Assembly: GCA_018660265.1 (NCBI GenBank)
Contig: JABJKS010000118.1
Location: 1-64,000, forward strand
Source: Rhodospirillaceae bacterium
GTDB taxonomy: Bacteria; Pseudomonadota; Alphaproteobacteria; GCA-2731375
Length of the DNA: 64,000 nt
Direction: 5' to 3'
Under the pieces are notes generated by a model. It saw only the letters and a program-made list of their open reading frames with translations. It searched no databases and was not told the origin of the DNA. Position numbers and translations under genes: made by a program. Of the stretch, positions 1 to 64,000 are shown piece by piece; positions within the stretch are counted from its first letter, which is position 1; each line of letters begins with the position of its first letter.

Positions 1-123
1 CTGGTCGAAAACTACTTCGCCAAGATCAAGGAATTCCGGGGCATTGCCACCAGATACGACAAGACAGATACAAGCTATGCCGCTAACCTAAACCTCGTCG
101 CAGCGATCATCGCCGCAAGATAA
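1..123 (+). CDS. IS5-family transposase, C-terminal fragment (cut by window edge)
   Basis: The first 40 codons are open in frame 1 and end at a TAA at 121-123. The peptide contains VENYFAKIKEFRGIATRYDK followed by a SYAA segment, which is the typical end of IS5-group DDE transposases: the last catalytic Glu region followed by the RYDK helix. The rest of the protein lies to the left of the window, so whether the element is intact cannot be judged. About 115 bases of non-coding DNA follow, before the MaoC gene, and should contain the right end of the element. I could not define the terminal inverted repeat because the left end is missing. Confidence 0.85.
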   Translation: MVENYFAKIKEFRGIATRYDKTDTSYAANLNLVAAIIAAR

Positions 124-188
124 ATGTCCACGGGCCCTAGCCCGTGTGGTGTTATGTATTTAGGGAAAGGTTAGTCGGATTTCGCTGG

Positions 189-221
189 TCTGTCAGCCAG
201 GGTTAGCTGATCTGTCAGCCA
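189..221. repeat. 11-bp direct repeat just before the MaoC gene
   Basis: TCTGTCAGCCA occurs at 189-199 and again at 211-221, a period of 22 bp, between the end of the transposase reading frame and the start of the MaoC gene. It may belong to the right end of the insertion sequence or be an operator for the downstream genes. Nothing in the sequence decides between these. Confidence 0.5.
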
Positions 222-239
222 TGGTCAGATTGGGGCAAT

Positions 240-692
240 ATGGAAAAGCTGTATTTTGAGGACATCAATGTGGGCGACGCGTTCACGGGCGCAAAGGTCT
301 TGGTGGAGCCTGAAACCATGATCGTGTTTGCCAAAGAATATGACAATCAACCCATGCACACGGACCCAGCCGCGGCCAGGGCCATGGGCCTGGAAGGTGT
401 CATCGCATCGGGCGCCTACACCTTTGCATTGGGTACGAAATCCACCTCCGCCATATGGGAGCAGCTGCATTTTCTGCCCAGCGGGCTGGGTTTTCAGATG
501 AGTTTTGTACGTCCCGCACTTGGCGGCGACGAACTGCAAGCCCATGTTGAAATCATAAGCAAACGAGAGAGCCGGGACCCATCGCGCGGCGTGCTTGGCA
601 TAAAATCAACATTGCGTAATCAACAAGGTGTTTCCGTGCTCGATATCGAAAACGTCTGGTTGCTGCGAACAAAGAAGGAAAAACAATCATGA
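240..692 (+). CDS. MaoC-like hotdog-fold dehydratase
   Basis: This 150-aa protein has the single hotdog layout of MaoC-type (R)-specific enoyl-CoA hydratases. The motif AKEYDNQPMHTDPAAA near residues 31-46 holds the hydratase Asp/His pair, and GVIASGAYTFAL follows as the usual substrate-tunnel helix. Such proteins hydrate enoyl-CoA thioesters in fatty acid, PHA or dicarboxylate metabolism; the substrate here is not determinable. The next gene starts inside its stop (ATGA overlap at 689-692), so the two are probably co-translated. The 5' side abuts an insertion sequence remnant, so the native promoter may have been altered. No strong ribosome binding site is visible before the ATG. Confidence 0.85.
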   Translation: MEKLYFEDINVGDAFTGAKVLVEPETMIVFAKEYDNQPMHTDPAAARAMGLEGVIASGAYTFALGTKSTSAIWEQLHFLPSGLGFQMSFVRPALGGDELQAHVEIISKRESRDPSRGVLGIKSTLRNQQGVSVLDIENVWLLRTKKEKQS

Positions 693-1099
693 CTGAAACG
701 ATCACCGGCGGTTGCCTGTGCGGCCAAGTCAGGTTCACTATTGCCGCCCGCCCGAAACTGCAACTGGCCTGCCATTGCGGCAATTGCCGCAAACAATCGG
801 GCGCAGCCTTTTCAATATCCGCCCTGGTGCCCAAAGAGGATTTCAAGATCACCGGGCAGACCAAGACCTACCTGGACAAAGGCGATAGCGGCAATGACCT
901 CCCCCGGGTTTTCTGTCCCAATTGCGGCTCCCCGCTGTATTCGGAAGTCGCCGTCCGTCCCGATGCCATCGCCTTGAAGGCGGGTACCCTCGACAATCCC
1001 GATTGGTTCAAACCCCGGGTCAACCTATGGACGGACAGCGCCCTACCATGGGTGGCGATCGACCCTGATTGCAAGAACTTCCCGCAAAATGCCGGATGA
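689..1099 (+). CDS. GFA/CENP-V family zinc protein (glutathione-dependent formaldehyde-activating type)
   Basis: This 136-aa protein shows the GFA-fold zinc ligands in order: GGCLCGQVRF near residue 8, CHCGNCRKQSGAAF near residue 30 and FCPNCGSPLY near residue 72. The family includes S-hydroxymethylglutathione synthase, but most short members like this one have no proven reaction, so the enzymatic name should be treated as a family label. It overlaps the MaoC gene by 4 nt. The reading frame ends about 65 bases before the thiamine riboswitch, which belongs to the next transcription unit. Confidence 0.85.
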   Translation: MTETITGGCLCGQVRFTIAARPKLQLACHCGNCRKQSGAAFSISALVPKEDFKITGQTKTYLDKGDSGNDLPRVFCPNCGSPLYSEVAVRPDAIALKAGTLDNPDWFKPRVNLWTDSALPWVAIDPDCKNFPQNAG

Positions 1100-1166
1100 G
1101 CGTCGGATGCATTGGGGCTTCAACCGATAGACCTTGGTTTTCCGGCCTATGACCGCTATATTGATC

Positions 1167-1250
1167 TTGTCTCTCTGGAGTGCCTTTCGGGGCTGAGAAA
1201 AATCCATAGAACCTGAACCAGATCATGCTGGCGGAGGAAGCAAGGGACGA
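1167..1250 (+). promoter_or_regulatory. TPP riboswitch (THI element) upstream of thiBPQ
   Basis: The conserved THI-box parts are all present in order: GGAGTGC at 1177-1183, GGCTGAGA at 1191-1198, then AACCTGAACCAGATCATG at 1210-1227 and GCTGGCGGAGGAA at 1228-1239. The outer helix P1 can be written explicitly: 1167-1174 (UUGUCUCU) pairs with 1243-1250 (AGGGACGA) with two wobble pairs. The element lies directly before a thiamine-type ABC importer, exactly where TPP riboswitches are expected. Thiamine pyrophosphate binding should lower expression of thiB, thiP and thiQ. Confidence 0.93.
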
Positions 1251-1311
1251 AAGATTAATCTTTCGAAATTCAAATGCTTTTCATCGCCGCTCTATTTTAA
1301 AGCGGAGTGTG
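1248..1311 (+). promoter_or_regulatory. Expression platform of the TPP riboswitch
   Basis: Two structures follow the aptamer. An 18-nt perfect palindrome (CGAAAGATTAATCTTTCG, 1248-1265) shares its first three bases with the 3' strand of P1, so the two helices compete. Next, CCGCT at 1287-1291 can pair with AGCGG at 1301-1305, which covers the purine-rich ribosome binding site AGCGGAG in front of the ATG at 1315. No U-tract terminator is seen, so control is more likely at translation initiation. The on/off pairing scheme is an inference. Confidence 0.6.
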
Positions 1312-1314
1312 TCT

Positions 1315-2316
1315 ATGAATCGCATTATCCCTCTATCGGTTATAATTGCCCTTGCCCTTGGCCTGCTGCAATCTCAAGCCTTGGCGAAGCCGACTTTGAC
1401 CATCTATACCTACGACGCCTTTGCTGCGGATTGGGGGCCGGCCCCTGGTGTAAAAAAGGCGTTCGAGGCTGAGTGCGATTGCCAGGTGGATTTCGTCGCC
1501 ATGGACAGTTCCATCGGAATATTACGCAAGGTCCAATTGGAAGGCAGCGGTACCAAGGCGGATATTGTCTTGGGGCTGGATACCAATTTGACGGACGTGG
1601 CCGGAAAAACCGGTCTATTTTCCCCGCATGGGGTCACGAGCCAAAATTCGGCCCTGCCCATCGACTGGTCTTCGGATCTGTTTCTGCCTTTTGATTTTGG
1701 CTATTTCGCATTTGTCTATGACACCAATATGCTCGCCAATCCGCCCGGATCTTTTGAAGAGCTGGCGGCCATGAAAGGCGATTTTAAGGTGGTCATTCAG
1801 GATCCGCGATCTTCCGCACCAGGTCTTGGCTTGATGTTGTGGATCAAAGAGGCGTATGGAGACCGGGCCCCGGAAATTTGGCAAAAAATTGCACCGAAAA
1901 TCCTCACCATCACCAAAGGCTGGTCGGAGGCCTATGGTCTGTTCCTCAAGGGGGAGGCGGATATGGTGATGTCCTATACCACATCGCCCGCCTATCATCT
2001 GATCGCCGAGAAAAAAGACCATTACAAGGCTGCTGCCTTTACCGAGGGTCACTACATGCAGGTGGAAGTCGGCGCCATTGTTAAATCTTCGCAACAGCAG
2101 GACTTGGCGCGACGGTTCATGGCCTTCATGGTCTCGGACAAATTTCAATCGATCATTCCCACGACCAATTGGATGTACCCGGCCAGCAAGACCGCGTTGC
2201 CAGCAGGGTTCGCGAGCCTTTATCTGCCTGGAAAATCCTTGCTGATGGACGGCATGCGGGTGGAAAAAAACCGCAAGGCATGGATTAAGGAGTGGCAGGC
2301 AGCCATCACGAAATGA
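1315..2316 (+). CDS. thiB: Thiamine ABC transporter, periplasmic binding protein
   Basis: The reading frame is open from 1225, but that start lies inside the riboswitch. I start at ATG 1315 because it follows AGCGGAG and gives a clean signal peptide (MNRIIPLSVIIALALGLLQ, cleavage probably after QALA near residue 24). The mature protein begins KPTLTIYTYDAFAADWGPAP, the hallmark of the TbpA/ThiB family. It carries VYDTN, SSAPGLG and MVMSYTTSPAYH segments that line the thiamine site in this fold. Length (333 aa) matches the E. coli protein of about 327 aa. It binds thiamine, TMP or TPP in the periplasm and hands it to ThiP. The stop overlaps the thiP start (ATGA). Confidence 0.93.
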   Translation: MNRIIPLSVIIALALGLLQSQALAKPTLTIYTYDAFAADWGPAPGVKKAFEAECDCQVDFVAMDSSIGILRKVQLEGSGTKADIVLGLDTNLTDVAGKTGLFSPHGVTSQNSALPIDWSSDLFLPFDFGYFAFVYDTNMLANPPGSFEELAAMKGDFKVVIQDPRSSAPGLGLMLWIKEAYGDRAPEIWQKIAPKILTITKGWSEAYGLFLKGEADMVMSYTTSPAYHLIAEKKDHYKAAAFTEGHYMQVEVGAIVKSSQQQDLARRFMAFMVSDKFQSIIPTTNWMYPASKTALPAGFASLYLPGKSLLMDGMRVEKNRKAWIKEWQAAITK

Positions 2317-3941
2317 ACTTTTCCTGGTTGCGGCGCTCACCTGCTTCGTCGTTGCCAGGCTTGGTTGCGGGCTTATCTCTCATTATTTTGGCGGTCAGTG
2401 TCTTTGCCGTTATCTATTCGGAAGGGGCCGGACAGGGTCTGACTGTTGATTGGGCACCCGTGCTTTCGGTTCTCAAGATGACGTTCTTCCAGGCCGGGCT
2501 TTCCACCTTGTTATCTATGACCCTAGGCCTGACCCTGGCCTGGAGCTTGAGCCATCAACGGGTCTTTCCTGGCCGCGGTTTTCTGGTGTCTCTGCTATCG
2601 GTCAGCATGGTCATGCCAACACTCGTCGCGGTACTGGGTTTGGTCAGCGTCTTTGGCCGCAAGGGCTGGCTCAGCCAACTGGCGGATTTATTCGGTGGGC
2701 CGGGGCCTGGTACATTCGTCTATGGTCTGACCGGTATTCTGCTTGCCCATGTTTTTTTGAATGCACCGTTTGTGGCGCGCGCCTTGTTGCAGCGCCTGGA
2801 CCGGCTGCCGCCTGATCGCCTCAAACTTTCCGCCAGCCTGGGTCTGTCACCTTGGCGGCAGTTTTGCATTGTCGAATGGCCTGCGGTGAAAACCAGTTTC
2901 TATGCTTTGAGCGCGACAGTTTTCCTGCTGTGCTTCACCTCTTTCGCCATCGTCCTGACCTTGGGCGGGTCGCCCGCATTTAACACCCTGGAAGTTGCCA
3001 TTTATGAAGCGGTGAAGCTGGAATTTGATCTGGCCAGGGCCGTCACCCTGGCTATGGTCCAAGTGCTTGTCTGTGCCGGCCTGGTGGTTCTGGCCAGCAG
3101 TTTGCGCAATGATGATGGCTCCCTCGGCGTTGTTAGCCGGGTAAGCCTGTGGCCCGCCCCTGTGGGCGCGCGTGTTTTGCAGGTTGTCACGATTGCCATC
3201 TTCGCGCTGTTCTACATTAGTCCTTTTTTGGCCGTTCTGTGGGATGGTGCCTTGGCCGATTTTGGTCGATTGCTGCACGAAGCCGCCTTTCACAAAGCCC
3301 TTGTAAGCAGTTTGTGTCTGGCGACCCTTTCCAGTGCCTTGACAGTTGCCATGGCCCTCGCCATTGGCGGCACCAAGCGGACCTTGGGATCGCCGCTGCG
3401 GGTGGAATTGAATTGGGGCAGCCGGACCTTGAGCAGCCTGTTGTCCTTCAGCGGCGCGATCTATCTGGCAGTGCCGTCGTTGGTATTGGGCTTCGGCTTC
3501 TTCCTGATCGCGCGCAAATTGACCGCTGATGTTTATCTATTGGCCCCCGTTGCACTTTTGCTGGCAAATTGTCTCATTGCCTTGCCGTTCGCCCTGGTCA
3601 TTTTGGCACCGGCCATGGAGAAATCAGCATTGCGTTATGACCGGCTTGCGTTTGCCCTTGGTGTTCGTGGCCTGGCCCGGTGGCGGTTGGTTGAATGGCC
3701 GGGCTTGCGGCGGGAGATTGGCCTGGTCGCGGCCTTATCGTTTTGTTTTTCCCTGGGCGATCTCGGCGTGATCGCTTTGTTTGGCAACCGGGATTTCGCC
3801 ACTCTGCCATGGCTGCTTTATCAAAAAATCGGGTCCTACCGCACAGATGACGCGGCGGGCATTGCGCTTTTACTTCTGGGTCTGACACTGGCGGTATTTT
3901 TTCTGGTGCCGAAATTCTTCGATCGAGGCGGCGATGCTTGA
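2313..3941 (+). CDS. thiP: Thiamine ABC transporter, permease
   Basis: This is a hydrophobic protein with two tandem permease halves, each with about six membrane segments, typical of ThiP and other fused inner-membrane permeases. The EAA-type loops are seen as LSASLGLSPWRQFCIVEWP in the first half and LAFALGVRGLARWRLVEWPG in the second. A GTG at 2292 is in frame, but I prefer ATG 2313, which overlaps the thiB stop as ATGA and gives 542 aa, near the 536 aa of E. coli ThiP. It forms the channel through the inner membrane. Its 3' end overlaps thiQ by 8 nt, and all three genes are under the TPP riboswitch. Confidence 0.93.
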   Translation: MNFSWLRRSPASSLPGLVAGLSLIILAVSVFAVIYSEGAGQGLTVDWAPVLSVLKMTFFQAGLSTLLSMTLGLTLAWSLSHQRVFPGRGFLVSLLSVSMVMPTLVAVLGLVSVFGRKGWLSQLADLFGGPGPGTFVYGLTGILLAHVFLNAPFVARALLQRLDRLPPDRLKLSASLGLSPWRQFCIVEWPAVKTSFYALSATVFLLCFTSFAIVLTLGGSPAFNTLEVAIYEAVKLEFDLARAVTLAMVQVLVCAGLVVLASSLRNDDGSLGVVSRVSLWPAPVGARVLQVVTIAIFALFYISPFLAVLWDGALADFGRLLHEAAFHKALVSSLCLATLSSALTVAMALAIGGTKRTLGSPLRVELNWGSRTLSSLLSFSGAIYLAVPSLVLGFGFFLIARKLTADVYLLAPVALLLANCLIALPFALVILAPAMEKSALRYDRLAFALGVRGLARWRLVEWPGLRREIGLVAALSFCFSLGDLGVIALFGNRDFATLPWLLYQKIGSYRTDDAAGIALLLLGLTLAVFFLVPKFFDRGGDA

Positions 3942-4602
3942 ATTGCAGGGCCTTTCCTACGTTTATCAGGATGAGCAGGCGGGTTATCTGTTTGACCTTA
4001 CCGCTGTTGCTGGTTCCATTGTTGGTATAACTGGACGCAGTGGTGCGGGAAAATCCACTTGTCTGGAATTGATCGCTGGGTTCCTGCGCCCGGACGACGG
4101 CACGTTAAAGGCCGAGGGGAAGGATATTCTGCATCTGCCACCCGAACAGCGCCCGGTGACCATCCTGTTTCAAAAAGACAATTTATTTGAACATTTATCT
4201 GCCCAGGATAACGTTGCCTTGGGCATCAATCCCAGTCTCCGTCTGAACCAAAACCAATGGTCGGTCGTTGGGCAGGCGATCGCAAAGGTTGGCCTGGCGC
4301 ACCTGGCAAAACAAAAGGCCGCACGTCTGTCTGGCGGTGAACAGCAAAGAATAGCCTTGGCACGTTCTCTGGTGCGCAATAAACCGGTCTTGTTATTAGA
4401 CGAACCGTTCAGTGCGCTTGATAGTGAAACCCGCGCCGAGATGCTGCTCCTGGTGCGTGAAATTGTGACCGAGCGGAATTTGACCTGCCTCATGGTTTCC
4501 CACGATCCTAATGACTGCAGCCAGGTCGCAGACCACCATGTGGTTCTGAAAGACGGCCGGTTTCATCTTGGGTCGGAGGTGCAAGCCGAACAAAGGTTTT
4601 GA
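3934..4602 (+). CDS. thiQ: Thiamine ABC transporter, ATP-binding protein
   Basis: This 222-aa ABC ATPase has Walker A GRSGAGKST near residue 34, a Q-loop (LFQKDNLFEHLSAQDNV), signature LSGGEQQRIALARSLVR near residue 130, Walker B VLLLDEPFSALD, and the switch His in MVSHDPND. The short length and Q-loop text fit ThiQ (about 232 aa in E. coli) rather than the longer iron or spermidine importers. It powers ThiBP import. Its start lies inside the thiP 3' end (8-nt overlap), so it depends on thiP translation. Confidence 0.92.
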   Translation: MLELQGLSYVYQDEQAGYLFDLTAVAGSIVGITGRSGAGKSTCLELIAGFLRPDDGTLKAEGKDILHLPPEQRPVTILFQKDNLFEHLSAQDNVALGINPSLRLNQNQWSVVGQAIAKVGLAHLAKQKAARLSGGEQQRIALARSLVRNKPVLLLDEPFSALDSETRAEMLLLVREIVTERNLTCLMVSHDPNDCSQVADHHVVLKDGRFHLGSEVQAEQRF

Positions 4603-4665
4603 TGGGACCTTGTCTGGTGTAGTGTGTGGAGCAAGAACAGAACAATTTGGGGACGGGACATCATC

Positions 4666-5856
4666 ATGAATAAACCAGTTGGACCAATTGAGCGGATTGC
4701 GGAGTGGCATTCGGAGTTTACGGCGATCCGTCGGGATATTCACGCCCATCCCGAACTTGGGTTTGAGGAGACGCGAACCTCGGATGTCGTCGCAGAACAG
4801 CTGGCCAGCTATGGCTGTGAGGTGCATCGGGGCTTAGGCAAAACGGGCGTTGTGGGTACCTTGCGGGTGGGTAATTCCACCCGCTCTGTTGGCTTGCGGG
4901 CGGATATGGATGCCTTACCCATGCAGGAACACAACGACTTCGAATATCGTTCCACCAACGACGGCAAGATGCATGCCTGTGGCCATGACGGCCACACGAC
5001 AATGCTGCTGGGGGCGGCCCGCTATTTGGCGGAGACGTTGAATTTTGACGGCCAGGTGCATTTTATCTTTCAACCGGCAGAAGAAGGCATCGGCGGGGCC
5101 CGTGCCATGATCGAAGACGGGCTGTTTGAACAATTTCCCTGCGACGTGATCTACGGCATGCATAACCGTCCCAACCTGGACGTCGGCAAATTCGCCGTAC
5201 GCTCCGGCGCCATGATGGCGGGCGGCGGATTTTTCGATATCAACATAACCGGCGTTGGGGCCCATGGTGCCCGACCGGAGGTTGGCGTTGACCCGGTGAT
5301 CGTTGCCTCTCACATGGTGACGGCGCTGCAGACGATTGTGTCCCGCAATCTTTATTCCCAGGACCAGGCGGTGTTATCCATCACGCAAATCCATGCGGGC
5401 GATGCCTATAACGTCATCCCGCAGACAGCACATCTTGCGGGTACCGTGCGCACATTTTCCGAGAAAACCATGAAGACCGTGGAAGAGAATATGCAGCGCA
5501 TCGTGGATAGCGTCGCCGCCACTTTCGGGGCCACTGCGGAATTCGACTTCCGCTATTTGTTCGCCCCCACGGTCAATACGCCCAGCGAAGCCGAATTCGT
5601 TGCCGACGTGATCGCCGAGATGGTGGGCGAAGACAATATTAACCGCAACGGCCCGTTGATCATGGCCTCGGAAGATTTCTCCTGGATGCTGCAAAAGGTT
5701 CCCGGTGCCTATTTCAACATCGGCAACGGTGCAGGCGGCGGCGAAAGCGGCTGTGAAGTCCATAACCCCGGCTATGACTTCAACGACGAAGCCTTGCCTT
5801 TGGGTTCCTCCGCCTTCGTAAATCTCATCGAAACCCGGTTGGCCCGCGAAGACTAA
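4666..5856 (+). CDS. M20-family metallo-amidohydrolase (hippurate hydrolase/N-acyl-amino-acid hydrolase type)
   Basis: The frame opens at a GTG (4624), but ATG 4666 follows a purine-rich GGGGACGGGA and is the better start, giving 396 aa. Metal-site motifs of the M20D group are in order: ADMDALPMQEHNDFEY near residue 77, MHACGHDGHTTMLLGAARYL near residue 103, and FQPAEEGIGGARAMIEDGLF near residue 137 containing the catalytic Glu. The lid domain (GVGAHGARPEVGVDP) and the final metal ligand region (MASEDFSWML) follow. Relatives deacylate hippurate, N-acetyl amino acids or indole-acetyl conjugates; the substrate is open. It lies 63 bp after thiQ and may be read with it. It converges with the minus-strand gene after it (4-nt overlap at the 3' ends). 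Confidence 0.9.
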   Translation: MNKPVGPIERIAEWHSEFTAIRRDIHAHPELGFEETRTSDVVAEQLASYGCEVHRGLGKTGVVGTLRVGNSTRSVGLRADMDALPMQEHNDFEYRSTNDGKMHACGHDGHTTMLLGAARYLAETLNFDGQVHFIFQPAEEGIGGARAMIEDGLFEQFPCDVIYGMHNRPNLDVGKFAVRSGAMMAGGGFFDINITGVGAHGARPEVGVDPVIVASHMVTALQTIVSRNLYSQDQAVLSITQIHAGDAYNVIPQTAHLAGTVRTFSEKTMKTVEENMQRIVDSVAATFGATAEFDFRYLFAPTVNTPSEAEFVADVIAEMVGEDNINRNGPLIMASEDFSWMLQKVPGAYFNIGNGAGGGESGCEVHNPGYDFNDEALPLGSSAFVNLIETRLARED

Positions 5857-6719
5857 TCAAGTTCGGGAAGGGCCCGGTCGATCAGGGGGACGATGGCGAT
5901 CATTTTGCCGATGGGACCGTCGATAAACAGGCTCAGGGCGGCGATCATGTCAGCCTGAACCTCTTCCCCTGGCATTGTCGCGGGCGTGGCCAGGCCATTT
6001 GCAATTTCGCCGGCGCGGCGGCGGCCTTCCTTGATGACGTTCAGGATCACTGGTTCCAGGCGGCCATCGGCTGCAAAGGGTGCGATCAGGGTATGGATCA
6101 GGGCCAGATATGGCGGCCAATGGGACAGATGGCGATACATGCTGGCCAAAATTTCGTCACGGTCGCCAATGCGGTTTAGGTCCTGGACCAGCCGGGCGAC
6201 CTCCGCCGGCATTTCAGCCAGAGACAGCAGGGCCGGCATCCTGCCGACGACGGGGCTTTCCGCAATAACCTCTGGGACAACTGGTGCAGGTTCGCCCGCC
6301 GCTGACGTTCCCTGCAGCTTGGCCAGCAGGGCACCCAAGGCGATGATGTTCAGGGCATTGCTGCGTTCATAGCTGTTCTGGATCATAACGATCTGTGTCA
6401 GGTCGGCCTTTGACAGACCGGCGGCAGCCAGGGTGGGGCCGCTAAGGCCCGCCAGAGACGGCACATCCAGTCCATTGCGTAGGGCGTTGGCCTGGGCTGC
6501 AACAGTACCGGCGGCATAAAGCGGTTTCAACGCCTCCCAGGCCCAGGGCAGGGCACCGGGCATAATTGCCAGGTGCCGCCAGATCAGATTGACCACGGGG
6601 ACGCCCAAGGTGGCGCGAATGTCGGCGTACAGGTCCGCGATCTCGCCCGTTGCCTCGGCCTCGGTGTTGGTCGCGACCGGATCGCCCGATGCCGTTGCCG
6701 ATGCCGATGTCGCCGTCAT
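5853..6719 (-). CDS. DehI-like (2-haloacid dehalogenase type I / halocarboxylic acid family) protein
   Basis: This 288-aa protein is mostly helical. Its two halves carry similar text: LYADIRATLGVPVVNLIWRH then ALPWAWEALKPLY in the first, and ILASMYRHLSHWPPYLALIH then a related helix in the second. This pseudo-repeat and the segment TLGVPVVNLIWRHLAIMPG resemble the DehI family of group I 2-haloacid dehalogenases. Many genomic members are not proven dehalogenases. An Ala-rich acidic N-terminus of about 25 residues precedes the fold. It is translationally coupled to the upstream oxidoreductase (TAATG: the stop of that gene overlaps this ATG by one base). The assignment rests on remembered family text, so function stays tentative. 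Confidence 0.6.
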   Translation of the reverse strand: MTATSASATASGDPVATNTEAEATGEIADLYADIRATLGVPVVNLIWRHLAIMPGALPWAWEALKPLYAAGTVAAQANALRNGLDVPSLAGLSGPTLAAAGLSKADLTQIVMIQNSYERSNALNIIALGALLAKLQGTSAAGEPAPVVPEVIAESPVVGRMPALLSLAEMPAEVARLVQDLNRIGDRDEILASMYRHLSHWPPYLALIHTLIAPFAADGRLEPVILNVIKEGRRRAGEIANGLATPATMPGEEVQADMIAALSLFIDGPIGKMIAIVPLIDRALPELD

Positions 6720-7696
6720 TAGGGTATCAATACGATTTTGCCATAGGCACCGGGACGCAGGACCGCATGATGGGCCTCGATCACCTCCGCCAGAGGCAGC
6801 TCTTTGCCAATGACCGGGTTCAGGCTGCCGTCCGCCAGGCCTTTGTACAAGGCGCTGTGGATTACCGCGATGTCCTCAGCTGACGTGTTCGGCAGGGCGA
6901 TGCCGATGATGTCCAATTCCTTCATCATCGCTTCCCGTGGGTTGATTTCTATGGGCCCGCGATTGCCGATGATGACGATGCGGCCGAATTTGGCGGCAAT
7001 ATCCATGTCCCTGGCCAGGTTCACATTGGCCAGCATTTCCAGGATCACGTCCGGCCCTTTGCCGTCCGTCAAGTCGGCGACCGCGTCCAGATAGCCATCC
7101 TGGGTATGGTCCAGCACATGGCTGGCGCCTTGCTCGGACACCAGGTCCAGGCCCCGTTGGCTGCCCGCCGTGCCGATGCTGGTGATGCCCGCGGCTGCCG
7201 CAATCTGCAATGCGGCGGTGCCAACAGCACCACTGGCACCATGGATCAAAACTGTTTCTCCCTTCACTGCGCGGCCCCGCTTGATCAGGGCCCAATGGGC
7301 GGTGCCGTAGGGGATGCCGATGGCCGCGCCCTGGGCAAAGCTGATATTGTCGGGCAGAGGCAGGAAAGCATCCGCCCCGCGCAGCATTTGTTCGGCATAA
7401 CAGCCGCCCCAGGCACCTTCGCCGACGGAACCCGCAGCATAAACCCGGTCGCCTGGCTTGTGCGTGGTCACGCCATTACCAACCGACAGAACCGTACCCG
7501 CCGCATCACTGCCCAGAATAAACGGTAGTGCAGGTTTGATCATGTGAATGCCGCTGCGGATATAGGTTTCCACCGGGTTGACGCCAATGGCTTCAACCTT
7601 GATGACAACCTCGCCCGGACCCGCGACGGGGTCCGCTACGTCCTCGTACTGCAGGACATCCGCTTCGCCAAATTCATGAATGCGTACGGCTTTCAT
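6719..7696 (-). CDS. Zinc-independent quinone oxidoreductase (MDR superfamily)
   Basis: This 325-aa medium-chain reductase has the N-terminal GroES-like domain (MKAVRIHEFGEADVLQYEDV, then IGVNPVETYIRSG and LGSDAAGTV) and a Rossmann domain with HGASGAVGTAALQIA near residue 150. Zinc-ligand cysteines of alcohol dehydrogenases are absent, which points to the NADPH:quinone reductase/zeta-crystallin branch. It likely reduces quinones or other enones with NADPH in the cytoplasm. It is first in a minus-strand pair with the DehI-like gene, and a DUF1330 gene lies just upstream (14-nt gap), so three genes may form one operon. Confidence 0.88.
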   Translation of the reverse strand: MKAVRIHEFGEADVLQYEDVADPVAGPGEVVIKVEAIGVNPVETYIRSGIHMIKPALPFILGSDAAGTVLSVGNGVTTHKPGDRVYAAGSVGEGAWGGCYAEQMLRGADAFLPLPDNISFAQGAAIGIPYGTAHWALIKRGRAVKGETVLIHGASGAVGTAALQIAAAAGITSIGTAGSQRGLDLVSEQGASHVLDHTQDGYLDAVADLTDGKGPDVILEMLANVNLARDMDIAAKFGRIVIIGNRGPIEINPREAMMKELDIIGIALPNTSAEDIAVIHSALYKGLADGSLNPVIGKELPLAEVIEAHHAVLRPGAYGKIVLIP

Positions 7697-7710
7697 AATC
7701 GCAACCCTTC

Positions 7711-8004
7711 TTAATCCGCGCCTTCAACGATATAGGCGCTGCCTGTGGAGGCCTTTTGTCGGATGCCAACGATGGCCTGATATTCGTCGGAATTATACCA
7801 GGCCTTGGCTTTTTCATAGCTGGGGAATTCGATCATCACCATGCGCGGGCCCTTCACATCGCCCTCCAGACATTCCCATTGCCCGGCGCGGACGATGAAT
7901 TTGCCGCCGAAATTGGCAACGGTGCCAGGCGTCTGGGCGGTGTATTTTGCGTAAGTCTCGGGGTCGTGCACGTCGATCTGGCCGACCATGTAACCTTTGG
8001 GCAT
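7711..8004 (-). CDS. DUF1330 family protein
   Basis: This 97-aa protein has the DUF1330 pattern: KGYMVGQIDVHDPETYAKYT at the N-terminus, GGKFIVRAGQWECLEGD in the middle and IEFPSYEKAKAWYNSDEYQ near residue 62. The family has a ferredoxin-like (dimeric alpha-beta barrel) fold and no firmly established reaction. It sits upstream of the quinone oxidoreductase and downstream of a histidine phosphatase gene on the same strand, with short gaps, so it is likely part of the same transcript. Its ribosome binding site reads AAGGAGAC on the minus strand, 6 nt before the ATG, which is strong. Confidence 0.88.
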   Translation of the reverse strand: MPKGYMVGQIDVHDPETYAKYTAQTPGTVANFGGKFIVRAGQWECLEGDVKGPRMVMIEFPSYEKAKAWYNSDEYQAIVGIRQKASTGSAYIVEGAD

Positions 8005-8031
8005 TGTTCGTCTCCTTAAAATAGAGGGGCT

Positions 8032-8646
8032 CTAGATCATCTCTTCGGGTGTGACGTTGCGAATGTTTTTGTCGCCACGAATAACTTGGTCAGCGGTTAG
8101 TTCCAACAACGTCAGATTGGCCATGGGAATATTGGTGTACTCCGACAGTGGCAGATCGTTGATGTAACAGATCAGGGTGCGCAGTACGCCCCCATGCACC
8201 GCCAGAAATACACGTTCGTCCGGCTTGATCCCGGCAACGATATCACTGACGCCTGCGACCACGCGGGTTTGCAGCACTTCCAGGCTTTCACCGCCCCAGG
8301 GCGAGCCTTCCCAGGGCGCTTCCTGCCAGATGCGTACGGCCTCTGCATCGATTTTCGCCGCCTCTGTCGCCAGCAGGCCCTCGCACCAGCCCAGGCCGAT
8401 CTCGATACAGCGGGGTTCGATCTCGTCCGGCTTGCGGCCAAACAGGCAATCCACGGTCTGGCGGCAACGCAGCGCGGGGGAGGAGACGATGCGGTCCGGC
8501 TGATAGGGCATCCGCTTGCCCAGAGCCACGGCGTCCGCGCGCCCAATCTCGGATAATGAGCTGTCCATTTGCCCTTGAAAGCGCAGGGGCGGGCCGTTCC
8601 AGACCGTATGGCCGTGGCGGATCAGATAAAGTCGTTTGCTTGTCAT
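8032..8646 (-). CDS. Histidine phosphatase family protein (phosphoglycerate mutase-like)
   Basis: This 204-aa protein begins with the catalytic LIRHGHTVWN, in which the first His of RHG is the phospho-acceptor. A second active-site His is seen in FLAVHGGVLRTLI near residue 153, and CRQTVDCLFG and LGWCEGL correspond to the middle arginine/glutamate region. Family members include cobalamin phosphatase CobC and broad metabolite phosphatases. The lack of cobalamin genes nearby leaves the substrate open. It is the first gene of the minus-strand block and diverges from the enoyl-CoA hydratase gene across 139 bp that must hold both promoters. Confidence 0.88.
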   Translation of the reverse strand: MTSKRLYLIRHGHTVWNGPPLRFQGQMDSSLSEIGRADAVALGKRMPYQPDRIVSSPALRCRQTVDCLFGRKPDEIEPRCIEIGLGWCEGLLATEAAKIDAEAVRIWQEAPWEGSPWGGESLEVLQTRVVAGVSDIVAGIKPDERVFLAVHGGVLRTLICYINDLPLSEYTNIPMANLTLLELTADQVIRGDKNIRNVTPEEMI

Positions 8647-8785
8647 GCACCGGTTTCGCTGTTGTCAGAATCGCTGTCGGAATTTGTAATCATTCCATGC
8701 TTCGCAGCGTCTGGACAGAGAAACATTGCCGAGGCAACATTGGGGCACCATTGGGACAACATGGATAAATTTATGAAGGTGCGAA

Positions 8786-9538
8786 ATGGTTCAAATCGGC
8801 AAGCAGGACGGCGTTACAACTCTTATTCTCAATCGCCCGAAGCAGCGCAATGCCCTGGATGCGGGCGTCATTGACGGCCTGATCCAGGCGATTGAGGAGG
8901 CGGAGGCCGACCACGATACACGCTGTCTGGTCATTCGCGGGGCGGGTGGAAATTTTTGCGCCGGGCGCGATCTGACCCACCCGCCGGAACGAAATCTTGC
9001 TGCCGTTCTGGCGGCGGACGAGACCTGGACCAAGGTCAATCGTTTGCTCCACCGCATAAACATACCAACCGTCGCTGTGGTGGAGGGTTACGCCGTCGCA
9101 GGCGGCTTTACTCTGGCCATGATCTGCGATTTTGTCCTGGCCGAGATTGGCGCCCAGTTCGGTGCGTTGGAAATGCGGCGAAACTTCCCCGCCGCCATCA
9201 ACACCCCTGTCCTAAGCAGTTTGGTCGGCCCGCGTCTGGCGTTGGAGTTTCTGTTGTTCGGGGATTTGATCCCGGCCCAGCGTCTCTATGAAGTGGGTTT
9301 GATCAATCGCCTTGTTGAAGGTGCCGAGGCATTGAACCAAGTGGCCCACCAATTCGTCGGTGGCCTGGCTGCCCTGGACCCGGACGCCGTGCGCATGACC
9401 AAGGAAAGCCAGCGCGCCGCCCGTAACATGCCCCTGATCGACGCCTTGGAAATGGGCAAGCTGGGCAACGCCCTAATCGCCGCCTCGGGCCGCATGGACG
9501 AGGCCATGCAGGGCTACGCGGACAGTAAGAAGGATTAG
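8786..9538 (+). CDS. Enoyl-CoA hydratase/isomerase family protein
   Basis: This 250-aa crotonase-fold protein has LILNRPKQRNALDAGVID at the N-terminus, the first oxyanion-hole region IRGAGGNFCAGRDLTH near residue 51, and the second, VEGYAVAGGFTLAMICDFVL, near residue 94. The following FGALEMRRNFP replaces the usual glutamate-containing segment of true hydratases, so the exact reaction (hydratase, isomerase or other CoA chemistry) is not certain. An AAGGTG sequence precedes the ATG by about 5 nt. It stands alone, with a divergent gene to the left and a convergent low-GC pair to the right. Confidence 0.88.
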   Translation: MVQIGKQDGVTTLILNRPKQRNALDAGVIDGLIQAIEEAEADHDTRCLVIRGAGGNFCAGRDLTHPPERNLAAVLAADETWTKVNRLLHRINIPTVAVVEGYAVAGGFTLAMICDFVLAEIGAQFGALEMRRNFPAAINTPVLSSLVGPRLALEFLLFGDLIPAQRLYEVGLINRLVEGAEALNQVAHQFVGGLAALDPDAVRMTKESQRAARNMPLIDALEMGKLGNALIAASGRMDEAMQGYADSKKD

Positions 9539-9596
9539 CAGTTTAGGCTCAGTATGTTCAATTGAATGCCATATGGGGATGACAGTTCCGATTTAT

Positions 9597-10163
9597 TTAC
9601 CTGATTGGAGGAATATCTTCCTCTCCTACCGAGTTTTCATCGAGTTCGAGTGCGCCTTGTGGATCCACAGGCGGCAAGGGTAATTCTGCGGTGCGGATAA
9701 CGGTCAGTCCATTTCGTTGGCCGAAATTGTAGATATCCCTGTCGTCCGAATAGATTGTGGAAATATTCTCTACTTTGGCAATGGCGACTATTTGATAATC
9801 AAACTTGACCTTTGCCCAAGAACTATCGCTTCCACCCCGTTTATCACCGGCGGTTATTGCGGACGCAATAATCGCCGCCACTTCAACAGCAGCCCGCTGA
9901 TCAAAAGGGACAATTCGAAAAACCGAAGCGGAATTGAACCGGTCCAAATATTCAGGTCCGGCTTGGCCGGCCCGCACAAGAATTTCACTGAGGGCAGGTG
10001 TGGGGATGACGATTTTTTGAAAGTCTGCCTCCAACTGCGTCACGAGGTAGTCTATGCGCTGACGAAATTGATCAACTGGCTCCTTCGTGTCTGGATGTCG
10101 TGGCGAATAGATGTCAGGCTGAAGGAGCGCCAAAAGTATCGAAGCATCGAATACGACCATCAA
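9597..10163 (-). CDS. PIN-domain protein, possible toxin-like RNase
   Basis: This 188-aa protein starts MMVVFDASILLALLQPD, with the first PIN acidic residue in VFDAS. It continues with IPTPALSEIL (conserved Glu), and near residue 118 WAKVKFDYQIVAIAKVENIS followed by IYSDDRDI, giving the remaining Asp residues of the metal site. That order matches VapC-type PIN ribonucleases. A C-terminal tail of about 30 residues rich in Pro, Glu and Asp extends beyond the domain. It overlaps the upstream partner by 4 nt, so the two are co-translated. Its base composition is clearly lower in GC than the flanking genes, suggesting transfer. Target RNA is unknown. Confidence 0.8.
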   Translation of the reverse strand: MMVVFDASILLALLQPDIYSPRHPDTKEPVDQFRQRIDYLVTQLEADFQKIVIPTPALSEILVRAGQAGPEYLDRFNSASVFRIVPFDQRAAVEVAAIIASAITAGDKRGGSDSSWAKVKFDYQIVAIAKVENISTIYSDDRDIYNFGQRNGLTVIRTAELPLPPVDPQGALELDENSVGEEDIPPIR

Positions 10164-10906
10164 TGGGTCTCTTCAGAATTATCCCGGAGAGACATCAACT
10201 CGTCCCAAGGGTTCTCCACGTCTCGCCACCCATTTCCAGGTACATCTCTAAGCAAGGCCACCACGCTACTAAGCGGTTGATCATCAAGTATCTCAAAGCT
10301 TTTTATCGTAAAGCGTTCCATGCTCCAGTTGCCATCTTCGGTACGGAGCCATCGCCCTGTACCATGAGCGCGAACTTCATCGATAAACAAGTGCCTACCC
10401 AACCCTTTTGCAATGTCGCGGCTGGCGATGCAATGATGAATGGTATCGCCTTGTTCCAGGTGAATGGGGACAGGATCACCTTTCCCGCCTATCACAATTA
10501 CTTTTCCATCAAGTGTGCCGTCTTGGTTGAAGGCACCGAATGCAATCGGTTTTTTTTCGGCCCTGCCAGGGAAATGAATAATTTCTGCGCCGTCATCTTT
10601 GGTGAGCTGGCCGGTACAATTATCCTGCCGTAAACGTTTGTTCGTGCGGTTGTATGCATTCATTGCGTCAGGCGGACCATCGCCCAAGCGCACTTGATTT
10701 ATCCGTTCCAGTACCTTCGGAGCAGCAACAGCATCAATTTTTTGGATTAGAATCGCGCTGCCTTTTTCGATGCCGACGAAATGTACCAATTCCTTCTCAC
10801 CGAATATGACTGCTAAGTCAGCAATATATTCAGCCAAACGCGCCATAGGTAGCGTGTCCGGTGTAAAGCCATCGATCCTGAATCGATACTCACCTCCTTT
10901 GGACAT
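10160..10906 (-). CDS. Unrecognised 248-aa protein encoded with the PIN protein
   Basis: I do not recognise a named domain. Visible text includes a start MSKGGEYRFRIDGFTPDTLP, a helical stretch (MARLAEYIADLAVIFGE), a segment HFVGIEKGSAILIQKID, a conserved-looking TKDDGAEIIHFPGR, and a beta-rich second half with GAFNQDGTLDGKVIVIGG and GRWLRTEDGNWSMERFTI. There is no signal peptide, membrane segment or clear DNA-binding helix. It is the first gene of the pair and overlaps the PIN gene by 4 nt. In toxin-antitoxin loci the first gene is often the antitoxin, but 248 aa is long for that role. A GGAGC sequence precedes the ATG. Low GC content matches the PIN gene. Confidence 0.75.
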   Translation of the reverse strand: MSKGGEYRFRIDGFTPDTLPMARLAEYIADLAVIFGEKELVHFVGIEKGSAILIQKIDAVAAPKVLERINQVRLGDGPPDAMNAYNRTNKRLRQDNCTGQLTKDDGAEIIHFPGRAEKKPIAFGAFNQDGTLDGKVIVIGGKGDPVPIHLEQGDTIHHCIASRDIAKGLGRHLFIDEVRAHGTGRWLRTEDGNWSMERFTIKSFEILDDQPLSSVVALLRDVPGNGWRDVENPWDELMSLRDNSEETH

Positions 10907-11067
10907 TGTTTTGCTCCTTTTGGCTGTAATCTAACGACTAGCAACAAATAAATGTGGATGATTGGCCATCATGCAATGCACGAACTATGCAGCCGTATCA
11001 TTGCAAGTACCTTAATCTTTGATTCTACGCGCATTTTTGTGAAAATCAAATTCGACGGAACAATTAC
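10907..11067. other. AT-rich intergenic region before the PIN pair
   Basis: This 161-bp stretch is markedly AT-rich compared with the rest of the window. It lies upstream of the 248-aa partner gene, so it should carry its promoter. It is also downstream of the carboxylesterase gene, which is on the same strand. I see no clear hairpin terminator and no inverted repeat long enough to name an operator. Confidence 0.5.
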
Positions 11068-11718
11068 CTAAAAAAGCTGGCCGAGGAAATCCATGCCCAG
11101 TTCCAGGCCGTCCTGGGCGATGGTGTGTCCCGCGCCCGGGCTGACGTGCCATTGGACATCAAACCCGGCTCCGCCCAGGGCCGCGACGGCTTCGTGCAGA
11201 TTTTGTACGGGCAGCATCTCATCCATATCACCGTGGATCAGTAGAATGGGTGGTTTCGATATTGCCTGCTCCGCCAATAACTCCGGCCCGGCGAGCAGGC
11301 CAGAATAACCCAATATGCCGGCAATTTGGCGTTCGCGGCGCAGGGCCACATGCAGGGACATCATGGTGCCCTGGCTAAAGCCGACCAGGACCAGGTTCTC
11401 CTCGCTTAAGCCGTGGCTGGCCAGTTCTTCGTCTATGAACTGATCGAGAATGGGCGCAGCACTCTGAACGCCGGTCAATCGTGACGAAGAGTCGAACTGG
11501 CTGATGGGGAACCACTGATAACCCATGGGCGACATATCGCATCGCTCCGGCCCGTTCGGGGCAGCAAAGGCCGCGTTGGGCAAAACCCGGGCGAGATATG
11601 GTGCCAGGCCGATTAGGTCATTGCCGTCGGCACCATAGCCGTGCACCAGAATTACAAGCTGTTTTGCCGTGCCATCGGCAGGTGCCTGGCGTGGGCCGTC
11701 AATTTTGACTACGGTCAT
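11068..11718 (-). CDS. Phospholipase/carboxylesterase, alpha/beta hydrolase
   Basis: The frame is open further upstream to 11871, but the homologous protein begins at the ATG at 11718 (MTVVKIDGPRQAP), preceded by AAGAAG; this gives 216 aa. The fold is that of the YpfH/carboxylesterase 2 group: VILVHGYGADGNDLIGLA near residue 22, nucleophile Ser in LVGFSQGTMM near residue 115, the Asp in HGDMDEMLPV and the His in SPGAGHTIAQDG. Such enzymes hydrolyse short-chain esters or lysophospholipids. It diverges from the Rieske oxygenase gene across about 100 bp. Confidence 0.9.
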   Translation of the reverse strand: MTVVKIDGPRQAPADGTAKQLVILVHGYGADGNDLIGLAPYLARVLPNAAFAAPNGPERCDMSPMGYQWFPISQFDSSSRLTGVQSAAPILDQFIDEELASHGLSEENLVLVGFSQGTMMSLHVALRRERQIAGILGYSGLLAGPELLAEQAISKPPILLIHGDMDEMLPVQNLHEAVAALGGAGFDVQWHVSPGAGHTIAQDGLELGMDFLGQLF

Positions 11719-11819
11719 GCTTCTTGATCCCCAAATGTTTTTCTTATTGTTCCACATCATTGACAGTTTTGCGCGCTTCATCGGAGAATGTTGCCTGTGA
11801 ACGATGAAGGATATAGAGA

Positions 11820-13130
11820 ATGCTGTCTGTTGAAGACAATGACTTATTGACCCAAACCGGTGCAAATACACCCATGGGAGCTTATTTCCGCCGTTTCTGG
11901 CAGCCGGTTGCCCTGGTCGAGGAGCTGTCGGAGCCTGACGGTGCCCCCCTGCGGGTCAATGTCATGGGTCAGGAATTGGTTGCCTTTCGCGATACGAAAG
12001 GTCGTCTCGGGTTATTGGATGCCCACTGCCCCCATCGTGGGGCCGAACTTTACTTTGGCCGGAATGAGGCATGCGGCCTGCGTTGCGTCTATCACGGCTG
12101 GAAATTCGATGTGGAAGGCAAGGCGATGGACCTGCCCAATATTCCCCCCGGTGCCCGGCATCACGAGACCGTCTCGGCCAAAGCCTATCCTACGCAAGAG
12201 CGCGGCGGTATCGTCTGGGCCTATTTGGGGCCTGGGGCAGAAGATCTGCCCAATGGTTGTCTGCCCGAGTTGCCGGAGGTGGAGTTTACTAAACTTGACC
12301 CCGCGCATCGTTATGTCACTAAACAATATGTCGACTGCAATTGGGCCCAGATCATGGAAGGTGATCTCGATACCTCGCACTTTTCATTTCTGCATATGCC
12401 CGCACCCTCCGTGGCCTCGAATGAGAACCCGGATGCCCCCGCGGATGCCCGGCGTCTGCGCTGGATCAGGAATGATCCCATGCCGCAGTTTACGGTTCTG
12501 GCCCATGATGCGGGTTTTGTCGTCGGCGGCATGCGGGCCGCGGGAGACGGCGAAAACTATTGGCGCATCACCCAATATACTTTGCCCGCCAATGGCACCG
12601 GCCCTTCGACCTTTCCGGGCGAAACCTATTTTGGCTTTACCATGGTGCCGATCACGGATGAGAGCTGTTGGATGTATTGTTACGCCTGGAACCCGGTGCG
12701 TGAAATTGGTGCGGAGGAACGCGCCAAGCTGGATCAGGGTCACGGCATCATTGCCAATACGGGCGCGGACTATGTGCCGATCCGCAACCGCAGTAATGAC
12801 TACATGATCGACCGGGAAGATCAGCGCAACGTCAGCTTCACGGGCGTCAAAGGCCTGGCGGAACAGGATCTGATGATCCAGGAAAGCCAGGGCCGGATTG
12901 TTGACCGGACACAGGAAACGCTTACGGCGACCGATGCCGCCGTGGTGCGGTTTCGCCGCACGGTCCTGGAAGGCGCCAAGGCATTGGCGGAGACGGGGGC
13001 GGAGCCGGCGGCAGCCCGGATGCCTGCGGCCTACCGGGTTCGCCCCGGCAGCTGGATCGGCGACAACCAGGTCAGCTTCGACGACGTCATGCTCGAACGC
13101 TTCGGCGATCCCTTGGGTCGTGTGGTTTAG
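11820..13130 (+). CDS. Rieske non-heme iron oxygenase, large subunit (phthalate 4,5-dioxygenase-like)
   Basis: This 436-aa protein opens with MGAYFRRFWQPVAL, a start shared by phthalate-dioxygenase-type enzymes. The Rieske [2Fe-2S] ligands are in CPHRGAELYFG and CVYHGWKFD near residues 64-88. The mononuclear iron ligands are in EGDLDTSHFSFLH near residue 178. No ferredoxin reductase or ferredoxin gene is adjacent, so electron donors must come from elsewhere. The substrate is unknown; relatives hydroxylate or demethylate aromatic acids and ethers. It is a single-gene unit, divergent from the carboxylesterase and convergent with the HD-domain gene. Confidence 0.9.
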   Translation: MLSVEDNDLLTQTGANTPMGAYFRRFWQPVALVEELSEPDGAPLRVNVMGQELVAFRDTKGRLGLLDAHCPHRGAELYFGRNEACGLRCVYHGWKFDVEGKAMDLPNIPPGARHHETVSAKAYPTQERGGIVWAYLGPGAEDLPNGCLPELPEVEFTKLDPAHRYVTKQYVDCNWAQIMEGDLDTSHFSFLHMPAPSVASNENPDAPADARRLRWIRNDPMPQFTVLAHDAGFVVGGMRAAGDGENYWRITQYTLPANGTGPSTFPGETYFGFTMVPITDESCWMYCYAWNPVREIGAEERAKLDQGHGIIANTGADYVPIRNRSNDYMIDREDQRNVSFTGVKGLAEQDLMIQESQGRIVDRTQETLTATDAAVVRFRRTVLEGAKALAETGAEPAAARMPAAYRVRPGSWIGDNQVSFDDVMLERFGDPLGRVV

Positions 13131-13247
13131 GGCCGGGTGGTTTAGAGAAAATCGAATTTTAATTTATGCGCCCCAACGGTCGCGACTGCGGCCCGGCGCT
13201 AATGCGCCGCACTCGCGTAGCGGTGCGCAATTGCGCACAAGCGTGAG
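13131..13247. other. Intergenic palindromes between convergent genes
   Basis: This stretch separates two convergent genes. It contains a 16-nt perfect palindrome (GTGCGCAATTGCGCAC, 13223-13238) nested between ACTC at 13211-13214 and GAGT at 13245-13248, plus further GCGC-rich inverted sequences (GGCGC/GCGCC, 13196-13207). It likely folds strongly on either strand and may stop transcription from the Rieske gene, although no T-run follows on the plus strand. Confidence 0.5.
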
Positions 13248-13248
13248 T

Positions 13249-13276
13249 GATAAAAAGCTAAGCCGTCTTCGGCTTA
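13249..13276 (-). terminator. Rho-independent terminator overlapping the stop of the HD-domain gene
   Basis: TAAGCCG at 13259-13265 pairs perfectly with CGGCTTA at 13270-13276 around a 4-base loop. Read on the minus strand, the stem is followed by GCTTTTTATC, a classic U-tract. The stop codon of the minus-strand HD gene (13274-13276) forms the first three bases of the stem, so termination starts at the end of the coding region. Confidence 0.8.
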
Positions 13277-14026
13277 AAGCGCGTTGGCCGGCCGTCTTAG
13301 GGTACGCCACATATGGGATGAGGGCGTGTTGTCGTTGCCCAGGCCCTCAACCGGCTGTTTGAAATTACGTCCGATGACGTCCTCAAACTGATCGATTTCA
13401 ATGACGATGTCCGGGTCGAAGGAATACAGATCGTTTACACAGATCATCCGTGATGTCATGTACCATTTATGCTCCCGCGCCCTTTCGTACTCCGCCACGA
13501 TATAGGGCTCCAACTCATAATCGCCGCCGAACATTTTCACGTAAGCATCCGGGTAGGCATAGCCGACGCTTTCGTCAGGGAAAAAGCGCAGGGCCTGATG
13601 CACGCGAATGGCCCAGCTGACTTCCTCATCCACATAGGGCTCTATCATCTGGGCACCCCAATAGCCGTGATCGGAGCGGATAAAGCCCGCCACGGCGATA
13701 TCGTGCAACAGGCAGGCGATGACGATCTTGTCCGGCAGTCCGTTCTGTTGGGCCAGGTTGGCGCTTTGCAGCAGATGTTGTTGCGCAGGTGCGAAACGCA
13801 ACCGGAAAAAATCCATCAAGTTGGGTGCCTCAGGCATGGGGGGCAGGCGGGGGTCTTCCCCCATAAGCAATTTCTGCTCCCCATTGCCGAAGCCCACACC
13901 AAGGGTCTGTTCGCCATCCGCCAGATGATATAGCAATGACTTGGTGGCCAGCCGGTCACCCAGTTGCTGCATCTGCTGGATTTCAAGTTCTTCCGTAAAG
14001 GCTGCGAAAGATTGTTCTTTTGGCAT
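13274..14026 (-). CDS. HD-domain protein (predicted metal-dependent phosphohydrolase)
   Basis: This 250-aa protein carries CLLHDIAVAGFIRSDHGYWG near residues 105-124, matching the HD signature with its metal-binding His-Asp pair and a following His. The region before it is helical (LMDFFRLRFAPAQQHLLQSA, with a possible first metal His), and EVSWAIRVHQALRFFPDE after it supplies another His. Substrate is not determinable; many such small HD proteins are uncharacterised. It is followed by a terminator overlapping its stop. The peroxiredoxin gene lies 26 nt upstream on the same strand, so the two probably share a transcript. Confidence 0.8.
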   Translation of the reverse strand: MPKEQSFAAFTEELEIQQMQQLGDRLATKSLLYHLADGEQTLGVGFGNGEQKLLMGEDPRLPPMPEAPNLMDFFRLRFAPAQQHLLQSANLAQQNGLPDKIVIACLLHDIAVAGFIRSDHGYWGAQMIEPYVDEEVSWAIRVHQALRFFPDESVGYAYPDAYVKMFGGDYELEPYIVAEYERAREHKWYMTSRMICVNDLYSFDPDIVIEIDQFEDVIGRNFKQPVEGLGNDNTPSSHMWRTLRRPANAL

Positions 14027-14052
14027 ATCAGGCCCCCTTTTTGGAAATTGAG

Positions 14053-14538
14053 TTACAGAATTTCCAGGATCGCTTGGGCCCCGCTTTTTTCGATGCCGCC
14101 TGGGTTCTCCTCAACCTCGACGGCGCTGACCGTGCCATCATCGATCACGATGGCAAAGCGTTGACAGCGTACGCCCATGCCGCGCGCGGTCAGGTCAAGC
14201 TCCAACCCCAGGGCTTTGGTATAGTCGGCACTGCCGTCCGCCAACATTGTAACCTTGTTCCCGACCTGTTGGTCTTTGCCCCAGGCCCCCATGACAAAAG
14301 CGTCATTGACCGACATGCAGCCAACCGTATCGATACCCTTGGCCGCCAATGCGGTATGATTTTCCACATAGCTGGGCACATGCTGGGCCGAACAGGTCGG
14401 CGTGAAAGCGCCTGGTAGGCCGAACAACACGACCTTCTTGCCAGCAAACATTTCGTCGGTTGAGACCGCTTCCGGTCCGCTATCGCCCATGGTCATTAAT
14501 GTGCCTGAAGGCATTTTATCGCCAACTGAAATCGTCAT
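14053..14538 (-). CDS. Peroxiredoxin of the Prx5/hybrid type
   Basis: ATG at 14538 follows GGGGAGAT by about 8 nt and starts the family at MTISVGDKMP (161 aa); an upstream in-frame ATG at 14589 adds 17 residues without homology. The peroxidatic site GLPGAFTPTCSAQHVPSY near residue 40 holds the conserved Pro, Thr and Cys of the Prx5 subfamily, and the Arg of the site is in GMGVRCQRFAIVIDDG. A second Cys (GCMSVND) could resolve as in atypical 2-Cys enzymes. It reduces hydrogen peroxide and alkyl hydroperoxides in the cytosol using thioredoxin or glutaredoxin/glutathione. It is the first gene before the HD-domain gene. Confidence 0.92.
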   Translation of the reverse strand: MTISVGDKMPSGTLMTMGDSGPEAVSTDEMFAGKKVVLFGLPGAFTPTCSAQHVPSYVENHTALAAKGIDTVGCMSVNDAFVMGAWGKDQQVGNKVTMLADGSADYTKALGLELDLTARGMGVRCQRFAIVIDDGTVSAVEVEENPGGIEKSGAQAILEIL

Positions 14539-14654
14539 TTTCGTAATCTCCCCGTTTTGTTTTATGTGTCCGGACGTCCCCGCGTCCATTCAATTCAAAG
14601 TGTCACAACGTTACCATATAACCATGAAAGGCCGGGATGCAAACGATGTGCCCA

Positions 14655-14684
14655 GAGAAATTATGAGAAATTATGAGAAATTAT
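14655..14684. repeat. Three tandem copies of a 10-bp unit
   Basis: GAGAAATTAT is repeated three times without mismatch at 14655-14664, 14665-14674 and 14675-14684. It lies between the end of the DsbD-type gene (stop at 14692) and the peroxiredoxin gene, both on the minus strand, so the copy number could alter spacing upstream of the peroxiredoxin promoter. Simple slippage during replication explains it. Confidence 0.9.
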
Positions 14685-14691
14685 GAAGCAG

Positions 14692-15585
14692 CTATGGCTT
14701 TGGCTTCAGGCTGTGCTCAATCGCGCGCGGGCCATCAACCAGGGTCAGGGTCAAGACTTGATCCGACAATTTGGTTTTTCCACGCCCCACGTAGATGGGC
14801 AAGGCCATGGCGACGTCATGGCGGTTGGCGCTGTAGGTCAGCTTTGGCCTGCCAAATCCGAAGGGCTCGGGCCCTTCCACCATCAGGTCCGGCGCCTCGA
14901 ACGGTTGGTCGGAATGGCTGTTGATTTGCAGAATTTGTTTGCCCGGCGGCCCGCTTATAGCGGCGCTGTCTATGGTCATACCGGTTTCGCCCATGGGGCC
15001 GGGTACACGGTCCAGATAACGACGGATCAGGGCCGGGGTTTTCGCGTTTCTGCTTGGTTTAAGAGAAGGTTCGAGGTGCAGGGCCAGAGCCGCCTGCATG
15101 GGGACGCACACATTGGCGCAGATCATATACGACAGTTTCAGCCGGGCCTTTATGGCCTGGGAGGGGGCCTTGGCGCGCAGCAGGACAGGCAGCACCACTT
15201 CTTTTGAATAGCCAAAACTATCAAAGCCATAGGCAGAGAATCGTTTTGGTGCCGGCCAGCGTATGTCCACCTCCCTAATGTTAGAAGATGCCTGCCAGTC
15301 GAACAGCGGTGGGGCACCGGATTCACCTGGATTACGCCAATAGGTCTTCCAGCCCGGGGCAAGCCTGACTTGTAAACCCAGCCAAATGCTGCCCCGATCG
15401 TCCACACCGCCGTCACCTGCAATCAGACGCACGGCGGCGTCATCGCTGCCTTGCCATGGACTTGCGATAGGTTCTGCGGTCGACGTGCTGGCAAATAGCA
15501 AAATGGCGACCATCAGCATAATCGGGTGCAGGCGCAGAATTTTCTGCAAAATATAGGTCGAAATTCGCATCATTGGTTTGGCCAA
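14692..15585 (-). CDS. Secreted DsbD N-terminal-domain-like protein
   Basis: This 297-aa protein has a hydrophobic leader (LHPIMLMVAILLFAS, about residues 19-34) ending near STAEP, so it is exported or anchored. After it comes the domain found at the front of DsbD/ScsB-type proteins: VRLAPGWKTYWRNPGESG near residue 73, FDWQASSNIREVDIRWPAP, then LSYMICANVCVPMQAALAL near residue 151. The two Cys in ICANVC are spaced as in the thiol-active DsbD alpha domain. The electron-carrying membrane domain of DsbD is absent. It probably takes part in periplasmic thiol reduction or cytochrome c or metal handling. It diverges from yqgE across about 110 bp containing a GGTTAATTAACC palindrome (15626-15637). 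Confidence 0.82.
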   Translation of the reverse strand: MAKPMMRISTYILQKILRLHPIMLMVAILLFASTSTAEPIASPWQGSDDAAVRLIAGDGGVDDRGSIWLGLQVRLAPGWKTYWRNPGESGAPPLFDWQASSNIREVDIRWPAPKRFSAYGFDSFGYSKEVVLPVLLRAKAPSQAIKARLKLSYMICANVCVPMQAALALHLEPSLKPSRNAKTPALIRRYLDRVPGPMGETGMTIDSAAISGPPGKQILQINSHSDQPFEAPDLMVEGPEPFGFGRPKLTYSANRHDVAMALPIYVGRGKTKLSDQVLTLTLVDGPRAIEHSLKPKP

Positions 15586-15699
15586 GCATTAGAAATACAC
15601 TAAGGTCATTAGTCTCCAACATAGGGGTTAATTAACCTATATAGATTAACAATGCCGTGAACGTTTGGCTTCTTCTCCTACTGCGACCAAGTGAAGACT

Positions 15700-16293
15700 A
15701 TGGGAACTGATAAAATTAGCGACGACGCATCGACCGAAGACGGTTATCTGACCGGCCAATTGTTGATCGCCATGCCGACAATGGGCGATCCGCGGTTTGA
15801 GCGGACGGTGATCTATCTGTGTGCCCATTCCGCTGACGGTGCCATGGGTTTAGTGGTCAACAAACAGGCGGAAGAGATCGATTTTCCCGAGCTGTTAAGC
15901 CAGTTGGAGATCGAGACGGAGGGCGTGCAAAACCCCATTCCTGTGCTGGTCGGCGGCCCGGTGGAGTCCGGTCGCGGCTTTGTCCTGCATTCCCTGGATT
16001 ACCGCCAGGATTCGACCCTGGAAGTGACCGAAGATGTAGGTCTGACCGCAACCGTGGATATTCTTCGCTCCATTGCCGAGGGCGAGGGGCCGGCCCGCAG
16101 CTTGTTGACCCTGGGTTATGCCGGCTGGTCGGCGGGGCAACTGGATAGTGAAATTCAGGCCAATGGCTGGTTGAATGTATCTGCGGATGCCTCCCTGCTG
16201 TTTGATGATGACCTGGGCGAGAAATGGGACCGCGCCGTACGCAAGGTGGGTATCGATCCGTCTTTCCTGTCTGCGGAAGCGGGGCATGCCTGA
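15700..16293 (+). CDS. YqgE/AlgH family protein
   Basis: This protein of 197 aa (200 if the in-frame GTG at 15691 is used) matches UPF0301: [20 protein letters not shown] near residue 15, [36 protein letters not shown] near residue 85, and [17 protein letters not shown] near residue 135. The family is widespread and linked to transcriptional effects in some species (AlgH), but its biochemical role is unsettled. It is the first plus-strand gene after the divergent DsbD-type gene. The downstream arsR-like gene has its own operator, so co-transcription is doubtful. Confidence 0.92.
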
Positions 16294-16308
16294 TTTGGCT
16301 GGGATTTT

Positions 16309-16334
16309 TATATTTCGATAATTCTAGAAATATA
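16309..16334 (+). promoter_or_regulatory. Inverted repeat upstream of the ArsR-type regulator (probable operator)
   Basis: TATATTTC at 16309-16316 is the exact reverse complement of GAAATATA at 16327-16334, separated by 10 bases. It lies about 40 bp before the regulator start, and its AT-rich, TTC...GAA-like form is typical of ArsR/SmtB family operators. Autoregulation by the downstream gene is an inference. Confidence 0.7.
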
Positions 16335-16371
16335 GTTGCAATTTTTATTCGGGTGTCCTAAACAGATCATC

Positions 16372-16758
16372 ATGAATGAAATTATAGAACTACACGAAAC
16401 ACCGGAACTGCAGAAAATTGCCGATACCATGGAAGCGCTGGGCAATGAAACGCGCCTGTCAGTTTTCACATTATTGGTGCCTGCCGGGCGCAAAGGCTTG
16501 CTGGTTGGTGAAATCCAATCCCGCCTGAAAGTGCCCGCCTCTACCCTGTCCCATCACCTGGCCCGTTTGATCCAGGTTGGACTGGTGCAACAGGAACGAC
16601 AGGGGCGAAAGCTGGTCTGCCGGGCGAATTATTCGCAAATGGATGAAGTCCTGAAATTCCTGACCCGTAATTGCTGCGCTGCTGATGGCGCGCATACGGA
16701 CCATCAACACGGGCAAGAAAACGGACAAACTGATCATCTGGAAGGATCTTTAGCATGA
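16372..16758 (+). CDS. ArsR-family metal(loid)-responsive repressor
   Basis: ATG 16372 is chosen over an in-frame TTG at 16336 because the domain starts just after it; this gives 128 aa. The winged helix-turn-helix is clear: MEALGNETRLSVFTLL, then GLLVGEIQSRLKVPASTLSH and HLARLIQVGLVQQERQGRKL. The C-terminus holds a vicinal Cys pair (RNCCAADG) followed by a His-rich tail (HTDHQHGQENGQTDH), a plausible arsenic, antimony or metal site located after the final helix. It overlaps the permease gene by 4 nt (ATGA), so regulator and transporter form one operon under the inverted repeat at 16309-16334. Confidence 0.9.
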   Translation: MNEIIELHETPELQKIADTMEALGNETRLSVFTLLVPAGRKGLLVGEIQSRLKVPASTLSHHLARLIQVGLVQQERQGRKLVCRANYSQMDEVLKFLTRNCCAADGAHTDHQHGQENGQTDHLEGSLA

Positions 16759-17792
16759 GCGATATATCCCTCTCCATCGCAGGTGCCGCACGGCGTGTCT
16801 ATGCAATCGACCGGGTTTGGCTGGCTGTGGCAGCCGCTTTGTTGCTAGGGGCCTTTTGGGCTCCGGAGCAGACGAATTCCAGCATTGGTTTTGCCGGTAA
16901 CGGTTTGTTGCAGATCGCGCCCTTCCTGGCCATTTCCATTGCCATGGCGGCCTATGCCAAGGCCTCGGGCGCGGACAATCTGATCGCCAAGGTCTTTCAA
17001 GGACATCCTGTGCAGATGGTTTTTGCCGCAGCCGCGTTTGGCGCCCTGTCGCCCTTCTGCTCCTGCGGGGTTATTCCTTTGATAGCGGCGCTATTGGCTA
17101 TGGGTGTGCCGTTGGCCCCTGTCATGGCCTTCTGGTTGGCCTCCCCCCTGATGGATCCGCAGATGTTTTTCCTGACCATGGGCGCTTTGGGTCTGCCTTT
17201 TGCCGTCGGCAAGACACTTGCGGCCTTGGGGATCGGCCTATTTGGCGGGTTTGCCACATTGACCCTGCAAAGAGCGGGTGGTTTCAAGATGCCTCTGCGT
17301 GAAGGCGTGGGCAATGGTGGTTGCGGTGCCGGGTCTGCGCGCAGCGATGGTGCGGTTGCCTGGAAATTTTGGCAGGACGGCGAACGGCGGGCCACATTCG
17401 GCGACGAAGCATTGAAAACCACGTTGTTCCTGGGCAAGTGGCTGTTCGTCGCCTTCCTGTTGGAAAGCGTCATGTTGGCATATGTCCCGGCGGAATCCAT
17501 TGCCTCTCTGTTAGGTGGTGACAGCGTTTGGGCCATTCCCCTGGCGGCCATTGTCGGCGTGCCGGCTTATATGAACGGCTTTGCCGCCATTCCCCTGATG
17601 TCGGGCCTGATGGAATTGGGCATGGCACCTGGTGCGGCAATGGCCTTCATGGTGGCGGGGGGGGTCTCGTGCATACCGGCAGCCATCGCGGTCTTTGCCC
17701 TGGTCCGCCTGCCGGTCTTTGCCTGGTATCTGGTCATGGCCCTGGTGGGCTCGCTCGTAGCGGGTATCGGCTTTCAAATTTTTATGGCTTGA
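16755..17792 (+). CDS. ArsP/YraQ-type permease (probable organoarsenical or metal(loid) efflux)
   Basis: This 345-aa membrane protein has about eight to ten hydrophobic segments. The family hallmark FGALSPFCSCGVIPLIAAL near residue 96 contains the Cys-x-Cys implicated in trivalent organoarsenical transport by ArsP. It is followed by FWLASPLMDPQMFFLTMGAL and, in the second half, GVPAYMNGFAAIPLMSGLME, the symmetric counterpart. A soluble loop rich in Gly and Lys (residues about 180-220) separates the halves. Coupling to an ArsR-type regulator supports efflux of arsenicals or another soft metal, but the substrate is not proven. Confidence 0.85.
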   Translation: MSDISLSIAGAARRVYAIDRVWLAVAAALLLGAFWAPEQTNSSIGFAGNGLLQIAPFLAISIAMAAYAKASGADNLIAKVFQGHPVQMVFAAAAFGALSPFCSCGVIPLIAALLAMGVPLAPVMAFWLASPLMDPQMFFLTMGALGLPFAVGKTLAALGIGLFGGFATLTLQRAGGFKMPLREGVGNGGCGAGSARSDGAVAWKFWQDGERRATFGDEALKTTLFLGKWLFVAFLLESVMLAYVPAESIASLLGGDSVWAIPLAAIVGVPAYMNGFAAIPLMSGLMELGMAPGAAMAFMVAGGVSCIPAAIAVFALVRLPVFAWYLVMALVGSLVAGIGFQIFMA

Positions 17793-17822
17793 GGATTTTT
17801 TCCAAGCGGCCATATTGGGGCC

Positions 17823-18680
17823 ATGAGGAAACTGCAGGAATTTGAACTTAGTCCCCAGCCGGATGACGAACGCCTGACCGAAGACGTCAGCGGCATTGAC
17901 CAGACTGGTGCCGCCGTGAATACCAGGGTGGTGGTTGAACAGCCGCTGACCTTGTATCTCAATGGCCAGGAAATCGTCACCATGATGACCATCGGCGATC
18001 ACCCTGATTGTCTGGCGGTGGGCTATCTGTTGAACCAGAATATGCTGCGTCCCGACGATACCCTGACCGGTATCGATTATGACGAGGAATTATCCGTGGT
18101 CGTGGTGCGCACGGAACGGGTCACGGATTTTGAGGAAAAGCTGAAGAAAAAGACCCTCACCTCCGGCTGCGCCCAGGGTACTGCCTTTGGCGATATCATG
18201 GAGCATTTTGACGAGGTCAAGCTGCCCGGTGATGCGTTGTTAAAGACGTCGTGGATTTACAGCCTCAGCCGCAAGATCAATCAACAGCCCAGCCTGTATC
18301 TGACCGCAGGCGCTATTCATGGCTGTGTTCTGTGCGCCGAAGACAGCCCCCTGATCTATATGGAAGATGTGGGCCGGCACAATGCGATCGACAAGATCGC
18401 CGGCTGGATGTTTTTAAACGGTATGACGGCGGCGGACAAAATCTTTTACACAACCGGGCGTCTGACATCCGAAATGGTCATTAAGACCGTGCGCATGGGT
18501 ATTCCCATTGTGATTTCCCGCTCCGGCTTCACGGCCTGGGGGGTGGATCTGGCGCGACAGGCGAATTTGACCCTTGTCGGCCGTGCCAAGGGGAAACGCT
18601 TTTTGTGCCTGGCCGGGCAGGATCGCATGATTTTCGATGCCAAATTAGACGCCAAATTCGATGACAAATTCGATAACTAG
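17823..18680 (+). CDS. fdhD: Formate dehydrogenase accessory sulfurtransferase FdhD
   Basis: This 285-aa protein matches FdhD: LNGQEIVTMMTIGDHPDCLA near residue 41, TLTSGCAQGTAFGD near residue 114, TAGAIHGCVLCAEDSPLIYM near residue 160 and EDVGRHNAIDKIAG, then TTGRLTSEMVIKTV and RSGFTAWGVDLA. FdhD transfers sulfur from a cysteine desulfurase to bis-MGD before cofactor insertion into formate dehydrogenase. No formate dehydrogenase subunit is in the window. The extreme C-terminus is an odd repeat (DAKLDAKFDDKFDN) coded by four 12-bp tandem units, and mobA begins inside it. Confidence 0.94.
   Translation: MRKLQEFELSPQPDDERLTEDVSGIDQTGAAVNTRVVVEQPLTLYLNGQEIVTMMTIGDHPDCLAVGYLLNQNMLRPDDTLTGIDYDEELSVVVVRTERVTDFEEKLKKKTLTSGCAQGTAFGDIMEHFDEVKLPGDALLKTSWIYSLSRKINQQPSLYLTAGAIHGCVLCAEDSPLIYMEDVGRHNAIDKIAGWMFLNGMTAADKIFYTTGRLTSEMVIKTVRMGIPIVISRSGFTAWGVDLARQANLTLVGRAKGKRFLCLAGQDRMIFDAKLDAKFDDKFDN
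18633..18680 (+). repeat. Four 12-bp tandem units at the fdhD 3' end and mobA start
   Basis: Units start at 18633, 18645, 18657 and 18669 and read TTCGATGCCAAA, TTAGACGCCAAA, TTCGATGACAAA and TTCGATAACTAG. They encode the last residues of FdhD. The ATG of mobA (18661) lies in the third unit and the TAG of fdhD ends the fourth, so the 20-nt gene overlap is built from the repeat. Confidence 0.9.
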
Positions 18681-19296
18681 GGCGGGCGGAGTTGCTGGTC
18701 TGCTATTGGCAGGCGGTGGGGCGCGGCGCATGGGCGGTGGTGATAAATGCCTCCGGCAACTGGGCGGTCGTCCGTTGTTGGCCCATGTCATTGAACGTCT
18801 GGAGGGACAGGTCGATGAACTGGTCCTGAATGCCAATGGTGACGCCGCACGCTTCGCCGAATATGGGCTGCCCGTGGTATCCGACAGCATTCCCGGCATG
18901 GCGGGGCCCCTGGCAGGTATTCTGACGGGCATGGAATGGCTGCAGGAACATCGCCCAGGCGTCAATTTGATGCTGTCCATCCCTACTGATGGGCCGTTTC
19001 TGCCCCTGGATCTGGTGGCACGTCTTGCTGCCGCCAAGATGGATGGCGCACGGATCGCCTGCGCCAAGTCCGGTGATCGCACCCACCCGCCCATTGCGCT
19101 GTGGGATGTGGATTTGGCGGCTGATCTGCGCCGGGCCATGGAGGATGAGGATATGCGCAAGATTGATCTGTGGACCGCGCGCTATAATCTGGTGCATGTG
19201 GAATGGTCGGTGGCACCGTTTGATCCGTTCTTCAATGCCAATCGTCCCGAGGACCTTGCCCGGGCAGAGGTGCTGGCTGAAGGCTATTTGGTGTGA
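18661..19296 (+). CDS. mobA: Molybdenum cofactor guanylyltransferase
   Basis: This 211-aa nucleotidyltransferase begins [20 protein letters not shown] near residue 10, the GTP-binding loop of MobA with its conserved Lys. It continues with GPLAGILTGMEWL near residue 80 and LSIPTDGPFLPLDLV near residue 105, where the Asp binds Mg. It attaches GMP to molybdopterin to form MGD, the substrate that FdhD later sulfurates, so the fdhD-mobA overlap is functionally sensible. Its GTG/TGA overlap with the following amidase gene suggests a three-gene transcript. Confidence 0.92.
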   Translation: MTNSITRAGGVAGLLLAGGGARRMGGGDKCLRQLGGRPLLAHVIERLEGQVDELVLNANGDAARFAEYGLPVVSDSIPGMAGPLAGILTGMEWLQEHRPGVNLMLSIPTDGPFLPLDLVARLAAAKMDGARIACAKSGDRTHPPIALWDVDLAADLRRAMEDEDMRKIDLWTARYNLVHVEWSVAPFDPFFNANRPEDLARAEVLAEGYLV

Positions 19297-19955
19297 TTGT
19301 CGAAAGGCCTTCACCCAACCATAACGCCCGGCCGGTGGGTTGCCTTATCGATATGCTCCTCCTCCATTATACAGGCATGCCCAGCGCCGAAGCGGCCTTG
19401 GAGCGTCTATGCGATGGTGCGGCAGAGGTTTCGGCGCATTATATGATCGATGAAGACGGCACACTTTATGCCCTGGTCGACGAGGGGCGTCGGGCCTGGC
19501 ACGCCGGCCTCAGTTGTTGGGCCGGGCAGCGGGATATTAACGGCTGTTCCATTGGCGTTGAGTTGGTCAATCCGGGGCACGAATTTGGCTATCGCGCATT
19601 TCCCGAAGCGCAGATGGCGACTTTGCTCAACCTCTGCCAGGAGATACTGGCGCGCCATCCCATTCCGGCCCATCGGGTGCTGGGCCATTCAGACGTGGCC
19701 CCGACGCGAAAGGAAGACCCCGGCGAATTGTTTGATTGGGCCGCCCTGTCGGCATCAGGCATCGGCTTATGGCCTACTGCCAAAAATGACCATGGCCCTG
19801 TTTCATTGGAAGCATTTGGATATGATGTGACAGGGATGGGAGAGGCGGCTTGTGCGACCGCATTTCAGCGCCATTGGCGGTCCGCCAGGATAAACGGTGT
19901 CATGGATGCCGAATGTTTAAGTCTATTGGCCGGATTACTTGACCAAATCGACTGA
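19293..19955 (+). CDS. N-acetylmuramoyl-L-alanine amidase (Amidase_2, AmiD/AmpD-like)
   Basis: This 220-aa protein has the zinc amidase pattern: MLLLHYTGMPSAEAALERL with the first His, VSAHYMIDEDGTLYALVDE, AWHAGLSCWAGQRDINGCSI with the second His, and RVLGHSDVAPTRKEDPGELF with the third ligand region and the catalytic Lys. It cleaves the MurNAc-L-Ala bond of muropeptides. No signal peptide or lipobox is visible, so a cytoplasmic AmpD-like recycling role is as likely as AmiD. The start is the GTG at 19293, overlapping the mobA TGA. A C-terminal peptidoglycan-binding-like helical tail follows residue 165. Confidence 0.9.
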   Translation: MIVERPSPNHNARPVGCLIDMLLLHYTGMPSAEAALERLCDGAAEVSAHYMIDEDGTLYALVDEGRRAWHAGLSCWAGQRDINGCSIGVELVNPGHEFGYRAFPEAQMATLLNLCQEILARHPIPAHRVLGHSDVAPTRKEDPGELFDWAALSASGIGLWPTAKNDHGPVSLEAFGYDVTGMGEAACATAFQRHWRSARINGVMDAECLSLLAGLLDQID

Positions 19956-19973
19956 TGTCCCCATGTTGATGCT

Positions 19974-20426
<453 letters not shown>

Positions 20427-20467
20427 GCCCACCGTTTTCCAAATAATCACATAAAAGAACATATTAA

Positions 20468-20535
20468 GAACAAAATTCTGCCGCATTGTTTCACTAGCTT
20501 GTGCGGCAGTTTAGTAAATCAAGGCTATTTTGTTC
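20468..20535 (+). other. Nested hairpin between rnpB and mraZ
   Basis: Two perfect complementary pairs are nested: GAACAAAAT (20468-20476) with ATTTTGTTC (20527-20535), and inside it CTGCCGCA (20478-20485) with TGCGGCAG (20502-20509). The 3' strand is T-rich, so it could end rnpB transcription or belong to a small RNA or leader. The rest of the 321-bp rnpB-mraZ gap is AT-richer and otherwise without a gene that I can support. Confidence 0.55.
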
Positions 20536-20652
20536 TGTTTCGAGATGCCTCGGAAGACTTGAGACATGCCGGTTTTGTCTTTAATGGCACAGGTTAATTA
20601 TTTGTTTAGTCATTGACGCACATATTAGGGCATGATATCCCATAAAAACCCA

Positions 20653-20720
20653 ATCGTGGGTATCGTGGCTCGGAATATGACTTCTGTACAAAGTCATGTC
20701 CATAGATTTGTCGCCACGAT
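20653..20720 (+). promoter_or_regulatory. Repeat-bearing leader of the dcw cluster (possible MraZ site and hairpin)
   Basis: ATCGTGGGT (20653-20661) is followed directly by ATCGTGGCT (20662-20670), a GTGG direct repeat with 9-nt spacing, reminiscent of the GTGGG-type repeats bound by MraZ. GCCACGAT at 20713-20720 is the exact reverse complement of 20662-20669, enclosing a second hairpin ATGACTT/AAGTCAT (20677-20683 with 20691-20697). Both arms sit within 100 bp of the mraZ start. The match to a MraZ box is loose. Confidence 0.45.
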
Positions 20721-20747
20721 GGCAGGGAAACTGATAGGGGATTAGTC

Positions 20748-21224
20748 GTGGCGTTGTTTTTGTCGCGGTTTGATAACAAGGTAGACCGGAAGGGACGGGT
20801 ATCCGTGCCCGCATCGTTCCGTGCTGACCTAACCTCTGATGCCTTTGCCGGTGCAATCGCTTATCCAACCCCTGGAAATAGCGGCGCGCTGGAGGCTTGC
20901 GACATCGATCGGATGCGCCAATTGGCGGAAGGGATCGATAGTTTCAACCCATTTTCCGATGAATTCGGCGATCTTGCCACCGCCATCCTGACCAAATCCC
21001 ATCGCCTGCCATTTGATGGTGAAGGTCGTATTATCCTGCCGCAATCCTTGCTTGAGCATGCCGGTATTACCGACATGGCGACTTTCGCGGGCCGTGGTGC
21101 CACATTCCAGATCTGGGCCCCTGCCGCTTATGAAGCCTATGAAGCAGATGCCACGGGGCGCGCGCCGGAGCAGGCCGCCAAGTTTGAATTCCGCCGCCGC
21201 GATCAGATGGAGGCCGGGGAATGA
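20748..21224 (+). CDS. mraZ: Transcriptional regulator MraZ
   Basis: This 158-aa protein starts with GTG at 20748, 8 nt after AGGGG. It shows two AbrB-like swapped-hairpin halves: LSRFDNKVDRKGRVSVPASF at the start and KSHRLPFDGEGRIILPQSLL near residue 84, each with the DxxGRxxxP signature. MraZ binds repeats upstream of its own operon and can also restrain RsmH. It is the first gene of the dcw cluster here. Length is slightly above the usual 140-150 aa, with an acidic C-terminal tail. It overlaps rsmH by 4 nt. Confidence 0.96.
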   Translation: MALFLSRFDNKVDRKGRVSVPASFRADLTSDAFAGAIAYPTPGNSGALEACDIDRMRQLAEGIDSFNPFSDEFGDLATAILTKSHRLPFDGEGRIILPQSLLEHAGITDMATFAGRGATFQIWAPAAYEAYEADATGRAPEQAAKFEFRRRDQMEAGE

Positions 21225-22198
21225 CGGCCTCGCCTCATATTCCGGTCATGTTGGCTGAAGTCTTAGATGGCCTCTCGCCACGGGACGGTGGCCTGTATCT
21301 CGACGGTACATTCGGAGCGGGTGGCTATACAGGCGCGATCCTGGATGCCGCCGATTGCCGGGTCATCGCTATTGACCGCGATCCTGATGCCGTTGCCGCC
21401 GGTGCCGATGTCGTCGGCCGTTATGACGGTCGGCTGACCCTGGTTCAGGGACGCTTTTCAGAAATGGAAAAGTTGGCGATTGCCGCGGGTGCGGGCAAAC
21501 TTGACGGCGTCACCCTGGATTTGGGCGTGTCTTCCATGCAGATTGATCAGGCGGCGCGGGGCTTTTCCTTCGCTGCGGACGGCCCCCTTGATATGCGTAT
21601 GTCTCAGTCCGGGGAAAGTGCGGCGGATGTGGTCAACAGCCGGGATCAGGATGAGTTGGCGGACATCATTTTTCATTTCGGGGATGAGCGGCGCTCCCGC
21701 GCCATTGCCCGTGCGATCATCAGGGCACGGGAAAATGCCCCAATCGAGCGGACGGCGGCGCTGGCGGACATCGTTGCCAAAGTGCTTGGGCCGGGCAAGC
21801 CGGGCGGAAAGCGCATTCATCCCGCCACCCGTACATTCCAGGCCTTGCGGATCTACGTAAACAGCGAGATTGAGGAGCTGCGCCAAGGTCTGGCCGCGGC
21901 CGAGCGTTTGTTGGCACCCGAAGGCTGGCTGGCCATCGTCTCGTTTCATTCATTGGAAGACCGGGAAGTAAAACAGTTTCTGGCGGATCGCGCGGGTCTG
22001 CAACCCAGTGGCTCCCGCCATCGCCCGCCCAGCGGCGATGACAAGCGTCCCATAACGTTTCGTCTGCCCCGTCGCGGCGTGACAAAGCCCAGTGCGGCGG
22101 AGACTGCCACGAACCCCAGGGCCCGTTCGGCCCGGTTGCGGGTTGCCCAGCGGACAGATGCCGTGCCCTTTGGCTCGGATGAAGAGGTGGCGGCATGA
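21221..22198 (+). CDS. rsmH: 16S rRNA (cytosine(1402)-N(4))-methyltransferase
   Basis: This 325-aa protein has HIPVMLAEVLDGL, the SAM-binding LDGTFGAGGYTGAIL near residue 25, LDLGVSSMQIDQAARGFSF near residue 98, and the C-terminal RPITFRLPRRGV. The helical insertion between residues about 110 and 210 includes HPATRTFQALRIYVN. The enzyme (MraW) N4-methylates C1402 in the ribosomal P site. It sits between mraZ and ftsL with ATGA overlaps on both sides. Confidence 0.97.
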   Translation: MTASPHIPVMLAEVLDGLSPRDGGLYLDGTFGAGGYTGAILDAADCRVIAIDRDPDAVAAGADVVGRYDGRLTLVQGRFSEMEKLAIAAGAGKLDGVTLDLGVSSMQIDQAARGFSFAADGPLDMRMSQSGESAADVVNSRDQDELADIIFHFGDERRSRAIARAIIRARENAPIERTAALADIVAKVLGPGKPGGKRIHPATRTFQALRIYVNSEIEELRQGLAAAERLLAPEGWLAIVSFHSLEDREVKQFLADRAGLQPSGSRHRPPSGDDKRPITFRLPRRGVTKPSAAETATNPRARSARLRVAQRTDAVPFGSDEEVAA

Positions 22199-22656
22199 GG
22201 TGGCCCGTCACCATCGTCGTAATGTTGCTGGTCCTGGCCGTGTCTTTGGGCCTGTATCGCCTTGAATCCCAGGTGCAACATCTGGAGCGTCAATTGTCGA
22301 CGGCAACCACGCAGTTAAAAGACAATCAACGCAACAGCCGCATCCTGGCGGCGGAATTAAGTTATTTGAGCCAGCCCAGCCGGCTGCAGGATTTAGCCTT
22401 GCGTCATCTTGATCTGGCGCCCCTGTCACCGGCCCAGATTAGTGATCTGGCCAGCCTGCCCCTGAAGGTAGTTGTCAGGTCCGCTGCAAATTCAGTTGCC
22501 AATTCAGTTGGTGCGGCAAAAGGCAATAAAGATCAGGGTGCAGCCCGCCTTGACCAACCACCCGTGCCCGGTTGGAAGCCGATCAAGCCCACCCGCCCCA
22601 TCAAGTCCCGTCGTGGTGAGCGCATTGTCCTGGCGTCCAGTGGGGATGAGCCATGA
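22195..22656 (+). CDS. ftsL: Cell division protein FtsL
   Basis: This is a small bitopic protein (153 aa) with one membrane segment (VTIVVMLLVLAVSLGLY, residues 5-21), then a coiled coil (LESQVQHLERQLSTATTQLK). It is recognised by position between rsmH and ftsI and by this layout; sequence conservation is low in the family. The C-terminal 60 residues are an unusually long basic, Pro-rich tail containing a short repeat (SAANSVANSVGAA). It should form the FtsQLB complex that activates FtsWI at the septum; no ftsB is in the window. Confidence 0.88.
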   Translation: MRWPVTIVVMLLVLAVSLGLYRLESQVQHLERQLSTATTQLKDNQRNSRILAAELSYLSQPSRLQDLALRHLDLAPLSPAQISDLASLPLKVVVRSAANSVANSVGAAKGNKDQGAARLDQPPVPGWKPIKPTRPIKSRRGERIVLASSGDEP

Positions 22657-24416
22657 TCAAAAGCGAAGCACGCGTCTATGATCGGGATAATCTTGGTGAT
22701 CCGGGGCTTGAGAACGACACCCATCTCATCGGCAGTAAAGCCGCCGCGATCCGCATTGGGCGCACGCGATTGCTGACCGTTGCGTTGGTTTTTGCTATCA
22801 GCTTCGTTGTCCTTGGTGCGCGCCTGGTGCAATTGACTGTGATCCGCGAGCCGGCACATTCTTTGGCATTCATATCCTCATCTCCTACCAAGTCGACCGC
22901 CGGCCGGGCCGACGTCGTGGACCGTAACGGTGTTTTGCTGGCGACGAATTTGTTGACCGCCTCTCTTTATGCAGATGCCAGGGTCGTGCCTGATGTGGCT
23001 GTGGCTGCCCGGCGCTTGGTGGCAGTGCTGCCTGAACTAAGCCCCTCGGCGGTTCATGAACGGTTGTCATCGGGCAGAGCCTTTGTTTGGTTAAAGCGCA
23101 ACCTGACGCCAACACAACAGGCCGCCGTCAATGATCTGGGTATTCCAGGCCTGTATTTTCGGGCCGAGCAACGACGCCTCTATCCCCATGGCGCGCTGGA
23201 GGCCCATGTGCTGGGCTTCACGGATGTGGATGGTAACGGCATCGCGGGAATCGAGAAGTATTTCGATCAGGACATGCGTGATCGGGGGCCCGAGGGCCAG
23301 TCCCTGCAATTGTCCCTCGATGTCAGGGTGCAACACGTCCTCCGCGATGAGCTAACAGCCGCCATGCGCCGCTTTCGCGCCACGGGTGCTGCGGGCCTGG
23401 TGATGAATGCCAATACGGGCGAAATTCTTGGCCTTACGTCGTTACCTGATTTTGATCCCAATCACCCATCTGCCGCGCCCGCCCTGGCCCGTTTCAATCG
23501 GGCCACAAAAGGCGTCTATGAATTGGGCTCGGTCTTTAAGGTGCTGACGGTGGCCATGGCTCTCGATAGTGGCGTGACCAAGATACGCGGCGGCTACGAC
23601 GCGACCAAGCCGATCCGTGTCGCCCGCTTCACCATCCGTGACAGTCACGCCAAAGGTCGATGGTTGTCGGTACCTGAAATCCTGATCTATTCCTCAAACA
23701 TCGGTGCCGCCAAGATGGCTTTGGATCTGGGCCGCGATGGACAGCGCAAATATCTTGATCGTTTTGGTCTGCTGCATCGTCCCAGTTTGGAGCTGCCGGA
23801 AGTTGGCACGCCGATCACACCGGCCCGTTGGGGTGAAATCTCTACGATGACCGCCAGCTATGGCCATGGTTTGGCGGTCAGCCCCGTACAGTTTGCTTCC
23901 GCTTTCGCGGCAACGGTCAATGGCGGCGTGTTGATGCCCGCAACCTTAATCAAGCGTAAGCCCGGGGAACGGCCAGTCGGCGTACAGGTGGTCAGCGAGA
24001 GGACGTCCAACCAATTGCGCCGTCTGCTGCGCGCCGTGGTCGAAAAGGGCACGGGCCGGAAAGCCAGTGCGCCGGGCTATCTGGTCGGCGGCAAGACGGG
24101 CACGGCGGAAAAGGCAGGCGCGGGCGGTTACCGGCGCAAAGCATTAATCTCTTCCTTCGTTGCGGCCTTCCCCATGACCGCACCTGAATATGTTGTCTAC
24201 CTGCTGTTGGACGAACCTCAGGGTGATGGCGAAACCCACGGCTATGCCACGGCGGGTTGGACGGCGGCACCTTTGACCTCCCGCGTGGTGGGGCGCATTG
24301 CACCGATCCTCGGCGTTCGTCCACTGGATGTTGCAGCCGCGCCAATTCGACGGGCCATGGCACAGCCACTCCACAGCAGGTTGCCGATGCGGAGCCGGAA
24401 CGTTGCGGTTAATTGA
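22653..24416 (+). CDS. ftsI: Peptidoglycan D,D-transpeptidase FtsI (PBP3)
   Basis: This 587-aa class B penicillin-binding protein has a membrane anchor at about residues 37-58 (LLTVALVFAISFVVLGARLV), a dimerisation domain with RADVVDRNGVLLATNL, and the transpeptidase motifs in order: the active Ser in ELGSVFKVLT near residue 292, SSN in YSSNIGAAKM near 348, and KTG in GGKTGTAEKAG near 480. It cross-links septal peptidoglycan with FtsW. The C-terminus extends past the catalytic domain with a basic tail. It ends 4 bp before the murE start. Confidence 0.96.
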   Translation: MIKSEARVYDRDNLGDPGLENDTHLIGSKAAAIRIGRTRLLTVALVFAISFVVLGARLVQLTVIREPAHSLAFISSSPTKSTAGRADVVDRNGVLLATNLLTASLYADARVVPDVAVAARRLVAVLPELSPSAVHERLSSGRAFVWLKRNLTPTQQAAVNDLGIPGLYFRAEQRRLYPHGALEAHVLGFTDVDGNGIAGIEKYFDQDMRDRGPEGQSLQLSLDVRVQHVLRDELTAAMRRFRATGAAGLVMNANTGEILGLTSLPDFDPNHPSAAPALARFNRATKGVYELGSVFKVLTVAMALDSGVTKIRGGYDATKPIRVARFTIRDSHAKGRWLSVPEILIYSSNIGAAKMALDLGRDGQRKYLDRFGLLHRPSLELPEVGTPITPARWGEISTMTASYGHGLAVSPVQFASAFAATVNGGVLMPATLIKRKPGERPVGVQVVSERTSNQLRRLLRAVVEKGTGRKASAPGYLVGGKTGTAEKAGAGGYRRKALISSFVAAFPMTAPEYVVYLLLDEPQGDGETHGYATAGWTAAPLTSRVVGRIAPILGVRPLDVAAAPIRRAMAQPLHSRLPMRSRNVAVN

Positions 24417-24420
24417 ACTC

Positions 24421-25851
24421 ATGGGAGAGAGCGTGAAGCAACTGGCGGATAGAGAGATTGTTGGGCTGACGGCGGATAGCCGTTCGGTGGAGCCCGGCTA
24501 TCTGTTTGCCGCCTTACCCAGCAGCGTCGCCAGCAGTCCCCTGAATGGAGCCAATTTCGTGCCCGAGGCCTTGCGCCGGGGGGCGGCCGCACTTTTGGGG
24601 CCGCCCGGTTTGGCAGCCAATCTTGAAACCCCCATCGACGTGCCTGTTATAGAGGACGAAGATCCACGCCGCCGCCTGTCCCAACTGGCGGCGCGATTTT
24701 TTGCTGAACAACCACGCACCATTGTGGCCGTTACCGGAACTGCGGGGAAAAGCTCCGTCGCCGATTTCGTACGCCAGATCTGGCTTGCCATGGGCCTGTC
24801 AGGTGCCTCCATGGGTACCCTGGGCATTAACTCAACGCCGTTGCAGCGCCCTTTGGCGCATACGACACCAGACCCGGTGGTCTTGCACGAAGCCTTGCGT
24901 GACCTGGCCGCCGCGGGCGTGGACCATCTGGCATTGGAAGCCTCCAGCCATGGGTTGGAGCAGAGCCGGCTGGACTTCGTCAAGGTTATGGCTGCCGCCT
25001 TTACCAATCTATCCCGGGATCACCTGGACTATCACACCAACGAAGAAGCCTATTTGCAGGCCAAACTACATCTGTTCAAGGTTGTGATGGGGCCCGGCGG
25101 TACGGCAGTGCTACCTCATGGGCAGGATTTAACGGACCGTCTGCGCGCCGCCTGTCAGGCCAGGGCTCACAATATTTGGACGTTTGGCGCTGGTGGCGAT
25201 ATTGATTTGCGACAGCGGGAAATTTTCGGCACGGGGCAACGTCTGACCATTGCCGCGCAGGGTTTTGAGGCGACTTTGGATCTGCCCCTGATCGGTGCTT
25301 TTCAGGCTGATAATGTTTTATGCGCCATCTCTCTGGTATTGGCTTGCGGTGAAGGTCCCGAAGACGTCTTCACCGCCGCAGCGCAATTGACGGGCGTGCC
25401 AGGGCGATTGCAGGCGGTGGGCGGCCATGTCTATGTGGATTACGCCCATAAGCCGGAAGCGTTACGTGCCGCCATCGACGCCTTGCGCCCCCATACCAAA
25501 GGCCAATTGGTTGTCGTCTTTGGCTGTGGCGGAGATCGTGACAAAGGCAAACGCCCGATCATGGGTGCCATCGCTGACCAGCTTGCCGATCAGATCATTG
25601 TCACGGACGACAATCCACGCAGCGAAGATCCCAGCCTGATCCGGGCCGAGATTTTGTCTGCCTGTCCCGGTGCAGTGGAGATTGGCGACCGCGGCCTGGC
25701 CATTGCCACGGCCATAAGCGGGCTGGCGGCTGATGATGTTCTGCTGATTGCAGGTAAGGGGCATGAAACAGGGCAGACTGTAGCCGGCGTTACCCATCCA
25801 TTTGATGACCGGGATGTTGCCCGAAAAATTCTTGCGGAGGTGCGATCATGA
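24421..25851 (+). CDS. murE: UDP-MurNAc-L-Ala-D-Glu:meso-diaminopimelate ligase
   Basis: I start at ATG 24421 just after ftsI, which gives 476 aa; the frame extends back into ftsI but that part is a shadow. The ATP loop is VTGTAGKSSVADFV near residue 103, where Ala-Gly-Lys-Ser replaces the common Asn-Gly-Lys-Thr. The motif DNPRSEDP near residue 398 marks specificity for meso-diaminopimelate rather than lysine. It adds the third residue of the stem peptide in the cytoplasm. It overlaps murF by 4 nt. Confidence 0.95.
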   Translation: MGESVKQLADREIVGLTADSRSVEPGYLFAALPSSVASSPLNGANFVPEALRRGAAALLGPPGLAANLETPIDVPVIEDEDPRRRLSQLAARFFAEQPRTIVAVTGTAGKSSVADFVRQIWLAMGLSGASMGTLGINSTPLQRPLAHTTPDPVVLHEALRDLAAAGVDHLALEASSHGLEQSRLDFVKVMAAAFTNLSRDHLDYHTNEEAYLQAKLHLFKVVMGPGGTAVLPHGQDLTDRLRAACQARAHNIWTFGAGGDIDLRQREIFGTGQRLTIAAQGFEATLDLPLIGAFQADNVLCAISLVLACGEGPEDVFTAAAQLTGVPGRLQAVGGHVYVDYAHKPEALRAAIDALRPHTKGQLVVVFGCGGDRDKGKRPIMGAIADQLADQIIVTDDNPRSEDPSLIRAEILSACPGAVEIGDRGLAIATAISGLAADDVLLIAGKGHETGQTVAGVTHPFDDRDVARKILAEVRS

Positions 25852-27308
25852 ACACCTCCCCTCTATGGCAGGCAAGCGAAGCCGCCGCCGCTACGAATGG
25901 CCGCACCACTGGTGGGTGGAACGCTATTGGCGTTTCAATCGACAGCCGTACGGTGCAATCGGGCGATCTGTTCGTCGCTATCCAGGGCCCAAATTTTGAC
26001 GGTCATGGTTTCGTTGCCGATGCCATGGCTCGTGGTGCCGTGGCGGCCATGGTCAGCCGGGAACCCGATGGCGTTGATGCGGATGCACCTTTGTTGTGGG
26101 TCGATGATACCCTTGCCGGTTTGGAAGCCCTGGGGCGTGCCGCACGGCAACGCAGCAAGGCCCAAATTGTGGCGGTCACCGGCAGTGTGGGCAAAACCGG
26201 TACCAAGGAAGCGTTGTTTCAGGCCCTGGCCCGCAGTGCGTCAACCCATGCCTCCAAGGGTAATTTGAACAATCATTGGGGCGCACCGTTAAGCCTGGCG
26301 CGGATGCCACGGGATAGCCAATTCGGCGTCTTCGAATTGGGCATGAACCATGCAGGCGAGATTGCACCGCTTAGCCAGCTGGTCCGCCCGCATGTTGTCA
26401 TCATCACCAATGTGGAACCGGTGCATCTTGAGTTTTTCTCCTCCCTCAGCCAGATCGCCGATGCCAAGGCCGAGATTTTTGAGGGGCTGGAGCCAGATGG
26501 CGTTGCGATCCTGAACCGGGACAATGGCCTTTACGAGCATTTGGCGGCAGCGGCGAAGGCTGCCGGTGTCGGCCGTATCGTCTCCTTCGGGGCTCACAAT
26601 GAGGCCCAGGCCCGCCTGATCGGTTTGGCGCAACATCCCACCTGCAACTGTATCTCCGCCGATATCGACGGACAGGCCGTGACCTACAAAGTGGGCGCGC
26701 CGGGCCGTCATTGGGCCATCAACAGCCTGGCCGTACTGGCCGCCGTCCGTGCCCTGGGCGCGGATCTGGGTCTGGCCGCTCTGGCCATGGCCGATGTTGT
26801 GGCGCCCAAGGGCCGCGGCGAACGCCATGTCATCGCCTATGACGAGGGCACGTTGCTGGTCATTGATGAAAGCTATAACGCATCCCCCGTCGCCATGACC
26901 GCTGCTATTCAGACACTCGGTGTGGGTGGGGATGAGGTGTTGGCGAAGGGCCGGCGCATTGCCGTGCTGGGGGATATGTTGGAATTGGGTCCGACCTCGC
27001 CCGCGCTACATGCGGAGTTGGTGCCCGCTTTGGTCGAAGCCGGGGTTGACCGGGTTTTCGCCTGTGGTCCCCAGATGAAGCATCTGTTTGATGCCCTGCC
27101 TCGGCATATGCGCACACAACACGAAGAAACCGCCCAGGTCTTGGTGGCAAAAGTCATGGCCGCTGTACAGCCCGGCGATACGGTTCTGATAAAAGGCTCC
27201 CTTGGCATGGCCATGGCACCCATCGTTCAGGCCCTGTGTGGTTTGGGTGAGGACATTTCCGTGACGTCCCATGCCGCTACTTTGGCCAACGGCAACGGCA
27301 ACGGCTAG
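25848..27308 (+). CDS. murF: UDP-MurNAc-tripeptide:D-Ala-D-Ala ligase
   Basis: This 486-aa Mur ligase has an N-terminal domain with SIDSRTVQSGDLFVAIQG near residue 29, the ATP loop VTGSVGKTGTKEAL near residue 108, NLNNHWGAPLSLARM, and ELGMNHAGEIAPLSQLVRPH near residue 163. The C-terminal domain has LLVIDESYNASPVAMTAAI. It attaches D-Ala-D-Ala made by Ddl (also in this cluster) to complete the pentapeptide. The very C-terminus is a short Asn-Gly run (ANGNGNG) coded by a simple repeat. Confidence 0.96.
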   Translation: MNTSPLWQASEAAAATNGRTTGGWNAIGVSIDSRTVQSGDLFVAIQGPNFDGHGFVADAMARGAVAAMVSREPDGVDADAPLLWVDDTLAGLEALGRAARQRSKAQIVAVTGSVGKTGTKEALFQALARSASTHASKGNLNNHWGAPLSLARMPRDSQFGVFELGMNHAGEIAPLSQLVRPHVVIITNVEPVHLEFFSSLSQIADAKAEIFEGLEPDGVAILNRDNGLYEHLAAAAKAAGVGRIVSFGAHNEAQARLIGLAQHPTCNCISADIDGQAVTYKVGAPGRHWAINSLAVLAAVRALGADLGLAALAMADVVAPKGRGERHVIAYDEGTLLVIDESYNASPVAMTAAIQTLGVGGDEVLAKGRRIAVLGDMLELGPTSPALHAELVPALVEAGVDRVFACGPQMKHLFDALPRHMRTQHEETAQVLVAKVMAAVQPGDTVLIKGSLGMAMAPIVQALCGLGEDISVTSHAATLANGNGNG

Positions 27309-27317
27309 GGGGCGGGC

Positions 27318-28406
27318 ATGCTTTTCAACCTACTTTACCCCCTGGCTGAAGATTTCAGAATTTTCAATCTGTTCCGCTATCTGACCTTTCGCACAGGCGC
27401 GGCGGTGATGACCGCGTTGATCATCAGTTTTATTGTAGGGCCACCCCTGATCCGCTGGTTACGCAGCAAACAGGGACGGGGCCAGCCGATCCGGGATGAC
27501 GGCCCGGAACGCCATATCGTCGCCAAACAGGGAACGCCCACCATGGGCGGCTTCCTGATCCTGTTGGCATTATCTGTTTCGACGTTGTTGTGGGCGGATT
27601 TAAGCAACCAGTTCGTCTGGGCCGTTCTGTTGGTCACTGCGGGCTTTGGCTTGATCGGTTTCGCCGATGATTATCTGAAAGTGACCCAAGCCAATGTGCG
27701 CGGCCTGCCGGGGAAGCTGAAGCTGATCCTGGAGCTTATTGTCGCCGTCGTTGCCACCATCTGGATTATTTCGTTCCAACCGGACGGACTTTCCCACCAC
27801 CTGGCGCTGCCGTTCTTCAAAGACCTGTTGTTCGATTTGGGTCTGTTCTTCATACCCTTCGGGGCCCTGGTCATGGTTGGATCATCCAATGCCGTGAACC
27901 TGACGGACGGCCTGGACGGCCTGGCCATCGGGCCGTTGATCATTGCCGCCTCCGCCTTTGCCTTGATCGCCTATCTTTGCGGTAATGTGGTTTTCTCAGG
28001 TTACCTGCAACTCCACGCCGTGCCTGGCGCGGGCGAGTTGGCGGTCTATTGCGGTGCGCTCGTTGGTGCCGGTTTAGGCTTTTTGTGGTTCAACGCGCCG
28101 CCCGCCATGGTCTTCATGGGCGATACGGGCAGTTTGTCTCTGGGTGGTGGTTTGGGCGCGATTGCCGTTGTCACCAAGAACGAAATGGTTTTAGGCATTA
28201 TCGGTGGATTGTTCGTCTTGGAGACTGTCTCGGTCATTGTGCAGGTGGCATCCTTCAAGATGACCGGCCGGCGGGTCTTCCGCATGGCACCCCTGCATCA
28301 TCACTACGAACAAAAAGGCTGGGCAGAGCCGACCATCGTGATCCGGTTCTGGATCATCGCCGTCATCCTGGCCTTGGTCGGCCTGGCAACGTTGAAGTTG
28401 CGGTAA
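27318..28406 (+). CDS. mraY: Phospho-N-acetylmuramoyl-pentapeptide-transferase
   Basis: This 362-aa integral membrane protein has about ten segments. MraY motifs are in order: [13 protein letters not shown] near residue 74, [19 protein letters not shown] near residue 115 with the Asp pair, [14 protein letters not shown] near residue 195, and [20 protein letters not shown] near residue 321. It transfers phospho-MurNAc-pentapeptide to undecaprenyl phosphate, giving lipid I. The spacing to murF (9 nt) and murD (3 nt) fits one operon. Confidence 0.97.
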
Positions 28407-28409
28407 ACA

Positions 28410-29840
28410 ATGATCACAATTACCGCATATAGAGATAAACCGGTCGCCGTATTCGGCCTTGGACGCACGGGCCTGTCTGTTGTCGGTGCCTTGGTCAGTG
28501 GTGGTGCCCGCGTTCTGGTCTGGGATGACGATCCAAACCGCCGCTCCGATGCGGTGAAACTTGGTGCCGTACCCGTGCAGCCGACCGAGGAAGGTTGGCA
28601 AGGTATTGTCGCCCTGGTGTTAAGCCCCGGGGTACCTCTAACCCACCCGAAGCCCCATATGGTGGTTGCCTTGGCGGAACGTTTAGGGGCCGAGGTTCTG
28701 GGCGATATAGAGCTGTTTGCCCGCACCCGGCCTGAAGCGGCGGTTGCGGCCATTACGGGCACCAACGGGAAATCAACCACCACCTCCCTGTTGGCACATA
28801 TTCTGACCACGGCGGGACGACGGGTAGAGGCAGGCGCGAACCTGGGCCGCCCGGTTTTGGATTTCGCTGTGTTGCGTGCCGGCGATGCCTACGTGCTGGA
28901 ACTGTCATCCTACCAGATTGATCTGACGATCGGTTTGCGTCCCCAGGTGGTCGCGTTGATGAATATCAGCCCGGACCATCTGGATCGCCACGGCGGTATG
29001 GATGGTTATGTCGCGGCGAAGCGCCGGTTGTTGGAAATGGCCTGTCCGGATGCCACTTTGATCATCGGTACTGACGATGAATGGTCCGCGCAACTGAGCC
29101 GGGATCTGACGGCATCAGGGCGCAAGGTGATCGAAGTCTCGGTTGTTCGGGAATTGACAGACGGTCTGTTTGCCCGTGATGGCAAGCTGTATCGGGGCGG
29201 CGATGCAAACCCACTGGCTGACCTGAACGGCATTGATACCCTGCGCGGGGCGCACAACTGGCAAAATGCCGCCGTAGCTTTCGCCATGGCGGAGGCATTG
29301 GGCCTGACGCCTGATCAGATCGAGCCCACATTGGCCGGTTTCGCCGGCCTGCCCCATCGCATGGAAGTTGTGGCACGGCATGGGGATATCCTGTTCGTCA
29401 ATGACAGCAAAGCGACCAACGCAGAGGCCGCAGCCCATGCATTGGCCGCATATGACGACATTTATTGGATTGCGGGCGGTATCGCCAAACAGGGCGGCAT
29501 CGCTACCCTTGCGCCGCTATTTAGTAATCTGTCCAAGGCTTACCTGATTGGTGAAGCTGCGGCATCGTTCGCGGACAGCTTGGATGGTTCTGTATCGCAT
29601 GTCATATCGGGTGATATGGCTACGGCTGTGCATGGTGCCTATGAGGATGCCCAGGCCTCAGGTGGGGGGGTCATCCTGTTATCACCGGCCTGCGCCAGCT
29701 TTGACCAGTTCGATAGTTTCGAAGCCCGCGGCGATCAATTCCGTGCCCTGGCACAAGGCATTCAGGGCAACGGAAATAGCAACGGCAACACCCGTCATTC
29801 GGACCAGAACCGCCGCCGCGCGGCGGGAGGGGCCAGATGA
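28410..29840 (+). CDS. murD: UDP-MurNAc-L-alanine:D-glutamate ligase
   Basis: This 476-aa ligase starts with VAVFGLGRTGLSVVGALVSG, the nucleotide-sugar domain, then ITGTNGKSTTTSLLAHIL near residue 114 (ATP loop), LELSSYQIDLT, and MNISPDHLDRHGGMDGYVAA near residue 182. The C-terminal domain has LPHRMEVVARHGDILFVNDS and ends in an Asn-rich low-complexity tail (GNSNGNTRHSDQNRRRA). It adds the second residue of the stem peptide. It overlaps ftsW by 4 nt. Confidence 0.96.
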   Translation: MITITAYRDKPVAVFGLGRTGLSVVGALVSGGARVLVWDDDPNRRSDAVKLGAVPVQPTEEGWQGIVALVLSPGVPLTHPKPHMVVALAERLGAEVLGDIELFARTRPEAAVAAITGTNGKSTTTSLLAHILTTAGRRVEAGANLGRPVLDFAVLRAGDAYVLELSSYQIDLTIGLRPQVVALMNISPDHLDRHGGMDGYVAAKRRLLEMACPDATLIIGTDDEWSAQLSRDLTASGRKVIEVSVVRELTDGLFARDGKLYRGGDANPLADLNGIDTLRGAHNWQNAAVAFAMAEALGLTPDQIEPTLAGFAGLPHRMEVVARHGDILFVNDSKATNAEAAAHALAAYDDIYWIAGGIAKQGGIATLAPLFSNLSKAYLIGEAAASFADSLDGSVSHVISGDMATAVHGAYEDAQASGGGVILLSPACASFDQFDSFEARGDQFRALAQGIQGNGNSNGNTRHSDQNRRRAAGGAR

Positions 29841-30961
29841 TGTCCTTTGCCCGCACCGATACATCCCTTGTGGGCCGCTGGTGGTGGACCGTTGATCGCT
29901 GGACCCTGTTGGCGGTGGCCCTGTTGATCGCCATCGGTAGTTTGCTGACCCTGGCCGCCAGTCCGGCCGTGGCGGAACGTTTAAATCTGCAAAGTCAGCA
30001 TTTTGTTCTGCGCCAAATGATCTTTCTGCCCCTGGCCGTGACCGTGATGTTCGTCGTGTCATTGATGAGCCCGCGCGGCGTGCGCCGTATTTCCGTGGTT
30101 GGCCTTGGCATCAGCCTGCTGTTGGTCATCGCAACGTTGTCCCTCGGCGCCGAGATCAAGGGTGCGACCCGGTGGCTGCAGTTTGCCGGCCTGTCCATTC
30201 AACCCTCCGAATTCGTCAAACCCTGTTTTGCCGTCGTGGCGGCCTGGATGCTGGCAGAGCAACGGCGGCGCGAAGGGGTGCCGGGTGGTCTGATCTGCTG
30301 CGGCCTCTTTATTCTGGTCGCCTCTCTGTTGGTGCTGCAACCTGATTTCGGCATGACCGCCGTTGTCGCCATGGTCTGGTTCGGGCAATGTTTCATTGCC
30401 GGGTTATCCATGCTTTGGATAGCTATTCTGGTTGGCCTTGGGCTGGTTGGCGCGGTTGCGGCCTATGCCACCATTCCCCACGTGGCCAGCCGCATCGACC
30501 GTTTCCTTGATCCCGCCAGCGGCGACAGCTATCAGATTGATCGGGCCATGGACGCCTTTGGCCAGGGTGGCCTGTTGGGCCGGGGCCCGGGCGAAGGCAT
30601 GGTAAAACGGGTTCTGCCCGATGCCCACACGGATTTCATCTTCTCTGTTGCAGGCGAAGAATTCGGCCTGATCGCCTGTCTGATCATTGTCGCCCTGTTC
30701 GGTTTTATCACTCTGCGCGGTTTCGCCAGATTACTGCGGGAAGACGATCTGTTCATCCTGCTGGCTGCGGCGGGATTGCTCACCCAGTTCGGGTTGCAGG
30801 CGGTGATCAATATTGGCGTGAACCTAAACCTGTTGCCTACCAAGGGCATGACGTTGCCGTTCATCTCTTACGGGGGGTCGTCCCTGTTGGCCCTGGCGTT
30901 GGCCATGGGTATGGTCTTGGCCCTGACCAGGCGGCGTCCCAATCTTGCGGGGCTGCCATGA
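29837..30961 (+). CDS. ftsW: Peptidoglycan glycosyltransferase FtsW (SEDS family)
   Basis: This 374-aa protein has about ten membrane segments. SEDS hallmarks are GATRWLQFAGLSIQPSEFVK near residue 111, the segment IDRAMDAFGQGGLLGRGPGE near residue 234, and the terminal LPTKGMTLPFISYGGSSLLA near residue 332. It polymerises lipid II at the division site with FtsI, whose gene is six genes upstream. It is distinguished from RodA by its dcw location. It overlaps murD and murG by 4 nt each. Confidence 0.96.
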   Translation: MMSFARTDTSLVGRWWWTVDRWTLLAVALLIAIGSLLTLAASPAVAERLNLQSQHFVLRQMIFLPLAVTVMFVVSLMSPRGVRRISVVGLGISLLLVIATLSLGAEIKGATRWLQFAGLSIQPSEFVKPCFAVVAAWMLAEQRRREGVPGGLICCGLFILVASLLVLQPDFGMTAVVAMVWFGQCFIAGLSMLWIAILVGLGLVGAVAAYATIPHVASRIDRFLDPASGDSYQIDRAMDAFGQGGLLGRGPGEGMVKRVLPDAHTDFIFSVAGEEFGLIACLIIVALFGFITLRGFARLLREDDLFILLAAAGLLTQFGLQAVINIGVNLNLLPTKGMTLPFISYGGSSLLALALAMGMVLALTRRRPNLAGLP

Positions 30962-32088
30962 CTCGTAAACTGAACGCCCCAATTATGCTGGCAGCGGGTG
31001 GCACCGGTGGTCATGTCTTTCCGGCCCAGGCCCTGGCGGCAGAGTTAGACCGTCGCGGCAGGGCAGTGGACATCGTCACTGATCGCCGTGGCGATGATTA
31101 CAGTGGACAGTTTCCAGGCCGCACCGTTCACCAGATTACCTCCGCCACACCATCGGGGCGTGGCCTGATGGGCAAGGCGGCTGCGGTGATAAATATCGCC
31201 CTGGGCACTCTGCAGGCCCGGCGGTTGATCCGTCAGGTTGCACCGGCTGCCGTGGTCGGCTTTGGTGGTTATCCTTCGTTGCCGACTATGCTGGCGGCGA
31301 TAACGTTGTCTGTGCCCCGCGCCATACATGAACAGAATGCGGTTCTGGGCCGGGTTAATCGCCTGATTGCCAGCCGGATGGATGCCATTGCAACGTCATT
31401 CCCGGTCACACAAGGCCTGCCGGAAAAAGACGCGCAGCCACAGTTGGTTACGGGCAATCCGGTGCGCGATGACGTGCAAGCGTTGGCAAATCAGGCTTAT
31501 AACGCGCCAAAAATTGATGGGCCGTTCGAGCTTTTGATTTTCGGCGGTAGTCAGGGCGCGCGGAAATTCAGTCAGGTCATACCAGCTGCCCTGTTGGCTT
31601 TGCCCGCGGCCCTGCGCCGGCGTTTGGAGGTCGTGCAGCAATGCCGCCCGGAAGACCTTGATGCCGTTCGCGAGGTCTATACCAAGGCCGATATCAGGGC
31701 AGAGACGGCAGTTTTCTTCGACGATATGCCCGCCCGCCTGGCAACGGCCCATCTGGTCATCGCGCGCAGTGGCGCAGGCACGGTCAGTGAATTGGCTATG
31801 GCCGGGCGGCCCAGCATATTGGTGCCCTATGCCCATGCGACAGACGATCATCAAAGCCGTAATGCGGAAGTTTTGAGCTCTGCGGGAGGTGCCTGGGTGC
31901 TGCCGGAGGCGGATTTGGCGGTGCCTGTGTTGACCGAGCATTTGGCAAAATTGATGAACCAGCCGGAATCGCTGGCAGAAGCGGCAAAGGCGGCAAAAGG
32001 CCGCGCGCAACCGAATGCGGCGGCGCAGTTGGCGGAGTTGGTGTTGGCCCTTGCCGACCATGATGAGAATGGGAGGGCGGCTGCATGA
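30958..32088 (+). CDS. murG: Undecaprenyldiphospho-muramoylpentapeptide N-acetylglucosaminyltransferase
   Basis: This 376-aa GT-B glycosyltransferase has the glycine-rich loop [20 protein letters not shown] near residue 11, [15 protein letters not shown] and [15 protein letters not shown] near residue 122, and a UDP-GlcNAc-binding C-domain with [20 protein letters not shown] near residue 194 and [20 protein letters not shown] near residue 267. It converts lipid I to lipid II on the inner face of the membrane. Confidence 0.97.
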
Positions 32089-33509
32089 GAGCCCTGCCAT
32101 TGGACATCGGGGTCATTCACTTTGTCGGTATCGGCGGCATCGGGATGAGCGGTATTGCCGAGGTCATGCATAATCTGGGCTATCAGGTACAGGGTAGCGA
32201 CCAGTCCGAAGGCGCCAATGTGGTCCGCCTGCGGGACCTCGGTGTCAGGGCAATGATCGGCCATAGGTCGGAAAATCTGGGCGAAGCCCGGGTGGTCGTG
32301 ATCTCGTCCGCCGTAAAGCCGGACAATCCCGAAGTTGTTGCCGCCCGGGAGGCGATGATCCCCGTGGTGCGCCGGGCCGAAATGCTGGCAGAGCTGATGC
32401 GCCTGAAATGGGCCATCGCGGTCGGCGGCACCCACGGCAAGACAACGACGACCTCCATGGTCGCGGCCATCCTCGATGGGGCCGACTATGACCCGACGGT
32501 GATCAACGGCGGCATCATTAACGCCTATGGCACCAATGCCCGCCTGGGTGAGGGTGAATGGATGGTGGTGGAGGCGGATGAGAGCGACGGCAGTTTTACC
32601 AAATTGCCCGCGACCATCGCCATCGTCACGAACATGGATCCCGAACATCTGGATTTCTATGGCGACTTCGAAACCGAACGTGCCGCCTTTCAAAGTTTCA
32701 TCGAAAATCTGCCCTTCTATGGCTTTGCCGTGATGTGCCTTGATCATACGGAGGTTCAGGCCTTGATCGGTCGCATCTCGGACCGGCGCATCGTGACCTA
32801 TGGGTTTAGTCCCCAGGCTGCCGTGCGTGGTGTTGATCTTCACGCCTCGGCCAACGGGATGCATTTCGATGTTGCCATTACGGATCGGGTCAGTAACGAA
32901 ACCCGCCTGATCCAGGGTTTCCATCTACCCATGCATGGGGACCACAACGTCCTGAATGCCCTGGCAGCCATCGCCGTGGCCCAGGAAATGAAGATCGCCG
33001 ATGAAGTATTGATTGCCTCTCTGGCCGGCTTTGCGGGCGTCAAACGACGCTTTACCAAGACCGGTGAAGTGGGCGGCGTAACGGTAATCGATGACTATGG
33101 CCATCACCCGGTGGAGATCGCCGCCGTGTTGCATGCCGCTCGTGCTGCCTGTGAGGGGCGCATTGTGGCCGTCGTACAGCCGCATCGATATACCCGCCTG
33201 CGTGATCTGTTTGAAGAATTCTGCACCTGCTTTAACGATGCGGATACGGTCATTGTGGCGCATGTTCATGCTGCCGGTGAAACGCCCATTGAGGATATGG
33301 ACCGGGACGCCTTGATCCAAGGTCTGCTGGCCCGTGGTCATCGCCGGGTGCTGCCTTTGGATGATCCGGAAGATTTGGCGCCATTGGTTGCCGATGAAAC
33401 CAACGGCGGCGACATGGTTGTCTGCCTTGGTGCCGGCACCATTACCGCCTGGGCAAATGCCCTGCCGCAAAGCCTATCCGCCCTGGAAACGGGGGTGGCT
33501 GCGTCATGA
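32085..33509 (+). CDS. murC: UDP-N-acetylmuramate:L-alanine ligase
   Basis: This 474-aa ligase begins [20 protein letters not shown], then has the ATP loop [18 protein letters not shown] near residue 113, [20 protein letters not shown] and [12 protein letters not shown] near residue 186, and in the C-domain [18 protein letters not shown] near residue 336 and [15 protein letters not shown]. It adds the first amino acid of the stem peptide. It is followed by murB, the enzyme supplying its substrate, with a 4-nt overlap. Confidence 0.97.
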
Positions 33510-34483
33510 TGTCGGCAGAACAAAACCGCCCAACCCTGCTGTCCCGCCTGCCGGAGGTGCGCGGACGCTTTATTGAGCATGTGGATCTTTCCGGCAGCAC
33601 ATGGTTCCGCGTCGGTGGCGCTGCGGATGTTGTTTTCCGGCCCGCGGATACCGCCGATCTGGCAGGTTTCCTGGCCAATTGTCCCAAGGATATCCCCCGC
33701 ACGGTCATCGGTCTGGGTTCGAACCTGTTGATCCGGGATGGTGGGGTGCGCGGCGTTGTCATTCGCCTTGATCGTGAATTCGCGCAGATCGATGTGGATG
33801 GCGAACTGGTGACGGCAGGGGCCGGTGCCCTGGATGTCAATCTGGCGAGAATTTGCCGCGATGCGGGATTGGTTGGTTTTGAGTTCATGCGCGGCATTCC
33901 CGGCACCATTGGCGGTGGTCTGCGGATGAATGCCGGGGCCTATGGCAGGGCATTTCGTGACGTTCTTGTTTGGGCCGAGGCGGTTGATGCTGCTGGTACG
34001 ACGCATAAAATGATGGCCGACGACTTGGACCTTGGCTATCGCCAATGCGGTGCGCCGGAAGATTGGATTTTCACCGTCGCGCAATTCCGGGGCCGGTTTG
34101 GTGACAGGGCGGAAATCAGCGCCCGTATGCAGGAGGTTCGCCAGGCCCGCAAGGACAGCCAGCCGGTCAATACGCGGACGGGCGGCAGCACCTTTAAGAA
34201 TCCGGGCAGCGACAACCCCAATAGCACCAAAGCATGGGAGCTTGTTGATCACGCGGGCTGCCGGGGCCTGGTGCGCGGTGGTGCCATGGTCTCGGAGTTG
34301 CATTGTAATTTCCTGATTAACACGGGCACGGCGACGGCGGCTGATCTGGAAGCCTTGGGCGAGGAAGTGCGCCGCCGGGTCCAGGCCCACAGCGGCGTTA
34401 TGCTGCAATGGGAAATCCGCCGGATTGGCGAATATGGCCCCGACGACACACCGGAACTGGTGTTGACGGAGGTGGTGCCATGA
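33506..34483 (+). CDS. murB: UDP-N-acetylenolpyruvoylglucosamine reductase
   Basis: This 325-aa flavoenzyme has [18 protein letters not shown] near residue 31, the FAD loop [20 protein letters not shown] near residue 70, [20 protein letters not shown] near residue 130, and [12 protein letters not shown] with the C-terminal [20 protein letters not shown] near residue 262. It reduces enolpyruvyl-UDP-GlcNAc to UDP-MurNAc with NADPH. The SELHCNF segment carries Cys where many relatives have Ala or Gly, probably neutral. Confidence 0.96.
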
Positions 34484-35400
34484 GCAGGCAGCGTACCCAT
34501 GTCGCAGTTCTGATGGGTGGATGGTCGGCGGAACGCCCTGTATCCCTCAGCACCGGTGCGGAATGTGCCGTGGCACTGCGCACGGCAGGATATCAGGTTA
34601 GCGAAATTGATGCCGACCCGAGCTTGGCCGAGCAATTGCGGGCCGCGAAGCCCGATGTCGTATTTAATGCTTTGCATGGCCGCTGGGGCGAAGATGGTTG
34701 TGTCCAGGGGCTGTTGGAATTCATGGGCCTGCCCTACACCCATTCAGGCGTCCGTGCTTCTGCCGTGGCGATGCATAAGCCATCGTCCCTGGCGGTCTTC
34801 CGCGCCAATAAAATTCCCTGCCCGGAAGGTTGCTTGACGACAGTCGCAGCGGTGAATGAAAAAGACCCCCTGCCGCGCCCCTTCGTGGTGAAGCCGCCCA
34901 GTGAAGGCTCCACCTTCGGCGTGCGGATCGTTCGCAGTGGCGATAATAATCCCCCCATTGGTGCGGATTGGCAGTTTGGCGACGATGTATTGGCCGAATG
35001 CTTTATTCCGGGACGGGAGTTGACCGTGGCGGTGATGGATGGCCGCGCCTTGGGCGTTACCGAGATTAAGACCGACGACGGCTTTTACGATTACAAAGCT
35101 AAATATTCCGATGGCGGCTCCCAACATCTGCTGCCCGCCCCAATCCATGCCGACGTCTATGCCCAGGCTCTGGAGCTATCGGAGCGGGCCCATGCCGCCC
35201 TGGGCTGTCGTGGTGTCAGCCGGGCCGATTTCCGTTACGACGATACCGCCGGAGAGCCGGGCAATCTTTATATGCTGGAGGTCAATACGCAGCCCGGTAT
35301 GACACCAACCTCGTTGGTGCCGGAGCTGGCCGCTCATTGCGAAATTGATTTCCCCGCCCTGGTGCGCTGGATGGTGGAGGATGCCGGATGCGCGCGCTAA
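34480..35400 (+). CDS. ddl: D-alanine:D-alanine ligase
   Basis: The start is ATG 34480, overlapping the murB stop; longer versions of the frame lie inside murB. The 306-aa ATP-grasp protein has VLMGGWSAERPVSLSTG, ALHGRWGEDGCVQGLLEFMG near residue 64, YTHSGVRASAVAMHK, VVKPPSEGSTFGV near residue 138, and NTQPGMTPTSLVPELAA near residue 268. It makes D-Ala-D-Ala for MurF. Its length and text fit the DdlB type found in dcw clusters. Confidence 0.96.
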   Translation: MSRQRTHVAVLMGGWSAERPVSLSTGAECAVALRTAGYQVSEIDADPSLAEQLRAAKPDVVFNALHGRWGEDGCVQGLLEFMGLPYTHSGVRASAVAMHKPSSLAVFRANKIPCPEGCLTTVAAVNEKDPLPRPFVVKPPSEGSTFGVRIVRSGDNNPPIGADWQFGDDVLAECFIPGRELTVAVMDGRALGVTEIKTDDGFYDYKAKYSDGGSQHLLPAPIHADVYAQALELSERAHAALGCRGVSRADFRYDDTAGEPGNLYMLEVNTQPGMTPTSLVPELAAHCEIDFPALVRWMVEDAGCAR

Positions 35401-36263
35401 TGCAGCTGTTTAAACCAAAAGGCGCGGTCGCAAAACCGACCCGCCGCCGTACCTCGCGCGCAGCTTTGCGACGGCGTTACGGCATTATGGCGTTGTCAGT
35501 CGTGATCTTCCTAGGCGGGCTGGGCGCGGGTGCCTGGCAGCTATGGCAAAGCGGTATTGTTGATCAGGCCTATACAAAGGCGAGTGATGCCGTCACTGCA
35601 TGGGGCGAGCGTCAGGTTCAGAACGCAGGCTTGACCGTACAGCATGTCTTTGTCACGGGCCGGGGGGAAACTTCCAAGAAGCAGGTGCTGGGCGCTGTCG
35701 GTGTGCGAAACGGCCAATCGATCCTGGCCTTTGATCCGGTGCAGGCCCGGCAACGGCTGTTGCAATTGGGTTGGGTGGAAACCGCGCGGGTGGAACGGCG
35801 CTTGCCGGACACCATCGTCGTCCGGATCAGCGAGCGTAAAGCCTTGGCCTTATGGCAGCACAAAGGCCGTCATGTCCTGATCGATCAGGGTGGCAAGCCC
35901 ATTACACGCCGTCATCTGGCCCGCTTCGCCCATCTGCCCGTTGTCGTGGGCAAAGATGCACCGCAAGCCGCTGCGGCGTTGATCGGGATGCTGTCCCAGC
36001 AGCCGGCCTTGTTTGCACAGGTGCGGGCGGCGGTGCGGATCGGCGCACGGCGCTGGGATGTGCGCCTAAAGAATGGCGTCAAAGTGTACCTGCCTGAAGA
36101 AAACGCGACAGCCGCCTGGGTTCGTTTGGCGGCGCTGGTGGCGGAGCACCGAATATTTGAGCGGGATATCGCAGCCATCGACCTGCGCCTGCCGGACCGC
36201 TTGGTGTTGCGTCTGACACCGGAGGCCGCGGCCAAGAAAAGCAAAAACGGGAAGGACACGTAG
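35388..36263 (+). CDS. ftsQ: Cell division protein FtsQ
   Basis: This 291-aa bitopic protein has a basic N-terminus (KPTRRRTSRAALRRRYG), one membrane segment (IMALSVVIFLGGLGAGAWQL, residues about 33-52), a POTRA domain (LTVQHVFVTGRGETSKKQVL onward) and the FtsQ beta domain with VERRLPDTIVVRISERKALA near residue 132. It bridges early and late divisome proteins. Either ATG 35388 or ATG 35400 (TAATG with the ddl stop) could be used; the difference is four residues. Confidence 0.93.
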   Translation: MRALMQLFKPKGAVAKPTRRRTSRAALRRRYGIMALSVVIFLGGLGAGAWQLWQSGIVDQAYTKASDAVTAWGERQVQNAGLTVQHVFVTGRGETSKKQVLGAVGVRNGQSILAFDPVQARQRLLQLGWVETARVERRLPDTIVVRISERKALALWQHKGRHVLIDQGGKPITRRHLARFAHLPVVVGKDAPQAAAALIGMLSQQPALFAQVRAAVRIGARRWDVRLKNGVKVYLPEENATAAWVRLAALVAEHRIFERDIAAIDLRLPDRLVLRLTPEAAAKKSKNGKDT

Positions 36264-36264
36264 T

Positions 36265-37515
36265 ATGGCCGTGGGTAAAAATGGTCTGATCACCGCCTTG
36301 GATATCGGCAGCACAAAGGTCTGTTGCTTCATTGCCCGACCCGATGGTTCGGGCGGCGTGCGGGTGATTGGCATCGGGCATCAGATCGCGCGTGGTATGC
36401 GGGCGGGCACGGTTGTGGATATGGACGCGGCGGAGGAAGCTGTGCGCGGTGCCGTCGATGCCGCCGAGCGCATGGCCAAGGAACGTGTTGATAGTGTGCT
36501 ATTGAGCTTCTCCGGCGGGCGACCTGCATCACGCTTGATCGATGTGGAAACCGATATCGCCGGTCATGAAATTGGTGAGCGGGATTTAAAACGGGCCTTG
36601 GCCCAGGCCCATCTGCTGGCCCGGCGCAGTACGGAAGGCCGGGAAATTTTGAATGCTATTCCCGCCGGTTATTCCATTGATGGTGCCCCGGGATATCGGG
36701 AGCCGCGCGGCATGTTCGGGGCCCGCCTGGGCCTGCGCCTGCATGTTGTGTCCGCCGCTGTGGGCCCTCTGCGAAATATGAAGCTGCTGGCGGAACGCTG
36801 TCATCTGGAAATCGCGTCTTTGGTCGTAGCCCCCTATGCCGCCGGTCTGTCGACCCTGGTTGAGGACGAGATGGATCTGGGCGTGACACTGATCGACATG
36901 GGTGGCGGCAGCACGGATGTGGCGGTCTTTTACGATGGCCATATGGTTCACACGGATCAGGTGCCCGTGGGCGGCAATCATGTCACCAATGATATTGCCC
37001 GCGGCCTGTCCACATCTGCCTCTCATGCAGAACGTCTAAAGACGTTGCATGGCAGTGCCGTGGCGGGTCCGGACGATGAACACGCCATGGTCAGTGTGCC
37101 ACGGGTTGGGGAAAGCGGCGCGGATGCGGTGCAGCAAATTCCCCGCTCCATGCTGATCGGAATAATTCAACCCCGGATCGAAGAAACGTTGGAGCTGGTG
37201 CGTGACCGTTTGCAGGCCTCGGGCCTGGCACGCACCGCCGGGAGGCGTGCCGTATTGACGGGCGGCGGCGCACTTTTGACCGGGGTGCGCGAACACGCAG
37301 CCCGCGTCCTGGATAAACAAGTTCGGGTCGGCCGGCCCCTGGGCGTGCACGGCTTGGCAGAGGCCACGGAAGGCCCGGCCTTTGCCTCAGCTGCCGGGCT
37401 GCTGGCCTATGCCGAACGTGGCGGCGGGCAGGCCCACATGGAAACCATGGCGGACACTGCAATAGGCGATGGCCGCATCCATCGTCTGGGCCGCTGGTTT
37501 AAGGAGAATTTTTAG
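36265..37515 (+). CDS. ftsA: Cell division protein FtsA
   Basis: This 416-aa actin-like protein has phosphate loops LITALDIGSTKVCCFIA near residue 7 and LIDMGGGSTDVAVFYDGHMV near residue 211, and the adenosine motif VLTGGGALLTGVREHA near residue 330. The terminal amphipathic helix that binds the membrane is visible as RLGRWFKENF. It anchors FtsZ filaments to the membrane. The gene is read from one base after the ftsQ stop. A gap of 152 bp separates it from ftsZ, the largest gap in the cluster. Confidence 0.96.
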   Translation: MAVGKNGLITALDIGSTKVCCFIARPDGSGGVRVIGIGHQIARGMRAGTVVDMDAAEEAVRGAVDAAERMAKERVDSVLLSFSGGRPASRLIDVETDIAGHEIGERDLKRALAQAHLLARRSTEGREILNAIPAGYSIDGAPGYREPRGMFGARLGLRLHVVSAAVGPLRNMKLLAERCHLEIASLVVAPYAAGLSTLVEDEMDLGVTLIDMGGGSTDVAVFYDGHMVHTDQVPVGGNHVTNDIARGLSTSASHAERLKTLHGSAVAGPDDEHAMVSVPRVGESGADAVQQIPRSMLIGIIQPRIEETLELVRDRLQASGLARTAGRRAVLTGGGALLTGVREHAARVLDKQVRVGRPLGVHGLAEATEGPAFASAAGLLAYAERGGGQAHMETMADTAIGDGRIHRLGRWFKENF

Positions 37516-37667
37516 CCATGACCAAGTTAGCCATAAGCAAGATTGACACGAGACCAATTCCATTCACCGCAACGACTACGAACCAAGCGACCACAATTGG
37601 CCCAAATTCGAACCATCGGGCCAATCCCATTGTGTGCTGGAGCCTATAGGTAAAGGAGACCTGAGCT
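37516..37667 (+). promoter_or_regulatory. ftsA-ftsZ intergenic region with hairpin and a 43-codon ORF
   Basis: Unlike the rest of the cluster, ftsA and ftsZ are separated by 152 bp. CACAAT plus TGGCCC (37592-37603) can pair with GGGCCA and ATTGTG (37618-37623, 37629-37634) with one bulge, giving a 12-bp stem. An ORF from ATG 37518 to TAG 37649 (43 codons, Thr/Asn-rich, start MTKLAISKID) follows AAGGAG at 37501 by 11 nt. I see no known family and do not call it a gene. The region is a likely site for an internal ftsZ promoter. Confidence 0.45.
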
Positions 37668-39437
37668 ATGACCATCAACCTGAATGCCCCGTTAATGACA
37701 GAGCTGAAACCCCGTATCGTCGTGATTGGGGTGGGCGGCGCAGGCGGAAATGCTGTCAACAATATGATCTCTTCCGGCCTTGAGGGGGTGGAATTCATCG
37801 TCGCCAACACCGATTCCCAGGCCCTGGCGCAAAGCACCGCCGACCGACGGATCCAACTGGGTGCGGCCATTACCCAGGGTCTGGGCTGTGGTGCCCGCCC
37901 CGATGTGGGCCGGGCCGCAGCCGAAGAAGCCATTGATCAGCTTCTCGACCACATGGCAGGGACCCATATGGCCTTTATCACCGCCGGTATGGGCGGGGGC
38001 ACGGGCACGGGCGGTGCACCGGTTATCGCCGAGGCCCTGCGCGCCCAGGGAATTCTGACCGTTGGTGTGGTCACCAAGCCATTCCAGTTTGAGGGCAGCC
38101 AACGGTTGCTGTCCGCCGAACGCGGCATTGAAGAGCTGCAATCCTTCGTCGACACCCTGATCGTGATCCCCAATCAAAACCTGTTCCGCATTGCCAATGA
38201 AAAGACCACCTTCGCGGATGCATTTTCCATGGCCGATGATGTTCTGCATTCCGGTGTTCGGGGCATTACGGATTTGATGGTTCTGCCCGGTTTGATCAAT
38301 CTGGACTTTGCCGATGTCAAAACCGTGATGGCGGAAATGGGCAAGGCCATGATGGGTACCGGCGAAGCCGAGGGTGAAAAACGCGCTATCGAAGCTGCGG
38401 AAGCGGCAATTTCAAATCCTCTGCTGGATGATGTTTCCATGCAGGGTGCCAGAGGCGTCTTGATCAACATCACCGGCGGCATGGATCTGACCCTCTACGA
38501 GGTGGATGAAGCCGCCAACCGGGTGCGTCAGGAAGTTGACCCGAATGCCAACATCATTGTCGGTTCCGCCCTGGATGACAGCTTGAACGGTCGCATGCGG
38601 GTCTCCGTCGTGGCAACCGGAATTGAATGTGAAGAAGGGGCGTTGCGTCCGGTCATCACGGCACCGCGTCTTGCTTCTGTCGCGGGACGGCCCATTCCTG
38701 CTGAAGCACCTGCCGCACCGTTGGCCGCAGTTGCGGTCGCGGCACCGGTTGTCGATGCACCACAAGAGGTGACGGGAGCGGAACTTGAAGCAGCGGTTGA
38801 GGTTGCCCCCGAGAACGAAATCGAAATGGAACCGATGTTCGCGGCGACGGAAACACCAGAGGCCGTAGAGCCGCCGGCATTGCCTTTGACATTCGGCCAA
38901 CGCGTCCCCGCACCGAAGCCGCCCCAGGCGGAGCCTGATCCCATGGCCCTGTCAGGCCAGCGGACAGCTGATGTCAGCATGGATAGCGGCCCCTTTATCG
39001 CACCGACCATCAATCGTCCGGAAAGGGATCGCAATCCTCTGCAACAACCCGACCCCCTGGCGGAGGCGGAAGCGCTAAATCCAACAGACCGTCCGGTAAA
39101 GAAGAAGCGCACCGGCTTTTCATTGTTCCGGCGGAAACACGTGGCCGAGCCAGAAGCCCCAACCGAACCGGCTCCCGTACCGGCTCCGTCGCAACCAAGG
39201 CTGGAAGCGCCAAGCCCGGAAAGAATGCGCCAGGCGGTAGCACCGGATGTTCATTTGGATATGCCGGCGGAACCCATACCGCCCATGCCTGCACCCCTGC
39301 CGGAGGTTGCGGAACCAGCAGCGGCACCTGCGGCGGCACAACCGCCGGCACAACCGCTGGCGCAGCCACTTGCTCCACCGCAGACGGAGGAAGATTTACT
39401 TGAGATTCCTTCGTTTTTGCGCCGTCAGGCCAACTAA
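37668..39437 (+). CDS. ftsZ: Cell division protein FtsZ, long alphaproteobacterial form
   Basis: This tubulin-like GTPase has [20 protein letters not shown] near residue 21, the tubulin signature [20 protein letters not shown] near residue 106, and the T7 loop [15 protein letters not shown] near residue 208. The GTPase core ends near residue 320. About 255 residues follow, rich in Ala, Pro and Glu ([14 protein letters not shown] and [14 protein letters not shown]), and the protein ends with the FtsA/ZipA-binding peptide [13 protein letters not shown]. At 589 aa it is far longer than E. coli FtsZ (383 aa), but long linkers are usual in this class. AAGGAG precedes the ATG by about 10 nt. Confidence 0.97.
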
Positions 39438-39459
39438 ATATCCAACGAATAATTGATGC

Positions 39460-39503
39460 GGCGTTAGCCGGTTGCCAAAAAAATGGTTAACCCGGCTGAC
39501 GCC
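39460..39503 (+). terminator. Strong hairpin after ftsZ
   Basis: GGCGTTAGCCGG (39460-39471) pairs with CCGGCTGACGCC (39492-39503) over 12 bp with one wobble, around a 20-base A-rich loop. No T-run follows, so it may be a pause or RNA-stability element rather than a stand-alone terminator. Confidence 0.55.
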
Positions 39504-39536
39504 GTAACGAAATGTAATAAAGTTTGATTTGAGGAT

Positions 39537-39577
39537 CTTGGGATGGATCGCTAGAAAGATCATCCAAGGGCCTCTTT
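39537..39577 (+). terminator. Probable rho-independent terminator between ftsZ and lpxC
   Basis: CTTGGGATGGATC (39537-39549) pairs with GATCATCCAAG (39558-39568) with single-base bulges, and is followed by GGCCTCTTTTAT, a short T-run. A third hairpin (TGCCAGC at 39672-39678 with GCTGGCA at 39689-39695) lies nearer lpxC. The 328-bp gap therefore separates the dcw transcript from lpxC; no gene is seen in it. Confidence 0.6.
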
Positions 39578-39765
39578 TATAAGGATGATTCTGTTTCGAA
39601 CCCGATGCTCTCTAAGCGCGCCGTTAATGAATTTGACTTAGAGGGTGGAAGAATATTGAGACAGGATTATTTGCCAGCACGAATTTTGGCTGGCACATAA
39701 TCGGGACGGACAAATTACGAAGACCAAGACAGTTATCTAGACGGTTGTGCAGACAGGTTTATGAC

Positions 39766-40824
39766 GTGAATACCAAGCAACAGCATACGTTAAAAAATGC
39801 GATTAATTGTTCCGGCGTGGCGCTTCATAGCGGCGTAAAGGTTGCTATGTGCTTGCGCCCGGCAGCTGCCGATACGGGCATCGTTTTTCATCGTACGGAC
39901 CTCGACCCAATTGTCGTAGATGGGGTCGTAGATGGGGTCGTTGATGGAACCGTTGATCGCGGTGGGCTGCCTGCTGCAAGATCAGGCATTGATACGCTGG
40001 TGCCGGCCCGCTGGGACACGGTGAGCGATACGGTCATGTCGACGACCATCTGCAACGATGCCGGGGTCAAGGTGGCGACCATCGAACATCTGATGGCCGC
40101 CCTGGCCGGTTGTGGCATTGATAACGTTGTTGTGGAATTAGCTGGCCCGGAAGTTCCCATCATGGATGGATCTTCGGCCCCGTTTGTCTTTCTGATCGAA
40201 TGTGCCGGTCTGGAAATGCAACAGGCTCCTCGACGTTCTGTCCGCGTTTTGCGCCGGGTAGAGATTGACGAAGGGGATCGCCGTGCGGTGTTGCTGCCGT
40301 CTGATGGATTTTCAGTGTCTTTGGAAATTGAATTCGACAGCGCGGCAATCGTGGAAAAGTCCGGCTTTTTTGACCTTCACAATGGTGGCTTTAAGCGCGA
40401 CATCTGCCGGGCCCGGACCTTTGGCTTCGAGCGGGAGGTGAGCCGTTTGATGGACCTTGGCTTAGCCCAGGGCGGTTCTTTGGACAATGCGGTGGTTGTT
40501 GGCCGCGATGACGAGATCATGAACGAAGGTGGTCTGCGTTATTGTGATGAATTCGTCCGCCACAAGGTGCTGGATTGCGTCGGTGATTTTTATCTTGTCG
40601 GAGGGCCGATGCTGACCCATTTCGCGGGCCAGCGCACGGGCCATGCCTCTAACAACCGGCTGCTGCGCAAATTGTTCTCGGACCCGGCCAATTGGGAATA
40701 CAGCCACGAGGTACCCCAACCCTCTACGGAGCCCATGGAACACATGGAAATTTGGGATAGGCCCTCGAAAATGTCTGGGGTCATTGCTGGCAAGATTCCC
40801 GGCAAGATTGCCGCGACTGCCTAA
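39766..40824 (+). CDS. lpxC: UDP-3-O-acyl-N-acetylglucosamine deacetylase, with repeat insert
   Basis: No ATG fits. GTG 39766 starts the family sequence directly (MNTKQQHTLKNAINCSGVAL) and gives 352 aa; a TTG at 39745 is the alternative. Zinc and catalytic residues are in VATIEHLMAALAGCGIDNVV, PIMDGSSAPFVFLIE, FVRHKVLDCVGDF and RTGHASNNRLLR. The enzyme commits UDP-acyl-GlcNAc to lipid A. Compared with the E. coli text (305 aa), about 30 extra residues lie after FHRTDLDP, including VVDGVVDGVVDGTVDRG coded by 12-bp tandem repeats. The insert falls in domain I before PARWDTVSDT, away from the catalytic residues. Confidence 0.93.
   Translation: MNTKQQHTLKNAINCSGVALHSGVKVAMCLRPAAADTGIVFHRTDLDPIVVDGVVDGVVDGTVDRGGLPAARSGIDTLVPARWDTVSDTVMSTTICNDAGVKVATIEHLMAALAGCGIDNVVVELAGPEVPIMDGSSAPFVFLIECAGLEMQQAPRRSVRVLRRVEIDEGDRRAVLLPSDGFSVSLEIEFDSAAIVEKSGFFDLHNGGFKRDICRARTFGFEREVSRLMDLGLAQGGSLDNAVVVGRDDEIMNEGGLRYCDEFVRHKVLDCVGDFYLVGGPMLTHFAGQRTGHASNNRLLRKLFSDPANWEYSHEVPQPSTEPMEHMEIWDRPSKMSGVIAGKIPGKIAATA
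39913..39960 (+). repeat. 12-bp tandem repeat inside lpxC
   Basis: Four units begin at 39913, 39925, 39937 and 39949: GTCGTAGATGGG twice exactly, then GTCGTTGATGGA and ACCGTTGATCGC. They encode VVDG, VVDG, VVDG and TVDR at about residues 50-65 of LpxC. The unit length is a multiple of three, so copy-number change keeps the frame. Confidence 0.95.
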
Positions 40825-40866
40825 TACGGCCTCTGATTTTTATTGCCGGAATGATCCCGTAGCATT

Positions 40867-40970
40867 AAGAGCATGTTTTCTTTAAACATGCTCAGCTTCT
40901 TTAAGAAAGAGCAATTGAACCGATCATTTGGATCGCAAGAGCGGATCCAATTGATCGAAAATTGCTCTAA
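40867..40970. repeat. Palindromic repeat element, copy A
   Basis: Two hairpins stand in series. The first is GAGCATGTTT (40869-40878) with AAACATGCTC (40884-40893). The second spans 40908-40968: AGAGCAATT pairs with AATTGCTCT at the ends, CGATCA with TGATCG inside, and TTGGATC with GATCCAA near the tip. The linker TTTAAGAAAGAGCAATTGAA is nearly the same as in copy B. It lies between lpxC and the DUF2889 gene. Confidence 0.9.
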
Positions 40971-41033
40971 AATGGTACGGTCTCGTCTGTTTGTTCTGCC
41001 CTCCCTTAAATTTTTCCATGTCAGGAGCTTCCC

Positions 41034-41588
41034 TTGCCCCTAAGCGACCCTGCGCCGCGCGCGCTACAACATACCCGTAATCTTGAATTGAAGGCTTACC
41101 AGCGGGAGGACGAATTATGGGACATTGAAGGCCATATTACGGACCTCAAGGAGGCCGACTACAGCATGCTGGACAACGAGCGGACGGCGGACCAGCCCGT
41201 GCATGATATGTGGCTGCGTCTGACCATTGATACGGATTTGGTGGTGCAAGAGGCGGAGGCGCAGATGGACATCGGGGCCCATATCCCCTGTCCCAAAGCG
41301 GCACCAAACTATAGCCGCCTCAAAGGCCTGAAGATGGGCCCGGGCTGGAACAAAGCCGTGCGCGAGCGCCTTGGCGGTGTCATGGGTTGTACTCATCTGA
41401 ACGAGATGCTGGCGCAAATGGCCACCACCGCCATGCAATCCCTGTTCGAGGTGGTTGAGAATATGCAGGACCAGGGCGATGGCCGCTATTACCTCAGCCC
41501 CGGCTTGCGTAATTCATGCTATGCCTATGCTTTAAACAGCACCTACGTGCGGGACTATTTCCCCGATTTTTATGAACCGGATTCCTAA
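41034..41588 (+). CDS. DUF2889 family protein
   Basis: This 184-aa protein begins at TTG 41034, supported by AGGAG 6 nt before it; no ATG suits the frame. DUF2889 text is visible: YQREDELWDIEGHITDLKEA near residue 22, PVHDMWLRLTIDTDLVVQEA near residue 55, GPGWNKAVRERLGGVMGCTH near residue 102 and LNEMLAQMATTAMQSL. The family is common in proteobacteria and has no established function. It stands alone between two palindromic elements. Confidence 0.88.
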   Translation: MPLSDPAPRALQHTRNLELKAYQREDELWDIEGHITDLKEADYSMLDNERTADQPVHDMWLRLTIDTDLVVQEAEAQMDIGAHIPCPKAAPNYSRLKGLKMGPGWNKAVRERLGGVMGCTHLNEMLAQMATTAMQSLFEVVENMQDQGDGRYYLSPGLRNSCYAYALNSTYVRDYFPDFYEPDS

Positions 41589-41760
41589 CCTAACCAAATA
41601 GGACAATGGCGCAAAAAATCTGTTGCATGATGTTTTGTAGAAAACCTATTTGCCATTTTGTATCAGGACTGATTTAATTTTCCATAATGTTGTTGCGGTT
41701 GCGTTTTTTGAGTGACCTTTAAGGATCAATGGACACCACAACATAAGGGAGACCTCAGTC

Positions 41761-42363
41761 ATGTCACAGTGGGAAATATCCGGAGAATTTTTCGATAGTT
41801 GCAATTGCGAGGCGAGTTGTCCCTGTGTGTTTTTAAGCCCGCCAACGGAAGGCGATTGCAAAGGTCTTGTTTCTTGGTCGATCAGTAGCGGCAAAAGCGG
41901 CGATATCGATTTGGGCGGACGTAATGTTGTTATGGCGCTGTATGCTCCCGGTCCCTTGACTGAAGGTAATTTGCGCGTTGCGCTTTATATTGACGACGGT
42001 GCCGATGGCCAACAGATGGAAGAGTTGACCGGCATATTCGGCGGTCAAAAGGGCGGCCATTTTGCAAATATTGCGCCCCTTATCGGCGAAGTTATTGGCG
42101 TCAAACAAGCTCCGATCGAGATTGTTGTGGATGGTAAATCACGCTCCGTCCGGATCGACGGCATTGGCGAAACGAGCATAGCCGCAATCGAAGGTCATGA
42201 TGGTGCCGACGTCACCTTGACTGATACCCCGTTAGCATTTGTTCCGGGCGGGGCGCAGACCGTGGCCAAGTCAAGCGGCCTGACTTACAACGATTTCGGC
42301 TTTGAGTGGAGCCATCCCACGGGCAAAGGCGGCCTGATGGCACCGTTCACATATCAGGGATAA
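41761..42363 (+). CDS. DUF1326 family protein with a Cys-rich N-terminus
   Basis: This 200-aa protein starts SQWEISGEFFDSCNCEASCP, with the CNC and CPC pairs that are constant in DUF1326 and suggest a metal site. The middle contains NVVMALYAPGPLTEGNLRVA and IFGGQKGGHFANIAPLIGEV, and the end FEWSHPTGKGGLMAPF. It often pairs with a DUF2182 membrane protein elsewhere, but none is adjacent here. GGGAGA precedes the ATG. A 172-bp gap upstream holds an inverted pair, CAAATAGG (41595-41602) and CCTATTTG (41645-41652). Function unknown. Confidence 0.88.
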   Translation: MSQWEISGEFFDSCNCEASCPCVFLSPPTEGDCKGLVSWSISSGKSGDIDLGGRNVVMALYAPGPLTEGNLRVALYIDDGADGQQMEELTGIFGGQKGGHFANIAPLIGEVIGVKQAPIEIVVDGKSRSVRIDGIGETSIAAIEGHDGADVTLTDTPLAFVPGGAQTVAKSSGLTYNDFGFEWSHPTGKGGLMAPFTYQG

Positions 42364-42365
42364 TA

Positions 42366-42492
42366 AGAGCTTTGTGCCCCTTGGGCATGTCTACTTTAGA
42401 CATGCCCAAGGGGCTGGGATTCTTAAGAAAAGAGCAATTGAAGCAATCACTTGGATCACAAGAGTGTATCCAATTGATTGAAAATTGCTCTA
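42366..42492. repeat. Palindromic repeat element, copy B
   Basis: It has the same two-hairpin plan as copy A. The first hairpin is perfect over 17 bp: GCCCCTTGGGCATGTCT (42376-42392) with its complement at 42398-42414. The second runs from AGAGCAATT (42431-42439) to AATTGCTCT (42483-42491) with inner TTGGATCAC and GTATCCAA arms. It fills the space between the convergent DUF1326 and ubiG genes, where the first hairpin could act as a two-way terminator. Confidence 0.9.
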
Positions 42493-42498
42493 AGTGCG

Positions 42499-43239
42499 CT
42501 ATTTTGGCCGGACGGCATAGGCCAGGTAGTTTACTCCGGCATCCCTTGAAAGCTGCCAGTCGTCCTGGCGGGGCAGATAGCGCATGCCCGTGATGTCCCG
42601 CAGTTCGCCACCGCCCCGGCGTAAATAGCGGCCCAATTCAGCCGGCTTGCGAAACCGGTTCCAATCGTGTGTGCCCACGGGCAGCCAGCGCAGCAGGTAT
42701 TCCGCGCCAACTATTGCGGTCAAAAATGATCGCGGCGTGCGGTTCATTGTGGCCAGCAGCAGGGCCCCGCCAGGTTTGGTCAGGCTGACAAGGGCATCCA
42801 TGAAGCCGGCAACATCCGCCACATGCTCGATCACTTCCATGCTGACGACGACGTCGAATTGGGCACCGGTCGCGGCCAGGTCTTCCGCTGCCATGGCGCG
42901 GTAATCAACCGCCAGGCCCAGATCATCGGCATGCGCTTGTGCGGCGGCGATATTTTCAGGGCCCGCATCAATGCCGACAACGGCGGCACCCATACGTGAA
43001 AATGGTTCCGACAGTAGTCCACCGCCACAGCCCACATCCAGCAAACTCAGGCCGGACAACGGGCGCAAGCCGCCGCCATCAAGGCCAAAATGGCTGCACA
43101 GGCGATCCCGGCTATACTTTAGGCGGGTTGGATTAAGGCGATGCAGGGGGGCCATGGGCCCATCAGTATCCCACCATTGGGCTGCCATCTGCGTAAAACG
43201 TTCCACGTCTTCTGGGTCTATGCTGGCGGCCTGGAGCAT
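42499..43239 (-). CDS. ubiG: Ubiquinone biosynthesis O-methyltransferase
   Basis: This 246-aa SAM methyltransferase begins ASIDPEDVERFTQMAAQWWD, the typical UbiG opening, and continues TRLKYSRDRLCSHFG, motif I LLDVGCGGGLLSEPFSRMGA near residue 70, VVSMEVIEHVADVAGFMDAL near residue 130 and HDWNRFRKPAELGRYLRRGG near residue 193. It carries out both O-methylations of the ubiquinone ring. It is transcribed away from lysC and its neighbour. Confidence 0.95.
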   Translation of the reverse strand: MLQAASIDPEDVERFTQMAAQWWDTDGPMAPLHRLNPTRLKYSRDRLCSHFGLDGGGLRPLSGLSLLDVGCGGGLLSEPFSRMGAAVVGIDAGPENIAAAQAHADDLGLAVDYRAMAAEDLAATGAQFDVVVSMEVIEHVADVAGFMDALVSLTKPGGALLLATMNRTPRSFLTAIVGAEYLLRWLPVGTHDWNRFRKPAELGRYLRRGGGELRDITGMRYLPRQDDWQLSRDAGVNYLAYAVRPK

Positions 43240-43367
43240 GGATAACCTGTCGATAATGGAAAAATTGCTAAATTCCTGCTATGAGATCTTACCACATATT
43301 TTCAATGTCACGTTCGCCCTTATATGAAACACCGGGTGGTGGCGACAAGCGGATAGGTAAAGGATCA

Positions 43368-43610
43368 ATGGCAACAGTAACAGCAACTGATGCTTTGGTA
43401 CTCGATCTTGTGGAATGGATCGCGGCCCGGCCGCGTGCCTATGAAGATGTGATGGATGCCTGGCGCACATCTTGTCCTCGACTGCCGGTGTGGGAGGATG
43501 CGGTGGATCAAGAACTACTTGTCCGGGAGCCGCGCGGCGGCGGTGGTTTGTTGGTGCGCATAACGCCGTCAGGCTTGGCTTTGTTAAAGGCTGCGGGCCG
43601 CGCGCCATAG
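43368..43610 (+). CDS. Small conserved-type protein before lysC, possibly a winged helix
   Basis: This 80-aa protein starts at ATG 43368, preceded by AAAGGA; an upstream in-frame ATG at 43281 lies in the ubiG promoter region and is less likely. The text LVEWIAARPRAYEDVMDAWR, VWEDAVDQELLV and GLLVRITPSGLALLKAAG suggests three helices and a beta wing, as in small winged-helix proteins, but I cannot name the family. It lies between divergent ubiG and lysC. A DNA-binding role is only a guess. Confidence 0.7.
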   Translation: MATVTATDALVLDLVEWIAARPRAYEDVMDAWRTSCPRLPVWEDAVDQELLVREPRGGGGLLVRITPSGLALLKAAGRAP

Positions 43611-43730
43611 CGGCCTTAGAATCGATACGGCTGAATGCAACCGTTCCGTCACTTGTATGCATCCGGACCTTTGAGTATGTATAGCCGCGCTAGTGGCAAT
43701 AGGGGCTATTAGACGTCTTCGGGTGAGGGT

Positions 43731-44951
43731 ATGGCACGTTTAGTATTGAAATTTGGCGGCACATCTGTTGCGGATGTGGAGCGCCTGCGTATCGTGGCCG
43801 ATCGCGTGGCACAGGTTGTCGAGGATGGCAATGAAGTGGCCGTGGTGTTGTCCGCTATGGCGGGAACCACCAATCAGTTGATCGAGTGGACCCAGGCGAT
43901 GAGCAGCCTGCACGATGCCCGGGAATATGATGCGATCGTCTCGTCCGGTGAACAGGTAACTATTGGCTTGCTGGCCATGGCCTTGCAGGAAAAGGGTATT
44001 TCCGCCCGCTCCTGGCTGGGCTGGCAGATCCCCATTCGTACCGACGATACACACAGCAGCGCGCGCATTGAAGACATCGATGGGGCCGAAATAGTCCGCC
44101 GTATGGGGATAGGTGAAGTGGCCGTTGTTGCAGGTTTTCAGGGCTTGTCGCCGAACAATCGCATTGCGACTTTGGGGCGTGGCGGCTCCGACATCACGGC
44201 CGTGGCCCTGGCCGCTGCCCTGGCCGCGGATCGTTGTGATATCTACACGGATGTAGATGGCGTTTATACCGCTGATCCACGAATCGTGACGGCGGCGCGT
44301 AAGCTTGATAAAATCACCTACGAAGAAATGCTGGAGATGGCATCCCAAGGTGCCAAGGTATTGCAGACCCGATCGGTCGAATTGGCCATGAACCACCGGG
44401 TGCGCGTTCAGGTCCGGTCCAGTTTTAACAATTCGCCCGGTACATTAGTTGTCGACGAGGAAGAGATCGTGGAACAAGCAGTCGTCAGTGGAATTACATA
44501 TGCCTCGGACGAGGCCAAAGTGACTTTATTGCATGTCGCCGACCGGCCCGGTGTCGCGGCGGCGGTATTTGGGCCACTGGCCGATGCAAACGTCAATGTT
44601 GATATGATCGTACAAAGCGCTTCGCCGGATGGTACGACAACCGATATGACCTTCACCGTATCGCGCGGCGATCTGGCACGTGTCCAAACTATAGTGGAGC
44701 AGCAGCGAGAGGCGATTGGTTTTCAGGAATGCCTGACAGATGGCGATATCGTTAAAGTTTCGGTCATTGGTGTCGGCATGCGCAGTCATGCCGGCGTGGC
44801 TCAGCGTATGTTCGCGGCCCTTTCCGATAAGGGCATCAATATCCACGCAATATCAACTTCGGAAATAAAAATTTCAGTTCTGATCAGTGCCGAATATACC
44901 GAATTGGCCGTGCGCAGCCTGCACTCCGTCTATGGATTGGATGCCGATTGA
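43731..44951 (+). CDS. lysC: Aspartate kinase
   Basis: This 406-aa monofunctional aspartokinase has LKFGGTSVADVERLRIVADR at the start, VVLSAMAGTTNQLIEW near residue 44, LGRGGSDITAVALAAALAAD near residue 147 and YTDVDGVYTADPRIV near residue 175. Two ACT domains follow residue 260 (VTLLHVADRPGVAAAVFGPL and VSVIGVGMRSHAGVAQRMFA), where lysine and threonine feedback acts. It phosphorylates aspartate in lysine, diaminopimelate, threonine and methionine synthesis, and so also feeds the MurE substrate. ptsP follows after 43 nt. Confidence 0.96.
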   Translation: MARLVLKFGGTSVADVERLRIVADRVAQVVEDGNEVAVVLSAMAGTTNQLIEWTQAMSSLHDAREYDAIVSSGEQVTIGLLAMALQEKGISARSWLGWQIPIRTDDTHSSARIEDIDGAEIVRRMGIGEVAVVAGFQGLSPNNRIATLGRGGSDITAVALAAALAADRCDIYTDVDGVYTADPRIVTAARKLDKITYEEMLEMASQGAKVLQTRSVELAMNHRVRVQVRSSFNNSPGTLVVDEEEIVEQAVVSGITYASDEAKVTLLHVADRPGVAAAVFGPLADANVNVDMIVQSASPDGTTTDMTFTVSRGDLARVQTIVEQQREAIGFQECLTDGDIVKVSVIGVGMRSHAGVAQRMFAALSDKGINIHAISTSEIKISVLISAEYTELAVRSLHSVYGLDAD

Positions 44952-44994
44952 GCCAGCTTGCACACATAGAGGGATTACAGCGGGAGATCCGGGC

Positions 44995-47280
44995 GTGAAT
45001 ACGGCCAGCCCATCAGGTCCGCCGGGGGGACCATCGGGGCCGCGAATATTGCTCCGCCGATTGCGCGAGGTTATGGCCGGGTCCGGGGCCGCCCAGGAAC
45101 GGATGGACCAGTTGGTCACCGTCATCGCCGCCAACATGGTGGCGGAGGTCTGCTCGATCTATCTACTGCGGGACGGCTTGCTGGAACTGTTTGCAACGGA
45201 AGGCCTTAATAGAGGCGCGGTTCATCAGACCACCCTGCGGATCGGAGAGGGGCTGGTCGGTCAAATCGCCCAGGCCGCCCGTCCTATGGCCTTGTCCGAG
45301 GCACGTACCCACCCCAACTTTGCGGCCAGGCCCGAAACCGGCGAAGAAGACTATCATTCCTTGATGGGTGTACCTGTCCTGCGTGGGGGCCGGGTCGTGG
45401 GGGTTCTGGTCCTACAGAACCGAACCAACCGGGACTATTCCAATGACGAGGTTGAGGCGATGCAGACCATCGCCATGGTGTTGGCGGAAATGGTCGGCGG
45501 TGCGCTGCAGGCGGAGGTGCCTGGTGTTGGCACTTTCGGTTCCGATGGCCTGCCACGGCGGCTGGCGGGTTTATCCCTCAACGAAGGATTGGCCCGCGGC
45601 GTTGCGGTGCTGCATGAGCCGCGCATTGTGGTGGAGCAGCATGTCGCCGATGACATTGATATCGAGGCGGAACGGCTGAATATGGCCCTGAGGGAATTGC
45701 GTGTTCAGGTCGATAGCATGTTGCAGGCTGCGATAGCGGAACCAGGCGGCGAATCCCGGGATATCCTGGAAACCTATCGCATGTTCGCCCACGACAAAGG
45801 CTGGATGGCCCGCCTGCACGAGGCTATTCGAAGCGGTCTGACGGCAGAGGCGGCGGTGGAGCGGGTGCAGGTGGAAAATCGTGCCCGTATGTCGGAAATC
45901 TCAGATGCCTATCTGCGGGAGCGCCTGCACGACCTGGAAGATTTGTCCAATCGCCTGATGCGCCATTTAACTCAAGGTGTGGGCCAGATGACGGATCGCG
46001 ACCTGCCTGAAGAGGCCGTTGTGGTGGCCTGGAATATGGGGCCGGCGGAATTGCTGGACTATGACGTCAACCGGATCAAGGCACTGGTCCTGGAAGAGGG
46101 CTCGCCGACATCTCACGTGGCCATCGTCGCCCGGGCCCTGCAAATTCCCGTCATTGGCCGATTGGATCAATTGCTTGACGCGGTGGAAGGCGGCGATGAT
46201 CTGGTCGTTGATGGCGACAACGGGCAATTGTTCGTACGCCCCGGCGCGGACGCATTGGAGGCCTTCAGCGCCAATCTGGATATGCGCCAGGCCAAGGCGG
46301 CGCAATATGCAGCCCTGCGCGATCAACCGGCCGTAACCAAGGACGGCACCCGCATACACCTAAATCTCAACGCCGGTTTGTTGGCGGACCTGCCCCACTT
46401 GGATGGCACTGGCGCCGACGGCATCGGTCTATACCGGACGGAATTGCATTTCATGGTGCGGGCAACCTTGCCGACCGTATCCATGCAGTCGGAATTCTAT
46501 GGCCGGGTGTTGGATCAAGCCGGTGAATTACCCGTGGTCTTTCGAACCCTTGATGTGGGCGGCGACAAAATGTTGCCCTATTTGGCTCGCTATGATGACG
46601 AGAAGAACCCGGCCATGGGCTGGCGGGCGATCCGGCTATCCTTGGATCGGCCGGTTTTGTTGCGGATGCAAATTCGCGCTTTGTTGAAGGCGGCGGCAGG
46701 CCGGCCGCTGGCGATTATGTTCCCCATGATTGCCGAAGTTTCGGAATTTGTTGCCGCGCGTGCTTTGTTGGACCGGGAAATTGACCGTCAAGGCCGTATG
46801 GGAGAACCGGGGCCTTCTTCCATCAAGGTCGGTACGATGTTGGAAGTACCCAGTCTGGCTTTTCAATTGGGGGCATTGTTGCCTCTGGTTGATTTCGTTT
46901 CAATCGGCAGCAACGATTTGATGCAATTTCTTTTTGCCTCTGACCGCGGTAATCCGCGTCTGGCCAATCGCTATGATGAATTGAGCCCATCGGCGTTGTC
47001 TCTGGTCCGCGATATCGTACAACGATGCGATTCTGTTGGTGTACCGGTCAGTCTTTGTGGTGAGGCGGCGGGCCGTCCGGTCGATGCTATGGCGTTAATC
47101 GGCCTCGGGCTGCGTAGTATTTCAATGGGCGCCGCTTCAATCGGCGCGGTAAAAATGATGGTCCGCAGTCTGGATTTACCTGCATTACAGGCCTTTATGG
47201 TGGATTTTTATGATTCTCCGGATCATAGTTTGCGCAAAGTCTTAACCAAATTCGCCGAAGATAATGGCGTTGCTATATAA
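44995..47280 (+). CDS. ptsP: Phosphoenolpyruvate-protein phosphotransferase, nitrogen PTS enzyme I
   Basis: The start is GTG 44995, 7 nt after GGGAGA; the open frame upstream overlaps lysC. The 761-aa protein has an N-terminal GAF domain (about residues 30-165, with EVCSIYLLRDGLLELFATEG), then enzyme I: the phospho-His loop EEGSPTSHVAIVARALQIPV near residue 368, GADGIGLYRTELHFM near 473, KVGTMLEVPSLAF near 607, DFVSIGSNDLMQFLFASDRG near 630 and VSLCGEAAGRPVDA near 684. The GAF domain marks EI-Ntr, which passes phosphate to NPr and EIIA-Ntr and senses glutamine. The lysC-ptsP pairing recurs in alphaproteobacteria. Confidence 0.95.
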   Translation: MNTASPSGPPGGPSGPRILLRRLREVMAGSGAAQERMDQLVTVIAANMVAEVCSIYLLRDGLLELFATEGLNRGAVHQTTLRIGEGLVGQIAQAARPMALSEARTHPNFAARPETGEEDYHSLMGVPVLRGGRVVGVLVLQNRTNRDYSNDEVEAMQTIAMVLAEMVGGALQAEVPGVGTFGSDGLPRRLAGLSLNEGLARGVAVLHEPRIVVEQHVADDIDIEAERLNMALRELRVQVDSMLQAAIAEPGGESRDILETYRMFAHDKGWMARLHEAIRSGLTAEAAVERVQVENRARMSEISDAYLRERLHDLEDLSNRLMRHLTQGVGQMTDRDLPEEAVVVAWNMGPAELLDYDVNRIKALVLEEGSPTSHVAIVARALQIPVIGRLDQLLDAVEGGDDLVVDGDNGQLFVRPGADALEAFSANLDMRQAKAAQYAALRDQPAVTKDGTRIHLNLNAGLLADLPHLDGTGADGIGLYRTELHFMVRATLPTVSMQSEFYGRVLDQAGELPVVFRTLDVGGDKMLPYLARYDDEKNPAMGWRAIRLSLDRPVLLRMQIRALLKAAAGRPLAIMFPMIAEVSEFVAARALLDREIDRQGRMGEPGPSSIKVGTMLEVPSLAFQLGALLPLVDFVSIGSNDLMQFLFASDRGNPRLANRYDELSPSALSLVRDIVQRCDSVGVPVSLCGEAAGRPVDAMALIGLGLRSISMGAASIGAVKMMVRSLDLPALQAFMVDFYDSPDHSLRKVLTKFAEDNGVAI

Positions 47281-47330
47281 ACTATTGCATTTGCTTGCTG
47301 ATTCTCGATCTGGTAATAGTTGTTATAGAG

Positions 47331-47339
47331 TTATCCACA
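47331..47339 (+). promoter_or_regulatory. Perfect DnaA-box 9-mer upstream of rodZ
   Basis: TTATCCACA lies 35 bp before the rodZ start, in the 93-bp gap after ptsP. It is the strict DnaA consensus. A single box is compatible with chance or with DnaA-linked regulation of rodZ; I see no cluster that would suggest an origin. Confidence 0.4.
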
Positions 47340-47373
47340 GGGCGCAACCCTATAGATACTTGGAAGATTTTGC

Positions 47374-48993
47374 ATGACTGATCGGAAGACGTCGGATGAC
47401 GGGCCAGTAGAATTGCCGCGTGAGGCTGGTGACGCCAGCCGTTCAGGCGAAGGCCTTGGTCTTCGCCGGGGAAGCTCCCGCGGCCTGCACCTACAGCAGG
47501 TCGAGAATGGCTCCGACGAATTGGAAGAAGTCTATGGCGGTGTTGGCGCAGATATGCGCGCGGAGCGGCAAAGACGGCGGCTTTCCCTGGCCGATGTATC
47601 GGAAACCTTGCGCATTCAACAGACCTATTTGTCTGCCTTGGAGGATGGGCGCACAAGTGATTTGCCCGGCCCAACCTATGCCATTGGGTTTTTGCGGACC
47701 TATAGCGAATATCTCGGCCTGGACGGTGATGAAATTGTCCGCCAGTTCAAGCAGGAGGCGACCCTTACGCCCGTAGAGCGGCGGTTGGTTTTTCCCGAAC
47801 CCCTCGAAGAGGCGCGCCGCCCCGGCTTAAGCTTGGCTTTAATATCATTGGTGGTTGCAGGCGCGGTTTATGGCGGCTGGATTTTCCTGGAACGTCAGGA
47901 TCTTGTGCCCATTGAAACCGTGGCAGAGCCGCCGCAACGGCTGGCACCTTATCAGGCCGCGAAGCCAGAACCAAAAATGCCGGTGACACCAGAGGCCGCG
48001 ACTTCTGCTACGGATAACGCTTTTGTGGACGGCGCACCCAAGACTGTCGCAGCTAATGTTGGGCCCGATAGCACATCCGATCTAAAGCCGGACCCGGCCA
48101 CCACGTCTCTACCGCCGGCAACAACGATGACCTCGGCTGCTGAAAAAATGCCCGAACAGGCTGCCGAACAGCCAGTGGAAAAATTGGCGGCGGGCGAGGG
48201 GGAGCGCGCGGCTACGGCTGATGTCAGGGGCATGGTCCATACATCCGAACAACCGGGTATTGTCAGCCCCGAAGGGACGCCGCCCACGGCCACTCGCGAA
48301 GTTGCACCCACGGCAACGACGACTGTAATGTCAAATACGGCATCCGCTGTCGCGCCGACGGAAACCGTTGATGTGAAGAAGACGCCAGATGCTGTTGAAC
48401 AAGCCGTGGCGCCGGTTGCCCCGGTTGCATCGGTTGCGACCACGGACACTACCGCCGTCACACCTGTTGCGCCTGTGGCGCGTGAAGGCAGTGATGTTGA
48501 TACTGCGCCTGTGATGCCATCGATCCAGATTTCTGTTGCGCCGCCCCCCGCACCCTCCACATCTCTGACCCCGGCAAGGCCGATATCGGAAGAACGCGGT
48601 GACGCAGCGGCGGATCAAAATTCCAATCAAGACGAAGGGGCGTCGTCGCAAGCCGACGCAAGTGACGGTTTGGGTTATCGCCCGCAAATCTATGGCGCAT
48701 CAAATCGTGATGTGCGCATCGTCTTACGTGCCCGGGCCGAATCCTGGGTTCAGATACAGGGTGCTAAAAACGAATTGCTGCTGACCCGTATGTTGCGCGC
48801 GGGTGACAGCTATCGGGTCCCGAACCGCATAGACCTTGTCTTGATGACGGGTAATGCTGGGGCCATCGAAATCATCATGGACGGCGTGGCATTGGGTATT
48901 CTGGGGCCCATTGGGCAGGTCCGGCGTAATATCAAATTGAATGTGGATCAGTTGCGCGAGCAAATGCAATCAACATCCCGGCCCAGCCCATAG
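47374..48993 (+). CDS. rodZ: RodZ-like cell-shape protein (HTH, membrane segment, DUF4115)
   Basis: This 539-aa protein has a cytoplasmic HTH domain near residues 50-130 (DMRAERQRRRLSLADVSETL, LEDGRTSDLPGPTYAIGFLR, TYSEYLGLDGDEIVRQFK), one membrane segment near 152-173 (LSLALISLVVAGAVYGGWIF), then about 250 periplasmic residues rich in Ala, Pro, Thr and Val (APVAPVASVATTDTTAVTPV), and a C-terminal DUF4115 domain (VRIVLRARAESWVQIQG to ILGPIGQVRRNIKLNVDQL). This is the layout of RodZ, which links MreB to the wall machinery. The linker is unusually long. Confidence 0.9.
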   Translation: MTDRKTSDDGPVELPREAGDASRSGEGLGLRRGSSRGLHLQQVENGSDELEEVYGGVGADMRAERQRRRLSLADVSETLRIQQTYLSALEDGRTSDLPGPTYAIGFLRTYSEYLGLDGDEIVRQFKQEATLTPVERRLVFPEPLEEARRPGLSLALISLVVAGAVYGGWIFLERQDLVPIETVAEPPQRLAPYQAAKPEPKMPVTPEAATSATDNAFVDGAPKTVAANVGPDSTSDLKPDPATTSLPPATTMTSAAEKMPEQAAEQPVEKLAAGEGERAATADVRGMVHTSEQPGIVSPEGTPPTATREVAPTATTTVMSNTASAVAPTETVDVKKTPDAVEQAVAPVAPVASVATTDTTAVTPVAPVAREGSDVDTAPVMPSIQISVAPPPAPSTSLTPARPISEERGDAAADQNSNQDEGASSQADASDGLGYRPQIYGASNRDVRIVLRARAESWVQIQGAKNELLLTRMLRAGDSYRVPNRIDLVLMTGNAGAIEIIMDGVALGILGPIGQVRRNIKLNVDQLREQMQSTSRPSP

Positions 48994-49173
48994 GCATCCG
49001 TAAGCATCGATAGGCGTCGTTAGCTGGATTTTCTTCTGCATAATTCTTGATCTTGCCTGTCATCGGCAACAAATTATTGCTATTGCATGCCTGATATCGG
49101 CAAACATTGGTGTTTGCTGTGCAAAATTTCATTTTGGCCCCGAAATGTAGGGCCCGAAAGCGAAGCGTCGATC

Positions 49174-50313
49174 ATGAGCTTACGTCCCTATCGCGATATA
49201 TACCGTCGAACCAGCCGCAAGGTTCAGGTCGGCAACGTAGCCGTTGGCGGCGACGCGCCCATTTCCGTGCAGTCCATGACCACGACATTGACCCATGATG
49301 TCCCCGCGACCGTGGCGCAGATCCATGCGTTGGAGGCGGCGGGCGCGGATATTGTCAGGGTTTCCTGTCCCGATGAAGCTTCATCGTTGGCTATGCGCCA
49401 AATTGTTGATCAAACCACGGTGCCGATCATCGCGGATATTCATTTCCATTATAAACGCGCGTTAGAGGCCGCCGACAATGGTGCTGCCTGCCTGCGCATC
49501 AACCCAGGTAATATCGGTGCGGAAAGCCGGGTCCGCGAAGTGGTGCAAGCCGCCCGTGCCAACGGCTGCTCCATGCGTATCGGGGTCAACGCCGGGTCAT
49601 TGGAGCGGGACCTGCTGGAACGCTATGGCGAACCCTGCCCCGAGGCGATGGTGGAAAGCGCCCTTAATCACGCCCGTCTGTTGGAAGATAACAATTTCGA
49701 AGACTTTAAAATTTCGGTCAAGGCATCGGATGTGTTTTTATCCGTCGCGGCTTATCACGGATTGGCGGACGCCTGCGATTATCCTCTGCACCTTGGTATC
49801 ACCGAGGCGGGGGGGCTGCGTGGCGGAACCGTGAAATCGGCGATTGGTCTGGGTAGTCTGCTGTGGGCAGGGATTGGCGATACCATTCGGGTTTCCCTGT
49901 CCGCTGATCCGGTGGAAGAAATCCATGCCGGCTTCGAAATTCTGAAATCCTTGGGCCTGCGCCATCGCGGTGTATCCATTGTCAGCTGTCCGTCTTGTGC
50001 CCGTCAGGCCTTTCCGGTGATCAAGACAGTCGAGGCTCTGGAACAGCGTCTGGCCCATATCTCGACACCTGTGACCTTGTCCATCATGGGCTGCGTCGTG
50101 AACGGCCCGGGCGAGGCGCGGGAAACCGATATTGGCGTCACCGGTGGCGGCAAGGGTAATCATCTGGTTTATCTAAGAGGTGTTGCCGATCACAAAATAA
50201 ATGATGAAGGCTTTGTCGATCATGTGGTCAAATTGGTCGAGGCTAAGGTGGCGGAACTGGAAGCCGGCAAGCAGTTGGATGATCGGGCTGCAGCAGTTGT
50301 GAGTGCGGAGTAG
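49174..50313 (+). CDS. ispG: (E)-4-hydroxy-3-methylbut-2-enyl-diphosphate synthase
   Basis: ATG 49174 starts the family sequence ([20 protein letters not shown]), giving 379 aa; an earlier in-frame ATG adds unrelated residues. It has [20 protein letters not shown] near residue 30, [37 protein letters not shown] near residue 88 and LRINPGNIG. The [4Fe-4S] ligands are in [20 protein letters not shown] near residue 268 and [20 protein letters not shown] near residue 308. It performs the penultimate step of the MEP isoprenoid pathway, needed for undecaprenyl phosphate and ubiquinone. It precedes hisS by 7 nt. Confidence 0.96.
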
Positions 50314-50320
50314 GACGAGT

Positions 50321-51568
50321 ATGGCGAAGATACAATCGGTACGTGGCACCCATGATATTGTCGGCGAGACGGCGGCGCAGCACCATCATGTGGTTGATGT
50401 TGCGCGCAACTGTGCCCAGCGTTACGGCTTCGGCGATATCGATACACCGATTTTTGAGTTCACCCCGGTCTTTGCGCGCACCATGGGGGAGGGCTCTGAC
50501 GTGGTGCGCAAGGAGATGTATTCTTTTACGGATCGCGGCGGCGAAGATATTACCCTGCGCCCGGAGTTCACTGCCGGGATATGCCGCGCCTTTATTTCCG
50601 GTGGGATGCAGCAGGATTTGCCCCTGAAGTTCTTTGCCCATGGCCCGGCCTTTCGTTATGAGCGCCCGCAAAAAGGCCGTCTGCGCCAATTCCATCAGAT
50701 CGATGCGGAGATCCTTGGCGTAGAAGGCCCCGGCGCGGACATTGAAATTATCACTCTCGGTGCGGAAATTCTCCACGATCTTGGCGTTCTGGACCGCTGT
50801 GTGCTGGAACTGAATACTTTGGGGGATCCGGAAAGCCGACAAACCTATCGCGATGCCCTGGTCGCCTATTTCTCTGACCACAGGGACAAATTGTCGGAAG
50901 ACAGCGTTGACCGCCTGGCCCGAAATCCTTTGCGCATCCTGGATTCCAAGGATGAAGGGGATCAGAAGATTGTTGTCGATGCCCCCTTAATGACAGCGTA
51001 TCTGAACCAACAATCCCAGGATTTTTTCGCCGCCGTCTGCGAGGGCCTGGATGTCCTTGGCATTGCCTATAACCTGAACCAGCGTCTGGTCCGGGGCCTG
51101 GATTACTACACCCACACGGCATTTGAATTCGTCACCGATGCCTTGGGCTCTCAAGGTGCGGTCATTGCAGGTGGTCGTTATGATGGTCTGATAAAGATGT
51201 TGGGCGGACCGCAAACGCCGGGCATTGGCTGGGCCGGGGGCATTGAACGCCTGGGGATGCTGGCCGACCACACGCCTGAACCGACCCGCCCTATCGCTTT
51301 CGTCCCCTTGGGCGAGGTGGCTGAACGCATGGCGCTGGGGCTAACGCACGCCTTGCGCCGTGATGGCCATGTGGTTGATATGGCATTTCGGGGCAATCTG
51401 AACCGGCGTATGAAACGGGCCAACAAGATTAACGCCAGCCTGGCGCTGATCCTGGGCGAGGACGAGATTGCCAAGGGCATGATAACTGTGCGCGACCTGG
51501 ATGAGGGCGGCCAACAGGATGTAGACTTGGACGCCATAGGGCTGCATCTGCGAAAATTGATTTCATGA
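50321..51568 (+). CDS. hisS: Histidyl-tRNA synthetase
   Basis: This 415-aa class II synthetase starts at ATG 50321 ([20 protein letters not shown]). Motif 2 is [20 protein letters not shown] near residue 104, followed by [20 protein letters not shown]. The histidine-specific motifs are [20 protein letters not shown] near residue 256 and [20 protein letters not shown] near residue 281. The anticodon-binding domain begins near residue 325. It overlaps prfA by 4 nt. Confidence 0.96.
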
Positions 51569-52644
51569 TTAATGAAGAACAAATAGACGGCATCCTAAAA
51601 CGTCTGGCGGAGCTGGAGGCGATGATGGCAGCCGGTGGCTCCAGCGAGGATTTCGTTCGCCTGTCTAAGGACTATGCTGAACTGTCCCCCGTGGCGAAAA
51701 CGGCCCAGGCGGTACGTGATCTACGATCTGAGATCGCGGATCTGGGCGGTATGGTCGCCGACCCTGACAGCGATGCCGAAATGCAGGAACTGGCTATCGA
51801 GGAAATGGCCGAGGCGCGAGAGCGTCTGCCCGCGTTGGAAGCTGAGCTGCAGTTCGCCATGTTGCCCCGTGACGCAGCCGATACAAAGAATGCAATCCTG
51901 GAAGTTCGGGCTGGCACCGGTGGCGATGAAGCTGCTTTGTTTGCCGCTGATTTGTTGCGCATGTATCAACGTTATGCGGAAATTAGTGGCTGGAAGTTTG
52001 AATTAATGGACGTCAGTGCCTCAGACTTGGGGGGCATTCGTGATGCGGTTGCTTCGATCACGGGCCGGGGTGTCTTTGCCAAACTAAAATATGAATCCGG
52101 CGTTCACCGCGTCCAACGCGTGCCCGAGACGGAGTCGCAGGGTCGCATCCATACTTCAGCCGCCACCGTAGCCGTCCTGCCTGAGGCCGAAGAGGTCGAT
52201 ATTGAAATCGATCCTTCCGACCTTCGGATTGATACCTATCGTGCCCAAGGGGCCGGTGGGCAGCACGTGAATAAAACCGACTCGGCTATTCGCATCACCC
52301 ATCTGCCGACCGGTGTCGTGGTCACCCAGCAGGACAACAAGTCCCAACATAAAAACCGCGCCAAGGCGATGAAGGTTCTCCGTGCCCGCCTGTATGATGC
52401 AGAGCGGCAAAAGATCGATGGTGAGCGCGCCTCCGCCCGCAAGGAGCAGGTTGGCAGCGGTGACCGTTCCGAACGAATTCGGACTTATAATTTCCCCCAG
52501 GGACGGGTCACTGACCATCGCATTAATCTGACCATGTACAAACTGGACAAAATGATGAGCGGTGAAGCGGTTGATGAAGTCGTAGATGCTTTAATCGCTG
52601 ATCATCAGGCAAGCTTGCTGGCTGACCTGGAAGACCATGGCTGA
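51565..52644 (+). CDS. prfA: Peptide chain release factor 1
   Basis: This 359-aa factor has the helical domain 1, [20 protein letters not shown] near residue 113, [20 protein letters not shown] near residue 178 (PxT-type recognition region nearby), and the catalytic GGQ in [20 protein letters not shown] near residue 226. Domain 3 has [20 protein letters not shown]. It reads UAA and UAG; the repeat elements in this window supply UAG stops. It overlaps prmC by 8 nt, and PrmC methylates its GGQ glutamine, a functional pairing. Confidence 0.97.
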
Positions 52645-53524
52645 TGCCAATCATTTGCCCGGCCAATCATACATAGGGTCAACATTGCGTCAGGCCCATA
52701 CGGGGGCCGGGCAGGTATTGCGCCAGGCGGGCGTGGATGACGCCATGCTTGATGCAGGGCTGTTGCTGGCCCATGCCGTTCAGGGTGATCGCCTGACCTT
52801 GATCAAGGATCCTCAACGCATCTTGTCGGACGTGGAGGCGTTGACGTTTGATCAGCTGATCACTGCCAGGGCGGGCCGTCAGCCGGTATCGCGGCTATTG
52901 GGCCGGCGGGAATTTTGGAGTCTTGATCTGGCCGTTGATGCCGCAGTCCTGGATCCGCGCCCTGATAGTGAAACCATTGTTGCCGCTGCGTTGGCGCATC
53001 TGCCCGACGTTGATGCCGCATACCAGATCATTGATTTTGGAACCGGTTCTGGTTGTCTGCTGCTGGCCCTGTTGATGGAGCGGCCTGGGGCTTGGGGGCT
53101 TGGGCTGGATCTGTCACCGCCGGCAGCTGCCCTGGCCAGGTCTAATGCCCGCCGACTTGGACTGTCGCGGCGGGCACAATTCGTGGTTGGGGACTGGGGG
53201 CAAAGTCTGTCCGGGCAATTTGATCTGATCGTCAGTAATCCACCTTATATCCCCTCGGCGGATATTCCCCAGCTAGAGCCCGAGGTACGTTGCCACGACC
53301 CTGCCCTGGCCTTGGATGGCGGGGGCGATGGCTTGGCGGCCTATCAGGCCCTGGTGCCGGAGCTGGGCCGCCTTCTCAAGCCCGAGGGTCATGTGGTTTT
53401 GGAGTGCGGCCAAGGTCAAATTTCAGCGCTGGAAGTGATTGTCGAGGCGGCTGGATTACGGGTTGTCGACCGCCACATGGATATGGCCGGAATTGACCGC
53501 TGTTTGGTTGCTTCACAAAAATGA
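52637..53524 (+). CDS. prmC: Release factor glutamine methyltransferase
   Basis: This 295-aa methyltransferase has [20 protein letters not shown] near residue 48, [20 protein letters not shown] near residue 78, the SAM motif [20 protein letters not shown] near residue 132, and the catalytic [20 protein letters not shown] near residue 195. It N5-methylates the glutamine of the GGQ motif in RF1 and RF2. It is the last gene of the run ispG-hisS-prfA-prmC. Confidence 0.96.
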
Positions 53525-53878
53525 CAAAAAAGGGTTGGTTTTTCCGCCGCTAACCGCTAGGTTCATCATCGAACGGCAAGGAACGGACATCACGAACGGG
53601 CATCACAAACGGAAAAGTGTGCTGTCGTGACGGGACGGGCGGTTCCCAATAGACATACCCACATTGCTGACCGGAAATCTGAGGCTCAATTATTCGGGCC
53701 AAAAAACACTGACAACCGCAACGCAAATGGCATGTCTTGGTTCAATTGAAGGCATCGGTGAATAACTCAGCCCCTGGCAATCCAGTGGTTGGCTTTAAAC
53801 AAGTGATGCCGGTTTGTTGAATTGAACCCGGGAACCCTGAATTGGCGTTCATTTGTAGACACAACTCAAGACGGTACT
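53525..53878 (+). other. prmC to DUF4167 intergenic region
   Basis: This 354-bp stretch has no gene that I can support. It holds a 13-bp tandem repeat: GAACGGACATCAC at 53581-53593, GAACGGGCATCAC at 53594-53606 and a partial third AAACGG. A promoter for the DUF4167 gene should be in the second half, but I cannot fix -35 and -10 boxes. The frame of the DUF4167 gene is open from 53822, yet homology starts at 53879. Confidence 0.6.
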
Positions 53879-54772
53879 ATGAGACAGAACGGACCTCAAA
53901 GAAGGGGACGTGGCCGTCCCAGCGGTCGCAGGGGATTTAACAACTCTCCAAACAGAAGCTATGACAGCACCGGTCCGGATGTAAAAATCCGAGGCACAGC
54001 GTCCACGGTATTTGAAAAATACCAGACGCTGGGGCGCGATGCGATGTTGTCCGGTGACCGTGTTGCAGCGGAAAATTTCTTGCAACACGCGGAACATTAT
54101 TATCGCGTGATGCAAGCTGCCAAACAGCAACAGCAGCAGGCCGCAGAAGGCGAGCAACGCGATAATCGAGACGGCCGCGACAACCGGGATGGCCGTGGTC
54201 GGGGTCAGCAAAATCGCGGCGGACGCGGCAACGAGGACGGCGCGAACGCTAATGTCGAAAACGGTGCCGATAACGGTGAAGAACAAATTTCCGGTCAAGT
54301 TGAGGAGGCCATCGTTACCGGCCCCGACGGCAACAGGATCGAGTCTACCGTAGAAATTCTGGAACCTGTCGAGCCATCGGCTTCAAGTAATGACCATATT
54401 TCCGACGCGGCGGCTGATACGGTTGATGACGCGGATATCGATACGGCAAGTGATGGTCCGCGACCGGCACCTATGAGCCCGGCGGAACTGGCGGCTATGT
54501 CGGAAAGCGGTCGCAAGACGCGTGGTGGGCGAAGCCGTAGCAAAAATAACGATGAGGCAGCGGTTGCGGAAGCCGCCCCACGGCGGCAACCCAGACGCAG
54601 GCGTCGCCCGGCAGCCCCGGTTGAGGCTGGCGAGACGCCCACAGAAGCACCTGGGGAAACATCTGTAGAGGCAGCAGTGGAAGCGCCAGTTGAAGCCATT
54701 GTTGAAACTGGTGTCGAAGCTGTCATCGAAACGGTTGATGCTGCACCGGTTGTTGTCGAGGACATGGAATAA
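53879..54772 (+). CDS. DUF4167 family protein
   Basis: ATG 53879 begins the family sequence (MRQNGPQRRGRGRPSGRRGF), giving 297 aa. The conserved DUF4167 part is residues 1-85: DVKIRGTASTVFEKYQTLGR, DAMLSGDRVAAENFLQHAEH, YYRVMQAAKQQQQQ. The rest is low complexity: a Gln run, repeated Arg/Asp/Gly (DNRDGRDNRDGRGRG), then acidic Ala/Glu/Thr/Val-rich repeats (VEAAVEAPVEAIVETGVEAV). The basic RG-rich parts suggest RNA binding. It is found widely in alphaproteobacteria, commonly near prmC and clpB. Function not established. Confidence 0.88.
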   Translation: MRQNGPQRRGRGRPSGRRGFNNSPNRSYDSTGPDVKIRGTASTVFEKYQTLGRDAMLSGDRVAAENFLQHAEHYYRVMQAAKQQQQQAAEGEQRDNRDGRDNRDGRGRGQQNRGGRGNEDGANANVENGADNGEEQISGQVEEAIVTGPDGNRIESTVEILEPVEPSASSNDHISDAAADTVDDADIDTASDGPRPAPMSPAELAAMSESGRKTRGGRSRSKNNDEAAVAEAAPRRQPRRRRRPAAPVEAGETPTEAPGETSVEAAVEAPVEAIVETGVEAVIETVDAAPVVVEDME

Positions 54773-54807
54773 AGCAGCCCTGTCGATTTCCACCGTTTTT
54801 TTTCAAA

Positions 54808-54871
54808 GGCTTTAAGTTGGCCGGGCTTTAAGTTGGCCGGGCTTTAAGTTGGTGCGGCTTTAAGTTGATGG
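54808..54871. repeat. Four tandem copies of a 16-bp unit at the 3' end of the MOSC gene
   Basis: GGCTTTAAGTTGGCCG occurs at 54808-54823 and 54824-54839 exactly, then with 3' changes at 54840-54855 and 54856-54871. The TAA stop of the minus-strand MOSC gene (54860-54862) lies in the last unit. The array looks like repeated duplication of that gene's 3' end, spreading into the space before the convergent DUF4167 gene. Confidence 0.95.
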
Positions 54872-55639
54872 CGGGGTGATCGTATCGCCTTGGTTGATCG
54901 TACCGCCCTGGATCACTTCCACATAAATGCCCATGTCGGCATGGCCAAAGGCCTGTTGCAACTGCAAAGGGATGTTGAGGTCCCGGTTTGCGGTCTCCAG
55001 GTTGACGTTGGTCGCGGCACAGCGCTGAATTCTGGATGTGGCACGCACGACGACCCCGTTGCCGATTTCAAATTCTGAACCGCACCAATCAAATTCCTGC
55101 CATGGCAGGCCGGTGTCAAAATAGACATTGGCGCGAAATCGCATAGGATCGATGGGGGTTTTCATCACCCGCTCCAACTCCCGCAACGAAGAAATATTGA
55201 TCAACGACAGACAATGTTGCGGCACATCGGAGAATGTGTGCGCGGGATTTCCGGCAATCTGACCACGCACTAATTTCGGGCTGCCACGAACCTCTGATGA
55301 TAGGTATGCGGCAAAAAATTGTTCAATCATTTGCCGGCCAACGGGCTGGTCCAGACGACCACGGGCCACTTGTTTACCATCCCGCTCAATTACCAGTTCT
55401 TGGCTCTCCTCCAAATACCGACTGCGCAAAGCGGCCAGGCGTTCATTCCGGGCCAGCATCAAAAATTTGCTTTTTGGCAGAAATTTAGGCTTCGCAGCAT
55501 CGAATTCGGTGGAGCCATGGGCTACGGCGAAGGCACGGTCGAGGGGAATGGTACGGCCGGGCGACAATTCAACCTTCGACAATGGCTCGGGACTGAGGCC
55601 TTTTATGGGATAACGGAAAATTTGGGCAATGCGGCTCAT
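54860..55639 (-). CDS. MOSC-domain protein (MOCO sulfurase C-terminal type)
   Basis: This 259-aa protein begins MSRIAQIFRYPIKGLSPEPL, the N-terminal MOSC beta-barrel start, with LDRAFAVAHGSTEFD and FLPKSKFLMLARNERLAALR after it. The MOSC core has QHCLSLINISSLRELERVM near residue 141, DPMRFRANVYFDTGLPWQEF and the key Cys region ATSRIQRCAATNVNLET near residue 201. Related proteins (YcbX, mARC) use Mo-cofactor to reduce N-hydroxylated compounds. Mo-cofactor genes fdhD and mobA lie elsewhere in this window. The 3' end is made of tandem repeats. Confidence 0.9.
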   Translation of the reverse strand: MSRIAQIFRYPIKGLSPEPLSKVELSPGRTIPLDRAFAVAHGSTEFDAAKPKFLPKSKFLMLARNERLAALRSRYLEESQELVIERDGKQVARGRLDQPVGRQMIEQFFAAYLSSEVRGSPKLVRGQIAGNPAHTFSDVPQHCLSLINISSLRELERVMKTPIDPMRFRANVYFDTGLPWQEFDWCGSEFEIGNGVVVRATSRIQRCAATNVNLETANRDLNIPLQLQQAFGHADMGIYVEVIQGGTINQGDTITPPST

Positions 55640-55680
55640 AATATTCTCAAATAAAACTGCTGTTTTCCACGTGATGGAAC

Positions 55681-55711
55681 CTTGTGTTGCGCTTCGGCAA
55701 CACCATATTTA
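55681..55711 (+). promoter_or_regulatory. Candidate heat-shock (sigma-32) promoter of clpB
   Basis: CTTGTG at 55681-55686, then 14 bases, then CACCATATTTA at 55701-55711, resembles the sigma-32 consensus CTTGAA-N13-15-CCCCATNT. It is about 125 bp before the clpB start, on the correct strand. The spacer holds a small hairpin (GTGTTGC with GCAACAC, 55684-55690 and 55697-55703). Confidence 0.55.
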
Positions 55712-55835
55712 TAAAATGTTATGAGCTGCCATGGTTGCTTCATAGAAGGACCGGGCATTGACTGCAAGGCGTTGGTGGCTGACTTGCGTATTCTGATTGC
55801 GGAGTGGCCCAAAAGCGCGCTTTAAGGAGCCTAAA

Positions 55836-58436
55836 ATGGATTTCGAAAAATACACCGAACGTAGTCGTGGTTTCGTCCAGGCAGCGCAAACCCTGGCGCA
55901 ACGGGCGGGCCATCAACAATTCACCCCGCAACATCTGCTGAAAGTCCTGCTGGATGACGAGGAAGGCATGGCCACCTCGCTTATCACGGCTTCGGGGGGT
56001 GATGCTGCCGCTGCACGGGTTGCCAATGAGGCGGCTTTGGACAAATTACCCAAAGTAGAGGGCGGCGGCGCGGGCCAGCTATATATGGCACCAGAAACAG
56101 CACGGCTGTTTGAAGCCGCAGAACAGATCGCCGAGAAAGCCGGCGACAGCTTTGTAACGGCGGAACGTTTGTTGCTCGCCTTGGCGCTGGCAACATCCAC
56201 GCCCGCCGCCGCGACCTTGGAAAAGGCCGGTGTCACGCCGCAAAACCTGAACAGTGCCATCAATGATCTGCGCAAGGGCCGCACAGCCGACAGCGCCACA
56301 GCCGAGAATGCATACGACGCCTTGAAAAAATATGCCCGCGATCTGACCGAGGCGGCCCGTGAGGGCAAGCTTGATCCGGTCATTGGCCGGGATGAGGAAA
56401 TTCGCCGTACAGTGCAAGTGCTATCCCGGCGGACCAAGAATAACCCGGTCTTGATTGGCGAACCCGGCGTTGGCAAAACAGCCATCGTCGAAGGGCTGGC
56501 CATTCGCATCATGAATGGCGATGTGCCCGAAAGCCTGCAAAACAAAAGCCTGATGGTGCTGGATCTAGGTTCTTTGATCGCCGGGGCAAAATTCCGTGGC
56601 GAATTTGAAGAACGCCTGAAAGCCGTTTTATCCGAGGTTCAGGCCGCAGAGGGTGAAATCGTCCTGTTTATCGATGAACTGCACACCCTGGTCGGTGCCG
56701 GTGCGGCGGAAGGTTCCATGGATGCATCGAACCTGTTGAAGCCGGCCCTGGCGCGGGGTGAGCTTCATTGCGTTGGCGCGACCACGCTGGATGAGTATCG
56801 CAAACATATTGAAAAAGATGCCGCGCTGGCCCGGCGGTTCCAACCGGTCATGGTGTTGGAACCGACGGTGGAAGACACCATCTCTATCCTGCGCGGCCTG
56901 AATGAAAAGTATGAACTGCACCATGGGGTGCGCATCTCTGACGGTGCCTTGGTGGCGGCGGCAACGTTGTCGAACCGCTATATCACGGACCGGTTTTTGC
57001 CCGATAAAGCCATCGACCTCATGGATGAAGCGGCCAGCCGTATTCGCATGGAAATGGACTCCAAACCGGAGGAAATTGACGAGTTGGACCGCCGCATTAT
57101 CCAATTGAAGATCGAGCGGGAGGCCTTGAAGAAAGAGGACGATGAGGCATCCCGTGATCGCTTGCAAAAGCTGGAAAGCGAGTTGGAGGAGTTGGAACTC
57201 CGTTCCGCCCAACTGACCGCCGCCTGGCAGGGCGAAAAGGAACGTCTTGGTGAGGCACAAGAACTGAAAGAACAGTTGGACCATGCCCGCCTGGAGGCCG
57301 ATACGGCCCAACGCCAAGGTGACCTGGGCAAGGCGTCGGAGCTGACCTACGGTGTCATCCCTGATCTGGTCAAACGCATAGAGGATGCGGAGACACTTGG
57401 TGTCAACGGCAACAGCGCCATGTTGCGGGAAGCCGTGGGGGAAGAGGATATCGCCGCCGTGGTCGCACGCTGGACGGGAATTCCGGTGGAGAAGATGCTG
57501 GCGGGTGAGCGGGATAAACTGCTGGCGATGGAGAACCGCCTCGGCGATCGGGTTATTGGCCAGGATGAAGCGCTGTCCGCCGTGTCCAACGCGGTGCGTC
57601 GGGCCCGTGCCGGTCTGCAGGATCCTTCCCGGCCAATCGGGTCTTTCCTGTTCCTTGGTCCCACGGGTGTGGGTAAGACTGAACTGTGTAAGGCTTTGGC
57701 GGAATTCCTCTTCGATGATGAGGCCGCAATTACCCGCATCGATATGTCGGAATATATGGAGAAACATGCGGTCTCCCGTCTGATCGGTGCGCCGCCAGGC
57801 TATGTGGGCTATGACGAAGGCGGCACTTTGACCGAGGCTGTGCGCCGCCGTCCTTATCAGGTCGTCCTGTTTGACGAGGTGGAAAAGGCCCACCCGGACG
57901 TCTTCAACGTATTGTTGCAAGTGCTTGATGATGGCCGCATGACCGATGGTCAGGGCCGGACGGTGGACTTTACCAATTCGATCATCGTCTTAACTTCAAA
58001 TCTGGGTGCTGAACATCTTGCAGCCTTGGCGGATGGTGAGGATTCAGATGCCGCACGCGGCGATGTCATGGCCATGGTGCAGTCTCACTTCCGCCCGGAA
58101 TTCCTGAACCGGTTGGACGAGATCATCCTGTTCCATCGTTTGGCCCGTGAACATATGGGCGGTATCGTGGATATCCAACTGCGTCATCTGACCAAACTGT
58201 TGGCGGACCGGCAACTGGGGCTGTCTCTGGATGCGACGGCGCGGGATTGGTTGGCCAAGGCGGGTTATGATCCGGTTTATGGTGCCAGGCCGTTGAAGCG
58301 GGTGATCCAACGGCAGTTGCAAAACCCCCTGGCGGGCTTGATCCTGGAAGGCGCGATTGCTGACAACGAGACCGTCAATGTCTCGGCCACCGAAGGTGGA
58401 CTGACAATCAATGATCGTTTGATTGAGGCTGCCTAG
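55836..58436 (+). CDS. clpB: ATP-dependent disaggregase ClpB
   Basis: ATG 55836 follows AAGGAG by 6 nt and starts [20 protein letters not shown] (866 aa). The N-domain spans to about 145; AAA-1 has Walker [16 protein letters not shown] near 205 and Walker [21 protein letters not shown]; the coiled-coil middle domain (about 400-525: [20 protein letters not shown]) marks ClpB against ClpA; AAA-2 has [14 protein letters not shown] near 606 and the C-terminal [18 protein letters not shown]. It rescues aggregated proteins with DnaK. Its TAG stop is formed by the start of repeat element C. Confidence 0.97.
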
Positions 58437-58556
58437 AGCATTTCCGACTAGGAAATGCCCAGACGCTTGAGACTCTTAAAAATCGAGCAATTTTTCCAGT
58501 CACTTAGAATCGCCCCAGTGCTTAGGGCGATTCTCTTTTGATCGGAATTGCTCTAG
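58434..58556. repeat. Palindromic repeat element, copy C, filling a convergent gap
   Basis: It begins TAGAGCATTTCC and ends AATTGCTCTAG. The first hairpin is GCATTTCC (58438-58445) with GGAAATGC (58451-58458). The second runs from GAGCAATT (58484-58491) to AATTGCTC (58546-58553), with AGAATCGCCC and GGGCGATTCT as a 10-bp inner stem. The clpB stop TAG (58434-58436) is its left edge, and the CTA at 58553-58555 (TAG on the minus strand) is the stop of the next gene. Confidence 0.92.
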
Positions 58557-59800
58557 TTTCCGCTTTTGCTTCGGTCCAATCGCCTGAGCTGGATGGCCAA
58601 CAACGCGGCTTCAACTGCGTAACCGGCCATCCAGCCGGCCAGCCCGATGATCACCGCATTGGCGGAAACGAATATCAATGTTGTAGACGCGATGATGGCG
58701 GCCACGGCAATCCTGGTGATGCCGCTGACCGCCAGCATGGTGGTGTTACGGGCCCCTGCCAGCAGACCGCGAAACAGTGCCGAATAGGCCCAGGCAGCGG
58801 ACATCAAAAAGGCCAGTTTCAAGGCGGGCAGGCAATAGAACCGCAATTCCGGTTTCAGGCCCATGGCATCGACCAGGACATATTTTTCCAACGATGTGTG
58901 AAACAGGATAAAGCCCAACAGGCCGAAAAACCCGATCAGATGCAGGGTGAAGATAAATATCGGCCGCCGGTCCGAGATCGCTTTTACCAGGGTTTGTGCG
59001 GTCTGGACCAGATTACGCATGGGGCTCATTAACAGGCTGACCAGGCCATAGATGATGGAATAGGCGGCCAGAGCCAGATCCGGGTTTGCCGTTAGGCCAA
59101 GGAAGACGCTGATGGTCATCATCACGCCCATCTCGGCTGAGACGTTCAGCATCAAAGGCCAGGAGAACCGCCATTGCTCTCCTATACGGGGTGGCGTCTC
59201 CGCGCCTGCTTCCGTTCCCTCGGGCATACGGCGATACAGGCCCCGGGCAAAGACAATGGCGACAATGGTTTCGAAAACCATGCACAGCACCAGGGCAGCG
59301 GCACCTATCAAGGCGCCGTCGAGAAATTTGGGCAGAACCACTAACGATACGCCCAGGGAGGCGAGGCGCACAAAGGTGGCATAGGTGATGAACATGGTGC
59401 GCCGGTGCATCAGGATCAGGCCAAAGCAGATTGACCGGGTAATCAATATGGGCGCGCTTAACGACAGCAAGAAGGTCGCCGTCTTGGCTTCTGCCACCAC
59501 CGCCTCGGATGCCCCGAACAAACCCCCAAAGGCCCAATCGCCCAGGTAGGTAAAGGCGACAAGCTGTGCGATGCTCCAGGGTACCAGCACGATCAAAACC
59601 ATGAAGCGGACCAAAGGCAAAAGCGCTCGTTTGGTTTTCAGGTATGAAAGGGTCAGAAGGGAGCAGACTTCCGTACTGGACGACAGGGCGAAATAAAGCG
59701 TGAAAGCAACGTGGAAGGCGGCCAGGGTGACATTCTGATCCGGTGATCGGGCCAATGCCGCGTTGATCACGGACTTCGAGATCATGTTCAGCTCTGTCAT
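58553..59800 (-). CDS. Multi-pass membrane protein, MATE/ANKH-like; true start probably upstream
   Basis: The canonical-start version has 415 aa with about eleven membrane segments and charged loops (GLYRRMPEGTEAGAETPPRI). Text such as MISKSVINAALARSPDQNVT followed by LAAFHVAFTLYFALSSSTEV resembles MATE-fold, ANKH-like exporters; this is from memory and uncertain. The ATG at 59800 falls within the first hydrophobic segment. In the same frame, 26 more codons back to 59878 encode AAKPVLAEGVTLRTAYGFFV then PLVF, which reads like the natural N-terminus, but there is no ATG, GTG or TTG. An ATC at 59878 lies 6 nt after GGCGGA. Substrate unknown. The stop lies in repeat C. Confidence 0.7.
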   Translation of the reverse strand: MTELNMISKSVINAALARSPDQNVTLAAFHVAFTLYFALSSSTEVCSLLTLSYLKTKRALLPLVRFMVLIVLVPWSIAQLVAFTYLGDWAFGGLFGASEAVVAEAKTATFLLSLSAPILITRSICFGLILMHRRTMFITYATFVRLASLGVSLVVLPKFLDGALIGAAALVLCMVFETIVAIVFARGLYRRMPEGTEAGAETPPRIGEQWRFSWPLMLNVSAEMGVMMTISVFLGLTANPDLALAAYSIIYGLVSLLMSPMRNLVQTAQTLVKAISDRRPIFIFTLHLIGFFGLLGFILFHTSLEKYVLVDAMGLKPELRFYCLPALKLAFLMSAAWAYSALFRGLLAGARNTTMLAVSGITRIAVAAIIASTTLIFVSANAVIIGLAGWMAGYAVEAALLAIQLRRLDRSKSGN

Positions 59801-59880
59801 AAAGACCAGCGGTACAAAGAACCCATAGGCGGTGCGAAGCGTAACGCCTTCGGCCAGGACAGGCTTTGCGGCGTCGATGG

Positions 59881-61872
59881 CTATTCCGCCAACGCCGGCA
59901 GATCGCGATACAGCTCCAAAGCTTCCGGATTGGCCAGCGCCTCGCGGTTCTTTACGGCTCGGCCGTGGATCACTTCCGTGACCGCCAATTCGGTGATCTT
60001 GCCGTTCACCGTGCGGGGAATATCATTGACCTGGAGGACCTTGGCGGGCAGGTGCCGGGGCGAGGCACCGGTGCGGATTTTTGCCTTTATGCGGTTGGTC
60101 AGATCATCATCCAGAGTGAAGCCGGGACGCAGAATGACAAACAGGATGATACGGGTATCACTATCCCATTGCTGGCCGATCACCAGGCCCTCAAGAACTT
60201 CTTCCAATTGTTCAACCTGGCGATAGATCTCCGCCGTGCCGATGCGCACACCGCCCGGGTTCAGGGTCGCGTCCGAGCGGCCATAGACCACCATGCCGCC
60301 ATGTTCCGTGAACGAGACCCAGTCGCCATGCCGCCAGACGTTGGGATAAACGTCAAAATAGGCCGCGTGATAGCGGCTACCGTCATCGTCCTTCCAAAAG
60401 CCGATGGGCATACAGGGAAAGGCGGCGGTGCAAACAAGCTCCCCCTGGTCCCGCTCCAGCGATTGGCCGTTTTCGTTGAAGACCTCCACCTTCATGCCCA
60501 GGCTGGGGGCCTGAATTTCGCCGCGCCAGACGGGCAGGATCGGCACCCCGCCCATGAAGCAGGAGACGATATCCGTACCGCCGCAGATGGAGGCTAAATG
60601 AATATCTTTCTTGATCTTCTCATAGACGTAGTCGAAGCCCTGCGGAGATAATGGCGAGCCGGTGGACAGCAGGGCCCGCACTTTCGAAAGATCATGGCTT
60701 TCAATTGGGGCAATACCCGCCTTGGCGATGGAATCCAGCCATTTGGCCGACGTCCCGAAATGGGTAGCACCCTCCGCCTGGGCGAAATCAAACAGAATAT
60801 TACCGTCGGGATGTGCCGGCAGACCGTCAAATAACAGGATGGTGGCTTTTGAGGCGAGGGCGGTGGCCAGCCAGTTCCACATCATCCAGCCGCACGTGGT
60901 GAAGAAAAACACCCGGTCGCCGGGACGAATATCGGCGTGCAGCTGGTGTTCCTTTAAATGCTGCAACAAGGTGCCGCCGACACCATGCACGATGCATTTC
61001 GGCGCACCCGTGGTACCAGATGAATACATGATATACAGCGGTGCATTGAACGGCAGGCGGGTGTACTCAATCTCGCCGTTTTGATAGGGCGCGATGAAAT
61101 CGTCCAGCAACACAGCATTGGTCAAACCGTCCAGGGCCGGCTTTTCTCGTACGTAGGGGATGACGACCAATTGTTCCAAATCGGGCAATTGCGCCGTAAT
61201 ACCCTTTACCTTGTCCAGGCAGTCGAATTCCTTGCCGCCATAGAAATAACCATCGGCGACGAACAGCACTTTCGGTTCGATCTGGCCAAAGCGGTCCAAC
61301 ACCCCTTGAATACCGAAATCCGGCGAGCAGGAGGACCAGACCGCGCCAAGGGATGTGGCTGCCAACATGGCGATCACGGTTTCGGGCAGGTTCGGCAGAA
61401 AACCTGCGACCCGATCACCCACACCGACGCCCTTGGCGCGCAAGGCTTGTTGCAGGCGACTGACCGCGGCTTTCAGATCATTGTGGCTCAGGCTTCGTTT
61501 GACGCGGTCTTCGCCCCAAAAAATGATCGCCGGTTCCGAACCCTCGCCGCGTAATAGATTTTCCGCAAAGTTCAGGCGCGCCTCCGGGAACCATTCCGCA
61601 CCAGGCATGGCATCGCCGTTGCGCAGTCCGATCGTTCCTTGGGTTGCGGCGCGCACGCCGCAAAAATCCCAAATTGTAGACCAGAAATCCTCCCGCCGAT
61701 TGACGGACCATTGGTGCAGGGCGGCATAATCGGGCACCTCCACATTCCAGCGGTGGGCGACTTCCGTCATAAAGCGGCCCATATTGGTATTGGCGGCTTC
61801 TAATTCGCTTGGCTGCCATAGGGGTTGAGGCGCTGTCTCGGTCGTCTGGTTCACAATAATCTCCTCAGTCAA
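59881..61872 (-). CDS. Acetoacetyl-CoA synthetase (acetoacetate:CoA ligase)
   Basis: This 663-aa ANL-superfamily ligase has the AacS-type N-terminus ([20 protein letters not shown]), [20 protein letters not shown] near residue 90, the AMP-binding P-loop [19 protein letters not shown] near residue 280, [20 protein letters not shown] and [20 protein letters not shown] near residue 532. The acylated Lys is in [15 protein letters not shown] near residue 622. The text fits acetoacetate rather than acetate as substrate. It allows use of acetoacetate from PHB or ketone metabolism. Its stop lies just before the anomalous start of the next minus-strand gene, so the two are likely one transcript. Confidence 0.92.
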
Positions 61873-62000
61873 TGGCCTGAGTTTACGCTACCACCACATC
61901 GCTGCAACCCAGGTATGCAAGGTTGGTTCTGGTTTCATTAATGCCTGGGCGCTAGATTGCCGGCATGCAATTAAACCATCGATGCTATGGCGGGCCGCCC

Positions 62001-62118
62001 GTGCAATTCCGGTCAAATGTGAAACGCTTCGTGATTCCAGGTGATCGGAAGAATTGCTCTTTTCTTAAGAGTCCGGGTCTTAAGAGTCTGGGCATTTCTA
62101 AATCGGAAATGCTCTAGG
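62001..62118. repeat. Palindromic repeat element, copy D, inverted and touching a start codon
   Basis: On the minus strand it reads TAGAGCATTTCCGATTTAG, then CCCAGACTCTTAAG, then AAGAGCAATT, matching copy C in the same order, so it lies in the opposite orientation. The GCATTTC/GAAATGC hairpin is at 62092-62113. The outer arms of the second hairpin are GTGCAATTCCGGTCAAA (62001-62017) and GAATTGCTC (62051-62059), partly decayed. The right edge is directly followed by the ATG of the DMT transporter gene at 62119. Confidence 0.85.
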
Positions 62119-63057
62119 ATGACCGCAATGGAACTGCGCGGTCGCGTGCTGGGTCTGCCGGCCAACAGTCGCGGCGCGCTGTGGATCATATTGGCCTGCG
62201 TCATGTTTTCCTGCATGACGACGGTGGTGAAGCTGTTGGGAGGAACCTTTGATTCCTTTCAACTGGCATTTTTCCGGGCCCTTTTTGGCCTTTTTGCCGT
62301 GCTGCCGTTTTTCTTTCGTTTTGGTTTTGCGGTTGTCCGGACCACCCGCCTGAAAATGCAGCTGACCCGCGCCTTTTGCGGATCCGGTGCCATGTTGTGC
62401 GGCTTTTACGCCATCACCCATTTGCCCCTGGCGGATGCGGTCTCCATCAGTTACGCCCGGGCCTTGTTTATTATTCCCCTGGCGGTCCTGTTTTTGGGCG
62501 AGGTGGTGCGTTTGCGCCGCTGGACCGCGACTGCGATTGGTTTCGTTGGCGTCATCATCATGATGCGTCCCGGCGGAGAGATTGCGCCCGCCACCTTGGT
62601 TGCGCTTATGGGGGCGTTTCTGGTCGCCTCGGTGACCATTATGATCAAAAAACTTTCGACCACGGAAAAGCCGGAATCCATGTTGTTCTATTTTGGTGCG
62701 GTATCATCTCTGGTGGCTTTGGGCCCGGCCTTAATGGTCTGGCGTGCGCCGAGCCTGATTGAACTGGTGGTGCTGATGGCCATCGGTGCCCTGGGGGCGG
62801 CGGGGCAATATTGCATGATCCGGGGCTATCGCATCGGCGAGGCGACGGCGTTGCTGCCTTTCGACTATACCCGTCTGTTGTTCGCGGGTGCTATCGGCTT
62901 TCTGGTGTTCGCGGAAATCCCCGATGTCTGGACCGTGACCGGGGCCATGGTGGTGGCTGCCACAACCCTTTACATTGGCATTCGCGAAGCCCGTCTGGGC
63001 AAAAAGTCAGAGCCAAGCCAGCCGGCCATTGACCCGCCCGCAGTCGCGCGAGATTAG
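62119..63057 (+). CDS. DMT-superfamily (EamA) transporter
   Basis: This 312-aa protein has ten membrane segments in two EamA halves: ALWIILACVMFSCMTTVVKL near residue 21, FQLAFFRALFGLFAVLPFFF, LADAVSISYARALFIIPLAV near residue 100, then IELVVLMAIGALGAAGQYCM, GEATALLPFDYTRLLFAGAI near residue 248 and VVAATTLYIGIREARLG. ATG 62119 is used because everything upstream in frame is repeat element D. The substrate is unknown; relatives export amino acids or metabolites. With the repeat abutting the start, no normal ribosome binding site is left, only GCTCTAGG. It converges with YkvA (4-nt 3' overlap). Confidence 0.88.
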   Translation: MTAMELRGRVLGLPANSRGALWIILACVMFSCMTTVVKLLGGTFDSFQLAFFRALFGLFAVLPFFFRFGFAVVRTTRLKMQLTRAFCGSGAMLCGFYAITHLPLADAVSISYARALFIIPLAVLFLGEVVRLRRWTATAIGFVGVIIMMRPGGEIAPATLVALMGAFLVASVTIMIKKLSTTEKPESMLFYFGAVSSLVALGPALMVWRAPSLIELVVLMAIGALGAAGQYCMIRGYRIGEATALLPFDYTRLLFAGAIGFLVFAEIPDVWTVTGAMVVAATTLYIGIREARLGKKSEPSQPAIDPPAVARD

Positions 63058-63395
63058 TTTTCCGCCAGGAATTTCCGCGCCCGTTCGCGATGTTCGGACG
63101 TGATATACTGGCGCGCACGTTTGATCGCCATATACAATACGGCGGCATCATCGGTGAAGCCCAGCACGGCGATGAAATCCGGCACCATATCCACCGGCAT
63201 GATGAAATAAGCCAGGGCACCCAGCAATATGGCCTTGGCCGAGGTCGGTGTCGCAGGATCAAGGGCGCAGTAATAAGCGGCCAATAGATCTGCGGCAAAT
63301 GGGATGCGCTTTAATACCCGGCGCACCTTGGGCCAAAAGTCCCGCTTAACCCGTGCGGCATCCTTGGACATGCGCTGTTTAGCCATGGGTGGCAT
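63054..63395 (-). CDS. YkvA family protein (DUF1232)
   Basis: This 113-aa protein carries the DUF1232 core: DLLAAYYCALDPATPTSAKA near residue 38, ILLGALAYFIMPVDMVPDFI and VLGFTDDAAVLYMAI. The core has one or two hydrophobic helices, so it is probably membrane-associated. A basic N-terminus (RVKRDFWPKVRRVLKRIPF) precedes it. Function is unknown in this family. ATG 63395 or ATG 63386 could be the start. It diverges from the SDR gene across 109 bp. Confidence 0.9.
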   Translation of the reverse strand: MPPMAKQRMSKDAARVKRDFWPKVRRVLKRIPFAADLLAAYYCALDPATPTSAKAILLGALAYFIMPVDMVPDFIAVLGFTDDAAVLYMAIKRARQYITSEHRERARKFLAEN

Positions 63396-63504
63396 ATGGG
63401 CACATATGCCGCATTTGCAATGATTGCCCAGACGGCGGCCTATCTGCTATTGAGCCCGCAACAGTTTTTGTCAAACATCATTATGGAACAATGGAGAACG
63501 GATC

Positions 63505-64000
63505 ATGCAACTCGACGGACAGGTAGCAATCGTAACGGGCGGGGCCTCGGGCCTGGGTGAAGGCACGGCGCGGGAAATGGCGTCAGCGGGTGCAAAAGTG
63601 GCGATCTGGGATATCCAGGAAGACAAGGGGCTCGCCATCGCCAAGGAAATCGGCGGTGTCTTCTGCAAGTGCGATGTCACCTCTGAAGACAGCGTCATCG
63701 CCGCCCTGGGCGAAACCAAGGAGGCCCTGGGCACGGCACGCATTCTGGTCAATTGCGCCGGCACCGGCACGGCCATCAAGACCACATCGCGCGGCGCGGC
63801 GCACCCGCTTGATCAGTTTGAACGCATTATCAAGATCAACCTGATTGGTACTTTCAACTGCATTCGACTGGCAACCACCGAGATGGTGGACCTGGAACCC
63901 ATGGCCGATGGCGAACGCGGCGTTGTCATCAACACAGCCTCTGTCGCAGCCTATGACGGCCAGGTCGGTCAGGCGGCCTATTCCGCATCCAAGGGCGGTA
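63505..64000 (+). CDS. Short-chain dehydrogenase, 3-hydroxyacyl-CoA dehydrogenase type II-like (cut by window edge)
   Basis: ATG 63505 follows GGAGAACGGATC. The 165 visible residues begin LDGQVAIVTGGASGLGEGTA with the TGxxxGxG nucleotide site, WDIQEDKGL with an Asp that favours NAD, then LVNCAGTGTAIKT near residue 80 and NTASVAAYDGQVGQAAYSAS with the catalytic Ser and Tyr-x-x-x-Lys. The long segment MVDLEPMADGERGVVINTAS before the catalytic Ser is typical of HSD17B10-type enzymes that oxidise 3-hydroxyacyl-CoA. The C-terminal third is outside the window. Confidence 0.88.
   Translation, partial: MQLDGQVAIVTGGASGLGEGTAREMASAGAKVAIWDIQEDKGLAIAKEIGGVFCKCDVTSEDSVIAALGETKEALGTARILVNCAGTGTAIKTTSRGAAHPLDQFERIIKINLIGTFNCIRLATTEMVDLEPMADGERGVVINTASVAAYDGQVGQAAYSASKGG

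Follow-up and report, generated by a model that had tools for sequence, protein, structure and literature searches.

We consider it probable that the lpxC gene in the window (the whole 64,000-nucleotide stretch of DNA analysed here) encodes an ordinary LpxC with a tolerant surface loop in domain I that grows by in-frame duplication of 12-bp units, and that its short array of repeats is the newest growth. We favor a tolerant turn growing in this way because the conserved core, the low predicted order, the varied length and the small acidic content of the loop fit it. By sequence comparison, all species of the genus, and not the window species alone, have the long loop, and it shows a four-residue period; both points were overlooked in the initial annotation of this DNA. 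The features of the gene are as follows.

39766–40824, + strand: lpxC coding sequence, 352 amino acids, with a GTG start that aligns with GTG in five relatives of the genus
39745, + strand: TTG, the longer mechanical start of the lpxC reading frame
39901–40005, + strand: genus-specific hypervariable loop of 35 codons, residues 46–80, from RTD to ARWD
39913–39924 and 39925–39936, + strand: units 1 and 2 (VVDG VVDG), identical 12-mers GTCGTAGATGGG
39937–39948, + strand: unit 3 (VVDG), GTCGTTGATGGA, with two synonymous differences
39949–39960, + strand: degenerate unit 4 (TVDR), ACCGTTGATCGC
40789–40813, + strand: second 12-bp duplication in lpxC, encoding GKIP GKIA within the variable C-terminal tail; no counterpart in the sister species

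The identity of the lpxC product is backed by its Pfam match (PF03331, LpxC; E 9.7e-97, with 324.1 bits against a curated cut-off of 27), by a PDB sequence search and by the predicted fold, and it is the single LpxC match in the genome of the window species. The AF2 model, whose input of 20 aligned sequences took in LpxC genes from viral contigs, has a mean pLDDT of 83 and a pTM of 0.83; with six close sequences only, the mean pLDDT was 29.9 and the model useless. The model adopts the two-domain LpxC fold, with a VIA-align Z of 43.0 and an rmsd of 1.3 over 288 residues to LpxC of Pseudomonas aeruginosa (7k99_A). Residues E107, H108, H266, K267, D270 and H293 are invariant in all 30 aligned LpxC proteins, and three of them, H108, H266 and D270, presumably correspond to the zinc ligands of the Escherichia coli enzyme. 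Those ligands are given as H79, H238 and D242 in an excerpt of PMC13342928. The window protein is, on alignment and predicted fold, an otherwise ordinary LpxC with predicted deacetylase activity. It resembles the P. aeruginosa and E. coli enzymes in Pfam family, in fold (Z of 39.8 to 43.0 and 43–51% identity among the chains listed) and in metal-binding residues, and it differs from both in having a variable, repeat-bearing C-terminal tail. A further difference from P. aeruginosa LpxC is the length of the turn between RTD and PAR. The extra length had been put at about 30 residues, and phmmer against P. aeruginosa LpxC gives 27, with a break in which query residues 58–85 (28 residues, in the TTG-start numbering) stand opposite a single residue of the chain. 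The placement of this insert in domain I also holds, as the loop sits in the N-terminal half that forms this domain.

The repeat within the loop was described correctly in the initial annotation, both in coordinates and in sequence: four in-frame 12-bp units lie at 39913–39960, two of them identical, and read VVDG VVDG VVDG TVDR. Tandem Repeats Finder (TRF) delimits the array at 39913–39947, with a period of 12, 2.9 copies, 95% matches and a score of 63, a score that was reached by two of 5000 codon shuffles of lpxC and by none of 40 second-order Markov windows. The window holds five TRF arrays scoring at least 63, and 383 kb of sampled genome sequence, window included, contain 29 arrays scoring at least 50, among which the lpxC array ties for ninth place. 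The array is a real repeat beyond chance, yet it is unexceptional in its genome. An on/off phase-variable gene, which we considered as a candidate, does not describe it, as the 12-bp unit stays in frame inside lpxC.

LpxC is present in all 11 genomes of the genus, and in every one of these species the stretch from RTD to A.WD is long. It measures 35 residues in the window species and 23, 22, 22, 18, 23, 32, 27, 26, 42 and 21 in the other ten, which amounts to nine different lengths between 18 and 42 residues. Outside the genus, the loop has seven to nine residues in 18 of 19 loci and 16 in the remaining one (G029); the other two genera of the family with an LpxC match, G011 and G013, have nine. 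These lengths were read from the 30 genomes having loci among the 51 with an LpxC match, and by eye from the alignment for three loops (L013, L014 and L020). A class-wide search with the short-loop sequence of G011 as query covered 144 genomes, of which 121 matched. In all 120 matched genomes besides that of the window species, the match runs across the loop and its net excess never surpasses eight residues, a figure taken from the first row per genome (G075, G081 and G127 have two) and measured as net length over the match, so that an insertion balanced by a deletion elsewhere in the match would go unnoticed. The match of the window species breaks exactly at the loop. Within the sampled genomes of the class, the long loop at the RTD–ARWD site looks confined to the genus. 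We infer that the direction of change was a gain in the genus and not a loss elsewhere, on a tree that leaves G011 and G008 unplaced. The same comparison bears on the notion that the array stems from an error of assembly or sequencing or from an incorrect gene model, which was already disfavored and which we regard as barely credible. The assemblies of the 11 genus members are all drafts, with about 40 to 540 contigs each, and the five named records are titled MAG, as such an artefact would have it; the array is just 48 bp, however, and a long loop with an intact frame recurs at the same site in 11 assemblies of different species. Among the titles and abstract openings listed, none mentions a repeat loop in LpxC, which is no proof of absence.

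The closest species to that of the window is G006 (tree support 95/97), and its loop has 23 residues vs 35. It reads LDASVVDGNIDRSETAKSDTLVP, compared with LDPIVVDGVVDGVVDGTVDRGGLPAARSGIDTLVP in the window species, so that a single VVDG followed by NIDR in the sister species stands against three VVDG followed by TVDR in the window, a tandem repeat whose copy number differs between sister species. It had been proposed that copy number could vary, with one fixed insert common to all relatives as the contrary outcome; when the relatives were aligned and the units counted, no such fixed insert was seen, and unit number and loop length vary between species. By eye, the VVDG–NIDR of G006 aligns best with units 3 and 4 of the window, and units 1 and 2 are, from this alignment, likely a gain in the window species. 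Beyond these two units, four further residues separate the two loops. The duplication that gave units 1 and 2 appears young, because the two are identical although 103 of the 235 third codon positions after the loop differ between the window species and G006. The initial annotation went further and saw in the array a length-polymorphic loop near the entrance of the enzyme; on this reading, copy changes within populations would affect how accessible the active site is or how sensitive the enzyme is to inhibitors. The in-frame unit, the identity of units 1 and 2 and the difference between sisters are what such a locus would show, but an array of no more than about three units is short for slippage to be rapid, and many similar arrays exist in the genome; we hold this proposal to be very unlikely.

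In the AF2 model, the loop lies between a strand at residues 39–43 and a strand at residues 78–80, with a short helix called at 48–51. The pLDDT falls below 50 at loop residues 52–73, as it does at the C-terminal residues 332–352. The loop, acidic and rich in small residues, looks disordered between two strands of domain I, low pLDDT being a prediction and not a proof, and it combines low predicted order with variable length at a fixed site, as a disordered hypervariable loop does. It ends, by our reckoning, about ten residues before the stretch that aligns with M61 and C63 of the E. coli enzyme. In E. coli, these two are inhibitor-contacting residues of the Insert I loop, and Insert I partly shapes the LpxC active site (excerpt of PMC13342928; for Insert I in general, an excerpt of PMC5454807). 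Within the loop, 54% of codons start with G, compared with 43% after it, and all 11 loops of the genus carry a net charge between −1 and −4. Some selection on loop content is likely because of this share of G-starting codons and the net negative charge in every loop; selection on loop charge or spacing is possible.

The loops of the genus share a four-codon period. Nucleotide matches at a lag of 12 amount to 0.375 across the 11 loops vs 0.312 in codon shuffles (none of 2000 reaching the observed value) and to 0.364 without the window species (fraction 0.0025), in tests that treat the species as independent. Matching at lags of 3, 6, 9, 15, 18 and 21 is not raised in the 11 loops. Loop by loop, the lag-12 excess is below 0.05 in four of the 11 (G000, the window species, together with G005, G010 and G001) and not in the other seven. 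With one species per clade, lag 12 falls below 0.05 in 28 of 36 resamplings; when the window species is excluded, it does so in 11 of 18. At the amino-acid level, lag 4 gives 0.001 for all loops and 0.052 once the window species is left out. In four of six sister contrasts, the length difference is divisible by four residues (binomial tail 0.038), a modulus test chosen after the loops had been seen; the tests of the period as a whole took shape in this way, on a small set. G010, G007 and G002 differ by lengths that are no multiples of four. A hairpin register that would require even steps was tried as an explanation and is unsupported, with six even and five odd lengths among the 11 loops and five of six sister contrasts even (tail 0.109).

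The recurrence of acidic and related residues at this spacing raises a different explanation, that the loop is a selected, flexible acidic arm with Asp or Asn at every fourth residue, which binds a partner or an ion or tunes LpxC activity and whose sequence is free to drift while spacing and charge are kept. Asp or Asn recurs 15 times at lag 4 (7.1 expected) and 15 times at lag 8 (5.8 expected) and is not raised at lags 3 and 5 across the genus loops, in shuffles that again treat the species as independent. When one species per clade is drawn, 32 of 36 samplings put the excess below 0.05 at lag 4, and 32 of 36 do so at lag 8; with the window species excluded, lag 4 stays below 0.05 in 14 of 18. 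Asp alone gives 0.008 at lag 4 and 0.0027 at lag 8. Negative charge in every loop and a shortest loop of 18 residues, with the short turn in no member of the genus, agree with such an arm, as does the standing of LpxC as a regulatory target. In E. coli LpxC is controlled by proteolysis and in Pseudomonas by MurA (excerpts of PMC9995270 and PMC12444477), and MurA–LpxC interaction scores high, as predicted binding, in a subset of the Rhodospirillales (excerpt of PMC9995270). An equal period would be expected, however, if all loops descend from one 12-bp array; the loops range from 18 to 42 residues with little alignable sequence and low predicted confidence; and the grouping of Asp with Asn was chosen after the loops had been seen, with Asp alone giving 0.056 at lag 4 (0.004 at lag 8) without the window species. 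We judge a selected acidic arm unlikely, if worth weighing. Less likely again is its more specific form, a genus-specific regulatory arm that would work through spacing and not through sequence, with acidic residues at intervals of four whose register is preserved because the arm changes mostly by whole 12-bp modules; LpxC regulation, through MurA or another partner, would then be set by adding or removing modules. A regulatory partner for the loop is speculation.

The period is best ascribed to the LpxC loop itself, where it either goes back to a single early array or is maintained by selection, because a genus-wide bias toward 12-bp duplications was not established among exact tandem duplications sampled over 1459 kb from the genus and 816 kb from four genomes outside it. 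Lag-12 duplications make up 14 of the 67 found in the genus and 3 of the 46 found outside it (Fisher 0.058), and 7 of 54 in the genus when G005 is set aside (Fisher 0.33). Two other counts, from a smaller sample, lie closer to a bias: 17 vs 5 12-bp duplications per Mb, and, as a plain sum, 15 of 68 TRF arrays with a period of 12 in three genus genomes vs 5 of 72 in four others. G005 supplies eight of the 13 in the former and eight of the 15 in the latter. Overall duplication density is no higher in the genus, at about 46 vs 56 per Mb. In the G005 sample itself, a 12-bp unit occurs in 7 of 13 exact tandem duplications, or 35.8 per Mb vs 0–16.4 in the other genomes.

To place the loop among its neighbors, we compared the 23 window proteins around lpxC, of which 16 sets, LpxC included, had orthologs in at least four species of the genus and the remaining seven in fewer than four. 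Only LpxC (nine), FtsZ and a RodZ-like protein (eight) show at least eight length classes between conserved blocks among these 16 sets. The C-terminal part of FtsZ has two variable stretches, with nine and eight length classes, and MurB has a smaller one with four. Flexible linkers are known or likely in both FtsZ and RodZ, and the C-terminal linker of FtsZ is disordered and varies in sequence and length. In this genus the LpxC loop, like that linker, falls into many length classes between conserved blocks, but the FtsZ segment is a tail linker and the LpxC segment an internal loop; of the three proteins, LpxC alone varies inside a compact enzyme domain. Low-complexity regions of prokaryotes are short, biased segments for which DNA slippage is one source, according to an excerpt of PMC6821194. 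The LpxC loop is also a short, biased segment and differs from such regions in general in being tied to a single site of a single enzyme and in having a 12-nt period across the genus. Three other repeats of the window are listed here.

18633–18674: 12-bp in-frame array in the tail of FdhD (FDAK LDAK FDDK FDN), fdhD being at 17823–18680
14655–14686: perfect 10-bp repeat GAGAAATTAT, 3.2 copies, between a redoxin gene (14053–14589, − strand) and a DsbD_N gene (14692–15585, − strand); the unit is not a multiple of three
54808–54867: 16-bp repeat GGCTTTAAGTTGGCCG, 3.8 copies, flanked by the stop of a DUF4167 gene on one side and the end of a convergent MOSC gene on the other; the top-scoring TRF array of the window

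The FdhD array is like that of LpxC in being 12-bp, in frame, tetrapeptide-encoding and variable across the genus, and it differs in lying at the C-terminal end and not in an internal loop. The FdhD tail differs in each of the 11 species and reads DSHADSHAAKHADSHD in G010.

Growth of a tolerant loop by 12-bp duplication would have run as follows. At the base of the genus, the usual turn of seven to nine residues would have lengthened, as its distribution suggests, and afterwards loop length would have changed repeatedly, often by four codons. The likely mechanism is polymerase slippage or misaligned recombination, by which 12-bp units would be duplicated in tandem or lost, and only length changes divisible by three would survive because the gene is needed. 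Loop length itself would be nearly free of selection, with the flanking strands and catalytic residues fixed. The window species probably gained two 12-bp units (24 bp) on top of a shared VVDG–xxDR core. That LpxC is essential in this organism, as the initial annotation assumed, we can only infer, because LpxC is not found in every member of the family: the LpxC profile had no match in the same-family genomes G012 (98% complete) and G014 (81% complete), nor in G026, G051 and G053 of the same class, and four of these five genomes are 98–100% complete.

LpxC, a UDP-3-O-acyl-GlcNAc deacetylase, commits cells to outer-membrane sugar-lipid synthesis and is a conserved, heavily studied antibiotic target. 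The variation of the loop is probably tolerated and not a new mechanism, and a fast-changing domain I loop with a preferred module size in one clade marks where the enzyme tolerates change. If tolerance is all that is at work, the loop is a tidy example of nearly neutral growth; in either case, it is a clean one for following module-wise growth inside an enzyme, and its natural variants could be used to test whether this face of LpxC binds regulators.

Two observations concern LpxC beyond the loop. Matches to lpxC also occur on IMG/VR contigs as long as 215 kb (L148–L159), several of them near-identical between samples, and may reflect either cellular contamination or real cargo. The C-termini of the 11 LpxC proteins of the genus read [VI]A.TA after a spacer of variable length (40765–40821 in the window), and this nonpolar C-terminus recalls the position of the E. 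coli FtsH degron (excerpt of PMC12444477).
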